From positions 120,645 through 184,644 of the forward strand of contig NSJX01000049.1 of the NCBI GenBank assembly GCA_002286715.1: DNA of 64,000 bases, in the 5' to 3' direction. This DNA comes from Dentipellis sp. KUC8613. Lineage: Eukaryota > Basidiomycota > Agaricomycetes > Russulales > Hericiaceae. This document shows positions 1 through 64,000 of the stretch, one piece after another. Each line of letters starts with the position of its first letter. Positions within the stretch are counted from its first letter, which is position 1. The translations under genes were made by a program, and so were the position numbers. Below the pieces are notes generated by a model. That model was not told the DNA's origin. It worked only from the letters and a program-made list of their open reading frames with translations, and ran no database searches.

Positions 1-490
1 CTAGAAGCTTCAACTTTTGGAACCGGGGATGATAACAACGCCTTTGCGGCGTCGCTTGTCTCAGTTTTTGGGACAACCATTGTGGTTCAAGGAAAAGGAA
101 GGGCAACGGCGCAAAGTTTTTAGAAGTGTTCGGAATTTGCCGATGGCGGTGGGTCTCAGCGATCGGGACCGGGGGACCGCCTTACTCCCCATAGTTCTGC
201 CAGCTATACTTGAGGCACCCTGCAGACATTGTTACTTCACGAACCGCCAATAAAGACGCCCCGCTCTGATTGAATTCGAACTCTTGAGACGACGCCGAAA
301 ATATCGATAAATAAGAGGAATACATCACTCAAAGTACACAGTTACGCAGAGTCAATCGACTCTGCGTTAGGGCTTCTCCGATCGATCCCGCTTCCCGTCG
401 TATTCAGGTTCGGCAAAGTTATCCAAATATCTGACTCGCACTGCGTGACTTGGTCAACGAAGGCTGACAGAGATCATAACATGGCTAGTC
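1..490. other. Left-edge intergenic DNA
   Basis: No convincing coding segment is seen. The stretch lies downstream of the stop codon of the minus-strand peptidase gene and probably holds its 3' UTR and terminator. The short open frames here have no recognisable composition or domain. Confidence 0.5.
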
Positions 491-3400
491 TTACGCGAAT
501 TCCCAGAGTTTCTGAGGATTGTTGTAAGTGTCTGGAGTATATGGGAAGCGGACTGTAACGAATCGCGGTGAGTAATTGCAGGGTAATGCATCGGAGGTAC
601 CATACGCTTGGGGAGCTCCGAGCGGTATTCTAAGGTATGACGATTCGCAAGGTCAGAGGTATCAGAATAGAGAAATGAGCAGTTTCGCTCACGGATAGGT
701 TGGCTTTCATTCAAAAAGCTATAGGCTGCAATGGAATGGTCAGTAGAATGGAGCGAAATGATACGCTCATTCTCACCCGTCCTCCAGTTGTGTCTTTGGA
801 TGATAATCAGCATGAGAACTACTTAATTCGGTAAAGGATGGCGTACCTCATGTCCGCCGATACGAGACTTTAAGTCCGTTCAATCAGCTTCCTAAACGAA
901 AGAAGTACAGGCAAAGACGTACAGGTCAGGCGGTGCCATCGGATCCTGCCAAGAACACGAGCGCGATAAGTCCGCGACACATTTCACGCAACTAAGATGT
1001 TCTCACATTCTTCAATCCGGCAGTCTTGATCTCCGAATCTATATCAGACCACTCGAGGACTTGCAGCCCCGCCATTCCTGAGACCAAGAAAGTCAGTACG
1101 CAAAATGGACGTAAGAATGGGGGTGACGAGCCTTTGAACTCAATGTTGATATCGGACTTGCCTCCGAATACTGCGAGGGTTACATTGTGGCGTTCGTTCA
1201 TCACGGTGCTGAATTGGGCACAGGTCGACGCGCAGTTACCATCGCTGACTACAATCATTCGTTTAGTTCAGCTCTCCCAAGAATGGTGATAATGGTGTGA
1301 GATCGACGTTACCAATGGCGATATTACTATGGTATATACGGTCAGATTATTGCATCAAAGAGGGTACTGGGTCACTTACTTGAAGTCGAAAGAAGGAGTT
1401 GGTGGGAACGGAACAGAGAAATCGCACATTTCCTGATGTGCGCAAGGTGATGAACACAGCGGCTGTGAAGAGGAATGTTGAACGTACGTGGAGCCGCTGC
1501 GAAGTGGGAGTGCTTTGACCATTCACGGTGAGCGGCACGGAAGGGTCGATATAGTTGAAGTCGTCGGGCATTGGTGTATCATTCAAAAATGCGTCTATTG
1601 TCGGCTCGGTCAGTGCAGGCGACGATAAGTAAAGAAATTAGTCTCTTACAGTTATCAGGAGCGTAGAAAGTCAGAGACGACTGCAGACCGAGATCGATAT
1701 TTGCCTGCACTAGCTTCTGAGCGAAGGGTGTAGCGCGAATGTCACTTTCAAAGCCGCTGAAAATCGAGTAAACCATTCGGCCCATGATGCAATTGATTGA
1801 AAGATACGAACGCATATCCGAAGTTGGAGCCTGCGAGGAATCCGTGAAGGAAAATTCCCAGGCAGATAATTCCACCTGTGGAGAAGGTCGACAACGTACG
1901 AGCCGTGGACACAGACAGCGAGGCTTACCGTCATTCTCAGTGACATCGATGATCAGGCGCGTTACGTTAGCCTTTTGGAACGCAGTGATAGCTCCCTTGA
2001 CATCGGTTTGGAATTGCTGGAAAGCCTGGTCGGACTCTCCATCAAAGGATCCCACGAACATCTAGGGTCAGCTGTGAGCACTGCCCATTCGACAGGTCAT
2101 TACGAGACGTCACATACAACGCCAGTCTGGCCGTCCTCGAGGATATACGACTGCATGAGGCCCGACGTGTCGCTCACGGGTGGCAGCGTGGGCTGGAAAT
2201 TCACAGGCAGACCGATTCCATCTGGTCGGGGAGGAACCACTCCTTTGGCGGGGCCACGCTTGTGCGAAGGAAGAAGGTTAGAGACCACACGTCTGTCCAC
2301 GCCATTGGTCGAGGGCAACGCTGCGCAATTGTTCTCCCAGCTACACAAGGAGAATAAGTCAGCAAGAAGGAAGGAAATTGGCTAGAAGACGTACTACGAT
2401 GCTTGGTCTGTGAACGCGTTGCCCATCAAGACTGCCAGATATGGAACAGTTACTTGCTCTTCCTCGGTAGAATTCACCGGAATCAATGAGAAGGTCAGAT
2501 TCTCCTGCGAGGAAAACACCTGCAAGACATGAGCCGCCGGGACCGCCTCACGCAGAGATGGTCGGACATACCTGGCCAGCCAAAACCCCGAATTTCTGCG
2601 AGAAACTAGAACCGGACAGTCTGCGCCACCCATCAGATACGTGCATTGCCATGAGATGTCATTTCACACATAACATACCTGTAGCCTGTCCATACGCTGT
2701 TCACCCTGACGTTGTGATCCAAGTAATTGCCGGATTGCTTGTCAGCGATCTGATCCGCGTACGCATACGGGTCCATTCCTGGGAGTGACAGAGCGGGGTT
2801 AACGCCTAAGTATGTATGGGCGATTGGAGCTGTGCTCACCTTCTATCTGGGTAACCCTCGCCCCTGCAAGCCTTTGCCAATTGAAGTTAATCGATGCATA
2901 GAAATTGGAAAACCCAGCGGGCACCAAGTCTATGAACGCGACGGTATCGGGGGCGATGAACACACTCTCCGTGCCATTGACGCTCAACGAAACAGGCGGC
3001 GTCGGTATCAGATTCTGCCAAGAGGTATAGCAGTTGGGTAGGTATACTACATATTGTTGAAAGTTGGCGTTAGCTGGGAATGTAATAGATATGGAGGAGG
3101 ATACGAAGAACGCACTGGTATGGCCATCGTTCAATTGATTAATAGTGTTATACAAGTCCTGATTAAAGTCATAATCGGTCTGCAGTGCAGATAGGTCAGC
3201 AATCATCTCGCAGCATCAAAGGGTGGCGGTAACTAACATCATACTGCGTCGAATTGATTCTGGAAATTTCCGCTCGAATGTTCGCAGTCGACTCCTGGAA
3301 TGGAGGCGGCGAGTCCAAGTAATAATCCTCGAAGGTATAGAAGTCGAAGACCCTCGAGATAACGGTCAAGATATTCTGCCTGATAATAATAAATCATGAG

Positions 3401-3604
3401 CGCAGAGGTCCTGGCGATATGAAAGGCAGCTACTGACCGCAGAGTCTCGTTGAAAGGAAAAGACCTTTGGCAAGCGAGTAAGTCTGGCATGGGCACGAAC
3501 GTCTGGCCTGCGATGTCGGCGCATGGGTCCGAGGACGTAGGTGCCGCATGGGAAGACGGGCTTCCGAGAGAGATCGCCAACGCAAGAAGCAGGATACTCC
3601 ACAT
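491..3604 (-). CDS. Secreted peptidase S41 family protein
   Basis: The family comprises ClpP/crotonase-fold serine peptidases; fungal members such as UstP-like proteins are secreted or vacuolar. The start at 3604 gives a signal peptide (MWSILLLALAISLGSPSSHA), followed by DPCADIAGQTF, a substrate/PDZ-like middle, the core segment ENDG-GGIICLG (spliced at about 1900) and the nucleophile segment VVSDGNCASTC (about 1220-1255), where the Ser before TC is the expected catalytic residue. The C-terminus reads RHNWRT then, after a 48-nt intron, RFPYTPDTYNNPQKLWEFA-stop at 491-493, a typical family ending. About ten short introns interrupt the gene and every junction I checked keeps frame, so it looks intact. 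The exact peptidase substrate is unknown. Assignment to the family is firm; activity is inferred. Confidence 0.85.
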
Positions 3605-3672
3605 GGCTGCCTTGGCTGTAGAACTGCGATATAGAAAAAGCAGTGGAGAGCGACCTACGAGACCGCTCTCCC

Positions 3673-3679
3673 TTTATAC
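3673..3679 (-). promoter_or_regulatory. TATA box of the S41 peptidase gene
   Basis: GTATAAA on the minus strand lies about 70 bp upstream of the ATG at 3604, a normal spacing for fungal promoters. Confidence 0.6.
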
Positions 3680-4670
3680 CTGCGGAGAATATGATCCAGG
3701 CGCGAAGACGAATCCGGCTGGCCGTGACTGGGTGCTCGATGAGGGCTCCATCGGTCCAAAATAACTCTATGTGGGGAAAGTGGTATATGCAATGCGGTTC
3801 CCATCGGTTTACAGATATGTCACTCACCGCAGACGCTACAGCAATCGGTGAATTAGGGTCCTGTTACAGGGACACGTCACTCTGTCCCCCGTGCTGCCGT
3901 CGTGGATTTTTGGGGGTCGTGACTGTCAACGTCTGCTGCTGGCGGACAAGGTCATCGCTTCAGTCGGTCAAGAACAGTGGGAAAGGTGTCGGCGCACCGA
4001 GCACGCGGCAAGGATCAAAAACTTCGGGGCCGTCCGCCGTCCGTCGGACGCTGGGAATCTGCGGGGTCGCCTGACCGCGCCAGGAGAATCAAGAATAGGA
4101 ACTCGTACTGACAGAAGAAGTGCTTCACCGGGACGCCCTTTCAAATAAGGCGAGCCAGAGTCCTGATCACGACATGCCTTGCAGTGTCCGCAGCTCCGCG
4201 CCGACAAGGTAATGAACAGAGCCAGTGCCTAAGCGCGCGAAAGCAGCGGCGAGGTATACATTTGCAGCAGCGCGGCATGCGGTCGTACGAGCGTGACTCA
4301 TGGCTCTTCCATTGCGCTGACGAGAATTGCTGAATGTAGAACAAAGACAGTGCTGGAATTTCAGTTGTGACAAACGAAGACGCTCCGTATGGCTCGGTCA
4401 CTCACCGGCAATTACAGAATCCCAGAATTCTTCTGGGAAGTACGAGGCACCGAAAGAGACGAGGCTCATGACCAGCAGATAAGCTCATACGCTACAGCCA
4501 CCCAGCCGCGGCGCAAATAGGTGCATTAGGTCATGAGAGCCTCGTGTCAGTTTTCGCAGAGCGCCACAAGCGGAGATGGCGGGGCGCCATCGCACAGCGA
4601 CTGATAGATTCGCAAATACCTGTTCCGGCACATCGACCATACATTCCGCGGCCTAACATAGCAAGACCTT
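3680..4670. other. Intergenic DNA between the S41 peptidase and the carboxylesterase
   Basis: Promoter DNA of the peptidase gene on one side and the 3' region of the esterase on the other. Short frames on both strands lack family resemblance or consistent splice context. I see no RNA gene or repeat. Confidence 0.5.
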
Positions 4671-6790
4671 TCAGTTTTCCTCTTCGTTCACTTTACTCGC
4701 CACGAACTGGCACCGTTCGCGCTCTTTCTCCGGCTCCGCTTCGATAAAACTGCCGCTTATCGTGGTGGAGTTTGCAGGTCCCTGTTGTAGAACAATGCGA
4801 ACCCTACTCGCGGATGCGTATGGAGCCCATGTCGGCGACCGGGGGAGTTTGTGCGTGTTGGGGCTTCCCGAACGCACGAAGGACAGCCAATAGGCGATGA
4901 GCTCTTCGGCGAAGGCGGTCTCGGTTGGCGTCATAGGCGAGAACGTCGTGGAACCATTGAACCTGCAAATGGCGGCATATGGGCGCAAGACCGCGATTCA
5001 TCAAATAAAGTCGAGATTTCAGTCTGTCAGACTGACCCTGTATTGGTGCCCAGGAACATCATCCAATTCTCCGCCGCATGCGAGACCACGGTGGGGTTGG
5101 AGGATGTCGGGTTCGGTTGATTGTAGCGGTACGTGAATGTCTGGCTGTACTGCGCGGCGGCCGTACCCATCAACGCCCGCTATGATCCCAAGCGAGTCAG
5201 CGCACGCTGATGAATATCATTGATAGATACTTGAAACACGTACCGCGCATATCAGCTCTGACTCGCCAGTGGCAACTTGAAGCCTCTGATCATCATTGTC
5301 GAAGTCACTCGCTGGGTATATCTCAAGGTACTGGGAAAGACTGGAGTTGCTCAAGGACGGGAAGAAGGCTTGAAGTGCAGATCTGATGTCAATGCCTCCT
5401 GACAAGGTTTCATTGGATGTGGAGCTGCGACAGATTCATTAGCGGCAGATCTTCTGGTATCGCAAAGAAGGCACATATACCCGACAATTAACGGGACGTG
5501 CGTGAATTCGCCATTCAATAACGCGGCGGTCGGATGCCCCGTGATCAGCTTTCCGTCTTGTACAGGGTGGAAGCCATTGTAAGGACCATCGCTGATCGGT
5601 CTTCAGCATATGCAAAGGTACGCAGTTCAAGGAAAAACGTACAACGACCCATACGAAGCATTATCCTGTGCACGCGCAAGAGCGCTAACGGAGGCCTGGC
5701 GCAAGCATGCAAGCTGGTCTGTCACAGACCCCGAGCCACACCCCGCTGCTTCAGCAAAGAAGTCGAAAAGGGGCTATGCGGCGATGTTCGAATTATTGTC
5801 AACGTCTGGACAATTTTTAGAATATCTGACGTACATACCCGCTGTTGTTCGACAGTTGGAACGGGCGTCCTGTACACACTCTGGGCGATAGCACGGGAGA
5901 ACAGGCTCTCTCCCTGACGTGCGGTCAGATGTAACTCCACGGACGAACCACCCGCGCTCTCTCCGTTGATCGTCACTTCCCCCGGATTACCGCCAAAGGC
6001 GGAGATGTACCGCTTAACCCATTTCAGGGATTGGATCTGGTCTTGGAAGCCTACATTCAGGTCCCCGTGCGCGGAATCAGAGAACTGATCCACGGAGAGG
6101 AAGCCGAAGGCATCGAGGCGGTAATAGACGGAGACGATAACGACATTCGGGCTCTGATGAACCCAGTGATCGAACGGCCAGTTACGTGGATTGCCATAGA
6201 CGTAGCCTGAGAGAACAAATGTTTGTAATTAGCGGAGGGTTTCCCTTAAGTAGAACAAAGGACGGGTACGTACCACCACCGTGGAAGTAGACGAGTACGG
6301 GGACTGCGGCATAAAACTGTGTAAAGCACTGTACGAGGAAGGATGGCACCATATGCTTACAGTTGCTGCCCTTCTTCGCGCCCGATGGAGCGTATATGTT
6401 TACTTTCAGGCAGTCCTCACTTCCGGCACCACCAGCATCCCCCGCTATCCGAAGGATCAGCATTCCCATGTTCAAGAACAAGGCATACCATAAACGCTCA
6501 CCTCCAGTACTTCCTTGAACGCAGAAGTCGGGGTATTGTGTAGCATCGACCACCTGGCCCCGGGCAGAATCTTGAATGCGGTCCGTGTTAAGGGGTAACG
6601 CAACTCTCCACCGACGATCCCCGAGCGGAGGCTCCGCGTAAGGGATCCCCAGATACGCAACGGTGTTCGGAAACGATTGGTTTCCTCTATAGGAAGCATA
6701 GCCTACGTCCACTACGTTTGAAGGTGAGCCTCGAGCAGAGATGCCGATCACGAGCAGCAATAGCGACGTTGCGACAGCGCGTCCCAACAT
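4671..6790 (-). CDS. Secreted type-B carboxylesterase/lipase
   Basis: This alpha/beta-hydrolase family hydrolyses carboxylic esters. I chose the ATG at 6790 because it opens a signal peptide (MLGRAVATSLLLLVIGISARG); an in-frame ATG 69 nt upstream would bury it. Motifs in order: YLGIPYAEPPLGDRRW near the N-terminus, SEDCLKVNIYAP, the oxyanion loop VYFHGGG, the nucleophile elbow NGESAGG (about 5940-5960), the acid region VGSTSNETLSGG (formed across a splice at about 5410) and the likely histidine in SHAAENWMMF near the C-terminus. The stop is at 4671-4673. About eight short introns keep frame where checked. It lies in the same orientation as the S41 peptidase, but the 1.1-kb gap argues against co-transcription. 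Substrate unknown. Confidence 0.87.
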
Positions 6791-8209
6791 GATCGACCAG
6801 GTAAAACGAGATGCCGTCGGACATCGTAGCCAGTAAACGTCGGCCTTTATGACCTGCAAATTCCGGGCTAAAAGAAGTCAAGGGATAATGGAACCGACGT
6901 CACATGCACCCCGCCCCACATGCGGGAGTGGCGGAGATACTACACGGAGAAACCCAAGAATACATTCATAAAACCGCTGCTCATAAGAGCCTGGAACCGC
7001 TGGCAAGAGCGCTGTCCTCGTCTCTGTCCTGGAAGTTTACACTCACAGAAAGGGCCTCCGACTCTGCCAGATGAGCAGTTCATATGATCCTAGAGGGAAT
7101 GAGGAGATCCGTGAGGCGGTCTCGTAAGGCTCGAAGATGTGATGCACGATGCCAGCATGACGAAAGGGTCATAAGACCGCGTCACGACCGCGAAAGTATG
7201 GACAGCGGGCTTCGTATTAGTCTTCCAGTCCTCAGCGATGGGCAGGTGGCGCCATGGCGGGCCGCTAGTATTCGCTTACACTTGCACGTCGATGAAGACG
7301 AGGAAGCGGACGTGATATTGGAGCAAGCCATACGATCAACACATGTCGTGGCAAAAGACTGCAGCCTGAAAAAGTGGGAAATTGCGTGTCAGTAGAGAGT
7401 TCTCTGGCTAGCACAGGGTACGAAGAACCGTCACTGTCAGTGATGCATGGAGCGGAAAGGACGCGATTAACTGCATAGTCTGACAACATGAAGGACACTC
7501 GAAATTCTAGAAAGAGATGGGCCAAACAAAATGAACGTGGGTGAAGAGCCTTTGCACACACCATTCCAAAGTGTTCAATGATCCGTTTGATATACCACAC
7601 AAGGCTCACCATTGTCTCCGATGAACGGAATCTTCCAATCTTGCTTGCTTCCATGGTTTCCTGCGAGCAGGATCGTTTCTCCGTTGGCGGTCGCGTAAAC
7701 CGGAGTTGGCTTGAATCAACATGGTGACGAATCGCCGGCAGTATCCAGGACGACTTCCGCATTAGGTGACGGCAGCCGGCCGAGCAGGGTGGCCAACGCC
7801 GGAAAATCGGGAGAGCTGGCCATAAACGGACTACAAGCTCCGTCCCGGCCGTCGGCGAGGCTCGCTACTGCTGAGAAAGAAAATGGGAATTAGCTTTCAA
7901 GCTTCAAGTCGCGACTAAAAAGAGGCGCAGCAAATAGGGAGTGCCGTATGACATGACCGCAAAGACCTATCCAGAAAGAAAGCGGAGACAAAGCCTATTT
8001 GTCGGGAAAACTGTTAGGAAAGTGGTCGCGGTTGCAGCGAGACGCGTCTGGTGCGGCCGGGGCGTATTTGTCACTGTTTGTCTGTGGTGCATACCGTTGA
8101 CGCCCGGTCAAGGCTCAACACTTAGACACTGACTACGACGACGACGAAGGCGACAGCGACGACGAACACTATTACAGCCCTCGGTGTCGTCAATTTCGAC
8201 GCCAAAAAC
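6791..8209. other. Intergenic DNA with a possible minus-strand exon remnant
   Basis: Upstream DNA of two divergent genes. On the minus strand around 7600-7860 a fragment reads MASSPDFPALATLLGRLP, then NAEVVLDTAGDSSP, an in-frame stop, and PVYATANGETILLAGNHG followed by a plausible donor near 7610. The composition is protein-like but the stop and the lack of family resemblance suggest a remnant or an unresolved small gene. Confidence 0.3.
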
Positions 8210-10856
8210 ATGTCGCAGTCATATTTTGCTCCACGGAAGCAATCTCCTGTGGAGGATGTCTCCGCGGGAGTGAGCTCCGAACTGCAGCTCAAGGAAGTCC
8301 AGGAGGCGTATATCGAGCATAAAGACAGGTGTGTAACCCATACATTCTCCCTCTCTTACCGGGTCATCAACTGTATCTTATCGTAGATTGCTCAACGCGA
8401 TTGACTCCGCGAAAACGATTCTGAGCGACCTGCGAATCTTCAATAAGGACTCCTGGGTCGTCAGATACCCTCAGCTTCGCGAAAAGACTCACGATGAGGC
8501 AGCACCTTCACCAACACGGCGCAAGAGCATGCGTCGATCTCTCTCGTTCGCGGACGATCCGTTGAACGAGACCGACGTCGTCCTGAATCCGGCCGCCAAG
8601 GGCCTTACGCGATCATTGACCCTCGCGTCCATCGCTGACGCGCAGGAGGAAGAGTCTGAGGAGGCGTCAACCGAGGATGACGGTGACCGTCTAGTCTCGG
8701 AAGCCGACGCTGCTGGTTTCCATGTCTTCCGCCTGGACCTCAAGCTCGGCGCCCACGGGTCTTCGGCCTCCCCTGCAGCTCTGGTCTCGCAACTCGAGAA
8801 GTCTTCGATCGCTAACCTTCTCGACGAGCGCATCGCATCCTCCATGAACCACATCGACAAGCTCCGCGTCCGTGTCGAAGACACCTCGTCGAAGGTCCTT
8901 GTCACTGGTGATCTCAACGCAGGCAAATCTACCTTCGTGAACGCTCTTCTGCGCCGGGAGGTCATGCCTGTCGACCAGCAACCCTGCACGACTGCCTTCT
9001 GCGAAGTGCACAATGCAGCGGACAACGGCGGCAAGGAGGAAGTCCATATCATTAGCGCTGGTGCGTCGTACGATATCAACGACGAGAGCACCTTCACTCG
9101 TGCGACATTGGCCGATCTCGAGGATATCATCTCGGAGAACGAAAACTCGGAGCAGATGCTCAAGCTGTACCTCAGCGATTCGCGGTCGCCCAACGAGTCG
9201 CTCCTCCACAACGGAATTGCCGACATCTCGCTGATCGACGCGCCTGGTCTTAACCGCGACAGCATCAAGACGACAGCTCTCTTCGCCCGTCAGGAGGAGA
9301 TCGACGTTGTGGTCTTCGTCGTCTCCGCCGAGAACCACTTCACCCTCTCCGCGAAGGAGTTCCTCTGGAACGCGAGCAACGAGAAGGCTTATCTCTTCAT
9401 CGTCGTCAACAAGTACGAGCAGATCCGCGACAAGAACAAGTGCCGACGCCTCGTGCTGGAGCAGATCAAGCAGCTTAGCCCTCGGACATACGAGGACGCG
9501 GAGGACTTGGTTCACTTCGTCGACTCGTCCTCGGTGCTCAACCCCAACGCTGGCCCCAGCCAGTCCTTCGATGACCTGGAGTCCTCGCTGCGTTCGTTCG
9601 TGCTCGTGAAGCGCGCCAAGTCCAAGCTCCACCCCGCGTCGACCTACCTCTCGCACCTGCTCTCCGACATCGACTTCCTCGTCGGTGCCAACGCTATCGT
9701 CGCCCAGACTGAACTCGAGCGCGCCAAGGAGGACCTCAACCGCGCACGACCCATCCTCGAGAGGATGAAGAGCAGCCGCGATGTGCTCGAGGACAGCCTT
9801 GAGGCAGTCGAGGAGGAAGGCGCCAACAAGACCAGCTCGCGGACGAAGCAAGTCCTGACCGAAGCCTTGGACAAAGTCGGCCAGGGTCTCCTCGGCGTCG
9901 ACAAGCCCCTCGTCAGCATGCCGTCCTACCCCGGCCTCCTCGGCATCTGGGATTACGCCCGCGACGTCCGCAAGGCCCTCCTCGCCAGCCTCGACGTCGC
10001 CGTCAAGGTCGCTGAAGACGAGGCCCGCCTCGCCACCTCCGCCGGCGTCGTCCGCATCTCGCAGCTCGGCGACGAGCACCTCCCGGAGGGCGTCGAGCGC
10101 TCGCGCCGCATCTTCATGCCCGAGGCCATGTTCAGCGTCCGCAAGGGCGCAAAGGACGCGCGCCGCCACAGCCGCCGCCACAGCGGCGCCGTCGTCGCGG
10201 GCGGCGCGCTCGGGCTCGGCATCGGGCTCGCGCAGCGCGCGGACATGCTCGAGTCATCCTTCTTCGACGTCTTCGACGTGCAGCACCAGTTCTGGCTGCA
10301 CTTTGGCGACGAGAAGGAGGGCGCGGAGGAGGACGAGAAGGCCCCAAGCGCGCTTGGCATCATGTCGGTTGGCCTCGGCGCACTCACTATGGTCGGCGGA
10401 CAGGCCGTCGGTGCGCGCGGGCTCATCGAGGGCGTCGTGCGCGTCGCGGACCTGCTCGGCAACGAGACGACGCGCAAGTGGGCCGCGCCTGTGATCGGCG
10501 CGACCGTCGTCGGCCTCACGGCGTACTTCATCCTCGAGCTGCCCAGCACGATCCCGCGCACCGTCGGCCGCCGCATCCGCCGCGCGCTGACGAAGCCCGT
10601 CGTGGACGGCCAGGAGCCGCTGTTCGTGGACGCGCACGCGGTGCGCGTGTCGCGCGAGACGCGCAAGGTGCTCCGGCTCGCGAGCTGGGATCTGAAGGAG
10701 CGCTTCCGCGCGGCGATGGAGGAGCGCGGGAAGGAGGTGAAGGGCGCGGAGGAGATGGAGCGAAAGGCGGGCAAGGCGGCGGAGTGGTTCCGCGGAGTCG
10801 AGGAGAAGACGGCCGAGGTGCGCGTGCAGGCGGGCCTCGTTGAGCCGGCGGCCTGA
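8210..10856 (+). CDS. fzo1: Mitofusin-type outer-membrane GTPase Fzo1
   Basis: A dynamin-like GTPase that tethers and fuses mitochondrial outer membranes. Exon 1 is 8210-8328 and exon 2 is 8387-10856, joined across a 58-nt GTGTGT...TAG intron that completes an Arg codon, giving 862 aa, close to the usual fungal length. The GTPase domain shows the P-loop GDLNAGKST (about residue 214), the G3 motif DAPG (about 324) and NKYE (about 381) at the G4 position. A heptad-rich segment follows. Two hydrophobic segments near residues 700-760 (ending ATVVGLTAYFILELP) form the membrane hairpin, and the C-terminal tail is a charged helix. The second half is strongly GC-rich with high codon bias, which produces long shadow frames on the other strand. 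Assignment is firm. Confidence 0.93.
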
Positions 10857-13800
10857 GCGGCGTGCGATAGGCCATGGCGTGAGCATACGCGAGGTTCGGT
10901 TGACGTTCTCTGGCATGGTTTCCGCTTTTTGCTTTTTGCTCGTTTCGTTCAGGGTGCCCGGCTGCTTGTGGCCTGTGGCTTGGTCGTGTTGTTTATCGAC
11001 ATGGCGTGGCTGCAGCTGATCATGATGCACTACGAAAAGGTGCCTTTCCTCTATCCTCTATCTTCGCCTTCACCACTCCGATACGAGATGCCCTCGCACC
11101 TCCTGCGACACTCCTTCACCTTGCAATTTTTCTCCTCTCTCATCTCTACTCCTCTCTTCTCTTCGTTTGCTTTTCTTTTCACTTTGTTCTGTTCTTATCT
11201 CTCAACCCACATATGATGATGTCCTTTACGCGTACGACGATAGATGTATGATCCTTAATTGCCCCTTAAATTTGGAAATACTTAAGTTTATGTTGCATTT
11301 TACAGTGCGCGTTGTATACGACTGTCTTTCTCGTCCCGTCTTGTGGACGACGTAAATCAAGTATCATTCAATTTATGGATAGGTTGGATACATATCGATG
11401 CGCGGTCGTTCCGGAGACGCGAGCTGTAGGTCAAAGGTGAGTTTGCCGTTTAGCGTCCAATCGAACACTCGAACGTTCGTAACAAACTATCGCCCAGGGC
11501 CATATAGAGCCTGACTATATGCCATCCCTGCACGACTTCCAAGCACGCCCATTCAAGAGGGCTGAAACTCGAAGAACCCATCAGACCAAGTAAGCACAAC
11601 TCAAACTGTAAGGTTGATGATGATGTGGATTCAATATTCAGATATGGTGCCATCAGGTGCGATATTGACAACCCGGCAACATTCCTAGGCCTAATATGAT
11701 AGCTGGTCATCTAAGGATATGAGCGTCGAGCGTCCAGTCGCCGTATCCATATCCGCACGCCGGCATTCATAACGCGTAACTGCAACTGCACTGATTCAAT
11801 TGCCGCGTTCATTTGCGGGTGACGTGCCGCCTGGGGGTGCCCGTACATGGCACATCATCTCCGCGGCTTTGATACGTATATGCCTTAGCTCTGTCAACGA
11901 TACACACCGAGTCCGCCCGTCGTCCGCGTCTAGGCTTCGAGAGATAGCAGATAGCATGCAACAGCATATCAAGCAGCGCGCCGTCTGATGGACTGCAATA
12001 GCAGAGTCAAATGCAGACGCAGATAGATACGGGCCCAGGGCTTCGCTGTGGAATTCGAACAGGGCGAGGTACGTATACGTATACGGTGCCGGTGTGAGTA
12101 TGGAACGCGTTTGAGTCCATTGCGTTTTGCATGTTGCATGTCGCACCCCTCAACGTTGTCAACAGCCGGCGCCAGGTCTCGGTATCAACACCAATGCCGG
12201 TGCGTCGATAAGTGCTCGTACTGTCGGTGCGGTCTAGGTCTAGGCAGGCGGTTATGACGCACAGGGGGGCGGCGGTACAGACGGAGAAAGAGAAGCCCGG
12301 GCACGATGGTGGCATGGTTCGTCCGAGTGGCGTTTGACGCCGAAGGTGGGGATGAGGCCGAGGGTTGCAAGGCTAGTCGAGGGTGATAGGAGAGAAGCGA
12401 AGCAAAAGCAAGGCAAAAGCAGAGGGCGCAGCCGGTAACTCCAGATGATGAGAATTGAAAAAAGCGCAGGGGATGATTAATCCCACGTGCAGAGAAGCGC
12501 AGCGGGTGCAACGCATGGAGAACGTCGGGTGCCGGCGAGTGAGTGCGAGCGACCCCCAGGCTGGACGGTACGATGCCACGTTCGCAGCCGGCGCTCCTTG
12601 CATCGGGCACCTCCAGGGCGCGCCCGCGAAGTGCAGACAGTACTGTATTCCCGCCTTCGCTTCGAGTTCTCTTCTGCGGGAGCGCCAGGGCTGTAATTGC
12701 CCAATGGCGAGGGCTGCGCCCGTGTTCGCGAAGGCGGATCGGGTCGGCGCATTCTCGCAGCGCGTCTATCGGCGCGTCCGCCGATCGCGATTCGGGCGTG
12801 CTAGAAGCAGGGGGGAGGATGCTTTATGATTGAGGCTGTCGCTTTGCTGGTCCTGGTCCTGCTGCTCTGGTTCGCGGGATCGGCGCTTTGTCGGTCCTGG
12901 TTCTGCCCTGGTCCGTGTCGCTGCATTGGGAATCGTGCAAGTTTGCAAGGGCGTAGATATTATTTGCGGTGAGGAGCGAGTTTAGTGGTCCGTTTGATCG
13001 CAGAACTTTGCGTGTTCTATCTTGTGGAGGATCATGTTTTGCGTTTCCCGACCTAACAATAGGGAGGTGTATATTTAGTGCCGCGCTGTAAAGGGTCGTC
13101 GAATAGAATGAAGCGCATTCGTCCTTGACATCGGCCGCGAGCTTGCGTTTGAGCTTGAGCTTGAGCTTGTACAGGACATTGATTGAATCCGAACTATTAA
13201 TTATCTGTGAGAACATCAGGACGAGGACGATCCATTGACCCATTGTTCAGATGGGGATGTCTCGAAGGAGGACGATGACAAAAAGGATGAGATGATTGCA
13301 TGAAGCATGAGCAGCACACCTTCCAATATTCGCAGTTGGAAATTGCTGAATCACCACCCCACGAGGACTGATACCTGCGCGCGATGCCGTTGGAGGGCGT
13401 CAGGCGTTGGCGCGCGGGCGATCAATGGCTTTGGCTTTTTGGCTCGCTGGGGGGATTGCGCTCTGGCTCGTGCTCCCGCTCGAAGGAGATCGCAGGGCGC
13501 AATGTGCGATATGGGGTCGCGTTTGTCGCGCACGCGGGATACCGCGGTCGTGGCCCAGTCGGGGGATGCGGAAGTGCGACGGTCGTCCGCCGATTCTAGC
13601 ATCTGTATCTGTAAGTTTGGTCTTTGGTTAGTTATCGACGAGGATGACTCACGCTCGCCGAGGCTCATTAGAGCATACACCCTGGTTGATGACTCGCCCT
13701 TCTTCGCCGATTCCTGCCTGGAGACCCTGGGTCGTGGCTTGACGAACAAGCGCGTTAGTGAGTGTCCTGACGTTGTCTCTGGACAGGCATCACGGGTCTA

Positions 13801-14694
13801 GATGACGTATAGCCGAGTGAAAGGCCGTCCTGTAGACTGAGGTCGGCTGGGTGGAAGTTCCAGAGGAGGTTTTGTTCATACCAATTGCTGGGAGAGGTCC
13901 GAGCGGTCTACCAGCATCGGACCTAGGATGGTCTTTTGCAGCGACGAACTGATGGTCTTGACACGTTGCCGTGGCGGTGATAGCATGGGTCATCTCCGAC
14001 GTCTTTCTCGTGGTCTCCTTCATGGCAGCCGTGAGCTACAACACACCAGGCTTGACTGCGTCACTTTCTGATAAGTTCTGCCCCGTCAGCTCGATTGAAA
14101 CAAGGCCGACGACTTACTAGCTATGTGTTTGATTACACTGTCAGACTCTGACGGCTTACGTCTGTGTCCGACTCACACACGATCCTCAAGCAGGCCCCAG
14201 GGACGAAGAGGAGTTAGTGAGTAGGTTCAAGGAGAACCTGCCAGTGACGGTAGTGGCCGCCACAGTGACCGCCGCCGGCGCTCAATTTCATTTTATTCAC
14301 TACGATGATCAAGCTGCCTTTCGCTCTCACCTAAGCACCCGCCAGCAGCAGCAAAGAGTTTTGCTGCATTTTGTGGATTTTACTCATGCCGACGTGCACA
14401 TCCGGGCTGTCTGCAACATACCCGCCCGCGATGGCGCATGCGCATGTCAATGCGGCACACGGTTCCCACTGACATACGCTCGCGGGTCTCCGACTCTGTC
14501 ATCCAGGGTGTTTTCCCGGTGCAGCTGACCAACGCATCTCCCATCGACAACATATCGTGCATAAAAACCTGACCCTCGAAACTCAGGAAAACACAACAAA
14601 GTCGAACAACATCCGAATCTTAGGTAGACTCTGATCAGTCTCCACCTACAGCTTACGACCACTCCAACTCCCTAAGCCAAGTTCCAAGTTTAAC
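10857..14694. other. Long gene-poor stretch
   Basis: Almost 3.8 kb without a gene I can support. The first 400 bp are the Fzo1 3' region and are pyrimidine-rich (about 11050-11210). The remaining frames are short, change composition abruptly and have no splice logic. An unrecognised non-coding RNA or fast-evolving small gene cannot be excluded. Confidence 0.5.
14560..14567 (+). promoter_or_regulatory. TATA-like box of the quinone oxidoreductase gene
   Basis: CATAAAAA lies about 130 bp upstream of the ATG at 14695. It is the only good TATA-like match nearby. Confidence 0.4.
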
Positions 14695-16357
14695 ATGACA
14701 CAGATGCGCGCGGTGCTCATCAAGGACGGTAAGGGGCCCATCGAGAACCTGTTCGTCGGGGACACAGCGAGGCCCACCGCAGGCGCGAACCAAGTGCTCG
14801 TGCAGGCAAGCACCACCCCCACCTCTGATCGCCCGCGATTCGAGCTCTAACTTCTCACCGTGTCTATTCTCCGCACGGCGCACCACTGGCCACGGCAGAT
14901 CAAGGCGTTCGGGCTCAATCGCATGGACGTGTACCAGCGGCTGGGGCGCTACCCCGTGCCGGCTGGTGCCTCGGAGATCCTAGGGGTCGAGTTCGCGGGG
15001 ACCATCGCCGAGCTGGGGCCTGGTGTCACGGGGTGGGCGGTGGGAGACGCGGTGCTGGGGCTCGCAGGCGGGGTGAGTGCCGTCCAATACAGTACCTGCC
15101 GCACCGCGCACGAGGCACGCCGCACGCTGACCTTCTGCCCTCTGTGTTCTGTGTTCTTCCGCCTCGCGTGGCGCGCGGATGCAAGGGGGCGTACGCGGAG
15201 TACATCGCGCTGCCTGCGGCAAACCTCATGCGGAAGCCAAGCCATCTGTCGTGGACCGAGGCTGCCAGCATCCCGGAGAACTTCCTCACAGGTATGGCTT
15301 AATGTCCTGCTGTGCTATCAGGTCCGCGGGGCCGATCCTCGACCGACACTGTCTGTCTGCAGCTTTCCAGGCCCTGGTGTTGTGTGCCGACATCAAGGAG
15401 GGCGATAATGTCCTCATCCACGCCGGCGCGTCTGGCGTCGGCATCGCGGCCATCCAGCTCGCGCGCAAGTACGGGGCGTAAGTCGGCTTTGTGTTCAGAT
15501 AGAGGACGTTGTGGTGCTGACTAGGATTGTTTGTATTCGTCATGCGTCACGCGCGATGCGCTATCGTGGGCTGCAGGAAGACGGTCACGGCCACGGCGTC
15601 TACGAAGGAGAAGCTTGATTGGCTTCTCTCAATTCCGAACGGGGCCACGCATGTTGCGAACTACAAGACGCAGGACTTTTCAGAGGAGGTGAAGAAGACG
15701 ACCGGCGGCAAGGGCGTCGACGTCGTGATCGACTTCGTGGGCCAGAGCCACTGGAAGAAGAATATCGACAGCATGGGCCTCGACGCGCGCATGACCATCC
15801 TTGCGACGCTGAGCGGTACGCGCTTGTGCTCAGAATAGGCGTGCTTTGCTTGCTCAACGGCGATACTGCCTGTCGTTGTCTTATCAGGTGCCGAGGTTCC
15901 GTCATTCGATCTTTCCCCGATCCTCTACAAGCGCCTTCGCATCCAGGGGTCCACGCTTCGGTCCCGCTCCCCGGAGTACCAGGCGGACCTCATTGCACGG
16001 TTGGCGTCACTCCGTGTCTGCCGTTGAATGGTCCGGAATTAATCTTCTCTCTGCCACCCGTCAGGTTTGCGAAGGACATTCTGGGCGACATCACGGGCGC
16101 AACAGGCAACGGCCCAATCCGGGTCCACATCCACAAGGTCGGTCCTCCGTCGCTCCACCTGCCGTTATGTAGCATTGAAAGCTAAAATGGGCAATTGTTG
16201 ATTGCTAGGTATATCCGTGGACCGACATCCAAGCTGCTACAACAGAGATGGAAGCCAACAAGAACAGGTGCGTGTCGCGTTATTCCGGCATCTTGCAGCA
16301 GACGCTTATCTGACCGGGCCTGCCTGCAGCGGAAAGATTATTGCTGAGATTGTGTAG
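14695..16357 (+). CDS. PIG3-type NADPH:quinone oxidoreductase (zinc-less MDR family)
   Basis: A medium-chain dehydrogenase/reductase that reduces quinones with NADPH, probably cytosolic. I could splice the whole gene: exons 14695-14805, 14899-15072, 15186-15291, 15363-15477, 15577-15815, 15888-15999, 16065-16137, 16209-16267 and 16330-16357, total 1017 nt, 338 aa. Family motifs are IKAFGLNRMDVYQR and GVEFAGTIAELGPGV in the N-terminal GroES-like fold, LTAFQALV, the cofactor-binding HAGASGVGIAAIQLA and GGKGVDVVIDFVG. The zinc-ligand residues of alcohol dehydrogenases are absent, as expected for this subfamily. Intron 1 begins with GC (CAG|GCAAGC) rather than GT; no GT donor would keep VLVQIKAF. 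A start three codons downstream is also possible. Confidence 0.92.
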
Positions 16358-18119
16358 GATCAGCCAATGGCGTGCAAGTGTAGTTGTAATAGAAGTGCCC
16401 CGTAACCGTGTCCGCACGCTGCCTGACGTCCGTATCCACCACGCGCGGGCCTGCAGTCGCACAAAAAAGACAAGTGTCACCGTATCTCTATTTCTATCCC
16501 GCGGATCGTCATTCACCGTCATGACAGCTGCCTTGCACCCTCGTCTAAAAGCAAGCAGCTAGCCCGAGGAGGTATCTCGATTGAAGCCGCAGAACCTCGG
16601 GCTGCAACGTGCTGCTGGGCTTCCTCACCTCGCCGTCGCGCGTTCTCGACCATGACACGCACGCTTCTTGATCCCGATACGGTCCGGACGGGATCCACGC
16701 TGTCAATTCTCTTCCATACCCAGCGCGTTCTGCTCTTCTCTCCGCGCCGTCTGCATCCGCGTCGTCTGCTGACGCAGATTGGCTCCATGGGCCCGCGCGC
16801 GCAGGCCGTTGGCGCTTTCACTGCATGTGCCCAGCAGCTCGTGGTGTCTGGGCACCGTGCAGGCGCCTTCCAAGCCAGGGCGTACAGGGCTGCCGCCGCG
16901 TGGCACGATGTGCATGCTGCATGGGGCGCAGCCTTCGTGACTCCCGTGAAAGGTAAATGTGTGTTTTAAGGATTCGGGCTGTGGCTTTGGGCGGGTTGAT
17001 GCGGCGTAGGCACTATATCTGGGTGCCCCGACATGGGCATGGGCGGCACTCATACCAAGGATCGCCCATTAGCTCGCGCCTGCTGTGGCAATGGCAATGG
17101 CAATGGCGACGAATAGCCGGCCTTCATTACCGCTGGGGCGGTGCTGAGGAGCTTCTCGCGCGACTGTTCAGTTTATCGCTGATGATCTGTGCTCTTGCGC
17201 CCGAGGCGCCCTTTCGAAGTGGACAAGTTGACTATTGCAGATCCTGAGACGCCGTGATGGGGATGTCCGCATGGGAAGTTCCCGAGCGTGCAGAGGCGCG
17301 TCCTCGGACGGATGGCGTCCGCGCAGCCATTCTCAGCCTGTCGACGTCGCTGGCAGCATGATGCGTGATGCGCCAGCAGCCTGCTTTGTGAGTCGTCCTG
17401 CTGTCACGGTGCGAGCTAGACCGCGCTTGTTCATCAGAGCACCAGGATGATAGGAACCCCATTAATTCGCACTGTGGCCATATCAAAGTCGCGCGGCGCG
17501 TGTGCATGTGCATCAGCCAGTTACAGCGGCCAGGAGAATATCAGCGACGGCAAATCCCTCCTTTCTGGAGTCTCGATCGGGGATGCATCGGGGCCTTCAT
17601 TATACTGAGGGATCCGGGGCTGCCTATCTGGATCCGCAGACACCGGGCTTTCCCATGGCGCACGGCGAGCCAAGGCGAGGGCGGTCGTACTCTGTCGCTG
17701 GAGCAGGGGCCCCTGGGCGACTGTCCTGGTCCTCCTTCCATTCGTTCCCAGGGGTGCACACCACGTTTCGAGCCGTCCAGCCGTCTTCGACCCGCAATCG
17801 GAACCCGCACAGCATAGGCGCTGTTACGGCGCTCCAGCGCGTTGATTCCAAGAGACGCTGTGAATTATTGTCCGCTTGCCTTTTCTGGTGCCGATGCCGC
17901 AACAATCCTGCGTCCTGTCCTGCTCGACTCTATATAAGGCCCATGTGCGGACCCGCTTTCCTTACCTCCAATCGCCCCATCGTCGCGTCCGCTAATCCTT
18001 ACCTCTCGCGCTAGTGCTTTATTCTACCACCCACACTCATCCTCATCCTCGCTTGGACTCTACACACCGCGACTACCCACCCTCACCTTCACCCTCACCA
18101 CACCACATCATACCCAACA
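16358..18119. other. Intergenic DNA ahead of the small 72-aa gene
   Basis: Several long frames occur, but none shows a domain or coherent splicing. The last 190 bp are promoter and CT-rich leader of the gene at 18120. Confidence 0.45.
17931..17937 (+). promoter_or_regulatory. TATA box of the 72-aa gene
   Basis: A perfect TATATAA is followed by a pyrimidine-rich, CACC-rich leader up to the ATG at 18120. This arrangement is typical of strongly expressed basidiomycete genes. Confidence 0.6.
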
Positions 18120-18338
18120 ATGTTCGGCACCACTGTCCAGACGATGCCCGCTAAGAAGACGAGCTCCTCCAAGGACTCCATCACCTCGCAGACGACCTCC
18201 CCGTCCGCGACCCAAGCCGGCTTCCTCGCGTCCATGGGCCTCGCGCGCCCGCAGGGCCAGTCCAGCACGTCCGCGTCCTCGCCCTCGCAGGCGGCGATCC
18301 GCGCGAGCGCGAGCAGCCAGCCCGTCGTGTTCTTCTAG
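18120..18338 (+). CDS. Small Ser/Ala-rich protein, 72 aa, function unknown
   Basis: I do not recognise the family. The intronless frame starts at MFGTTVQTMPAKK, continues with a Ser/Thr/Ala-rich body (SQTTSPSATQAGF, then SASSPSQAAIRASAS) and ends QPVVFF-stop. Support for a real gene comes from the TATATAA box 183 bp upstream, a CT-rich leader, an A at -3 and a strong preference for C or G at third positions, unlike the surrounding DNA. No signal peptide or membrane segment is visible. The opposite-strand 82-aa frame is a GC shadow. It could be a small regulatory or stress protein; that is a guess. Confidence 0.6.
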   Translation: MFGTTVQTMPAKKTSSSKDSITSQTTSPSATQAGFLASMGLARPQGQSSTSASSPSQAAIRASASSQPVVFF

Positions 18339-21300
18339 CTCGCGATCGCCCCGCACCGCCCTCTCTTCACGCGGCGGACGCGCAACAGACTAGACCGATA
18401 CCGTGTGCCCCGCACACCGCACATTCGTCCGCCCCGGCCGCTTCGCTATCAGCTATCAGCTACCAGCCATCACACCCTTTGCTGCGCAGAGGCTAATCGT
18501 CTATTCTTGCGCACGCTACGCGTAGTACTAGTGGCACGCGCATCCTAATGCTGTCGGAGATACGCAGCGGAGGGGGGGAGTGGGAAGGAAAGGAAGGGAA
18601 GGACGCGGGGGCTGGTGGGACGCGATGTCGGAATTGGCGTCGAAGATCTGCCTGACTGACTGAATGCACACGTATACGTTATGGTTATGGTATACTTTAG
18701 AGTCCGCGATGACGCGTACGGCGCACCTTATACACATAGACGGCTTGGCCACCCCACATACCGGTACCCTACGAATCGCAGATGCATAATTTTTCGCTTT
18801 GACTGACTGAAGTCTGACGGGTTCTGAGCCTGTTGCTGTCTTCCCTTCGACTCTTGCTTGTTCGCCGCGCGCGTGCTTCCAGTCCACTGTAATTCGACTC
18901 TGATTAATTGATTGCCTGTTGCCTCCTGCTGCTGAGTATGACGGTCCCCGCGCATCGCATCGTCTCGTCGCATCTGATCAGCTAGTCGCAGTCGCACTGG
19001 CAGCCGCAGCCGCAGCCCGCGTCAGTCGTCACCCGCGCAGGACATTGCCATCATGCACCTCATATCCGCCATGCGCATTAATTGCCAGCCTGCTTGGCAA
19101 TGCGAGCCCGAGTCGGTCAGTGCACTCCGTCGTCCTCCTAGGCCTGTAGGCTGTAACAGCGGCTCCAAACACCGCCCACTGGCACGAATGGCCGGCGTGC
19201 AGCTGGTGGGCACCGGGCGAGGCGACTTACTCCGATGCCCATTGTCGCTGTCACCGGCAGGGAGTGACAGTGATTAGAGTTGGAAATTGATGTTAGACGT
19301 TAGGCGGTCGAGATCATCGCATTTGGCTGCGTATACGTATCCCCATGAGCTTGTGTGTCCGTGTCCGCGTCTGAGTCCGAAGCCGAGCCGTGTTCAAGGT
19401 AAGGCCAGGCGACGTCCAAGAGCAAGTCCGACGCTGAATATGGAGTCTGCGTGGCCACGGTTTCTCCGAGTGTGAATGGCATGGACATGTTCGTACAGTA
19501 CGTGTCAATGGCGAGCTGTCAGTCGCTCGATTGGCAGTTGTCGGTGTTGTGGGTGACGGTGCCGACGTCGGCGTCTGCCAATGGGGCGGGCGTTGCCTTG
19601 GAGCACTGCACCAGTACACCAAACGATCGCGATGACTGGTGCGCGTGGTGAACCACACAAGACGATAAGACGACGCGCACCGTCGAGGTCGGTTCGTCGA
19701 CCATCCCGCTGATGCGCGTTACGTACACGCATCCGTATACGCCACTTCGAGATGGATCTATTAGTATCATCTCGCGTAGCAGGGGGGCTCAGGCACCGCG
19801 CACATATTGCGTATTGCGAATGCGTGACGTCCGAGGCGCGTTCGAATTCGACATCCAGATTGAAGATTGGATGCAGATATCAGCCCGGGCTGCCCAGATC
19901 TCGAGATCCCCGCCGTGATCGCCTGCAGCTGCTTTCTGAATCTCTGTGTCCTGGGATCAGTAAAAAAGCTTGACTCTGGTTGACTCCGTAATATCCAGAG
20001 GCGGGCTCGCAGTGATTGCGATTCGGGTGGCGGTGGTTACCTATATAAATGTAATGCAAATAAGATCGCTGAGGGCCTTGTGCATGTGGAAGATTTTTGC
20101 GTTTGGTGACGGCATTGAACCTTGACGCGAATGAATCTCGCTGGAGGGCGCGGAAATTAAGTATTAAACCTAGTACAGTCCTTGTCAGGATCTACAGCGT
20201 CTGACTAACCGATCGTCCCGTGCTGCATTCATATTTTGAAACAGCGAGCAGTGAGTGGAGCTTGGAAACCCGAGCCCTACACTCGCTGTCAGTCGCGACA
20301 CACACAAAGAACAAGGTTGGAGTGCTGCAAACATACCATTGATTCAGACAACGGTATATTCAGGAACATCCCAGGAGATTTTCCGCTCCATCGTGGGCCT
20401 GTTCAATGTTCCATCAGCAACTTGCAATGTCGCAGCAACACAACACGGTCCGAAGGCCTAGGGGACATGGTATGATGGTATACCGGCACACCTCTGCTAC
20501 AACCCCAATCTTCGCGCGCGCCCCCGTGCCGGCGCCACCGCAGCATTCCTGCTCGACGTGAATTTGCCAACGCTGCCCAGCTCTGCGCAAGCTGCCCACT
20601 CGCGATCAAAAAACGCAGACGCCCACCGGTTTCTCATCAGACGCCATATCCCGTATCTGCGTCCGAAATTCGATATTCGATATTGGATAGTCGCATCGGG
20701 CTGGCCCAGCGGCACCTACCGACTTGATTTGCATTTCACCGTGAACAATGCAGGTCCCGGTGCATATGCCGCCATGGCGAGAACGTCCGGGGGAAGCGTC
20801 CATCAGGCGGACGTATATAGCCATTGCATATCAGATATCGGCGGGGGGCCTAGAATCGGCGCGAGGGAAGCCCCAAATGCGAGTGGCGGTGTGGCCAAGA
20901 ATTGGCTGGCGCCTGCAGTGCCAATGGACGCCGGCGCGGCGGGTGGCCCAGGAAGAACGAATGTGCGCGGTGCAAGGCGTGCGGGCGGGGATGGGAGATG
21001 CGGGATGAGATGCTTCCGTAACGATCAGGGCGGGGGCAGGGTGTGTATCTTCGCATCTTCGTGTACAAGATGGGAGAGTCAAGTTGGAATGGAGGTAGAT
21101 GCAGGTAGCGTCGAGCATTTGAAATCTGCGTTAAAAATATTTACCAGTCGGCCGTCCAACGCGCTCGTCGCGGGGACACGATGGCGATGGCGTGCTGGCC
21201 CCACCCTGCAGGTGCAAATTAATGCATGCAGACGAATTCCGCCGCCGTCGGCATTTGCACCGGGATGGACACGGTCTACGAGGGATTATACGTTTGTTTG

Positions 21301-21384
21301 TTGCGAGGCGCGTATCAGCATCACTCGATGCTGACCATCGCAGTGCGTCGGCTACGTACTTACAGCAGCCCTGTGGGAGGATGA
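18339..21384. other. Gene-poor stretch
   Basis: No supported gene in 3 kb. The longest frame (20558-21334, plus, 258 aa) has patchy composition with no domain and no promoter context. A TATATAA-like string near 20041 has no obvious gene behind it. Confidence 0.45.
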
Positions 21385-22604
21385 TTACAGCTTGCCTCGT
21401 ACGCCCGTCTCCCAGATGCCTGTCCGTAGACGTTGGTGCTCCCGCGCGTCCCACCACGCGAGGATCGTGTCCACCACTTCGTCCTGGCGCTGAAAAGCGG
21501 AAGCGAATGTTGAGTGCATTTCGCCGGGACCAGTCAGACGCGGTGCTCACCCCCACAAAGTTGTGATCTGCGTCCTCGATGTAGTGCAGGTTGTGCGTCC
21601 CCGGACTGCGGTTGCCCAGCGCGCGCGCGTAGATAACCGCGTCGTACCTAGGATAAGCAAGCAAGCAAGCATGGCGCATAGCCTCTGAATCAGCGCAGAG
21701 CCGACGCAATTAGACACCGCTCGCGCTTACGGGGGTACCACCTTATCTGCCAGGCCGTGGATCGTCAGTGCGTCGACGTGTTGCGGAAAGCGGTCCCAGA
21801 CGATGGCCGAGTCCCACGCCGCGAACTTGACGAGGTCGTGCGGGTAGATGCGGCCCACGACGGGCTTGCGCGCGATGGTGAGCTCCCAGTCGAAGTAGCC
21901 CTTGGTGGCGAACGATTCGACGTAGTGCTGCGAGACGTCTGCGCGCCCGTAAGGCAGCTATCGGCAACACAGATAAGATAGGCGCACGGACCGTATATAC
22001 GCCGCATCCTGTATCGGCCAGACACATTCACCATCCCCCGCGCGTGCTTGGCCTCCTCCGCGGTGCACAGCCAGTGCATGCCCACGATGCTCCCGCGCGA
22101 GTGCCCCACGACCAGGTCGACGACGTACCCCAGCTCCCCCGTCAAATGCTTCACCACGACACGCAGGTCCTCCGCGTCCTCCGCGAACCCGCCGTGACGG
22201 TAGATGCCCCCTGACTCGTGGTTCCCGCTGTGGAGCGTGTCAGGCTGCTATAGATTTCGCAAAGGCCCCGAACGACGTACCGGAAGTCGAAGCGGAAGGA
22301 GTCGAGCGGGAGACGTTGTGCGAGGCGCTTCTGGAACAGATAGTCCTTGTGTCTGATATCATGTTCATTGAAACCCAATGCCGTACACCTAGGGGTAACA
22401 GTGACTTACCCCATCGTCCCGTGGAGAATCTGCGCAGAGTTTCTATCAACAGCACACGAGACGGGTGCCACTTGGACGTACCAGGGCAATCTTCCGCCCG
22501 CGCGTAGGCTGGGCAGGCTCGAGCTGCTCGAGCACGCCGACCAGCGACACCCCGGGCTCCGCGGGCTGTTGCAGGGTGATCTTCGAGGACTTACGCAGGG
22601 CCAT
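21385..22604 (-). CDS. Alpha/beta hydrolase-fold protein
   Basis: A predicted serine hydrolase of the alpha/beta superfamily, probably soluble. It starts MALRKSSKITLQQPAEP at 22604; a short intron joins KIAL to ILHGTMG, restoring the oxyanion HG motif, then HKDYLFQKRLAQRLP. The nucleophile elbow is VVGHSRGSIVG (about 22085-22115), the acid lies in ALTIHGLADKVVPP (about 21740-21780) and the histidine in EDADHNFVG (about 21550-21575), so the triad order is complete. The C-terminal exon runs RQDEVVDTILAWWD to GVRGKL-stop at 21385-21387. Six or so short introns are present and it looks intact. Substrate unknown. Confidence 0.83.
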
Positions 22605-23097
22605 GGTGCTAGTCTGCGAGAAAGCCGAACGGCGACGTGTTCTCAGGATATCCTGCGAGAAACATGATTGTGATTGACCTCTTCCGGTAGGGCTCTTCGG
22701 TTGTCACGGTTGTTCTCAACCGGCGCTCCCGACGCTCCCGCTGAAATCGTCAAGGTCACAGGACCATAGATCGAGGTTAGGGGGAACAATTTATGTAATT
22801 TCGGTGGGGAACTTGAAGGAGGTTTCTACCCTCCATTGAGCAAAGGTTCAATAGACGTGAAGAATGTATACCACGATGCAGCCGTAAATATCATCCAAAT
22901 AGTTCATAGACAACGGACGTTTGTTGGAAAGGAGGGGACAATAGACGGAGAAACTGCGGGGCGATCGCAGACCGTCCACAACAATTGTCCAAGTAAAAGA
23001 TTTCCATCGGTAAATCGACAGAAGCCCGAAGGCAAAGGAGTCCTCGTAGAACAGCAGCACTGCGGGTGGTAGAGTGAGTAACAAGCAAGTCGACGGT
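22605..23097. other. Intergenic DNA between two minus-strand genes
   Basis: Contains the promoter of the alpha/beta hydrolase gene and the 3' end of the L1-domain gene. I see no other feature. Confidence 0.5.
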
Positions 23098-25210
23098 TTA
23101 CATCTTCTTCCCGACCAGTCCCTCCTTCGCGCTCCCCTTCTTCCCCTTCACCACCTTCTCTTTCTTCTTCTCCCCCGCCCCCGCACTCCGCTTCTGCTTC
23201 CGCTCGTCCGCAGTGAGGGTTTGCGCCGGCTCAGAAGCGGCCGGTGCGGTGTCCTTGTGCTTTTTAGTCTTCTTCGTCACCTCTGAAGCAGGAGGAGCGG
23301 CTACTTCGTCCGTAGTAGCAGCTGGCGCAGCATCCTTGCGCTTTTTAGTCTTCTTCGCAACCTCTGGCGCAGAGGGGGCGGGGGCGGGGGCGGGAGTAGG
23401 AGCGGCAGCCTCTGAAGCCTTCTTTCCCTTCTTCTTGCCCTCGGCAGGCGCAGCTCCGCCCTCAGCAGCGGGCGCAACCTCCTTGTGCTTTTTCGTCTTC
23501 GCCGCCTCGGGCGCGGGCGCGGCAGCCGGGGGAGCAGGTGCCCCCTCTGCAGCCGGCGCAGCCTTCGCCTTCCTCTTCTTGCTCACGGGCTCACTGGCCT
23601 CCGCAGCCGCAGGGACAGGGGCAGGGACGGCCTCAGCCTCGGCCCCGTCAGCCCCACCCTTCGACTTCCGCCGCTTCTCCTTCTTCTTCAGCGCCGGCGC
23701 CGCCAACGTCAGTGTCGGATCCGCGCTCTCGACGTCCGCCTCGCTGCCCGACGCGACGGCCGCCTGCACGGGCTCGGCCGCCACGTGCGGGTGCGGCTTT
23801 TTGGGTGCCTTGAGCGGCGTGGAGGAAGACGGCGGCGTCGCGGACGAGGGCTGCGATAGTGCGGCCGCGGCTCCTGCGGGCGAGGGAACGGTCTCGCCGC
23901 CTTTGGACTTGCGCCGTTTCTTCTGCGCGCCGGCGTCCGCTGGTGTCGATGTCTGCGGATATCACATGCGTCGTGTTAGTATAGTTACAGAAACAGAACA
24001 AGGTGGGGGTGGACGTACGGGCTCCTGCGGTGATAGGGCGGCGGGGGCGGATTTTGGTGCTTTGGCGGGCGTCGACGCAGAGGGCGTGCCGGCCGCCTTG
24101 GCCTTTTTCTTGGGCTTTTCCTGCTCCTGTTCCTGCTCCTCCGCGGACCGCTTCTTGCCCTTCTTCGTCACCGCCGGCTCCGGAGGCGCCTCGTCCACCT
24201 GCATCTCCTCGTCCTCGTCCTCGTCCTCATCGCTCGCAGAGTCCTCCTCTTCCGAATCATCCTCCGCCTCAAGACCGTCCCACCGCCCGCCCTCCTCCGC
24301 ACCCAGGTCACATGTCCAGATTGGCAAGCTCACACTCGAATTCGTCTTGATACTCAGAGACTGCACGTTATCCCACTCGCCCTTGAGCGTCTTGACTATT
24401 TCCGGCAGCGCCATTTTGAGGTTCGCGATGACCTGGGCGGGGGTCATCGACACGGTGCCCACTTTGACAGACCTGGAGCGGGTGTCATGAAGTGGTCATT
24501 TGGGAGTATATCAGGTCGGTGTACGTACGTGCATGTGCCCTGGTTTTGATGCATGTACGTCGACGAGATGGCGCGCTCCAACTCGCCCTTGAGGTCCTTG
24601 CGCGTCAAACATACGGGGATGGGTTGTCTGCAAATTGTGAGTAGCAATACAATAGAAACACAAGGAGTACGCACTTCTTCGCCTTGAAGAATGCTTTCCC
24701 CAACAAGCCCGGGAGTAATGGAACCACGCGTTCGTCCGCGAGGAAGAGCCCGTTCTCCTGTAGCAGCAGTCGCCGTGCCTCGAACGGCTTGAACTTGCCC
24801 TTCAGCTTCGTGATCCCAACGACACGGTTGATGAACTTGATTCCATGCGACTCGATAAGGTCCTTGTACTCCCGCTGTGGGTCTTTTGTGATGAGGCAAA
24901 CGGATGTTGTGCGCGGGTCGACGAGAGGATACTTGATCGGACTACCACCACACCATGAGTCCACCATCGTGAGTTATACTTTGAGAAAGTAGCCAGAGAC
25001 CAACACGCACATTTTATGAGGCTTCAGCTTCTTCTCAGCAGCCATCTTCTTCACCGCGACCTGCAACCAGACATGCTGCTCCTTCCCGCCAAGGAGGTCG
25101 CTCTCCTCCTCCTTCTTGTGTGCCTTCTTCGCGTGTTCGAGCAGCGCGTCGACTGCGCGCGACAGTTGCTTCGCCGAGACGTGCTCGTCGATGAGCTCGG
25201 TCTTCGCCAT
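23098..25210 (-). CDS. Nucleolar ribosomal-L1-domain protein (Cic1/RSL1D1-like)
   Basis: Members act in the nucleolus in 60S subunit assembly. The protein starts MAKTELIDEHVSAKQLSRAVDALLEHAKKA at 25210, with exon 1 ending at 25011 and splicing to PIKYPLVDPRTTSVCLITKDPQ. The L1 fold continues through KDLIESHGIKFINRVVGI, the KFKPFEARRLLL segment and VGTVSMTPAQVIANLKMALPEIV (about 24400-24470). After an acidic stretch (SEEEDSASDEDEDEDEE) comes an unusually long Lys/Ala/Pro-rich tail with repeated KKTKKRKD or KKTKKHKD blocks, ending EGLVGKKM-stop. The tail is low-complexity and probably disordered, with nuclear localisation signals. It also generates a 425-aa shadow frame on the plus strand. Fold assignment is good; the exact orthologue (Cic1 or Utp30) is uncertain. 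Confidence 0.85.
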
Positions 25211-26287
25211 GGAGGATATGGTTGTGTGAAATGACCTGCAGCTGAAAAATGTGGTCAAGTCGCCGCGTGCGGACCCCGACACGGGATTTGCCGGTGCACG
25301 GGGTCCGCGCTTGTACCCGCTCAGCCTGAAGCTCTTCATCTTGTTCTGTTCTACTATCTTCTGGTTCACTGCACATTACCCCAGGTTCTAGACACCTGCT
25401 CCATGTGGACACGTTGCATACTTCTGTCACAGAACCGTCCGACGCTACGTATGTCGGAACCGTGCAAGGTGCAGCCTGGAACCTGGACACGAAGGCTCCA
25501 CCGGCACCGCACGTCGTATTCAGAACATGACGCTTTCAAAGGCTCCGATGAATTATGATCAGAAGGAGTGGGTAGGAATGGCTGCGTGGCTCTTGACATA
25601 CTGACAGCAGACATCCTTCGCATGTTGTGTTCTTGAAACAGGTTCTCCTCTTCCGCTTCTTCGACGGCACCGGTGAGCACGAGGTCGTCACAGTCTTTGC
25701 CGTTGACAGCATCATTTTCCAGGCCTGTGCTCTTATCGCGAAGGAAGACTGTGTGTCGAGCGCCCATCCAGGTCATTCATAGAAAGAAAATAATTTGTCT
25801 GTTCGTCCCGATGTGGCGGCGCGCAATCACTTCGAACAAGCCTCTCGGTAGGGCGCAACTCTTACGGATGCGAGTGCCCTGCCCATCTGTAGAGACTATG
25901 GAAATAAAGCTTTTACTCGATGCGGCCGCCCATCTTTTTCTTACTTCGACACTGGCGCCACCAAGCAACTATCTTGCGACGTTGTAAGAGAAGACATCGT
26001 CTTGCATAGTGAAGGGTATGGAACCGTTCACACTCTTGCCTGCAAAGACATCAATAGAAGTTGTGCTCAGCGTATCCAAGCTCTTGTGATCAGCTTCTAA
26101 TCTATGAAGACTTACGGACAGTCGCCATGCATCGCTCATTCATTGTCTGAGTAACAAACGCATATATAAGTGTTGAGGTTGCTGCCGTTGTATCGATCAT
26201 ACAGCCCATCTACCTCAAGTTCACTCAACCAAGTTGGTCTCCGTATCTATTTCTCTCATCGCATCCGCTAACGATCTCTGCAGCAGA
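25211..26287. other. Intergenic DNA with a possible minus-strand fragment
   Basis: A minus-strand frame near 25560-25770 reads STGLENDAVNGKDCDD then LVLTGAVEEAEEENLF, which has protein-like composition. It has no partner exons I can join. The rest is divergent promoter DNA. Confidence 0.35.
26163..26169 (+). promoter_or_regulatory. TATA box of the 614-aa gene
   Basis: TATATAA lies 125 bp upstream of the ATG at 26288. Confidence 0.6.
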
Positions 26288-28247
26288 ATGCCACCCAAAG
26301 CTCACCACGCAGACAACAAGCACGCCGAAGGCGGCACCGCAGCGCCATCAGGTGGTCCCACCGCCCCCACCGACAAACCCCACCAGGGCGGGAACAAAGC
26401 CGGCAAGCACCCGGAGGGTGCCGCCAAGGCTGGTGCACATTCTCCCGCTCAGGCTGCTGCCGACCACGCCGCCGCCGGTGGGGCGCACCACGGTGGCGGC
26501 GCGCACAAGGGGGCCAAGGCGCACGACCCCGCCGCCGCTCCTGCCGCCAAGGGGCACGGCAAGAAGGGGAAGCCGGCCGCAAAGCACCCGACTGGCCTGA
26601 AGGTGCCTCTCGTGCACCTCGCGACGAGTGAGGCCAGCATCAGCGGCGGGGACAAGACCACGCTGGACAGCTCGCCGCCGGCGCAGCCATTCGTCGAGGG
26701 CATGTCCCTGGGGATCAGCGCCGTCGACGCCATCACGGGCGAGGTGCGCAGCAGCGCGCTCGACGCGGCGTCCGTGCAGGCCGTCGGCGCGGACGCGGCG
26801 AAGCAGGGCGACTCGTTCTCGCTCACGACCGTGCAGGACCTGCACCAGCTCGAGGAGTCCTCCGCGCTCGGGCTCACCGCGTCCGTCACGGCCCCCGTCG
26901 ACGGCGTCAAGGTCGGCGGGTCGGGCGGGTTCGACTTCTCGGATGATAGCTCCTCGTCGGGCAAGAGCATCATGTATATCTTGGACTGGTCGCGCATTGG
27001 CCCGACGAAGAATGTGGGCCCGTCGGCGAAGCTGAGCGATAAGGCCCTGCAGGATCTGAAGGCCGACGCGGCGGGGTTCCGGAACAAGTATGGCGATTAC
27101 TTCGTCTATTCGATTGCTTATGAGGCCAAATTCACCGCCGTGTGGTGGGTCCTTTTTCATACATCTCGGTGTTTTATGGGCGACATTCACTTTCTTTGTT
27201 CAAAGGAAATGTACTGCGCAGTCATCTGCTGACATCTCCAAATTCCAGTCGTCAGTGAATGCCTCCGCATCGGCTCCAGGAGACATCGGCGGGTCCGGTG
27301 GATTCCAGAACTCGCTGAAGAGCGCTGCGCAGGCGAACAACGTCACTGTCGAAGTGCAGTACAGCACCGTCGGCGGCGCGCAGAACACCCACTTCGACAC
27401 GGGTGACCCGGTCTCGACGTTTAACAGCTTCCTCAGCAGCTGCGTCCCCGCCGCAGCCACCGTGCTTCTGCACCACTACAGCCAGGTCGACAGCAGCGTC
27501 CCGAACACGATCGACATGCCACCTACGCTGTACGATAACCTCAGCAAGGTGTTCTCGGAGGCGAACTTTGTGCTCCTGCTGAATGGCCTGGCGCCCGGAT
27601 CGTCGACTACGCGCCTCAAGCGGCGCCAGACCCTTCTGGACCTCATCAAGTCCATCCACGCCGCGCGGACGACGTACGAGCACGACGCGGCCGCGCTTCA
27701 GAAGGCACTCACGTCTCTCACTTCGTTCCGCGACAACTTACTTCTCTTGGTCGAACGCGATGACTTGGTCGCCGATCAGTGTGCGCTCACTCATGCGGAT
27801 TTCGTAAAGTAAACACCCGTGGCAGCTTGCTCTAGGTTCAGACGCTGACATGCAACACACAGGTTGTTCACCATCGATCACGAGAACGACCGCGGGAGCT
27901 GGGTCAAGTCGAGCAACGGCGTGGCGCAGTACACGCTTGGGAAGTTCATCTACACGCCCGACGAGACGACGAAGTACGCGGTCAAATTCGTCACCGCGGG
28001 GAACGGCATGAACTGCCACATGGGCAGTGTGTTTCTGCAGCAGCAGGTCGGCGCCGTCACATTCCCTGCGAACACCGGGATAGACGGCACCGTCGTTGGG
28101 ATCCAGGTTTTGGCCAATTGGACCGATGGGACTGACGGATTCTGGTGCATCCCGCCCGATAATCCGCTTGGTGCTAAGACTGTGAAGATCGAAGTCAAGA
28201 GCGAGGGGAGTAGGGGAATGGATGTGAGTAGTGGCGACAAGAGTTAG
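26288..28247 (+). CDS. Uncharacterised 614-aa protein, distant MACPF-like resemblance
   Basis: Exons 26288-27144, 27206-27808 and 27863-28247 join in phase (introns of 61 and 54 nt) to 614 aa. The N-terminal 110 residues are a low-complexity Ala/Gly/His/Lys-rich region. The central part contains KYGDYFVYSIAYEAKF followed by TAVWKCTAQSSADISKFQ, which is reminiscent of the YG-x-[HY]-F region of fungal MACPF/stonustoxin-like proteins; the tryptophan of the classical signature is missing, so this is only a weak hint. The C-terminal 125 residues form a compact Gly/Thr-rich domain with IDHENDRGSWV and NGMNCHMGSVFLQQQ. No signal peptide is visible. A pore-forming, lectin-like or structural role are all possible. 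Confidence 0.75.
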
Positions 28248-28632
28248 GCTATATGCTTGCTAATCTGTAACTTCGCAGTGGGGTTTATCTGTGGCTTATA
28301 TACCCACCCCGGACTACGATGGATAAATGGGAGATGAAAGTAAGTTATATCCAGATCGCCAGGCTGTGAGTTTGAATTTTGTGTCTGCTGCGCGCTCTCC
28401 ATTTCTTGTTACCCCCTTCACTTCGATCTGGTGTTGCATGTCCGTCTTTTGTTCCGCCTTCTCTAATCCTTGTGTACGTTTGTATATGTTGACAAGGTCA
28501 AGTCCTTGTCCCATGATGTGGCTGTACGGGATATCGAATATTTGGTGAGGCGATCGAGGCCTAGGAGACTCTTTGTATGTAAACTGGTATACCAATCGAT
28601 TTGTCGAGTCATTGAGACTCATATCTGCTTAA
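28248..28632. other. 3' flank of the 614-aa gene and insertion site
   Basis: No gene seen. The right end includes TAA at 28630-28632, the left copy of the target-site duplication of the adjacent foldback element. Confidence 0.5.
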
Positions 28633-29228
28633 CACTGGGGGAAGGAACCGATTTCCGACCTGGAACATCGGGTGGACATAGCAAGGCCGTAAACAATGTA
28701 TCTATTATTTGTTATCAAGGAACATAATAGATACACAATCAATTTACAGCAATATTTTTGTGTCATGTAGCCCGGCAGTAAATAGCCTTTGTACCGCGCG
28801 AGTACACATAGCGCACACGGATAAGGACATAGCCAATGGGCACGTTATGCGACCCCGAAACCATGCTTGGAACATAGCCTATGTCCCGAGCATGTTCCCT
28901 TTGTGTTACGGTGATGTACCCCAAAATAGGTTATGTGCGGAGCAACCGGGTGTGACACAAAGGGAACATGCTCGGGACATAGGCTATGTTCCAAGCATGG
29001 TTTTGGGGTCGCATAACGTGCCCATTGGCTATGTCCTTATCCGTGTGTGCTATGTGTACTCGCGCGGTACAAAGGCTATCTACTGCCGGGCTACATGACA
29101 CAAAAATATTGCTGTAAATTGATTGTGTATCTATTATGTTCCTTGATAACAAATAATAAATACATTGTTCACGGCCTTGCTATGTCCTCCCTATGTTCCA
29201 GGTCGGAAATCGGTTCCTTCCCCCAGTG
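28633..29228. mobile_element. 596-bp foldback MITE, CACTA-like termini
   Basis: The two arms, 28633-28906 and 28955-29228, are each 274 bp and reverse complements with only about seven mismatches, around a 48-bp loop. The ends are CACTGGGGG and CCCCCAGTG, flanked on both sides by TAA (28630-28632 and 29229-29231). CACT-type ends with a 3-bp duplication fit the CACTA/EnSpm group. There is no transposase; open frames in the arms read the same protein from both strands and are meaningless. The near-identity of the arms suggests a recent insertion or arm conversion. Several mismatches are C/T or G/A changes at CpG sites. Confidence 0.85.
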
Positions 29229-29231
29229 TAA

Positions 29232-29405
29232 TATACATGTGTATAGAACTTTGCAGAATGTTTTCCACCCAGTGCAAGGAGCTCGGCGGGCTCATTGTCG
29301 AGTCGGTCACCGAGGCCGATATCGATCGTTGGCCTAGGTCTCACCGGCAAAGTCCGAACTCGACCGAAAACTCTGCACCCTGGCGTCCCCTCTTTTCCTT
29401 GAACC
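29232..29405. promoter_or_regulatory. Short leader region between the MITE and the 208-aa gene
   Basis: Only 177 bp separate the element from the next ATG, so the transposon sits in what is probably the promoter of that gene. No TATA box is obvious here. Confidence 0.3.
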
Positions 29406-30032
29406 ATGATGTCTGAGCAAAAGACCCAGATAAACGACACTCGAATTGTGTCGTTTGCATCATCGGTTCCTGAAGTCAAACCTTCGAGCTCGCGTACTAC
29501 TGCCGCTCATAACGAAGCAGATTACTATGAGCGACCCGTCCACGACGTTCAACGTCGTGGAAAATCTCCCGCCCCATGCCTTGCGGCATGGGGATACGAG
29601 CACCGGAGTGGCCTGATCGTACATCCATACAAGGAGTGCGACAGCTGCCGGTCGTTCATCCAACACTGCTCGTCCGCGCAGTTCTCCGACGATCAGACGT
29701 ACAGAAACGCACTTGACCAGCGCACCGCACACCACACGGCGGACGCGAATGAGATGCGCATAAAATACACGTACCTGCAGAAGCAGTACAAGGAGCAGCT
29801 CAACAAGAATGCGGACCTCACCCGGCAGCTGCAGCAGGCGCAGAGCAAGAACGCGTTCTTCTACAAAAAACGGATGCAGGATGGAGAGGCCGGTGCGGCG
29901 GCTGGGCAGAGCGGAAAACGCCGCAAGACGGGGAAGGCGAAGCCCACAGTCGTGGCGAATGAACCCGGACCCTCGACGACCACGACCCATCGTTCAGCCG
30001 TCTCATATCCAAGTTATCATCCAGCTTATTGA
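29406..30032 (+). CDS. 208-aa coiled-coil protein, function unknown
   Basis: An intronless frame starting MMSEQKTQINDTRIV. The central segment holds YKECDSCRSFIQHC, a small Cys/His group, followed by a heptad-like charged helix (LQKQYKEQLNKNADLTRQLQ) and a basic patch SGKRRKTGKAKP that could act as a nuclear signal. The C-terminus is Ser/Thr/Pro-rich. I do not recognise the family. Two perfect hairpins lie within codons 45-63 (see findings). It may be a species-restricted gene. Confidence 0.55.
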   Translation: MMSEQKTQINDTRIVSFASSVPEVKPSSSRTTAAHNEADYYERPVHDVQRRGKSPAPCLAAWGYEHRSGLIVHPYKECDSCRSFIQHCSSAQFSDDQTYRNALDQRTAHHTADANEMRIKYTYLQKQYKEQLNKNADLTRQLQQAQSKNAFFYKKRMQDGEAGAAAGQSGKRRKTGKAKPTVVANEPGPSTTTTHRSAVSYPSYHPAY

Positions 30033-30646
30033 GAGGTCGTTGAGGGAACTAGACGTAACGCACCTGCTCTTCTTTTGTTGCATTGGCATTGCGTTAACTA
30101 TATGTCACCAGTGTTCTTACGCTGCCCTTTGCGGCATTGCTTCTACATCATCGCGAAGCCAGTCGGAGGGACCGTCTGTTCAGAGGGAAGAGATCGGAGA
30201 TGGATAGTGTTCGGATTAGGAGCAGAGGAGTGTAAAGAAAGCATCATCTTGGGATGCGGGGAAATGTATCCATTGCAGGTCTTCTCGTGAAACTTTGAAT
30301 CTTTTGACGTATCTGATCTTCAAAGTGTCTCGACGAAGCATAGGACCCGAGCGACCAGTCGACTTAGAGCTTGGCATAAGTCTACTTCGAGGCCCCACCG
30401 CCGTTTGCTTATACGCTAGCAGGGCCTAGAGTCTGCGGCACGCCCAGTGGCTCCACCGTTTTCGGGAGTTGAATGGTCAATAATGAGCATCGAGAGCGAC
30501 AAGCGTGCATTGCACCGATCCCTCTCGAGATGGGTTGCATACGTCCGTGTGGTGTTCACGCGCATGGCTCCATTGTTATCAGCAAAGCGATAGAGTACAT
30601 CAAGGCTTACACGCTGAACGACCGCCTGGACCCATAGCAGACCGCT
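30033..30646. other. Convergent intergenic DNA
   Basis: 3' flanks of two convergent genes. I see nothing else. Confidence 0.5.
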
Positions 30647-31846
30647 TCAATATGCTTGCCGCTGCATAGAGGCTAGCTCCCCTTGCAGCGAATATATGAT
30701 CTCCTCTTGTTTCCGTAGGTCCAGCTTTTGATGTTTGACGAGAGCGTCCAGAAGGTCCACTCGCTTTCGAAGCTCGTCTATCTTGTCAATCGCTGCAGCG
30801 GCCTGAGCCAGATGAAATAAGAGGGGCGGAACACGACGTACCAGCCCTCAAAACCCCGTGCTTCTTATGCGCCACGTCAGCTTGCTTGATCCCGTTGCAT
30901 CGCGTGGTATAGGCAGTCCTCTCGCCAAATACCATGAAGCGCAGCAATGCGATAAGATCTCTTTCTCTTTCTCGCCCTTTCAACGAAACTAGGGCACTCG
31001 TGGTGCGTCTGGAGTCTCCGACGAGCCGGTGGTCGGACATATGCGAATTCGAGGCCGGTGTCTGTGGCTTGCGTTTTTTGCCCCTCGAAAGGCCGTCCAG
31101 CGGTTCTGTCGAGGCTGTACAAGCTTCCGGAGCATCTTCTATGAGGACTTGTGTCATTGCCTCGAACTGCCGACTCGGAGGCGACGAAGGATGGTGGGAT
31201 ATTGGCGGTGGGCCCAAAGGCCTCACAGAAGTCGTCGACATGTTTGTGAACGTTCGGTAATCAGAAGGAATGGTTGGCGAGCTGTAGGGGGTGATAAAGG
31301 TTTCGTTTTCAATGGCCTGGCCGTTGGGAAATGTCTGAGGTGATATCGCCGCAAGATCTAGTACAACGTCATAAGGGAGGAAAACATCTCCGCGAGAGGC
31401 GTATGGGGCACTAGACGTGGCAGCCGATAATATCGGAGGCACGTGGGATGCACTATTGCACCGTCAACTCAAAGTCCACAAACCGAAAAACCACTCACAG
31501 AGACGGTGTACCACACGAATAGCCCAAGCCCTTGGAGACGCCACTGCCGCCGATGGGGACACCTTCCCGTGGTTCTTGAAGAGGGGGCATGGGTAGAAAG
31601 TTGAGAGCCGAAGCTTGACGGGGGTATCTGCTCTTGCTAGATGTGAGAGCTTCTTTGCGTAGTGCCGGAAGCATCAAGAATGTACCGCAGCTAGGAGCCT
31701 CGTTCTTATGTCTTGAAGCTAAATACGATCCCTGTGATTCCACGCGACCCGGCACCTGTGATGCAAGAGAAGTTAATCGTCGATGAGTATCCGCGGGCTG
31801 TACGTTCGAGACATACCATTGTTGGCCTCCAGACACCTAGTCGCAT
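30647..31846 (-). CDS. bHLH-zipper-like transcription factor (tentative)
   Basis: Spliced by eye from the ATG at 31846: MRLGVWRPTM, intron with GTATGT donor, VPGRVESQGSYLAS..., then TPSL joined to ASHVPPILSAATS at about 31450, and a final intron at about 30800-30860 joining VLRA to AIDKIDELRKRV. The body is Pro/Ser-rich. Near the C-terminus GKKRKP is followed by SRRTTSALVSLKGRERERDLIALLRFM, resembling a basic region plus helix 1, and AAIDKIDELRKRVDLLDALV with continuing leucine heptads resembles helix 2 and a zipper. The usual H/E DNA-contact residues are not clearly conserved. A 48-nt in-frame segment after LRFM could be coding or an intron. The family call is tentative; the gene is likely real. 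Confidence 0.55.
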
Positions 31847-33100
31847 TGCATAGAAGTGCTCCCATTGGTAAGCCGAAATGGCGGATAGATACGAACAGTC
31901 AATGCATTTAGATGTGCCACAGCACATGTGGTACGCGGTCGATATCAGCTGTCGGGTGTTCTTATCCGTCGAACACACGCGAAAGCTAGAACCTTCGTAC
32001 TGCATAGTAAGTATGGTTCAGACGTATGTACCTGCAATTGGGACGCCCGTGTTACTCGTGTCTTGTCGTTCAACAGTGCGTCACATCACATTAGTCAAGA
32101 TCGAATGTGCCTCCTGCAGAAGACAAAAGGCCGATTTCCTGCCTTCCGGAGGTACCAGTAGACGACTGCTAAATACAGAGTGTGCGAGCAATAAAATTCA
32201 CGGGGGTCGAACGGAACAGCGTTACTCACGTACGGTTTTTTTTTTTTTTTTTTTTTTTTTTTGAAATCCATGTATAGCTTGTTGCGGAAACCCGTATGTC
32301 TAAGCTATGTATGTCGAGGAGCGTCCGAGAAGTATCGTAAACTGTCCGATGATGTACGCGCAGCATGAGCCCGAAGGCGTGGTAGACCTGTGTAAGGTGT
32401 GTGTTTTGGGATGAGGGATTATGGATGGTCCGGTATGGTGGTCATGAGTGTAAAGTATGAATTAGTAAGAGAATGTAGGTAAAGAGGATGAAGATGTTTT
32501 CGAGAAAACCGTGTGTACAGTAGGTTCGTCTGTTGTCCGCGACCTTGCTGTCCCGTTGCTCGTCTTGAAGGCCTTGAGGTGTTCGCTAGATAGCTGGAAA
32601 GCGTCCAGTCTCATGCACGTATTGGAATAAATGTTCGAAGAGGGATGGCTCCGTCAACAGCACGTACGGTTTGTTGATCAATGTACTAAGTTTTACGATA
32701 CCAGGACACAGTCCAACTTCTCCTCCCTTTCGTTGGTCTATGTCGGCATGTTTCCTTGGCTTTGAGGTAGATGGAATCGATGTATTCTAGTGACGACTTC
32801 AGTTCAGTCAGAATTTCGAGCTCGGAGCTGGTCATGCCACCCACATTTTCGGTCGGAGTATGTTTGATGATGCTCCGATTGGCAGAGCGCCCTCGGCATT
32901 GTAGCATGGCGGCGGATTCCGAGTCTCCCTCCTATCACACTGCAACTCGACCGTGACGCACTGCATCCACCTTGATTCTTGGAATCTTCAAGGGTGTATC
33001 AGTTCTGCGGTATCGAGGTAAGTATCGCAGCTGATTATATGATGACCCCGCTCATAAGCACAGAATGCAGATTTGGTTAGCCCGGATTTGACTGTTGAGA
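31847..33100. other. Unresolved stretch with a poly-T run
   Basis: On the minus strand at about 32686-32940 a frame contains MTSSELEILTELKSSLEYID, preceded by ESAAMLQCRGRSANRSIIKH, which looks like a coding exon but has no clear partners. A plus-strand frame overlaps it. No recognisable family. Confidence 0.3.
32236..32262 (+). repeat. 27-bp poly-T tract
   Basis: An uninterrupted run of 27 T. On the opposite strand it is a poly-A run, as would follow a retroposed sequence lying to its right, but no target-site duplication is evident to me. Confidence 0.7.
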
Positions 33101-33199
33101 CCTTTGTTCATATACAGCTCGATACTACATGAGCGTCTAGATCCTCGGGCTCATAATGCACACCTCAACCTCAGCTGCGACATGGCATCGCACAGTGTC

Positions 33200-33888
33200 A
33201 CCCAGAATCAGCATGAAGGGGCCGAGAACGTACGACTGAGGTTGTGTTGACACTCATCATATTGATGCTGGTACGAAGGTTCTCATCGGTGGGTCATTGG
33301 CTGGAGCTCAAAAGATGAAAGTATCTTGGATAGACGCTGGGTATGTGGTCAAGGTGAAACAGGCATCTCGTGTCTTTCATCTTTCGGAGACAGAGAGCAC
33401 CTGCAGCATCCGGTGTAACATTCACTTGGCTTCCGGGCCCCCCTGCCAGTCTTTGACCGAAACATTGTTTCATCATGCAACTTGCACAGATGCCAGGCCG
33501 CACCGGTTGCTCGAGAACCTGGAGATCCTCCCGATGAATTGATTCGTCTCTCTGGGGCGGCGCAATATCTCTCAAATAATTCTACCCTGACGTATCCACA
33601 AAGGCTAATTGATACTAACCCATGCGTATTACCCAGGTACAAAGGCAGCATTCTCAAGTGTTTCTGTCCTGGCAGCTGAATTATCTGGCAAGTCAGTCTA
33701 CTTTCTCGTACCAAAATACCTTGGTATGGCATGAGACATCAGGCGCTCCAGGCGGTCAAATGGCGGGACCTTCGGAGTCGGGAATACCCACAACTGTTGA
33801 ATACGATCTACCATCCAGTTTTGCTATGCCGTTCCCTGCACAGTGGCCCTGCACTCCACCTTTGGACAGATTTGAGAATTATAATTAG
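33200..33888 (+). CDS. Possible small plus-strand gene, exon structure unresolved
   Basis: Three open segments look coding. The first contains AGTKVLIGGSLAGAQKMKV and WIDAGYVVKVKQASRVFHL, the second DPPDELIRLSGAAQYLSNN (about 33500-33600), the third VQRQHSQVFLSWQLN and ends PFPAQWPCTPPLDRFENYN-stop at 33888. A good branch point (CTAAC) and acceptor (CCCAG) precede the third at about 33645. I could not join all three in a single consistent phase. Family unknown; it could be a degraded gene. Confidence 0.35.
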
Positions 33889-34131
33889 AATGTGAATGAA
33901 TGACACGAATGGACAACGAGCAGAAATCCAAGTTCGATGAGAGCACGGTGGATATCCATATCATACGATAAAATAAAATGACCCTAGATTAGATGCAGTA
34001 AATATCACGGTGATTGCGTTGAGAAGATACACCCACATGGCCTTGGGAAAGGACCATGCAACTCACCAGCCCGCGCGGCCGCGGTCGCGTCTTACCACGA
34101 CCTGCAGAACGAGCTCGAGTCTTTGACTGCG

Positions 34132-36557
34132 ATGCATGTCGCCGTGCTCCTGACGCTCGTCGTCGGAGCTATCGCTCTTGCACCTCCTCTATCGCATCAC
34201 CAGCATGTCCCTCAAAGACCGTACGAACTAGTCCTTCACCGCGAGCCAGAGACTCACTTTTGCAACGTGGTTCACGCACCGCGCCAGACGAAACCACACA
34301 GGCGACTGACTGCCTCTCGAAGATATGTTCAAGAGTCGAAGGCGGTGAACAAGCATGATGGAACTGGGGTTGTCGAGATAGTCAAAGTGTATGCTACCGA
34401 AGAAGAGCTCTTGTGGGAGAGACTTCGGGAGCTATGTGACAGCGGGCACATTGACGCTTCCGCTTTCACGAGCACGGACGAGTGGGAGCCCCCTGCCTCA
34501 TGGCTCCCTGAAACTGGAGCTGAAGAACAATCGCGCCTCCCAGTCCCAAACACAGGCGTTGACAGCGAGCTTGACACTGCGGGGAAGAAGAAGTCGCCCG
34601 TGCCTCTCAGCGTGCGGCATATCGCTGGCTCAGGACACTCGACGAACCGCGTCGATCTCACATTCTTCTCCGATGGCTGTACGTCTCTCTCTGGTTGACC
34701 TTTCGCTTGCTTGGAAATACAATTCATGCTTTCGCGAATCGCCTAGACCTTGCGTCAGAGGAAGACAAGTTCATACAGGACGTGACGCGTCTCGTCGAGG
34801 AGATATCCGGCAATCAGACATTCCATACTGTTGCTCCTTTGCTCAATTTCTGGGCTGCGTTCTCTCCTAGCAACGAGGCAAGTATGTTCTTGAATATATT
34901 TCATTATTAACCTGACGCGACGGTAATCCCAATCTAGAGCGGCGTTGGCGCAGGCGGCAAGCCGAAGGAGTAAGTGCTAAGTGGTCAATTTACTGACCCG
35001 TGATCTGACATTGAACGAAAATCAGTACACCGTTCGGGCTGTATCGTGACGGCACGGAGCTACGCGCGCTATACTACGCAAAGCCAGAGGTCGCAAGGGC
35101 CGCTTGCGATTCTTTGGGAGACCGTTGCGATTATCCCATCCTGATAGGTACGCTCAACTTCAGGTCTCTTTCTATGTAACCTCACGCCTATCGTAGGAAA
35201 TGATCCTTTATATGGGGGTATGAAGCTCCAGTCAAATTCTTCTCTCTGCTTCTGACATCTTTGCACGCCCGATATAGGTCTCGGTGGCGAGTTCGTGTGA
35301 GTTGCCCGATCTTGCCGTAGTGAAGCCATGGCGTGCTTACGCTGGGGCTTAGCACGATCACACCGTCCGAAGTCAACGGCCCTCTCGTCCTCAGGTTCGT
35401 CTTTTCTGATCTCGTTCTGTTTGGTGACTTCATCCCGTTTACTACCCAGACACGAGCTTGGACACTCCGTCATCGACGTCGGCGAGGAGTATGACGGCGG
35501 TTTTGCGTATTTTGGACCAAATGCAGGGCACGATACCAGCAAACCTATGCCATGGGCGCACTGGCTCACGCACGATTCGAACATGTCAAGTACCGAGCTT
35601 CCGAGAGTCGAACGCGCTGTGATGCCAATCCAGGCTTACCCATGGACGCTTCTCAACACGACTACACCCTGGAAGATCACTTTCAATTCCTCAGGGACGT
35701 ACTCCAGGCATGTTGTCAGGTTCTCGCTGTCAGGTCTCCCAGAGGAAGACGATATCGATGTGCTCTTTGATGGGCAAGACCTAGGATGGACGCCCAAGCC
35801 AGGCCTGGGCGTCGACCGTTGGCACTACGATATTTACAGGGACGATGCGCTGAGCGAAGGCGAGCATAAGATCGAATTCAAGCTACGCGAAGAGAAGAGA
35901 GAAGGTATCGCGCAGCTGTGCAGTGTCGAACTGTTGGAATTCGGCAGCGACGAAGAGTGTGTCAATCTTCTTGACGCATACCCCGACGCCATACAGCTGA
36001 CACTTTCCGTCGTACGCAGGTTCAACGCCACACCAGGCTTCTATGGCGTATTCCCTACGTATGAGCCTCACTCAGATGGTTTGATCGTAATTAATGACTA
36101 TTTCCACAGTTTCTCGGAGAAGAACGAGACGTCATACCGCCCCACGAACGAAGACTGCCTCATGCGCCTGACTACGACGCCCAACTTCTGCAGCGTCTGC
36201 GTCGAAGGCCTCTGGCTGTCCCTGCTGAGCCGGGTCGACCCCATCGACAGCGTGCAAAGTGGCTGCCTGCAGACCGACCAGGGACCGTGGCTGCGCGTAC
36301 TGAAAGTCAACCTGCTTCCTCTCGGACAGCTGCGTTCAGGTCCGCCGAGCGCGAAGGAAGCATATAACATTACTTGGACGAAGGACGGCCAGATCTTGGA
36401 CGATTTTGCCAACGCAACGTCTATCACTTTAAATGACAGAGATGCGTTGGGGAAGTATTCGGTGAATGTTACGTTCGTGACCGAGGAGGTGCGGGCAGAT
36501 CCAGAAGGCCTACTGTCTTCGGAGAGAGAAATTGAAGTATTCGACAAATGCCACTGA
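34132..36557 (+). CDS. Secreted peptidase family M64 (IgA-peptidase-like) metalloprotease
   Basis: A zinc metallopeptidase. The ATG at 34132 opens a signal peptide (MHVAVLLTLVVGAIALAPPL). The N-terminal beta-rich region is followed by NRVDLTFFSDGY, typical of the family. The catalytic segment is assembled over a splice: LVLR joined to HELGHSVIDVGEEYDGG (about 35453-35505), matching HExxHxxGxxxEY-type zinc binding. A C-terminal Ig-like domain ends IEVFDKCH-stop. Seven introns are present; the one at 34878-34937 begins with GC (GAG|GCAAGT) and is needed to keep the conserved SGVGAGGKPKDTPFGLY. It appears intact. Despite the family name, a fungal substrate is unknown. Confidence 0.88.
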
Positions 36558-37562
36558 TATAGTTAGGATAGGTTGTGCAGTGAATCGATCTACGAGGTTG
36601 AGGCATGATGAGCTCGTGCTGGCGCTTATGGCAGAACCTTATGATTCACTTCAAGGCCACTACTCTACTTCGACCAGAAACTGGTAAGTACGAGTTCAAG
36701 TACGCTTTGAAGACCCGGGATGACTCGTGCCGACCGTGCCGTTCCGGAGTTGATTGTGGTTTGCCCTCGGGCACCCGCTAATGTACATCCACTGCATCCA
36801 ATGGCTACACAATTGGCTGTGCACAATGACCTTGCGGGCATTCATCGACACACGTATGCTATTTCCAATTCACTTCAAGCCATTGTCACTGACGAACTCT
36901 AGGTCTCTTGCGAACACGTGGGAGACGAAGACGACATGGCACAAAGTGCTTACCTACTTCCTGGATGCAGGCAGACATCCGCTCGGGTAGACTCTGGATG
37001 AAAGAAGTACCTTTTCGCTGGAGGATCTAGATGGGACAATTTCCCTGCACTGTCCTTCAGAGGAGGCTGAGCACCACACCCGCGCCGCACTCGATTGTTT
37101 TGTGGCGGGTGACATCTTTGTGAAGGCCCGTCCCGCAGCTTTTACCAGAGATGCTTTTTTATCTTCAGGCGTTCGACAGTATTTCAAGAACTGAGGATGG
37201 CGGTCGGGGTGACAATGCAAACTCAAACAAGTATGAGTACTTCACCAGTGGTAGTCATTATTAGGCCTAGAAGATGGCACTAGTTCGAGTCTGTACTCAA
37301 TGTTTCTTCAGCCTATTTCGTCTTCCAAGCAACGTTGAACAAACTCGAATCTCTATAGGGTATACACTTGGGTTTTATGTCGCAGCTTGAAGCTGCCTTG
37401 TTCCCTGTATGGTAATCCGATTCTTGGATATATAGGTACCTCCCTCGCCTCAAATGTATGTGCCCCGAAGTAAATTGTCCGCTAGAGGTACTTGTCTATC
37501 GCATAACATCTTCGGTCTCCAGGCTGACTGCTGTATCTTGTCTTCAGACGTCCCTCCCAGTC
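36558..37562. other. Intergenic DNA
   Basis: About 1 kb between two plus-strand genes. No supported coding segment, RNA gene or repeat. Confidence 0.5.
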
Positions 37563-38137
37563 ATGTCGTACTGGTCTCAAGACTCTAGCCCCTGCACGTC
37601 GTTATCCTCCGCCTCCACCAGTTTCACCCCTACGATATCCGCACCACCAACTATGCCTACCCATCAGCAACAAAGCAGCACAGATGGAAGTAGCACGTTA
37701 TCAAAGAAACGGAAGAGCACGTTTTCCCAGGATCAGGATCACACTCTAGCATCTACGCGCGCTGCTCGCCGGACGGACGAGTACTTCATGCTGCAGAAAG
37801 AATGGGGAACTTATCCTCATGACGCTAGACCTAGGACTCGTCGCGAGGAATCAGATGCTGCCAGCCCGTTAGTTCTCTTTCTTTGGTCATTCAGCGATGG
37901 CTAACATATGAAGTAGTGTGCAACGATTTTGAGGCATTCGACAAACAGATGAATGAATTACAGCGGGAAACGGCAATATCTCGCGACTGGCAGCTCAGAC
38001 GTCTTGAAGACCGGGCTCACTCGAGCATGGAGGACCATAGAAGACTCCCACAAAACCCAGAAGCCGTACGAGAAGTAGCTCAAAGTGAGGAGACAGACAC
38101 TACACAGGGCGTAATAGGGACGCTTTCAAGTATTTAA
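37563..38137 (+). CDS. Ser/Thr-rich small protein with a phase conflict at its intron
   Basis: The first exon starts MSYWSQDSSPCTSLSSAST and contains a basic LSKKRKSTF patch and ARRTDEYFMLQKEWGTYP. The second segment reads VVCNDFEAFDKQMNELQR and ends VIGTLSSI-stop. A good intron (GTTAGT donor at 37871, CTAAC branch, AAG or TAG acceptor) lies between them, but either acceptor shifts frame and stops after five or six codons. Either the junction differs from my reading or the gene has a one-base frameshift. Family unknown. The 154-bp gap to the next gene is empty. Confidence 0.45.
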
Positions 38138-38291
38138 CCCCCTCTGACCAAAGAATCATGATTTGAACGTTAGGCCACAAAGCTAGACGAAAATTTCCTC
38201 AAATTGTTTATTGAAATAAAATGACAATAAACATGGTCATTATAAGCGTGAATCATACCGAGTCGAGTGGTTGTACTTTGCTTATCCAGGC

Positions 38292-39542
38292 TCACGTTCG
38301 GGTCGGCCTATCCTTTCTCTTCCAATAGCGCAGCTCTGCCTCTGTGTGTTGCACCTTTGCAGTCAGATTTTCCCGGTTTGCGCGAGCGGTCGCCAATTGA
38401 ATTTCCTTCTCCATCAGCAAGGTCTTCGCGTTCTGACATTCAGCGTCTTGACGCGCGAGTTTTTCCCTGAACCCGTCGAGTGTCGATTGTACGGTATCCC
38501 ATTGCGCTCGCAGAGAATCTCGTTGGCCGATCAAAGACTTCCGCTCTTCGTCCTTCAGGACCAGGTCAGCGTCGCCATGCCTCAGACAATATTAATGGTC
38601 AACTTTCGTGCTTACCCAGTATCGTCTTTCACTCGTCAACTGTGCGTCTGTGTCGCGCCAACGACGTTGATATGACGCAGATTCTATCCGAAGCGCACTG
38701 ATCCTCTCTTCGTCTCTGTCGAAACGGTGGATGGCTAGATAACGCATCAATTGGTGATCAATCCAGAGAACATACAGTATGGCACTATACCTCCTAGTAG
38801 CGCCGTCCCATTGTTGTACTCTTCCCCGTACGCCAATGGAGGAAGCCTGCCCTTGATCGTCGCAAGGCTATCCCTGTCCTTCGCGCGTCGATTAGCAGCA
38901 CCCCTCGCGATCCGTGCCTTCTGTTCTGCGCTCCGGGGAGCCCTTCCGCCAGTACGAGCCTGAGATACGCCTTTCTGTGCTCTGGAACTATCAGCGCGTG
39001 CTTCACGACGCTCAGACCCCGCCACATAATCCCCAGTAGCATCATCGGAGTCGGAGTCGGACGGACTCCATACCCTCGGTGGTTTGTCCCTCAGGTCGTG
39101 ACTGCGGGGGTTGGCGGAGAATCGCGATTTGTAGAGGCATGATGGGGGTTCGTGTTTGTATGCGGGGACCTGGAACTCAGACATCGTCGCGTCTTCCCAG
39201 CGCGTAAAAGTCGTTGGCGTTGATACTTCTGGTTCAAAGTACGATGAGTGTGCTGCAGGGGCACGGTCCCTGAGCGAGTTTTTGTGCACGCTGGGCACGG
39301 ACGACTGAAAAGGAGAGCCAGAGAAGCTATCTTTCGAGTTCTTAGGCCTCGCTGGTGTCTGTTGTTGGTACACATTAGTAGGTCGCTGTGGGCTGGATGA
39401 TTGGCCCGCGCGTCCTCGTGAACGTCAGAAGCAGGCCGACCAATCAATGTAGAAGAAAAGCGCACGTCTGATTGTGATGCACTGTCGCATCATTGGAGGG
39501 TGCCCATGTCTCGTATCCAGAAAGTTTCTTTGACGGCCGCAT
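38292..39542 (-). CDS. Basic-region/coiled-coil protein, paralogue A
   Basis: Likely start MRPSKKLSGYETWAPSND at 39542, a 73-nt intron, then PQRPTNVYQQQTPARPKN. The conserved core is RTGGRAPRSAEQKARIARG followed by AANRRAKDRDSLATIKGRL, a highly basic helix like that of bZIP or bHLH factors, and PPLAYGEEYNNGTALLG. Two further exons (AIHRFDRDEERISALRIESA and DEERKSLIGQRDSLRAQW) form a coiled coil ending KDRPTRT-stop. It is clearly paralogous to the gene at 43700-44990: the core is similar and both flanking intron positions (after ALLGG/ALAGG and after the Trp) are the same. Probably a DNA-binding regulator; the family name is uncertain. Confidence 0.6.
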
Positions 39543-40386
39543 TATCCAAGGGTTTACTTAGTCACGATAGACTGGCATAAATATGTGATGTATATGGCTG
39601 TGTTAAGATAGCCAAGTTTCGTTTCCTAGTGTACCAGTATGGAGCTGTAATTGTGTGAGGGTAAGTAATCTGAGAGCAGGGGGGTGAATCAGCGCGCTCG
39701 GAGGAAGGCTTTAAGTAGACCGGCGGTCGGCCTCCCATGTTGTTACACAAAAGAGGTCAGGGTTGTCAAAGAATACAATCTCATGAAAGCTCGACGTATC
39801 GTTTCCCTTTCTATTGTGTCCGCAGTGGCATCGAATGCGTTTGACCGCGTTCCGCGAACGGTTGGGACGTCGCTAGACTTGTAGTACGTATCATAACAGA
39901 CTCGTGTCAATTGCTTGTCAGTGCTACGGCTTAGTTCGACACCTATGCTGTGTAGCGTCTTTAGCGCTTGTCAATACTGAATCGACTCAGACGAACTTCA
40001 GTATTCCCGGGCATATGCAGAGACGATGATGCATAATTACCCGTTCACAAATCAGAAAGCGTTGTATCTTTTTGCCTCGGCTGCCTGAGAGTGATTTACG
40101 CCCAAAGTTTGAAGTTGGGGCAAGTATCCTACGACAGAAACTGTCAGCCAAATTACAGCATGCGCTGGATCAAGTCGTGTCGAACAATAGTAAAGAGGAC
40201 GCGGGCCGGGAAAGATAACTTGAATGTTGTGGACGGCATCCCCCTGCCGCCGCCACCGGCGCAGAGTGTGACCTTTACTTCGAGCTCCCATCTCCTCCCA
40301 CTTTCCTCCCTTCATTCGCGCTCAATCCTCTCCTTTCTCTTCACTTTCATCCTTCTGGAGCCGTCTGGATTGTTTCAATTCTTTGC
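39543..40386. other. Divergent promoter region
   Basis: Separates a minus-strand and a plus-strand gene. The last 120 bp before 40387 are pyrimidine-rich. No other feature. Confidence 0.5.
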
Positions 40387-42646
40387 ATGGCGCTTACTGC
40401 CACCGCACAGTCCGCTTTGCTGCCAACCCCGTCATGGGACGAGACAATAGTCCCTGCCCTCCGCAAACGTACGTCGCACTCTCTTCCACGACGACAATGT
40501 ACGCTCACAGGAAACACGGTCTGTACACTTAGGACTCGAGAGCGAAAGTCTCGTATTGGCGAAAAGAATATCTGCTGCTTCAATAACATCTGCTGAAGAC
40601 AACAGCAACGGCTCCCAACTCCACTACGCACCCTCCACATCCTCCTCGCACCACGCCAACCAACGCGCACCAGCGAACGGTTCCACGTACTCGCCGCGCC
40701 CTAGCGGAATCCCCCGACCCAGTCTTGGAGGCGGTCGGCCCTCGATAACCGACGCCCGACCCCCTTCCCCAGCGAACGCCCGCGCCGTCAACGGTGCGCC
40801 CTCAAAACAGTCGTCCACGCGATCACGGACGCTCTCGCAGCCCAAACTGATAGATCGCGACTTTGCAGCGGCCGCGGCAGCCCGCAAGACGCCCCCCATG
40901 CCCGCCGCAGACCTGCGATCCGCGTCGCCCATCACGTCCGGGCGCGCGAACGATATCAAGCCGACGCGGATCCCTGTCGCGCGCACGCGCACGGGCAGCA
41001 CGTCCAGCTACGGCCAGGCTCAGGGGCAGCGCAGCGAGAGCCGTGCGAACGGCCAGTATGCAACGAACGCGGCCGACGCCTCGCCCGACCTCAACGCGCT
41101 CACCGAGTACGACGAGCCCACGCCAAGGCCACAGCAGCAGCAGTTCCCTACCGTCGCGTACGGCCGCGAGAACCTCGTCGACGACTTCCCGTCGCGTCCG
41201 TCGACCGACTCCGAGGAGCGCCCTTTCGAGCACTGGTACCGCGGGGAGGTGTCGAGGAATGGAGGCGTGGGCGAGCTGCGTGTCGGGCGGCGGATGGAGA
41301 TGTTGGAGATTGCGAACTATGGGCACAACGCGAGGTCACGCGCGGCGATGGTCAACGCGGCCACGGACTGGGCGGCGGGTGGGAGCAAGCGGAGCTCGAT
41401 GAGGCGCAGGGCGGGGAGTATTGGGCCGGGGACGCGGGAGAGCTTCTACATGGACGATGAGATGGCTCGTGGTGAGCGGGTGCTGGACGAGGCGCCTCCG
41501 AGCGACGTCGACGGCGGGGAGGACACAGACGGGGAGGCGTTTCCGTCATATGCTGACCAGTACAGTCTACCGCCACGCTCTGCGTCTGCACTGGGTATTG
41601 GCGACAACCGGAGCCTCACTCCGAGCAGTCACATGCGTGAGCGCTCAACGTCGCGCACGACACAGAAGGAACTCCCACCATCCCGCATACCGACGCCCTC
41701 TGCTTCACGACAGATCTCCGAACCGCCACGAACGCCCACGCCCACCGCCGCCCTCTCCGTGTCCACATCGTCCGTGCGCAGTCCCGCTACCTCGTCGAAA
41801 ACAACGCGCTCGCCAGCCAGCACGAACAGCAACCAAGTTCCCCGCTCGCAGTCTTCACCGAATACGCTTACGCCGGCGAACAAGCGGCGTGCCAAGAGTC
41901 CGGCAGAGACGAGTGCCTCGGCGAAGAAAGCGAAGGCACGGACACCTCCCGTGTCACAGGTTCGCCAGCAAGAGAACAGGAGATCAATTGCTGAGTATCC
42001 GGATCCAGGAGATGGAGATATGTCGAATGCGATACCAACATGGACTCAGCCTGTTCCACCCGGAGGCAACTGGGACGATGTATGTGCCTCCCTCCTCAAC
42101 ATCTCCCGCCCTATTGACCGCGGTCTCTCTAGGTTGTCCTCCCTGTTGTAGCACGCAAGAAGGGTCTCGACGAGCACTATACCAAAGCTGATGGCAGTCC
42201 GAAGCCGAGGCAGAACCGAAATTCTGTGGCTCCCGTAAGTTATTTCTCCCTGATATCGACATGCTCAGATTCCATCTCCCTTGCAGGCACCTGGGACTTT
42301 TGGCTACGACTATAGCAAGTATCGACCTGGTCAGCACCAGGACATCCCTATGGATGAATTCGGGCGTCCCGACCAGAGTGTCATTGACGAAGTCGAGTAT
42401 CAAAACTCCACGAATACGCACCAGCGCGCTGGACGGCCAGAGGACCCTCAAGACCGTATGCCAATCCGGCCTGCTGGCCCGCCCTCGCCACCGCCATTCT
42501 CGAACTATCTTCCAAAAAGATACGACGAAGGCGGCCTCACAGTCTCCGAGAGCCAGCTGGCGATGGAGCACGAGCTTGCACAGAAGCAACAACAGATGGA
42601 AGACGAGGCGACCGGCGCAGGATGCTGTAAATGCGTTATCATGTGA
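40387..42646 (+). CDS. Disordered protein with a C-terminal CaaX prenylation box
   Basis: Exons 40387-40468, 40533-42079, 42133-42234 and 42287-42646 join in phase to 696 aa. The N-terminus is MALTATAQSALLPTPSWDE, joined to RLESESLVLAKRISAAS. Most of the protein is Ser/Pro/Arg-rich and probably disordered, with one ordered-looking patch ERPFEHWYRGEVSRNGGVG to RVGRRMEMLEIANYGH. The last exon has GTFGYDYSKYRPGQHQDIPM and ends GCCKCVIM-stop. CVIM is a good farnesylation-type CaaX motif and the neighbouring cysteines could be palmitoylated, so a membrane-attached scaffold or signalling protein is likely. I do not recognise a named family. Confidence 0.78.
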
Positions 42647-43699
42647 TCTTTGTGGCATATCCGGATGGGTGTCGTTTTCTTGTCTTTTCCTGCCTCTTTT
42701 CCTGTTTTCCTCTATCTCTCGATCGCCGCCTGCGCCTACGCCTCTGCCTCTGCCTCTCTCTCCCTCTGCGTCTCTTTCTCGGGCTTATATTCCCCTCCGT
42801 TCGTGTATCATCATGATGTCCTTCGTCCACGTCGCTCGTTTCGGTCAGGTCGCACCCGCCTTCTTCCTCACGGCTTCTCATTTCCATTCAACATACCCCC
42901 ACCCCCCACCCTCCCTTTCGCAGGAATACCATTCATATTCCCCTTGCACCTTCATCCTCTTCTCCCCACGCGCACCACGTCTTCTCTTCGCACCCGTGGC
43001 TCTGTACCCGTCCCCATTTCTCCTTCCTCGCGCCTGCGCCTGCGCCATTACCTCCTTCAACATTCAATGCCAATGACGATTTCAAGCATACCACATTCCC
43101 ATTCCCATTCTCATATCCCGTTACCCCCGCCCTTACCCCCGCCGTTACCGTTACCCTCCGCATACCCTACTATTCGCCCTATATGAATGATACACTCCTG
43201 TCGATCGAATAATTCACTGTTTCATTTGTCGCATTTCGGTTCTTGACTCCCGAGCCGTGGTTCATGATTCCTGATTCCTGTGCATAGCCGTTGTACTTTG
43301 GATTTTATGCGATTCAGTTCAGAACCCCTGGATCGTGAGTTTGAGTTGAAGGGAAGTTTGGGCGACTTTTCGACGGTCACGCAGAGGATGTCCATCGGAT
43401 TGCTCGAGCAGCCTATGTTAGCCTAAGCACGGTGCAATGCATGGGAATTCGATGGGCTCTGAATCGTACGCTATCATTTCGAATCACAATGAACATGATC
43501 ATTGGAAGCGTAGATATACAAGCTGTCACTGTCCCGGGTCGGACGACTGTACAGTGGCCGGTGTCAGGTCAGCTTGGACTTTCCCTTTATCTACCACTAC
43601 CACAGCTCTGCCCAAAGAAAACCGTTATTCATTCTGGAGAGCCGGATCAGTGTTACCATGTTTGTGCAGACGGCGAGCGTCGGTACTCACCCATCATCG
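42647..43699. other. Pyrimidine-rich convergent intergenic DNA
   Basis: From about 42660 to 43180 the plus strand is strongly C/T-rich with short CCCATT/CCCGTTA-type repeats near 43090-43160; this is the 3' flank of the CaaX gene. Frames here are low-complexity artefacts. The rest holds nothing I can identify. Confidence 0.5.
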
Positions 43700-44990
43700 T
43701 TAGCGATGCGACTGTGTCATATGTGACCCCCACAACGAACCGGGCATCCCTGGATATTGGCTCGGAGCAGTCTCACCCTGTTGCAGCCCTGTGCGGATAT
43801 GTCTTAAATTTCCCCGTTGGCGCTGCAGCTCCGTCTCCATCTCCAGAGACCTGGCGGTCATGTTTGCTATTTTATCTCGCGTGGCTTCCGTTTCTACCAT
43901 GAGGTAGTCTCGCTGGCCGACCAAGGTATCCCGCTCTTTGGCCTGAGAAACTGACTGAGTACCGCCACGGCCAGGGATCACCTTCGTACTCACCCATTGT
44001 GCTCTCTGAACTGACAGCATGCCTTCTGCTTGATCCACCTGGCTTTTGAGAGTCGAGCGCCTCTGTTGCAATGCACGGATTGTCTGCTCATCTCTATCAA
44101 AACGCTGTAGCGCTTTATAGAGCATAGATCAGTGATTGTCCTGATGCATAGAGTGACACCGTACCTCCTGCTAGGGCTGTCCCAGTATTGTACTCTTCTC
44201 CGTATTCCAGTGGAGGGAGTCTGCCCTTGATTTCCGCAAGAGAATTCCGATCCTTGGCACGTCGGTTCGCAGCACTCTTCGCGATCCGCACCTTCTGTTC
44301 TGCGCTCCTGGGTGCCCGTCCGCCGGTACGAGGCTGGCTCATGCTTTTCTGGATTTTGGGGCTGTCAGCGTGTGCGTCAGATCGCTTAGATCTCCGGCGC
44401 CTCGAAGTTGTTGACGCTGGCACTTCTGGTGCAAAGCGCGGCAAGTGTGCTGCAGGGGTTCGCTCCATGTGTGAATCCTTGTACACACTCGGCACGAAAG
44501 AATGAGGAAAACTCGAGACACGAGGAGTCGAGTTCTGAGCCGCTGCCGATGTCTGGTGGAGTTAGATGTAGACGTTAGTTGACGGCGGTAAGCTAGATAA
44601 CCTCCCACCGCTTCTTTTGAAATTTCAGAACGGGTATACATTCATTGGGAGGAGAATGTGCTTACAGCTGACTATTATACACAGTCGTATTGGAGGGCGT
44701 CTGCGTCCCGTATACAGAAGGGCACTGAGACGGCTGCACTAAGCGAGGATCTGGTATTGGAAATTTGTTGCTTTGCTGCTGACTCGTATCCAGTTGCGGA
44801 AACAAAGCAGATCTGGAAGTGATTGTAGCAGAGTAAGAAGGCGTACAGAGATTAGGTCTCTGAGATTTCTATTGTCGAGATAAAACAAAGTCGTGAGTTT
44901 GGAGTGTCAAGTTTTCAAAATCTGGATACTTACCTTGGCGAGAGATAGGACGATGTGGAACACTGATACTTGCAGCGATGTCTAGTAGAG
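43700..44990 (-). CDS. Basic-region/coiled-coil protein, paralogue B
   Basis: Core: RTGGRAPRSAEQKVRIAKS, AANRRAKDRNSLAEIKGRL and PPLEYGEEYNTGTALAG, nearly the same as paralogue A. Downstream exons are ALQRFDRDEQTIRALQQRRS and AKERDTLVGQRDYLMV, again at the same intron positions; the tail then diverges and ends SHMTQSHR-stop at 43700. Upstream exons read TSRSALFPQLDTSQQQSNKF and QPSQCPSVYGTQTPSNTT, matching the N-terminal exon of A in pattern. An ATG at about 44990 (MALLDIAASISVPHRPISR) is followed by a perfect GTAAGT donor but joins out of phase, so the true 5' end is uncertain and may be damaged. Confidence 0.55.
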
Positions 44991-45496
44991 CCATACCTTT
45001 ATATGCCAAACTGTGATACTACGTTGGGAACAAGGCAGCTCAGTTGATCCTGTAGTATAAGGCGAGCCAAATGGCGTACTGAGCGCCAAAGTCAAACTAA
45101 CGCCAGTTCAGGGACGCCGACGACGATTTCCTCAGGTTTGCAACATAATTCTGTGGTACTCAGTACAGTGTTCATTCTCAGTAGCTACTCTCCTTGGGGT
45201 TCTCTTACCGGCATCACGGATATCGACATGGTCTTGAGGTGATTCTGAAAAGACTAGCATGCCCTGCTCGAAGACGAGGCTCTTGTTAGCGGACCCAGCT
45301 CGTAGCTCAAAAGATAGCGCACCTTCAACCGTTGTGCGTCGCTTCCCGTAATCCGGTGACCGAGTAGTTTCTAGACAGGAGTGTGCAATGACAAGTCCAG
45401 GAAATGAAGTTCCTGCGCGATTCTACGATGTATCTGCCAGTACAATCCTCGATACTGGATGCGCATACTAGGTGTAACAAGAAGGGTGAAAGAATA
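44991..45496. other. Upstream DNA of paralogue B
   Basis: No coding segment I can support. It separates paralogue B from the tRNA gene. Confidence 0.45.
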
Positions 45497-45579
45497 GGGC
45501 ACTTAGCTCAGTGGTAGAGCGCGCGCTTCGCACGTTGCGGACTTGCGCGAGGCCGGGAGTTCAATCCTCCCAGTGTCCA
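45497..45579 (+). tRNA. tRNA-Ala (anticodon CGC) with an 11-nt intron
   Basis: A full cloverleaf can be drawn: acceptor GGGCACT pairs with AGTGTCC and includes the G3-U70 wobble pair that is the alanine identity element; the D arm is GCTC..GAGC; the anticodon stem CGCGC (45522-45526) pairs with GCGCG (45545-45549); the T arm is GGGAG-TTCAATC-CTCCC. Anticodon CGC is at 45529-45531. Eleven extra bases (45533-45543) sit just after position 37, the canonical site for nuclear tRNA introns. A and B box regions match polymerase III promoter positions. Confidence 0.93.
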
Positions 45580-46160
45580 TACCCAGTTGTCTTGTTTTGT
45601 TCCGACCGCACCACGCGCGCTATAAGCTACCGTGTAGAAATCAAGTGGTTGATAGAGTGATATATAATATGATATAGTAGCTACATGATAAAATGCCTGC
45701 CCAAAAAAAGGAAAGCTGCCGCATATCAGGCGACCTCGGGCTCTCGGCCATGTTGTCCCAGAAAAGAAACAATAGCCGCGCGTCCACCGGCCCTACACTC
45801 AAATTGTTCTTCTTGTCTTCAATCATCATCCAAGGCGATCAACTGGCTTTCGTTTGACTGGCTTTCGACAGGAGACACTGAATGCCGCAACATCGAGAGT
45901 CTCGAATTGGACATACAGTCTTTCACACGTCCTTGATCCACGCGATTGAAGTTGCCCCTCCTAACACGCAGATCCAATTAAAACTTCAAATTGAAGCATA
46001 GGAAACATAAATACGTACTTTATGAGTACACCTGTATTTTTTCGTGGAACGCAGAAGTGTGTGTGGAGGTGTAGAGGCAGACTACGGACTTAGTTCAGCG
46101 AGGGTCATTTAGGTAGCATGCTTGACCCCAGAGCATATTGCAGCAGTCATGTATGGTCAG
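45580..46160. other. Junction between ordinary gene space and the repeat/element region
   Basis: No gene supported. Base composition becomes more AT-rich between 45600 and 46100, just before the repeat array. The true left end of the element may lie here, but I cannot see terminal inverted repeats. Confidence 0.4.
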
Positions 46161-46167
46161 CCCATGT

Positions 46168-46843
46168 GGGCCCACGGTAGATATAGCAGTATGTTAACAG
46201 GGTGGGCCCATGAGAATGCTAGTAGCATCCCGGTTGATGGGCCCGTATGTGTTGATCAGTGCAGTGATGGCATCAATCAGAAGCAACTCGATCGTCCTCT
46301 GTCTTTGCTTGATGGGCCCAGGCCTAAGTTGACCATTCTGAGTTGATGGGCCCATGGTCAAGTGAGTTCGTGGTACATTGCCTGGCCCATGTTCGGGCAT
46401 CCATGGCACGATGATGGGCCCGCATCAGTAACTTAGCGGTGAAACCATCATGCCATGGTGGGCCCACATGAGCAGAATTGTTCTCGGTTGCTGGGCCCAT
46501 GTAGCTCAAGACCTCCTCCCATGCTGGGCCCATCATAACATTGGGTGGTCTTCGTTGATGGGCCCAGGCCTATACATCCCAACCTGCATTGCTAGGCCCA
46601 TCGGCCGTATCCATAGGCTATCGTCTTTCCCTCATGATATGATGCTGGGCCCACAGGGCTATGTTCCCTTTTGGTCGATGGGCCCACCGGACATAACATT
46701 GGGTGGTCTTCGTTGATGGGCCCAGGCCTATACATCTCAACCTGCATTGCTAGGCTCATCCGGCCGTATCCATAGGCGACCGTCTTTTCCTCATGATATG
46801 ATGCTGGGCCCACAGGGCTATGTTTCCTTTTGGTCGATGGGCC
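46168..46843. repeat. GGGCCC-palindrome repeat array
   Basis: At least 15 copies of GGGCCC, most within TGGGCCCA or GATGGGCCC, occur in about 680 bp, starting at 46168. Spacing is 30-70 bp and the DNA between is mostly non-repetitive on the left. On the right, a 158-159 bp unit is duplicated in tandem: 46532-46690 and 46691-46849 differ at only a few positions. The array is non-coding. It could be a subterminal repeat region of a DNA transposon. Confidence 0.8.
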
Positions 46844-46880
46844 CACCGGATCCAGTCCCTCCGGATGGCCGCGGGTATGC

Positions 46881-47650
46881 CTCCAGGTCATGGCCCATCC
46901 ATATCACCTGCCGTCTGTTAGACACCTCTTACAACTGCATCGATTATAGCGTTTTCAGTAGATACAGCTTTTTGTTTCTACCGTCTAAAAGCCACCACCA
47001 CCTCAGCAGTCAATCGCCACAGGTGGCCGCGGCCTCCCGAACTTCGAAGGCCGCGGATATTCTTTTCTCACTTCCACTATCTGCAGGTGTGTCTCTGCTA
47101 CCTTGAATAGCCGCGGGTATGTCTTTGCTGCCTTCAATAGCCGCGGGAATGTCGTCGCCCCCTTCAATAGCCGCGGGCATGTCTCCGCAGCCTTCAATAG
47201 CCGCGGGCATGTCTCCGCAGCCATCAATAGCTTCGAGAATGTCACCGTCACCGTACCTCCAGGTCATGGCCCATACATATTACCTGCCGTCTGTTAATCG
47301 CCTCTTACAACTACATCAATTATAGCAATTTCAGTAGATACAGCTTTTTGTTTCTACCGTTTAAAAGCCACCACCACCTCAGCAGTCAATGGCCACAGGT
47401 GGCCGCGGCCTCCCGAACTTCGAAGGCCGCGGATATTCTTTTCTCACTTCCACTATCTGCAGGTGTGTCTCTGCTACGTTGAATAGCCGCGGGTATGTCT
47501 CTGCTGCCTTCAATAGCCGCGGGCATGTTTTGGCTGCCTTCAATAGCCGCGGGCATGTCTCCGCAGCCTTCAATAGTCACGAGAATGTCACCGCCGCCTT
47601 TAATAGCCGAGGGCATATCTTCGCTGCATTCAATAGCTGCGGGCATGTCT
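46881..47650. repeat. Tandemly duplicated 375-bp block containing a 30-bp minisatellite
   Basis: The segment starting CCTCCAGGTCATGGCCCAT at about 46881 recurs at about 47256, and the next 370 bp match closely. Each block ends in a minisatellite of 30-bp units (AATAGCCGCGGGCATGTCTC followed by CGCAGCCTTC): about five units at 47106-47230 and seven at 47480-47650. Unit length is a multiple of three, so both strands stay open and give spurious 10-aa-repeat frames. Most units carry the CCGCGG core found through the following 15 kb. Confidence 0.85.
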
Positions 47651-48225
47651 TATGTGCTATTGATCAGCCATTTTATTTAGGTTGTAAATTTTGTCAGCTC
47701 GCGAGAAATTTCCTACCGGATGTCATGCCGTGTCAATTGCTACCGAATTATTCCAAGATACATGCAGTCTTCCAGTCTCCAGAATGAGCGACTCCATTGG
47801 CGAGGACCCGTCTACTTGATTTCAAGGCAGGCACTTTGTATAATGGTCGGCCGTGTAGCATTACTGCATGTGGTACATTAATACAACATACTCCCGCGCC
47901 CATTCTGTACAAACTGTGGATGTCCATTCATTCCCTCTATGAATATTCTTGTATACCCGCAGGCATCTGTTTCCAAGAACGATTGTCCGTAACTCAAGAT
48001 TGAAGCAGAGCTTGATGTATGCACATGCTGTGTACGTCTTCAACCAGCAGTTCACCACACATTTTGCTCTCGACATTCCCAGATTGTGAATGCAAAGGGG
48101 GCTCGTCGCAATTGGATCTCCATTTTACCGCGATAAGGTTATTGTTCTGACGATGATGTCATCGTTACCATTCCTGGAACCTATTTGTCCCGCCTGGTCC
48201 TTGTCACCTACCTTTCGCCTCACAC
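47651..48225. other. Spacer before the first element gene
   Basis: No coding segment supported. It contains the probable promoter of the gene at 48226. Confidence 0.45.
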
Positions 48226-49260
48226 ATGATGAACCCTAGTCACAGAGACCGATCTCCATCTCCAGCTTACTACCATCGACCTCGGAATCTGGAATTCATC
48301 GCACGGAAGGATCGCGCAATAATTGGATTGGCTTCAGCTCGAAGGAAGCTTCAAATCAACACATTGAAGAGGATCAGGCTTCAGAAGGAGGAAGGTGAAG
48401 AGGTCAGCACAAAGAAGGATGCAGGGTTATGGGTGAGTGAGGTGCCTTTTCTAGACAACGCATTAGCTCAAGTTAGTAGTATCGCCTGGCGGCATCCGTT
48501 GGAGCCAGTGCCATTGGCGTTGCAAGACGCCAGCTACGCCGGGAAGGGCCGTGGCCCTATCAAAGACACATCCAGGCGGACATCCCTCTCCCATCCAACT
48601 CCAGGACAATCGCTGTCCCGCCGTCATATCTCCCCTACGTCCCCAGAGACATCGTGCGGCGCTTTCGATCTGAGTTCCACATGGATCGCAAAACCGTCGA
48701 CTTCATTCACTACTATCCGGGACCTGCGGCAGAGCTTTCGGACTCCGAGGATATTCCTTTGGAGTCCGAAAATTCGAGCGAAGAAGATGAGAGGGAGTGT
48801 TTGAGCAGGGAGGAGTATGAGGAAGAGCAACTCGATTTCGACACTAATGCCCGCGGGCTTGCTCCTTTCGACAGCTGTCAGGAAGAGCGATCACTCCGTC
48901 ATTTTTTCCCCATTTCCAGACCCACCGCCGTCCTCGACATTGCGTCTGTGCTGTATTGTGAGGTACGAGGCTCTAACGTACACCGTATGTCTCACAGACT
49001 GACGTGAAGGCTCTCCATCTAAGCCTAATTCGGGGGAACAGTCTCAGGCTGGGTCTGATGAAGCAGATGGAGAAGTGACTGCCGTAATAGATCACCTGTG
49101 CAAGTTGGCCGAAGGTCTCGATATCACCGCGGGCAACGGTATGGTACATTCAAGAGAGCAGCTGGAGTACTTCAAATACGGGATGCAGGGTCTGTCACAC
49201 GTTTTCGGGAGGGACTCTTTCAATTCACAGGGAGAGGGGCCCAGTAATGTACAGGGGTAA
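48226..49260 (+). CDS. Element-borne acidic protein, 302 aa, function unknown
   Basis: Exons 48226-48432, 48480-48962 and 49042-49260 join in phase. The first exon starts MMNPSHRDRSPSPAYYHR and has a basic helix ARRKLQINTLKRIRLQKEE. The second reads YRLAASVGASAIGVARRQLR, then VPRDIVRRFRSEFHMDRKTV and an acidic run SEDIPLESENSSEEDERE. The third has TAVIDHLCKLAEGLDITAG and ends GEGPSNVQG-stop. Two CCGCGG motifs lie in the coding sequence, giving NARGL and ITAGN. It heads a series of three plus-strand genes. A longer isoform splicing into downstream DNA cannot be excluded. Family not recognised. Confidence 0.6.
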
Positions 49261-49387
49261 TCTAGTATACAACCTTTGTAGCCGGTCCAAAACAGTGTCT
49301 TACGTAAGAACGGTCTTCCTTGTGCAGAGGAGTCGCGCCTTGGTGATTGCACTTTCCCCATCCCACACACGAATAACTGCTTCAAAT

Positions 49388-50047
49388 ATGCCTCGCACCA
49401 AGAATGTGGCCAGACATCCCCTTGCTCGTGGAGGCAGTAGGCGGAGGCAATCCTCGGCAGCAAGGATGTCTGTTTCCGTTCGTCCAAGAGCGTTTGAACC
49501 GGAGAGGGATGACAGCCCCGAAGACGAAGAAGAACACCTGCAGAGAACGGAGGCAGAGAGGTTAGAGGTAAGACCACGTTTACCGACAAATATTTCATGT
49601 ATACTCATTACTGTATAGCACTGGGTCAAGGTTTACTCATTCGCGACTGAGGAAGGGAGCTAGAATGACATCTTTGAGCAGGAACACCGGAAGCAGGTGA
49701 TGGCAGCAAGCTACTCGGACAGCTCTGATACCCGAGGCACCCTGGCATGTCTTCAACATTGTGCAAGGCAAGAGCTCAAAGATGCTTTGCGCGACGCTGG
49801 CAGGGAGGGAGAAGGATTATCTCGATACAAGGAGGTAGAGTCATGCCTATGCATATTATGGTGTTTTTGTCTCATAGACAGGGCGTAGATTCAAGACGAC
49901 GTTGTGGATTCCCCACCCCCATCCGAGCACCACTCCGACGTTGATGAAGACGAGGATTCCGATCATTGCTCAGAAGACTGGTCGGCGAAAGCCATGGACA
50001 ACGAGGAGGCGGACTGGGAAAGCGAGGACGATTTGCCACTTGAGTGA
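49388..50047 (+). CDS. Element-borne small acidic protein, 163 aa
   Basis: Exons 49388-49567, 49682-49834 and 49889-50047 join in phase to 163 aa. The N-terminus MPRTKNVARHPLARGGSRRR is basic, followed by acidic DDSPEDEEEHLQRTEAERLE, a central EHRKQVMAASYSDSSDTRG, and a very acidic end with HHSDVDEDEDSDHCSEDW and ESEDDLPLE-stop. The bipolar charge suggests a histone- or nucleic-acid-interacting protein, which is an inference. Only 127 bp separate it from the gene before it and 40 bp from the gene after it. Confidence 0.55.
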
Positions 50048-50087
50048 TGTCTTCTATCTCCTACATCTACCACCCGTAACTAAGGCT

Positions 50088-50965
50088 ATGTCTAGACGAC
50101 CATTCCCTGAGAGTCGCGGTCGTCTTTCCGACAAGGTCTTAGACTGCATAGTTTGGCGTATCGAACAGGGCCTTCAGACTATCGGGGAGCCTGGAACGCA
50201 TAGATGGAACTTCTGGGAGGCCTGTTTGCATCACGAAATGGTGCGTATATCTTTTCGTGAAGAGCGCAACGGTGCTCGGGATCCGCCTATTGCCGTGAAG
50301 GTCATTTACCATTCTTTGGCACGATGCCCGCGGGTATCCAGTTCTGTCGAGGAATGGCCGCGGCCAACGGTTCCTCCCTTTTTCACTGGGTGGATTCTAT
50401 CTTACTGTTCCTATCACAGGCATCTGCTTCTCTTGTCATAGGTTTGGGACTGTTGGCTGGGCAACGACCCTACATTCCTTATCGCCTGCACGCGCTGGAC
50501 CACAATCTCATGTACTTGAGTGAGTCGTGGCTCCAGGGAGCTACTGCATACGAGGATTACAAGAAAGGGTTTGATGTCGCCAAACCCGATTTTACCTTCG
50601 CTGCCACCGAATGGTGGCTGACTCCCGATCCCCTTCCCTCTCTGAAAATGACGCCTGAAATCGTCAATGAAACGATGACTTGCGTCATCGAGATAGTGGA
50701 GAGCGTGCGTTGGTATCTTGAATGCATCCTCCTGAACTTGCTCACCATGTCTTAGAGGAGAATGGAGGATCCCATTTATCAACATCTCCATCAAATCATC
50801 ACAACCATAGACCGGCATCGTGACGAGAAGACGGCACGCGCAAGATCCCTGTACAAGGAATGGTGGGAACTTGAGTTGAAAAGGGGGAAGGTTCAGCAGC
50901 TTCTTGATGATGAGTTTGGTGGATCAAAGCGACAACAAGAAAGAGGAACGCAGACAGACTCCTAA
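50088..50965 (+). CDS. Element-borne 241-aa protein with C-terminal coiled coil
   Basis: Exons 50088-50240, 50342-50704 and 50756-50965 join in phase. It starts MSRRPFPESRGRLSDKVLD, continues GEPGTHRWNFWEACLHHEM, and exon 2 has FCRGMAAANGSSLFHW then ASLVIGLGLLAGQRPYIPY, YEDYKKGFDVAKPDFTFAA and TPEIVNETMTCVIEIVES. Exon 3 is a charged helix (DRHRDEKTARARSLYKEWWE) ending ERGTQTDS-stop. The acceptor of intron 1 lies immediately downstream of a CCCGCGGG palindrome copy, and a second copy encodes MAAAN. It converges on the transposase gene, whose stop is only 28 bp away. Family not recognised. Confidence 0.6.
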
Positions 50966-50992
50966 AATTGTATCTATTGCCCGCGGTCTATG

Positions 50993-53900
50993 TTACAAAT
51001 TGTATTCGTCCCCTTCCTCTCCCGGAAGTCCCCACCGAAGCATGCTGTCCTCTCCAATGGTCTCGATAAATGCCTTTCTTGCGTCACCAGCAAATTGCCT
51101 CCACATCGCCTCCTGCCTTCTTGCATAGGCCTGGTGGCCAATAAAATTGTTCCTTTGAGATTGCTCGGCTCTACGGCACCAGAGCTCCGCGGAATTCTCA
51201 AAGCTCGCAATCGTCCACTGCATTTCAAATGGCAGCACAACCATCTGCTCACACCATCTGTTATATCGGGCCTTTGTTCGAAGCCAAGTCACTCGGTAAA
51301 CTAATCCGTTACAATGAGTTTGGAGTGCGGAGTCGTGAACTAGCAATACGTACAATCACGTAGCCATTCACCCTGATCCTGAATATCATGGATGTCCGTT
51401 GACCAGATCCAGGATCAATTTGCGTCTCTATTCCCGCGGGCATGCAGGTCCACCAGGGCCGTCTCCACCCGCATGTCCGCGGGAACCAACAGCCGATATT
51501 TTGCCAGTGTTGTCGGATCCGCGCCTAGACGTATCAGGGAGAATCGAGCTTTAGTATATATGCGAGCTTGCTGCTGAACGCTGTTCTCGACTTGATTCAA
51601 AGCCCGCCATGCTTTCTGCATCTCTGCTTGGGATTTCGCTGGACGTATGTCCACCCGGTAAGTAGTAGCTTTGTGGGCCAGCGCCATCCGGAGGTTCTCC
51701 AATGCGTCGTTAGCCTGTCCCTTTCGGAGGGAGATTTCGTCCGCTACTGCGTCTCCGAGATCTGCATCCTCTCTCCATTTCTTCCCGAAGCTTGAGGGGA
51801 GCGGGAGCTGCTGGTTCTCAATCTGTATACGTTGGCCGCGGGCATAACCATTCCCGTCTCCGCGGGCATATCCAGGTCCGTCCCCGTGGTACGGCTGGAC
51901 CCCCTCTACATCATCACCAGTCACCTCATCAAACTCTGAGCCCTGGAAGCCGTCGTACCCCAATATGCTTTCGGAAATTTCAGATGTTATCCCGATGGCC
52001 TCAGACATGGATCGGCTAAGGGCATCTATCCTCGTCTTCAGGCGCCAACGGCGATCAGTCAGATCATTTTTCTCTGCTGTAGAAGGCGACTTTCCTAGTC
52101 GACGGACATATGCGGCTAGCAGAAGTCTTTCAAAGAAATTAGCAGAGACATGACGCTCTTGTTACTGTATGACTTACTGTGCCTCTTGGATCTTCATACC
52201 CGCGGCTATCCAGGAAGCCCGCCCAGTCATTTCCCCAGCCATTTCTTCCTTTTCATTCAGTTCCAGTAGTATTTGGGCTCTGCTGGGAGCTTATAAAACC
52301 GGAAATGTTATAAGATAATTCGGCAGCAGTGTCGGAAACGAAAGCCTCACGTTTAATTCCCATAGAGTTGTATATAAGCATCCCGTCTCTATCTTCCTCT
52401 CGATTTTGCAATGCTTCGATCTCCTGCGTACTCCAGGACTCAGCGTCCTCCGGACGAGTTGCATGTTGGACACGTCGCCACTCCTCTTCTGCGGCGGCTA
52501 AACCTAGCTTCCCTTCACGATACTTTCTCTTCAGCGTCGAGGCTATAGATGATGAGCATTTTCCTGTCTGAATCAGACCCTATTGACTTACTCGATTTCA
52601 CTTTCTTCTTCCAGTTGGAATCTGAAATGTGGCTGTCCAAGTTCTCTCGCCTATGAGAGACAGTCATCCCCCCCGTACTCCTTGCGGCGCCGTTCAAATC
52701 GGACCATAAGGTTTCAATGACCTCTCCATTGATCTGCCGCCCACCAATCATGTAAGTGGGGGAGAATTTCGGGATGCATCCGTCGACGTGGCCATGAACA
52801 TGAAACAATCCGATTGCATGACGAATGGTCAGCTCGTCAGGTACATTCCTCAAATACTTTCCCTCCAGCAACCTCTTGAGAAAGTGGACTCCGTATTGGC
52901 ATATGATGTCATAGAGTATGACCGCGTCTTCAATTCCCTCCATCCGATAACAGAAGGCGCTGTTATAAGCAAAGTCCATGTACATTTGTCTGGCATTTGT
53001 CAATTATGGAATAAGAGAGATCCATTGACAAACTGCTCACTGCTCTGAGACCAGAAAGTTAACAACTGATGCTGGGAAAAAGAACCCGTGAGAGCAGGAA
53101 ACCGCCCCTACTCCGGTAAAATGGGCATTGCGACGTCCCTTCTTGTTCTGGTCCGCGGCTTTATGTCAATTACAGGTAGCTCTCTGAAAAGATCGTTGGT
53201 TAGAGCTTCTATGTCATAACAGACACAATATATCTTAACAAATGAGTAGGAGGATCCCTTTCGAGATGATTCATCTGAAGTTGCCGCTAGAGGTATGGCC
53301 GCGGGCATCATCCGCGGCCATAGGATGCCCGCGGCAATAGAATGCCTGGGGCATCAGGATGCCCCAGGCAATATGATGCCCGCGGCGATACGATGCCCGC
53401 GGCCATACCATTCGGCTTGCAAATTCAAAGGGATAGATATTTACTCACATCACCTGTCTTTGGATCATATCGAGTCATCGCGTCTGCCACGTGCTTCCTG
53501 TATACTTCTTCATTTGACATGTATCCTTGACCATCGCTGAGAGCCACGTCATTTTCTGGTTTCTTCATCGGTCCCATGGTCAGCTTCATGTTGCCATCTC
53601 CATTGAAGAACCGATAATATATCCACCTATCGTGAATTAGAATTGAAGAAAACCGACGGCGCGTAGTACGAACCTTCGGGGATCCCGATTTTCCTTCCAG
53701 TTCTCCGGGAGATTATGGGTTGGCTGAGGACATGTGGGGCAAAACGAGGGTGTTGCAAGGGATCCTGGGGAGTCCTCATAGTCTTCGTATCCATCTCCAG
53801 CCCATTTACGAGCCTTCAAGTCAGCCCATTGACGGGATACCCTCAATAGCTCTCGGTATCGATTCTGGCATATGAAGCGTTTAGTTGAGGAGCAGACGAA

Positions 53901-55032
53901 ACAGTTAAGGAGAATATCTTACGGGAACAGCATGAGGAAAGGCATTGCTTGTTCTACGCCGAATGAGGAGATAGTAATGGTAAGCCGTCATTTTGCATTC
54001 GACGTTTGCAAGGTAAAATTCATCCAGAGCACGAAACGAGAAAGCCGTACGAGGAGCTTTGAATGAACTTGGAAGCAGACCAATATCAAACAGTTGCATT
54101 GCATGTGTCTTCGCCGTTTGGCAAGTGCACCAGACTACATTCAGCTGGTGAGCACCTGATGAGTTGATCAAAAGAAGTAGAGGATTTCCGTCTCTATCAC
54201 AGGAGCTCTCTGGTGCAAAGCTTGTAAAGAAGTGTAGCTCGTCGGGATTTGAAGTCTCATTCTCTGGTTCGTCAGCCAATTCCGCCTCCTCCTCAGCCAG
54301 GTCGTAGTATTGCCCGCGGGAATCATTTTCATTCGAGGATGAGGATGTTGGGTTCTCTGGAGTGACCGCAGATGCGCATGGGCACGGATTGCCCCCATGG
54401 CCCAAGTGAAGCTTCAGCCCAGCATCCCGTAGCCAAGCAGGCCCATAGAAGTCTCCTTGCCACTTCTCAACTCGATGAAATGGAAGATGGCAATGGCGAT
54501 CCACACAGCAAACGTCGCATTCGACAGGCTGACCAAGGCAGTCCTTGCATCTCCAAAGAGCAGGGCGTTCGAGACAGCCAGGACAAATTTCCGTAGTGGG
54601 TGCCTTCTCCGAATCCAATAGTCGGTGGAGAAACTCGCCTCGAAGATGAAGCCACTGGTGTAGATAATCGTGCTGCCCCTAGAACAACGTCAGGGACGCA
54701 GGTATAGCAAAGAAAACAGCTTGACATACAAGCGATTGAGCACCATGAGTATTCTCATCAGACAAGAGGCGCTCGTCAATGCTCTGAGTCCCGAGAAACT
54801 CTCTAACAGAGTCCCCGCGGGCATTCTTGACTTTTGACTTTCCGGCCTTCCGCAAAGACCGCCTCTCATCGGTAACATCCTTTTCGATGTACCGGACACC
54901 ACGAGTAGTTGTTTTTTCGATCCATTCGATTTGACGGGACCGCCTAGCCGGATTGTCCCCGACCTTTCCGTAGCGTTCTAGATGCCCGCCTTTGAGCCTC
55001 TTGATCCTTGGTCTGGGAGGGGAACGAGTCAT
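50993..55032 (-). CDS. KDZ (Kyakuja-Dileera-Zisupton) transposase with CxC2 cysteine cluster
   Basis: A DDE-type DNA transposase predicted to cut and insert the element. From the ATG at 55032 (MTRSPPRPRIKRLKGGHL): DYLHQWLHLRGEFLHRLLD, the cysteine cluster ICPGCLERPALWRCKDC with DVCCVDRHCHLPFHRVEKW (54460-54600), AFSFRALDEFYLANVECKM, the KDZ core CPTCPQPTHNLPENW (about 53700-53745), FNGDGNMKLTMGPMK and LSDGQGYMSNEEVYRKH, NKKGRRNAHFTGVGAVSC (about 53100-53150), SEQ spliced to QMYMDFAYNSAF, YDIICQYGVHFL, VIETLWSDLNGAARSTGGM and HRRENLD, then a coiled-coil C-terminus ending GLPGEEGDEYNL-stop. Candidate acidic catalytic residues are kept. Exon structure between about 53150 and 53450, where a nested palindrome lies, is unresolved; the rest looks open. 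Confidence 0.85.
53294..53410. repeat. Nested palindrome cluster inside the transposase gene
   Basis: About 115 bp with five CCGCGG sites. The outer 18 bp at each end are perfect reverse complements (GGTATGGCCGCGGGCATC and its mirror). The centre is an independent palindrome in which TGCCTGGGGCAT faces ATGCCCCAGGCA. Units of about 17 bp (ATGCCCGCGGC plus a short A/T-rich spacer) appear in both orientations. It probably lies in an intron. Confidence 0.85.
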
Positions 55033-55298
55033 TGCTGCTGTTGTTAGATGGTAGAGAAACGATAAGTTTCGAGTCCAAGAGTCGTGGTATGCCGTCGTCT
55101 TGAGAAAGCGCCTGAAGACTTCTGATTCTCCGACGTGTCCCGACACCTCGTCCCTTGAACACCATGTGGCATGATGACCGCGGCCTCGTGGTCGGCACGT
55201 GAGAGACTGAGATGACGAGAAATTAGATTAGTCACAGGAGTATCTTACAAGACTAAGAGAAAGGATAGGGAATAGATGAAAGCTAAGGTATTATCTGA

Positions 55299-56636
55299 TT
55301 ATGTTGGGACAGTAGTGGGAGGAGAACAGTAAAGATTTATGTACTGTGTTCGGTACATCCAGCCCGGTGATTTCTTTCGAAGGAGTTCATGGATAGAATC
55401 TCGCATGAAGAACGCGTAGCATATTCGCTCACCATCGAAATCCGGGACCTCATGCTCCACAAAGCTACCACAGAGAGCTATCAAGGTTCCAGGTGGGTAG
55501 GCGAGATACACCCCAAGTTTCCGAAGCCCGAATATCGCGGCAGTGTACGGCCCCACGGAACAGACAACATCATACCATGGCGATCGAGTATGACCGTCGA
55601 TATGAGGCTTCGTGCGCCGATTGACAATGACTTGTATCCCGTTGAAGATGGATACCCACTCCATAATGACCGGGTAGAAGTCTGGTTGGCCGCGGAGATC
55701 GCGTATGACCTCAAATCCGGCTTCGTAGAGGGCGGGGTGCATAACGATCATGCATGCGTTGATGATCGCGCATGTCTCCGTGATTTTTCGGAGACAGAGT
55801 CTACCTTCTTGTCTCTTATTCGTTGGCTTGAGTGAGGCGGAGATCTCAGGTTTGAATTGCGGTCCCTATGCCTCTCGTCAGCGAAGAAACGCGGCAGGAA
55901 CACGACGATTCCACGTTACCTTGTGTCCAGCTTGATACCAAGCGGGCGAGAGGGTTACGATACCACGAAAATCTTTGCTCTTCTCCGCAGAGAGAAACTG
56001 CGACGGGTCGTCCCGGCCAATAGTCTTCCCAGAGCGGTGCTTCTGGGGTGAGCCCACCACAAGCATTGGCTGCAAGAGTCTTGCAGCCTCTTCCAGATCT
56101 CGCTATTCGAAGAACTCGTAAGAGCGCAAATCCATAAGCATTACAATCTTCGATTTTATGACTTACCTGCCATTCCTCTGAGAGGACTGCTGGAAGGTGC
56201 CAGGCCAAAATCACCTCATGAATGTCCACCACAACACAAGGCAGCTCCCTGACTTCCTGGTCCTCCAGAGCCGGATATTTCAAGGCGAAGGTTTCGCTAT
56301 CCTTCCCTTGTTTGCCCGAGGCATACCTCTCAGCGTCCCAATCAACTTTCACTACAGTTTTCGTGAGGATAAGACAAAAATGAATAGCCGGGTGGTCGCA
56401 CCTGGATTATGGACTGCTATTGCCATCTGGTCAACGGCGACATCGAGGTCCATGATGATTTCCGTTCGCAATTCCATGGGACGCGGGATGTCGGGCGGAG
56501 GTGACTTTCCGGATTTCTCAGCCGCGGTCTGCTCCAACCGGTTGTAAAATCTGTCCCGAACGTAGCGGGACATGAGTGGAACCAAACCGCATATTTTATA
56601 GGTTTCTTCGCAGTGGAGGGAGGGATCTATGGACAT
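55299..56636 (-). CDS. TET/JBP-type 2-oxoglutarate/Fe(II) dioxygenase
   Basis: The family oxidises thymine or 5-methylcytosine in DNA; fungal members oxidise 5mC. Start MSIDPSLHCEETYKICGL at 56636 (an in-frame ATG at 56810 is an alternative). The segments join in phase: MAIAVHNPV with KVDWDAERYASG, HLPAVLSEEWQ, FRGIVTLSPAWYQAGHK with GPQFKPEISASLKPT. The last exon carries the catalytic core: FNGIQVIVNRRTKPHIDGHT with the iron-binding H-x-D, WYDVVCSVGPYTAAIFG, YPPGTLIALCGSFVEHEV with the distal His, and FDGERICYAFFMRDSIHELL with the 2-oxoglutarate-binding Arg. All ligands are present, so the enzyme should be active. It ends SPPTTVPT-stop at 55299, 266 bp upstream of the transposase start on the same strand. 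Confidence 0.88.
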
Positions 56637-56810
56637 TTTACTGTGAATTAGTGTGTGGTTTTGACCGCGTTTTGACGCGAAACCGAAGACGATTCTCGAC
56701 TTGCACTCTGCAGCAGTCGTCGATCTCTGCAGTAGTTGATATTGCCGTTGAACACCGGCCAGAACTGCTGATGAAGAGCGCCGGCAATCACCGACGATGC
56801 CAACCATCAT

Positions 56811-57507
56811 GATGGTTGCCAGCAACGCCACCCATCAAGGCACACCTTCAGGGGTATCAGCGAAGCCTAAGACCGCATGTCACCGGCCCCACTGACGAGT
56901 GTTGCGAACTGCTCAATCGTAGACGGATACAAGACTGTTCGTCTCTATTGTTCTTGGGATCGGGTCTGCAGTGAGGAAGGATAGTTGAGGTGAGGGTTGG
57001 ATTGTATCTCACGACGTGCAATATTAACTAGTGATGGGGCCTGGAGCCAGGCTGATGTTCTGATCAAGCCGAAGCACGAGGAAGGGACAGATCCCATCAC
57101 GACCCGATTGCGCTTCCGGCAACCTGATGGAAAGCCTAGCTTTTGGCTTCCATCACTTTCATTCGGAATGATGTTCAGTAGTCAACTTCAGTGTCAGACA
57201 ATTGTCGTTGGCTGCAGTGAGTCTGAGGACATGCATAGATCGAAATGTCCAATTCGTATTCAGTGACCATAGCCCTCTGCGAGATTGTGAGTTGCGAGGG
57301 ATATGGCTTCAAAGACAGCTGACGCTCTTGCTTTTATTCATATCTATCTCCGGCTGACCATCTGAGCCAGGCCTGGTATGACTGAGATGGCAACCGGGCT
57401 AAGGCAAGGATCCAAGAAAGTATTGGTAGGGGTTAATACCAATTTTCCTTTCGTTGCGTCCCACCATACAGTACATCGCGTCTCCCGCTCCAGAATTATC
57501 TTCGACA
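56811..57507. promoter_or_regulatory. Divergent promoter region of the dioxygenase and the cargo gene
   Basis: About 0.7 kb lies between the minus-strand dioxygenase (from its earlier possible start) and the plus-strand gene at 57508. No TATA box is clear. The right edge carries a CCCGCGG palindrome at the start codon. Confidence 0.4.
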
Positions 57508-60500
57508 ATGCCCGCGGCCACTGATAACGTCGACACACCGCTTGAAGACCGGAGAATCTCTGTTGCCACTATAGAGGCGATACTCTCTCCAAAGCTCGCT
57601 ACCTGGAAGGACGGTGATAGTCCAAAACGGAACTTGTTGGTGAAAGACTGTGTCCGGCAGATACGAACTCGAGATGGGTCTTATTGGGATCCATGGGAGG
57701 AGGGTATGGGGGTCTTGATCAAGGTACGTCCTAGGACCATCTCTTCGTCATGTCCACTAACAAGTATGATAAATCGCCTGCGCTGTTCAGAAAATTACCA
57801 ACTGGTTCCGGAATCATTCACGCGAGAGACCGTCTGCACCCAAGATGTCCCTCCTCCGTCGTCCTGACTGGCGAGTTGTACTGGGAGAGACACGGAAACA
57901 GGAGCTATACCAACTCCTTGAGGATGAGTACGACATCAAGGTCGGAGACCCCGGTTGGATCAAATTCTATCAGAAGGCCATCACGTTGTTCGGCGAGAGG
58001 AATCCAGAGGTCAAGATGGAATGCATGGAGGAAGCGAAGACCTGGAAGAAAGCCATCCCAGATGAGATAAAGAAATCGTACGCCCTCGAGTTCTTGTCAT
58101 GTCTATAGTATCTGACCTGAAAACACGAAGTCGTGCTCAAGACAATGCCCGACGGCTCTGCCACGCATTCGCCGCGGCCATGCATGACAATCTGGGAGTT
58201 GAGCTTTTCATGAGGATCGGCTTCGTTGATGCAGATGACGAGGTCGTCGGCGCGGTGTACGTTGTGTACAGCAGCTCATTTATTTGTTCAGTACTTAGTC
58301 CTTCTGTCTCATTCAGAATCGACAAGGCAGGGGAGTTCAATGGATGTCAGTCTTTCCGAAAGGCTTACCCAGCCGCCGAGAATTGCGGGTGTGAAGAATA
58401 TTGGCGTGACTATCTTTGTTGTATGTGGAGTAAGTCGTTTCACTGATACCATAGTACCATCTTGACACGTGGTCGGATAGAGGCAAAGAATGCTGCCGAG
58501 GGACTACGAAAGCAGGAACCCGACGTCATCTTTGAATACGATACCACGGGATGGCCTATAATGCCTAATTTGCAGACGTTGCTCAACTCACAGCTTCTGA
58601 CCAGAAAGAAGTTCCTCAGAAAATTTGTTCAAGCCCACTATGGTGCGTGTTTCAATTAATTCTGCTCCATCGTGTTCTTAGCTGCAATCTTAGACATCGC
58701 ACGAGAGGGAGAAGGTGTCGCTGTGCCTTGGAACGAGGTTTGGCAACCTGATTCCGCCTTCTTTGACGTCGATATATATCTACCAAACGATTACGACTGG
58801 TCTGATAACAAAGCAGACCCTGCGAAAATAAAGACAGCTCATTTGGAGAAGATTTTTCGTCATTGGGACGCTCGACAAGCTTCAGGGCTTCGGACGTTTC
58901 AATTCAAGAATGTCAGACTAAACTCTAAAGGCGGAACAGGGGAACTGCGTCCCGCATGGGACAAACCCCTGGAGTCCTCTTCTGCCATTGCTCAAACATC
59001 TCGTCAGAGGGGCCGCCGTGCTGGTGCAGGCCGGGCGAATCAGCAAGCACGTGGGCGACGAGGAGGCAATGCCCGCGGGCAATCCGCGGTAGCTCGAACG
59101 CAAACCAATGAGTCGGATGAAGAAGAGGTTCAGGTTCCGCATGGTGCGGAAGAGGACATACCGGATATTGATGAGGACGACCTCCGAGATATTGACGCAG
59201 AATTCGATGAAGACCCGGACAAGCAGGACGAGGAAGAAGAAGACGACAACGGCGGGATGGAAGGCCACAACGACGAGGAGCACTACGATGAGCTCGAAAG
59301 GCTTCTGGGTGGGACTGCGTCCCTCTATTCCTCTCCCTCGCAACCAAGGCTTCCTTGCGACGTCCCTGCAAGCTCAGACGCGAGGCTGAAGTTCTTGTCA
59401 GGATTTTGTGGGGGAGATGAGGTTTTTGACAGCCTCCTTGCCGCGTTCTCTTCTTTGAAGGTGAATTGCTATGCGTTTTGTAACCCGCTTGGCCCATACT
59501 TATGGTCTACGGCAGGCTATTCCCGGGACTCGAGCTCCAGGAGGATTCAAGTTGCCCTCAGAGTGGGCTGAAGAATTTGCGGGTTGGGCCTACGATGAAC
59601 AGTATCTCCCTCCCAGTTTTCATACCCGTGCGCGTCTTTCTGAAATCAACGACTGGCTATCGGAAGATCCCTGGGTCAACCCAAAGACAGGAGGTTTACG
59701 AGACAAGACGTCTCTGGAACAACTTCTTTTATTCCTTGCTTATATGATCCATGATGCGAACGCAAAGTGGGCTGCGTTGGAAGACGACGAAGAAGCAGGT
59801 GGCATAGGGCTCCTACCCTATATAGTCGGAAGCGACGTCGAAGAAGATGAAGTCGAACAGCACATTCACCCGGCAATCGTTCGATTTACTAGTCGGATTG
59901 TCCGGAACGATCACCATACGAGCCTCGGATCATCAAGTACTGCGCCCAGCTTGCCTTCTGCTGGTGTAGGGAGGAATGCATCTTCACCGGGAAATTTGTC
60001 ATTAATGCCCGCGGCTACTAGAGAGGCCCAGCCATCGCATACCTTTCTTCCCCCAATACCCGCGGGTATTCCTGCAGAGCAGACTTTCAATGCCTCTGGC
60101 CGATCCATATCGGCTGTCAGTGGTCCCTCTATGTCTTTTCCGACTGGTGATTCTGGACACCAAAATATGGACTTTGCCGGCTATCAACTCGTCAATGGAG
60201 GAGGGCCTTATCTCCGAACTCCACAGCCCTGGCAAGCGTCTCAGTTCCAAGCGTCTCAGTTCCCAGGTCTTGGTGTGCAACCACAGTTAGAATTACAAGC
60301 CCTTCATGCCCCCTCTTCGTATCAAGGGCTCCCAGAAAGCTCTCAGATTCATGGAAGTATGGCGTACCTTCGCCCCGGCCCATCCCAGTACCAAGGAAGT
60401 CCTGTCTTCGATCAGAACACACCAGTCCTCCCCCACACACAAGATGGCGGCGATCAAATGGACCCTATTCAGTGGATACTGTCTCATCCCTCCTTTATGT

Positions 60501-61089
60501 CTTCGCAAAACCCTGGAGCAGCAAACGCATCCCAACGGACTGATACTGTACAACCACCGTTGCCGCAAAGGGAGTCGCTCACTCATAGACCCAATCTACC
60601 GACTATTCCAGAGTCTCAGTCAGCCTCTTCGTCTGCGGCAGCTGTCGAAAGCGTGCTGGATGGCCGACCTCAATTTAGTCAAACCTCTGAGAAGAACTCG
60701 CCAGGCCAACAGGACAAGTCGACTCCAAACGTTGACCCCGCGGGAACCGCCGGGACGACACAGCTGCGACAGGACAGAGGTAGCCGTCAGGGGGTGTCGG
60801 GAACCTCGAGACTGGGACAAAAGCAAAGAGCGGGAACATCCTCAGGTCGAGGTGAAGCAACTCCTCGAAGCTCTCAGAACCAAGCCCCTCAGAAGCCCGC
60901 AGCCAACCAGAAGAAATCGGCGGCTGCTATTGGTGAGATTTACAGGCTCTAAGGGCTTTTCCTTACCCTCTGTGGTCGCCGCGGAAATCTAACAAATCAG
61001 TAGGAAAACGGCGTTTGGCAGAGACTGAAGCACCTACAGAGAGACAAACGAAAAAATATAAGCATGCAACGGTCCCTTACAGCGACTGA
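57508..61089 (+). CDS. Large element-borne acidic/Gln-rich protein
   Basis: Start MPAATDNVDTPLEDRRISVA at 57508. Phase-consistent introns join VLIK to KITNWFRNHSRERPS, KKS to RAQDNARRLCHAFAAAMHD, VVGAV to IDKAGEFNGCQSFRKAYP, MW to KAKNAAEGLRKQE and AHYG to AAILDIAREGEGVAVPW. A long exon has an Arg/Gly-rich stretch (SRQRGRRAGAGRANQQARG), an acidic run and DSLLAAFSSLK, joined to AIPGTRAPGGFKLPSEW. The C-terminal third is Gln/Pro/Ser-rich, and a final intron leads to VGKRRLAETEAPTERQTKK ending TVPYSD-stop, a likely nuclear signal. The FRNHSR element recalls KDZ-associated proteins. It is about 1,000 aa, with no enzyme motif. Probably a chromatin or transposition accessory factor; function unknown. 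Confidence 0.7.
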
Positions 61090-61760
61090 CTTGCATCGAA
61101 GCCGAGATCAGCAAGAAAAGCTAGGGATGAGGTCGATGTTAATTTAATTGTGGAGGGTAAGAGGCAACATGCTCCGAGCAGACGGGCTAGGGGGGAGGAG
61201 TGATGCATTGTATACCTCTTTATTTGATTACATACCCGCGGGCTCTCTTTATTGTAGCCTTGTACTCCCGAAGTCGTTAAAAGGATGAAGTCGATGTTAA
61301 TTTGATCGTCGAGGCTAAACGGAGACATGCTCCGAGAAGACTGGCTAGGGGAGAGGAGTGATGCATTGTGTACCTCCTGATTAGTTTACAGTGTTGGAAG
61401 ATATGGAATCATGTATGCCCGCGGCTAACTCAAGCTTGAAGCATTCCAGAATTGGTACTGTAGATCGATACCCGCGGGCTCTCTTTCTTGTAGCTTTGTA
61501 CTCCCGAGGTCATTTAAAGGATGAGGTCCATGTTGATTTGATTGTGGAGGGTAAGAGGCAACATGCTACGAGAACACAGGCTAGGGGAGAGGAGTGATGC
61601 ACTGTGTACCTCCTGATTAGATTACAGTGTTGGCACATACGGAGTCACGTATGCCCGCGGCTACCTCAGGCTTGAAGCATTCCGGAATTTCTACTGTAGA
61701 TCGATACCCGCGGGCTCTCTTTGTTGTCGCTTTGTATTCCCGAAGTCGTTTCAAAAAATG
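61090..61760. repeat. Triplicated 3' repeat with conserved coding frame
   Basis: Three related units follow the cargo gene, marked by GATGAGGTCGATGTTAATTT at about 61128, 61283 and 61521. Units 2 and 3 are about 238 bp apart; unit 1 lacks an 83-bp segment. Each reads KDEVDVNLIVEGKRQHAPSR then ARGEE-stop in one frame, with small differences. Units 2 and 3 are preceded by a segment reading SSLKHSRIGTVDRYPRALF. They look like copies of a 3' terminal exon. CCCGCGGG occurs at the same place in each unit. Confidence 0.75.
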
Positions 61761-62080
61761 TAGCTCAGACAGATCCCCGTCCGTGCTGTCGTTTATCCAA
61801 CGTTTCCTTGTTCGAAAGCGTTATTGCTTCTATCACTATTGCCCGCGGGTAATTCGCAGGGGCAAAATCAACATCGTTCATTAAAGCAAGGGGTACTGTT
61901 ACTGAAATGATAGATCGGGGGGAAGGGTATGATGGACAAGATATAGCATATACAGAAATGATAGTCCTAGCAAGCAAAGGGAACGGAGAATAATGCGAGA
62001 TCGTCAAAGCTCGACGATTCGAGACGAATGGCTAAAGACCGCGGGTATACTCAAGGTGGACCACAAGTTCTGACTTGCCT
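61761..62080. other. Convergent spacer
   Basis: 3' flanks of two convergent element genes. Contains CCGCGG sites at about 61842 and 62040. No other feature. Confidence 0.5.
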
Positions 62081-62980
62081 CTACGATGAAGATGGCGGGG
62101 GTTGGAAGGCAGGTTGTTTTGCCACCAATCGGGCCAGAGTCTCTTCTAGAGCTTGAGTCTTTGATCTCGATTCGGAGACCCAGTCGTCGATTTTCCTGTG
62201 GGTGTCGTTCATGCCATTAATGCCAAGCTGCGCGTCGCTGAAAGCCTTTCGAAGCCCCTCCATGTCCTGGTCCACTTTTTCCCTGTGCGCCTGAGCTTCT
62301 TGCTTCATAGATGACATGTCGGTCTGAATGACCGAAATGTCGGACGCCTGACCGTCGACGCGACTCCGCAATTGCTCGACAATGCCTGTGAGGGTCCGCA
62401 TTTTGCTGTTGAGCGCCATGTTTGCTCGCCGAATGTCGGCATCGGCGCTACCTTCGCGAGACATCAATCCTGGCGTGGAGGCGGTTGGAGGGTTAGCGAG
62501 GGTAGGCGGAGTCGATGCGTCCACCCCACTAAATGCGAAGCGGCCTGGTTGGGACGGTCCAGCGACATTGGCCGCGGGTACTTCTTTCTTGACCTCAGGG
62601 AAGATGGCGGGATTGTACTTGAGATTCATGGCTTCCTCATGGGAAGCGGGAGCTTGCAGTTTTTCAAGCAAAACTGCAACATCTAGTCCATGGGCCTGGA
62701 CAAGGTGGAGAGGCGGGAGGTAGGGAACAGGAGGGAGTTCTTGAATGGGCTCCCGAGCGTGCATTGCAAGACACTCCCACATCTCAAAGGGGTCCATGTC
62801 GACGTTTGCACGCCGGGTCTTCGAGACGTACAAGCATTTGTGCTTGGAAGTCCTGCATCGCCCACAAGAGGTTCCGAACTCTGCCGGATTGCAAGTGAGG
62901 TTCCGCCCCTTGCATGTGTAGCAACCCGTGATGGGCTGAGACTTGTCAGATGTATCGTTAATCGTAGGCTGAGAAATCAA
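62081..62980 (-). CDS. Zn2Cys6-type protein with C-terminal coiled coil
   Basis: The frame contains GCYTCKGRNLTCNPAEFG followed by TSCGRCRTSKHKC, spaced C-x2-C-x6-C-x8-C-x2-C-x6-C, which fits the fungal binuclear zinc cluster used in DNA binding. A Pro-rich middle (QELPPVPYLPPLHL) is followed by a long amphipathic helix (SKMRTLTGIVEQLRSRVDG and SVIQTDMSSMKQEAQAHREK), ending FQPPPSSS-stop at 62081. One CCGCGG copy encodes PAANV. The 5' end is unresolved: the open frame continues up to a CEAC sequence beside a perfect GTAAGT donor at about 62985, and no proper ATG is seen, so an upstream exon probably exists. Likely a DNA-binding accessory protein of the element. Confidence 0.7.
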   Translation of the reverse strand: MISQPTINDTSDKSQPITGCYTCKGRNLTCNPAEFGTSCGRCRTSKHKCLYVSKTRRANVDMDPFEMWECLAMHAREPIQELPPVPYLPPLHLVQAHGLDVAVLLEKLQAPASHEEAMNLKYNPAIFPEVKKEVPAANVAGPSQPGRFAFSGVDASTPPTLANPPTASTPGLMSREGSADADIRRANMALNSKMRTLTGIVEQLRSRVDGQASDISVIQTDMSSMKQEAQAHREKVDQDMEGLRKAFSDAQLGINGMNDTHRKIDDWVSESRSKTQALEETLARLVAKQPAFQPPPSSS

Positions 62981-63360
62981 CTTACATGCTTCACATCTGA
63001 AAAAATAAAGATTTACATAGCCACCACTGTGGTTATATATGCTATGTGTCCTATGAAATAAGATGCCAAGCTATGGAAGACTCCATAGCAGCCATAGCAA
63101 CCATAGCTGGAAGGAGCATTTCTATAGCAGCAGTGAACATCTTCATAGCAATGATAGACTATGTAATTTGTCTCAAGGATTCATAGCCTTGTATAGCTAC
63201 TACTACATCTATGTTACTTATGCACTGCCCATATGCCCAAGCTTCATCATTTATTATATTTCTTCACCAACAGTTGAGAGTACATATTAAATAGATTTGT
63301 AGTGTCATACAGACTAGATACAATACAGGTAATGGTAGTGTGAGGAGTGGATAGGCAGAG
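62981..63360. repeat. CATAG-rich, AT-rich segment
   Basis: CATAG, CTATGG and CCATAGC occur repeatedly in both orientations between about 63020 and 63210. Coding content is not apparent. This may hold the right end of the element or the missing 5' exon of the Zn2Cys6 gene. Confidence 0.45.
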
Positions 63361-64000
63361 TTAGTGCATGATGGAGGGTGCAGGTGTGCGGGCACGAGGA
63401 TGGTGTGGGCGCGAGAAGAACATGTGACGTCCCAACGATGGCGCGACGGGCGCGTGAGGGTGCGACAATGGCGCGAGGGTGCGCGGGCATGACAGCGCGA
63501 CGAGAGCGAGACTGGGGCGACAATGCAACGACAACATGCCGGCGCGACAGCGCGAAGAGGGGGTGAGGGGGTGCAGGCACGACGTCCGGAAGAGGGCGCA
63601 ATGATGACGGCACGAGGGCGGGCACGAGACGGGTGAATTGGGCGCGACAGCGCAACGAGGGCGCGCGGGCGATGGCGCGACGAGGGCACGCGGGCGAGCA
63701 CACGGGCGCGATGGTGCGACGAGGTCGCGAGCGCGCGAGAAGGGCCCTACGGGAGTGCAAGGGCACGACGGCGCGAAGACCGGTGTGAAGACGCGACGGC
63801 GCGACAGCGCGAAGAGGGCGCGAGGGTGCGGGCGAGGGTGTACGGGCACGACGGCGCTACGAGGGTGAGACCGGCGCGATGGCGCGACGGCGCGACGAGA
63901 GCGTGCGGGCGTGACTGCACGAAGAGGGCGCGAGGGTGCGGGGGTCGACGAGGGCGCGATGGCACGAGAAGGGCGCGATGACACGACAGCGCGACGAGGA
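63361..64000. repeat. Degenerate GCGCGA-type minisatellite, truncated by the window
   Basis: Over 600 bp of short purine/GC words such as GCGCGACGAGGGCGCGAG, repeated irregularly every 8-20 bp. Frames on both strands are open only because of the low complexity; their Arg/Pro/Ser/Ala products are not genes. The repeat continues past the window end. Confidence 0.85.

Follow-up and report, generated by a model that had tools for sequence, protein, structure and literature searches.

We found that positions 46087-62994 of the window, the 64,000-nucleotide stretch of Dentipellis sp. KUC8613 DNA analysed here, form the larger part of one KDZ transposon that encodes a TET/JBP dioxygenase and carries a multiplied palindrome, ATRS-CCGCGG-SYAT, whose complete form is private to the element. 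The palindrome bears on how transposon-borne TET enzymes might locate the element that carries them, and makes self-targeting a concrete idea: a factor encoded by the element may bind the palindrome and bring the TET protein there, resulting in self-targeted anti-silencing, a reading to which we would give somewhat less than an even chance. The features on which the argument rests are collected in the table.

Table. Features of the KDZ transposon in the window (positions are those of the window).
Feature	Position	Strand	Remarks
Target-site duplication GACTACG, left flank	46080..46086	.	reverse complement CGTAGTC flanks the C45 end
Left terminus GACTTAGTTCAGC (window orientation)	46087..46099	.	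common to C151:60932
Subterminal TGGGCCCA array	46167..46845	.	full copy has such arrays at both ends
Palindrome array, 30-bp units with CCGCGG, within a duplicated 376-bp unit	46865..47679	.	
D1, downstream gene, 302-aa protein	48226..49035	+	purifying selection; family-only; end approximate
D2, downstream gene, 163-aa protein	49388..49890	+	family-only; constraint uncertain; end approximate
D3, downstream gene, 241-aa protein	50088..50965	+	purifying selection; family-only
KDZ transposase gene, CxC2 cysteine cluster, spliced	50993..55032	-	
Palindrome array, 17-bp period, presumed KDZ intron	53292..53409	.	
TET/JBP dioxygenase gene, spliced	55299..56636	-	H-x-D, distal His and CcTet Asp337-equivalent Asp conserved
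Gene for an acidic/Q-rich protein of ~1,000 aa	57508..60952	+	opposite strand to TET; PW..HW..RQ..FK domain, seen again upstream of TET at 7/7 TET loci
236-bp tandem repeats with palindrome, between 3' ends of acidic and zinc genes	61125..61852	.	
Part of the zinc-cluster-like protein gene	62081..62938	-	C-x2-C-x6-C-x8-C-x2-C-x6-C cluster and coiled-coil-like part
No BLAST match to full copy; replaces N-terminal exons of zinc gene	62995..64000	.	contig end is 64000

A preliminary description of this DNA had proposed a single composite mobile element, and this is well supported by termini common to the copies in the same genome. The complete second copy, 21.4 kb in length at C151:39545-60932, is flanked on both sides by GTCCGCG, a perfect 7-bp target-site duplication. 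Homology of the window copy (contig C116) to the full copy ends at 62994. Its other end appears to lie on a second contig, C45, and a matching 7-mer, CGTAGTC, flanks both ends across the two contigs. The element termini read 5'-CACACAATG...AACTAAGTC-3', with CA at one end and ..TC, not ..TG, at the other. Shared ends and target-site duplications, which had been suggested as marks of the element, were thus both recovered by comparing the genome copies, and TIRs, suggested alongside them, were absent from the termini compared. The parts of Kojima 2025 (PMC12730594) that treat these groups give a 7-bp duplication for Kyakuja and 8 bp for Zisupton and the Dileera example Zisupton-1_PGr, together with 5'-CA..TG-3' termini lacking TIRs for two Laccaria families. 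We assign the element most likely to the KDZ DNA transposons of Kyakuja type. The two copies also share a nearly identical block, which suggests gene conversion.

The KDZ and TET/JBP genes seen in the preliminary description were confirmed by Pfam domains (KDZ, E 1.3e-23, and CxC2, E 4.4e-24, in the transposase; Tet_JBP, E 3e-14, in the dioxygenase; both on the - strand) and by conserved Fe ligands. Their 266-bp spacing also held, the TET stop ending at 55299 and the KDZ ATG starting at 55032, as did the tight convergence of stops at 50965 and 50993, with 27 bp between them. In an alignment of the seven TET copies in the genome, the Fe ligands H88-x-D90 and H138 and also R147 and R155 are invariant (7/7). 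The sole solved relatives at E<=0.01 were structures of CcTet from Coprinopsis cinerea (PDB 7vpn, 7w5p; 8jkk; best 6.4e-30), with which the element TET has in common the Fe ligands and an Asp aligned with Asp337, a residue that part of the CcTet work reports as essential for 5mC. In contrast, the position of CcTet Gly331 is Gly, by inspection of the alignment, in only 1/7 TET copies (C24), and 6mA activity is therefore not to be assumed. That the element could alter its own methylation state, as previously proposed, is plausible, the closest solved relative being CcTet.

Most of the five accessory frames listed in the preliminary description behave as genes when the C116 and C151 copies are compared. 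We obtained dN/dS values of 0.17 for the zinc-cluster-like protein, 0.26 and 0.19 for two large segments of the acidic protein (0.60 and 0.08 for its first two exons, from only 6 and 4 changes), 0.18 and 0.24 for D1, and 0.29 and 0.24 for D3, the first exon of which has dS 0.404 and dN 0.034; D2 is less certain, with dS 0.131 and dN 0.068 over 60 codons. D1, D2 and D3 (302, 163 and 241 aa) were found only in the two copies of the C116/C151 family; neither they nor the C-terminal parts of the acidic and zinc-cluster-like proteins gave a tblastn match at E 0.05 in the 9 other sequences tried. The zinc-cluster-like protein, for which C151 provides a fuller model of 713 aa, is so named from its cysteine spacing. 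Zn2Cys6 proteins follow the pattern C-x2-C-x6-C-x5/12-C-x2-C-x6/8-C, which C116 and C151 fit; in C171, C1 and C84 the six cysteines are spaced differently. Pfam Zn_clus was the best, sub-threshold match in three of the four fragments tried (13.9 bits in C151 against a gathering cutoff of 21). The C-terminus is coiled-coil-like, as judged by sub-threshold Pfam matches, and a database search with residues 400-713 gave 3058 candidates, none at E<=1.

CCGCGG occurs 50 times in the window copy against 3.5 expected and 54 times in the full copy against 4.9 on average in 500 simulations (maximum 11), mostly embedded in the palindrome; one-mismatch forms of CCGCGG showed no enrichment. The flanks fit at least 6/8 consensus positions at 74/104 CCGCGG sites in the two copies, compared to 0/19 in positions 1-46000 of the window. 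The complete 14-mer, a consensus derived from the same two copies and complete at only 27/104 sites, was found 27 times in the 34 Mb genome, always inside the two copies (27/27), and its reversed control twice. We claim privacy for this complete form alone, because three close CCGCGG in a row, tried as an element-specific mark, occurred 22 times genome-wide against 26 for the control. A GC minisatellite common to several KDZ copies was also considered and dropped, giving no match at E 1e-8.

In addition, the palindrome is better kept than its surroundings. With one copy pair per family and sites treated as independent, motif CpGs were kept between the two copies at 52/61, compared to 565/1025 elsewhere (Fisher 1.7e-6) and 124/213 for CpGs within 60 bp (6.9e-5); the hexamer itself was kept at 22/30, compared to 134/368 for other two-CpG hexamers (p 1.3e-4), and in the family with the dyad TCGG-S-CCGA the corresponding CpG counts were 85/92 and 945/1134 (p 0.025, both directions counted). 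CpGs differ between C116 and C151 more often than dinucleotide expectation. A reading of these changes as a trace of 5mC decay was not borne out, since TG/CA accounts for 256/469 changed CpGs, a share no larger than that of transitions overall (764/1318). The palindrome might also have spread neutrally, by tandem duplication, gene conversion or a local mutation bias, with no protein bound to it, and indeed 21/50 window-copy sites lie within tandem arrays and the near-identical block suggests conversion. However, removing the arrays leaves 29 CCGCGG sites against 3.1 expected, and the retention of the hexamer and the flanking consensus also argue against such an origin, which we regard as very improbable.

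The palindrome is spread over the element, and the location of 20/50 sites in coding sequence (approximate exon models) agrees with coverage along its length. The distribution of TGGGCCCA is different: 21/21 sites lie 80-600 bp from the element ends, with starts at 80 and 116/117 bp from either end and GACCCCA at 37 bp from either, and 36/38 close pairs genome-wide are located at the ends of the C116/C151 element. We infer that these arrays are end-recognition sites of the transposase. Many DNA-transposon transposases bind repeated sites, and the palindrome could similarly be an internal site at which the transposase or another element protein acts in transposition (synapsis, cis-preference, or full versus deleted copies), without a role in methylation; its privacy and the filling of the element's length by its sites agree with this. 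Such a role nevertheless seems unlikely, given that a different repeat already holds both subterminal zones and that CCGCGG begins only interior to the TGGGCCCA arrays, then running on through exons and introns. Zinc-cluster proteins, on the other hand, are usually transcription factors and dimer-read palindromes are typical operators, so that the palindrome may instead serve an element-encoded activator of the element's own genes; a single site at 55178, within the 266-bp gap between TET and KDZ, and another at the acidic start codon, 57512, are suitably placed. Arrays located inside a presumed intron or between genes that converge at their 3' ends, and the exonic sites, argue against an operator, as does more weakly the lack of sites in the divergent TET/acidic promoter (56640-57507) and upstream of D1 (47700-48225), where only ~1.6 and ~1.0 are expected at array-free density. 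We consider this account unlikely as well.

If the palindrome does address the TET protein, a dimer encoded by the element would bind ATRS-CCGCGG-SYAT (e.g. ATGCCCGCGGGCAT) and recruit or steer TET, perhaps with the acidic protein as a bridge; the likeliest candidate for this dimer is the zinc-cluster-like protein with its coiled-coil part. TET would then oxidise 5mC across the element, which would escape silencing while host and rival transposons would not be demethylated. Sequence-addressed anti-silencing would in that case have arisen at least twice, and the element proteins could serve as compact tools for targeted 5mC oxidation; a private palindrome, better kept than the DNA around it, makes TET targeting directly testable. 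Alternatively, TET could be untargeted, with the accessory genes acting as transposition helpers and the palindrome marking the element for some host factor. This would match a speculation, in the part of Kojima 2025 (PMC12730594) concerned with these enzymes, that Agaricomycete TETs are without target specificity. Taken alone, an untargeted enzyme leaves the family-private motif and the different dyad of a second family unexplained, and we find it improbable.

Self-targeting would have partial counterparts in known systems. The maize Spm/En element encodes TnpA, a methylation-reversing protein that binds short repeated sites; Spm/En differs from the element here in belonging to the CACTA superfamily, in the subterminal position of its sites and in having no TET. 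TET-bearing KDZ transposons of Agaricomycetes were reportedly described by Iyer et al. in 2014. In the sections of Kojima 2025 (PMC12730594) on TET-bearing Kyakuja, these elements are alike in the KDZ gene with an adjacent CcTet-like TET/JBP gene, the 7-bp duplication, the lack of a TIR and one CA end; the other end is ..TC here and ..TG in the two Laccaria families, and the same sections mention no dispersed private palindrome, TGGGCCCA arrays, or zinc-cluster-like or acidic proteins. As described in parts of Hosaka 2017 (PMC5735166) and Sasaki 2023 (PMC10398659), the VANDAL/VANC system of Arabidopsis likewise has short, family-specific motifs in many copies along the element, frequently arranged in tandem and differing between related families, but VANC targets lie in non-coding regions, whereas the motif here is palindromic and found also in coding sequence. 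The transposase and proteins are unrelated, and here a TET is on board. Being KDZ and not Mutator-like, the element is not a VANC-type member and would at most be alike in working.

Finally, we compared the other KDZ and TET loci of the genome. All seven above-cutoff TET genes lie beside a KDZ transposase (7/7), while 5 of 12 CxC2 matches are without TET. The constant set of neighbours implied by the preliminary description held best for the acidic-protein gene, situated upstream of TET on the opposite strand in 7/7 TET loci (local tblastn; similarity weak, placement consistent), and less well for the six-cysteine zinc-cluster-like protein, found at 5/7, including C1 and C84, where the C84 frame has a stop soon past the cluster; it did not extend to D1-D3 beyond the two copies. 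One acidic exon searched against the genome at E<=1 matched C116, C151 and C171 (E 0.08), plus C51 (E 0.27), which does not look related, and none of the remaining TET loci, for which homology comes from the local tblastn. The dyad of the second TET family, TCGG-S-CCGA, is similarly enriched (CGGSCCG, 49 versus 3.9 simulated) but not private, TCGGSCCGA occurring 241 times genome-wide and its reversed control 227 times. A dyad search that left out C31 and C46 scored 38 for both C151 and C171 against a best of 8.1 in host flank, and found none above the minimum in C1, C84, C24, C162 and C56. Best scores in a motif scan were 25.9 for C116, 24.6 for C151, 30.5 for C171, 14.8 for C46, 7.1 for C1 (CTTCACC), 6.2 for C24 and 5.9 for C84, compared to 5.0 across three 15-kb flanks and three TET-less KDZ loci (C31, 5.1 kb readable; C162, 10 kb; C56, 9.7 kb; C58 and C96 left out). 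A strong dyad is thus present in 2/4 TET lineages, C24 having a moderate non-dyad hexamer, ACCGAG (29 versus 6.5), and C1/C84 weak candidates only. We propose, tentatively and with some doubt, that each TET-bearing Kyakuja family may have its own addressed demethylation, composed of a fast-evolving zinc-cluster dimer, a CGG-triplet palindrome and an on-board TET, of the VANC kind but separately evolved in fungi, with families escaping independently. The CGG triplet is the half-site of Zn2Cys6 factors, and pairs of CGG triplets make up both dyads, the CCGCGG palindrome and TCGG-S-CCGA.

A Pfam search placed KDZ, CxC2 (the cysteine cluster that marks KDZ transposases) and Tet_JBP domains on the minus strand of the window, and the preliminary description of a KDZ transposase with a TET/JBP gene upstream on the same strand held up, down to the 266-bp gap between the two genes and the tightly convergent stops (put at 28 bp; we measured 27 bp between the stops). 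The window corresponds to C116:120645-184644 in a 34.1-Mb genome, and its right edge coincides with the end of that contig. A full copy on contig C151 is 90% identical to the window copy across the main aligned block. The preliminary description had proposed a search for shared ends, target-site duplications and terminal inverted repeats: the ends are common to the copies and a 7-bp duplication is present, the C151 copy having a perfect GTCCGCG on both flanks, whereas no terminal inverted repeat was found at its ends. The window copy begins next to GACTACG, and a fragment on contig C45 stops at exactly the right terminus of the C151 copy, where its flank reads CGTAGTC, the same GACTACG 7-mer in element orientation. 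On the simplest reading, C116 and C45 carry the two ends of one insertion, separated by an assembly gap.

Coordinates of the element copies and related features
Feature	Location	Length	Ends
Full element copy	C151:39545-60932	21,388 bp	5'-CACACAATG...AACTAAGTC-3'
Window copy	window 46087-62994	16,908 bp	
Right-end fragment	C45:1796-3502		
Old right-end remnant	C88:22034-22173		
C24 TET element region	C24:14755-24066		
Repeats adjoining C1 TET element	C1:2133915-2134493		
Sub-threshold Tet_JBP match	C1:2538078-2538464		
Sub-threshold Tet_JBP match	C102:289002-289289		

Neither window 62995-64000, which runs up to the contig end, nor C45:1-1795 gave a BLAST match to the C151 copy, so the N-terminal exons of the element's zinc-cluster-like gene seem to be missing from the window copy. 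At window 62994-63107, where that N-terminus is expected, the sequence is 82% identical to C171:25605-25718, and therefore a different repeat is joined there; a degenerate GC-rich minisatellite (GGCGCGACAGCGCGAAGAGG-like) lies at window 63432-63987, close to the contig end.

CCGCGG occurs 50 times in the window copy, against 3.5 expected under a dinucleotide model, and 54 times in the C151 copy, against a simulated mean of 4.9 and a maximum of 11 in 500 simulations. Five other all-CG palindromes together occur 7 times over the window copy, and none of the nine classes of one-mismatch variants is enriched. With tandem arrays removed, 29 sites remain in the window copy compared with 3.1 expected. 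The flanking bases follow a pattern too, summarised as the 14-mer ATRS-CCGCGG-SYAT: when sites of the two copies are pooled and symmetrised, position -1 is S in 85%, -2 a purine in 80%, -3 T in 81% and -4 A in 62%. At least six of the eight flanking positions match in 74 of the 104 sites in both copies, and all eight in 27; at window 1-46000, 0 of 19 CCGCGG sites reach six. Across the genome 27 sites carry the full 14-mer (window copy 12, C151 15, elsewhere 0), against 2 for its reversed control; because the consensus was derived from these two copies, the hits inside them are built in, and the independent result is the absence of the 14-mer from the rest of the 34 Mb.

Another repeat, TGGGCCCA, is distinct from the palindrome: the C151 copy holds 21 of them, all either 80-380 bp from one end or 80-600 bp from the other. 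It lies in inverted orientation at 80 and 116/117 bp from each end, as does GACCCCA at 37 bp, a symmetric layout that is perhaps a transposase footprint. Close TGGGCCCA pairs number 38 genome-wide, with 36 at element ends (C151 16, C116 8, C45 12) and one each at C88:22126 and C45:564619; the reversed control gave 0. The C88 remnant, 72% identical over 132 query bp, includes a TGGGCCCA pair. These terminal arrays of a different repeat speak against the palindrome being a plain transposase site and would leave it free for another job. Its occurrence in exons and between the ends of converging genes speaks, weakly, against a plain transcription-factor operator; sites occupy exons, presumed introns and intergenic DNA, with 20 of 50 exonic on approximate gene models.

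With arrays excluded, the window and C151 copies are 91.1% identical. Counting each position once, motif CpGs were retained in both copies at 52 of 61 positions. The corresponding figures are 565 of 1025 outside the motif (p 1.7e-6) and, for CpGs no more than 60 bp away, 124 of 213 (p 6.9e-5). The entire hexamer was retained at 22 of 30 sites, compared with 134 of 368 other two-CpG hexamers (p 1.3e-4). These p-values serve as guides only, since they come from a single pair of copies and assume that the sites are independent. These data establish that the motif is kept, and do not bear on the reason. Changed CpGs showed no TG/CA excess (256/469, against an overall transition share of 764/1318) and so do not establish methylation of the element. 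Identity per 200-bp bin is 94-99% at window 56600-60200 (95-99% in 57000-59600) and mostly lower outside, often 80-93%; dS is ~0.05 in early exons of the acidic/Q-rich protein gene and 0.27-0.53 in KDZ. This would suggest that the copies underwent gene conversion recently or are mosaic.

Profile searches, whose counts are minimum values for large families, found nine Tet_JBP matches in the genome, seven exceeding the curated cutoff. Each of the seven has a CxC2 match on the same strand, with the TET start 1.4-1.7 kb upstream of the CxC2 start, and 5 of 12 CxC2 matches lack a TET. The seven fall into four lineages: C116+C151, C171+C46 (95% identical), C1+C84 (97%) and C24. The two sub-threshold matches have no CxC2 match nearby and are possibly decayed or host TET-like genes. 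H88, D90, H138, R147 and R155 are invariant in all seven copies, as is D99, which aligns with Asp337 of Coprinopsis cinerea CcTet, described as essential for 5mC activity (Kojima 2025, PMC12730594); CcTet is also the closest solved structure (7vpn, E 6.4e-30).

The accessory set attributed to the element proved only partly general. A PW..HW..RQ..FK domain of the acidic protein lies upstream of the TET on the opposite strand at 7/7 loci, with E-values of only 6e-4 to 0.013 (local tblastn) at the five loci outside C116/C151 and position and strand consistent every time; when one exon was used to search the whole genome, C171 (E 0.08) was the only one of those five to be recovered. Its alignment takes in six loci, C24 being omitted since the domain crosses the locus boundary. 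Further upstream, on the TET strand, a six-cysteine cluster protein is present at 5/7 loci (C116, C151, C171, C1 and C84), of which only C116/C151 have the canonical Zn2Cys6 spacing. The similarity of C46 to C171 ends short of this position, and no such protein was found upstream of the C24 TET (a cluster 12 kb downstream is excluded from the count). At C84:436515 a stop interrupts the zinc-cluster-like frame shortly beyond the cluster; the frame of the C1 copy stays open there. The three downstream genes D1-D3 were detected in C116/C151 only. Values of dN/dS between the window and C151 copies indicate purifying selection on KDZ (0.08-0.31 across five segments), the TET core (0.18), the zinc gene (0.17), the acidic gene (0.26 and 0.19, two large segments) and D1 and D3 (0.18-0.29); the signal is weaker in D2.

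The C171/C46 lineage carries a dyad differing from CCGCGG, TCGG-S-CCGA, with 49 CGGSCCG in 18.2 kb against 3.9 simulated, and its CpGs are better retained (85/92 vs 945/1134, p 0.025, both directions counted). Because the 9-mer is too short, it is not private (241 sites genome-wide, 227 for the control). ACCGAG is in moderate excess around the C24 element (29 vs 6.5 expected, mostly dispersed), possibly a third family code, and C1/C84 show a weak excess of ACTCCG (32 vs 8.8 and 7.0), with CTTCACC also weakly enriched in C1 (16 vs 2.4). No dyad passed the search in C24 or C1/C84, and a motif scan of three TET-less KDZ loci and of flanks gave nothing comparable. The family-specific pattern is thus strong in two of four TET lineages. 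Repeats of CGGCATTA/TAATGCCG, spaced ~98 bp, adjoin the C1 element and are perhaps the target array of that family.

Targeted anti-silencing would fit the element data best, given two family-specific CGG-triplet dyads, a zinc-cluster-like protein with a coiled-coil-like tail in the same elements, a 5mC-type oxidase and selective dyad retention. A candidate element protein would bind the family-specific dyad and the TET would be recruited through it to a presumably methylated element, which may then be demethylated. KDZ transposons with TET are already known (Kojima 2025, PMC12730594); the introduction there names Vandal, but for Agaricomycetes the paper speculates on untargeted oxidation, and its main text does not contain subterminal, CCGCGG, Zn2Cys6, accessory, zinc finger or VANC. 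PMC8889193 does not mention Kyakuja, KDZ, CCGCGG or Zn2Cys6. Among the matches listed, judged by title and abstract opening, no such motif system was found described; the accessory genes may already be noted in Iyer 2014 or Chavez 2014. The palindrome is multiplied in arrays with 30-, 17- and 236-bp units, which recall the tandemly repeated sites reported as targets of VANC proteins (PMC5735166).
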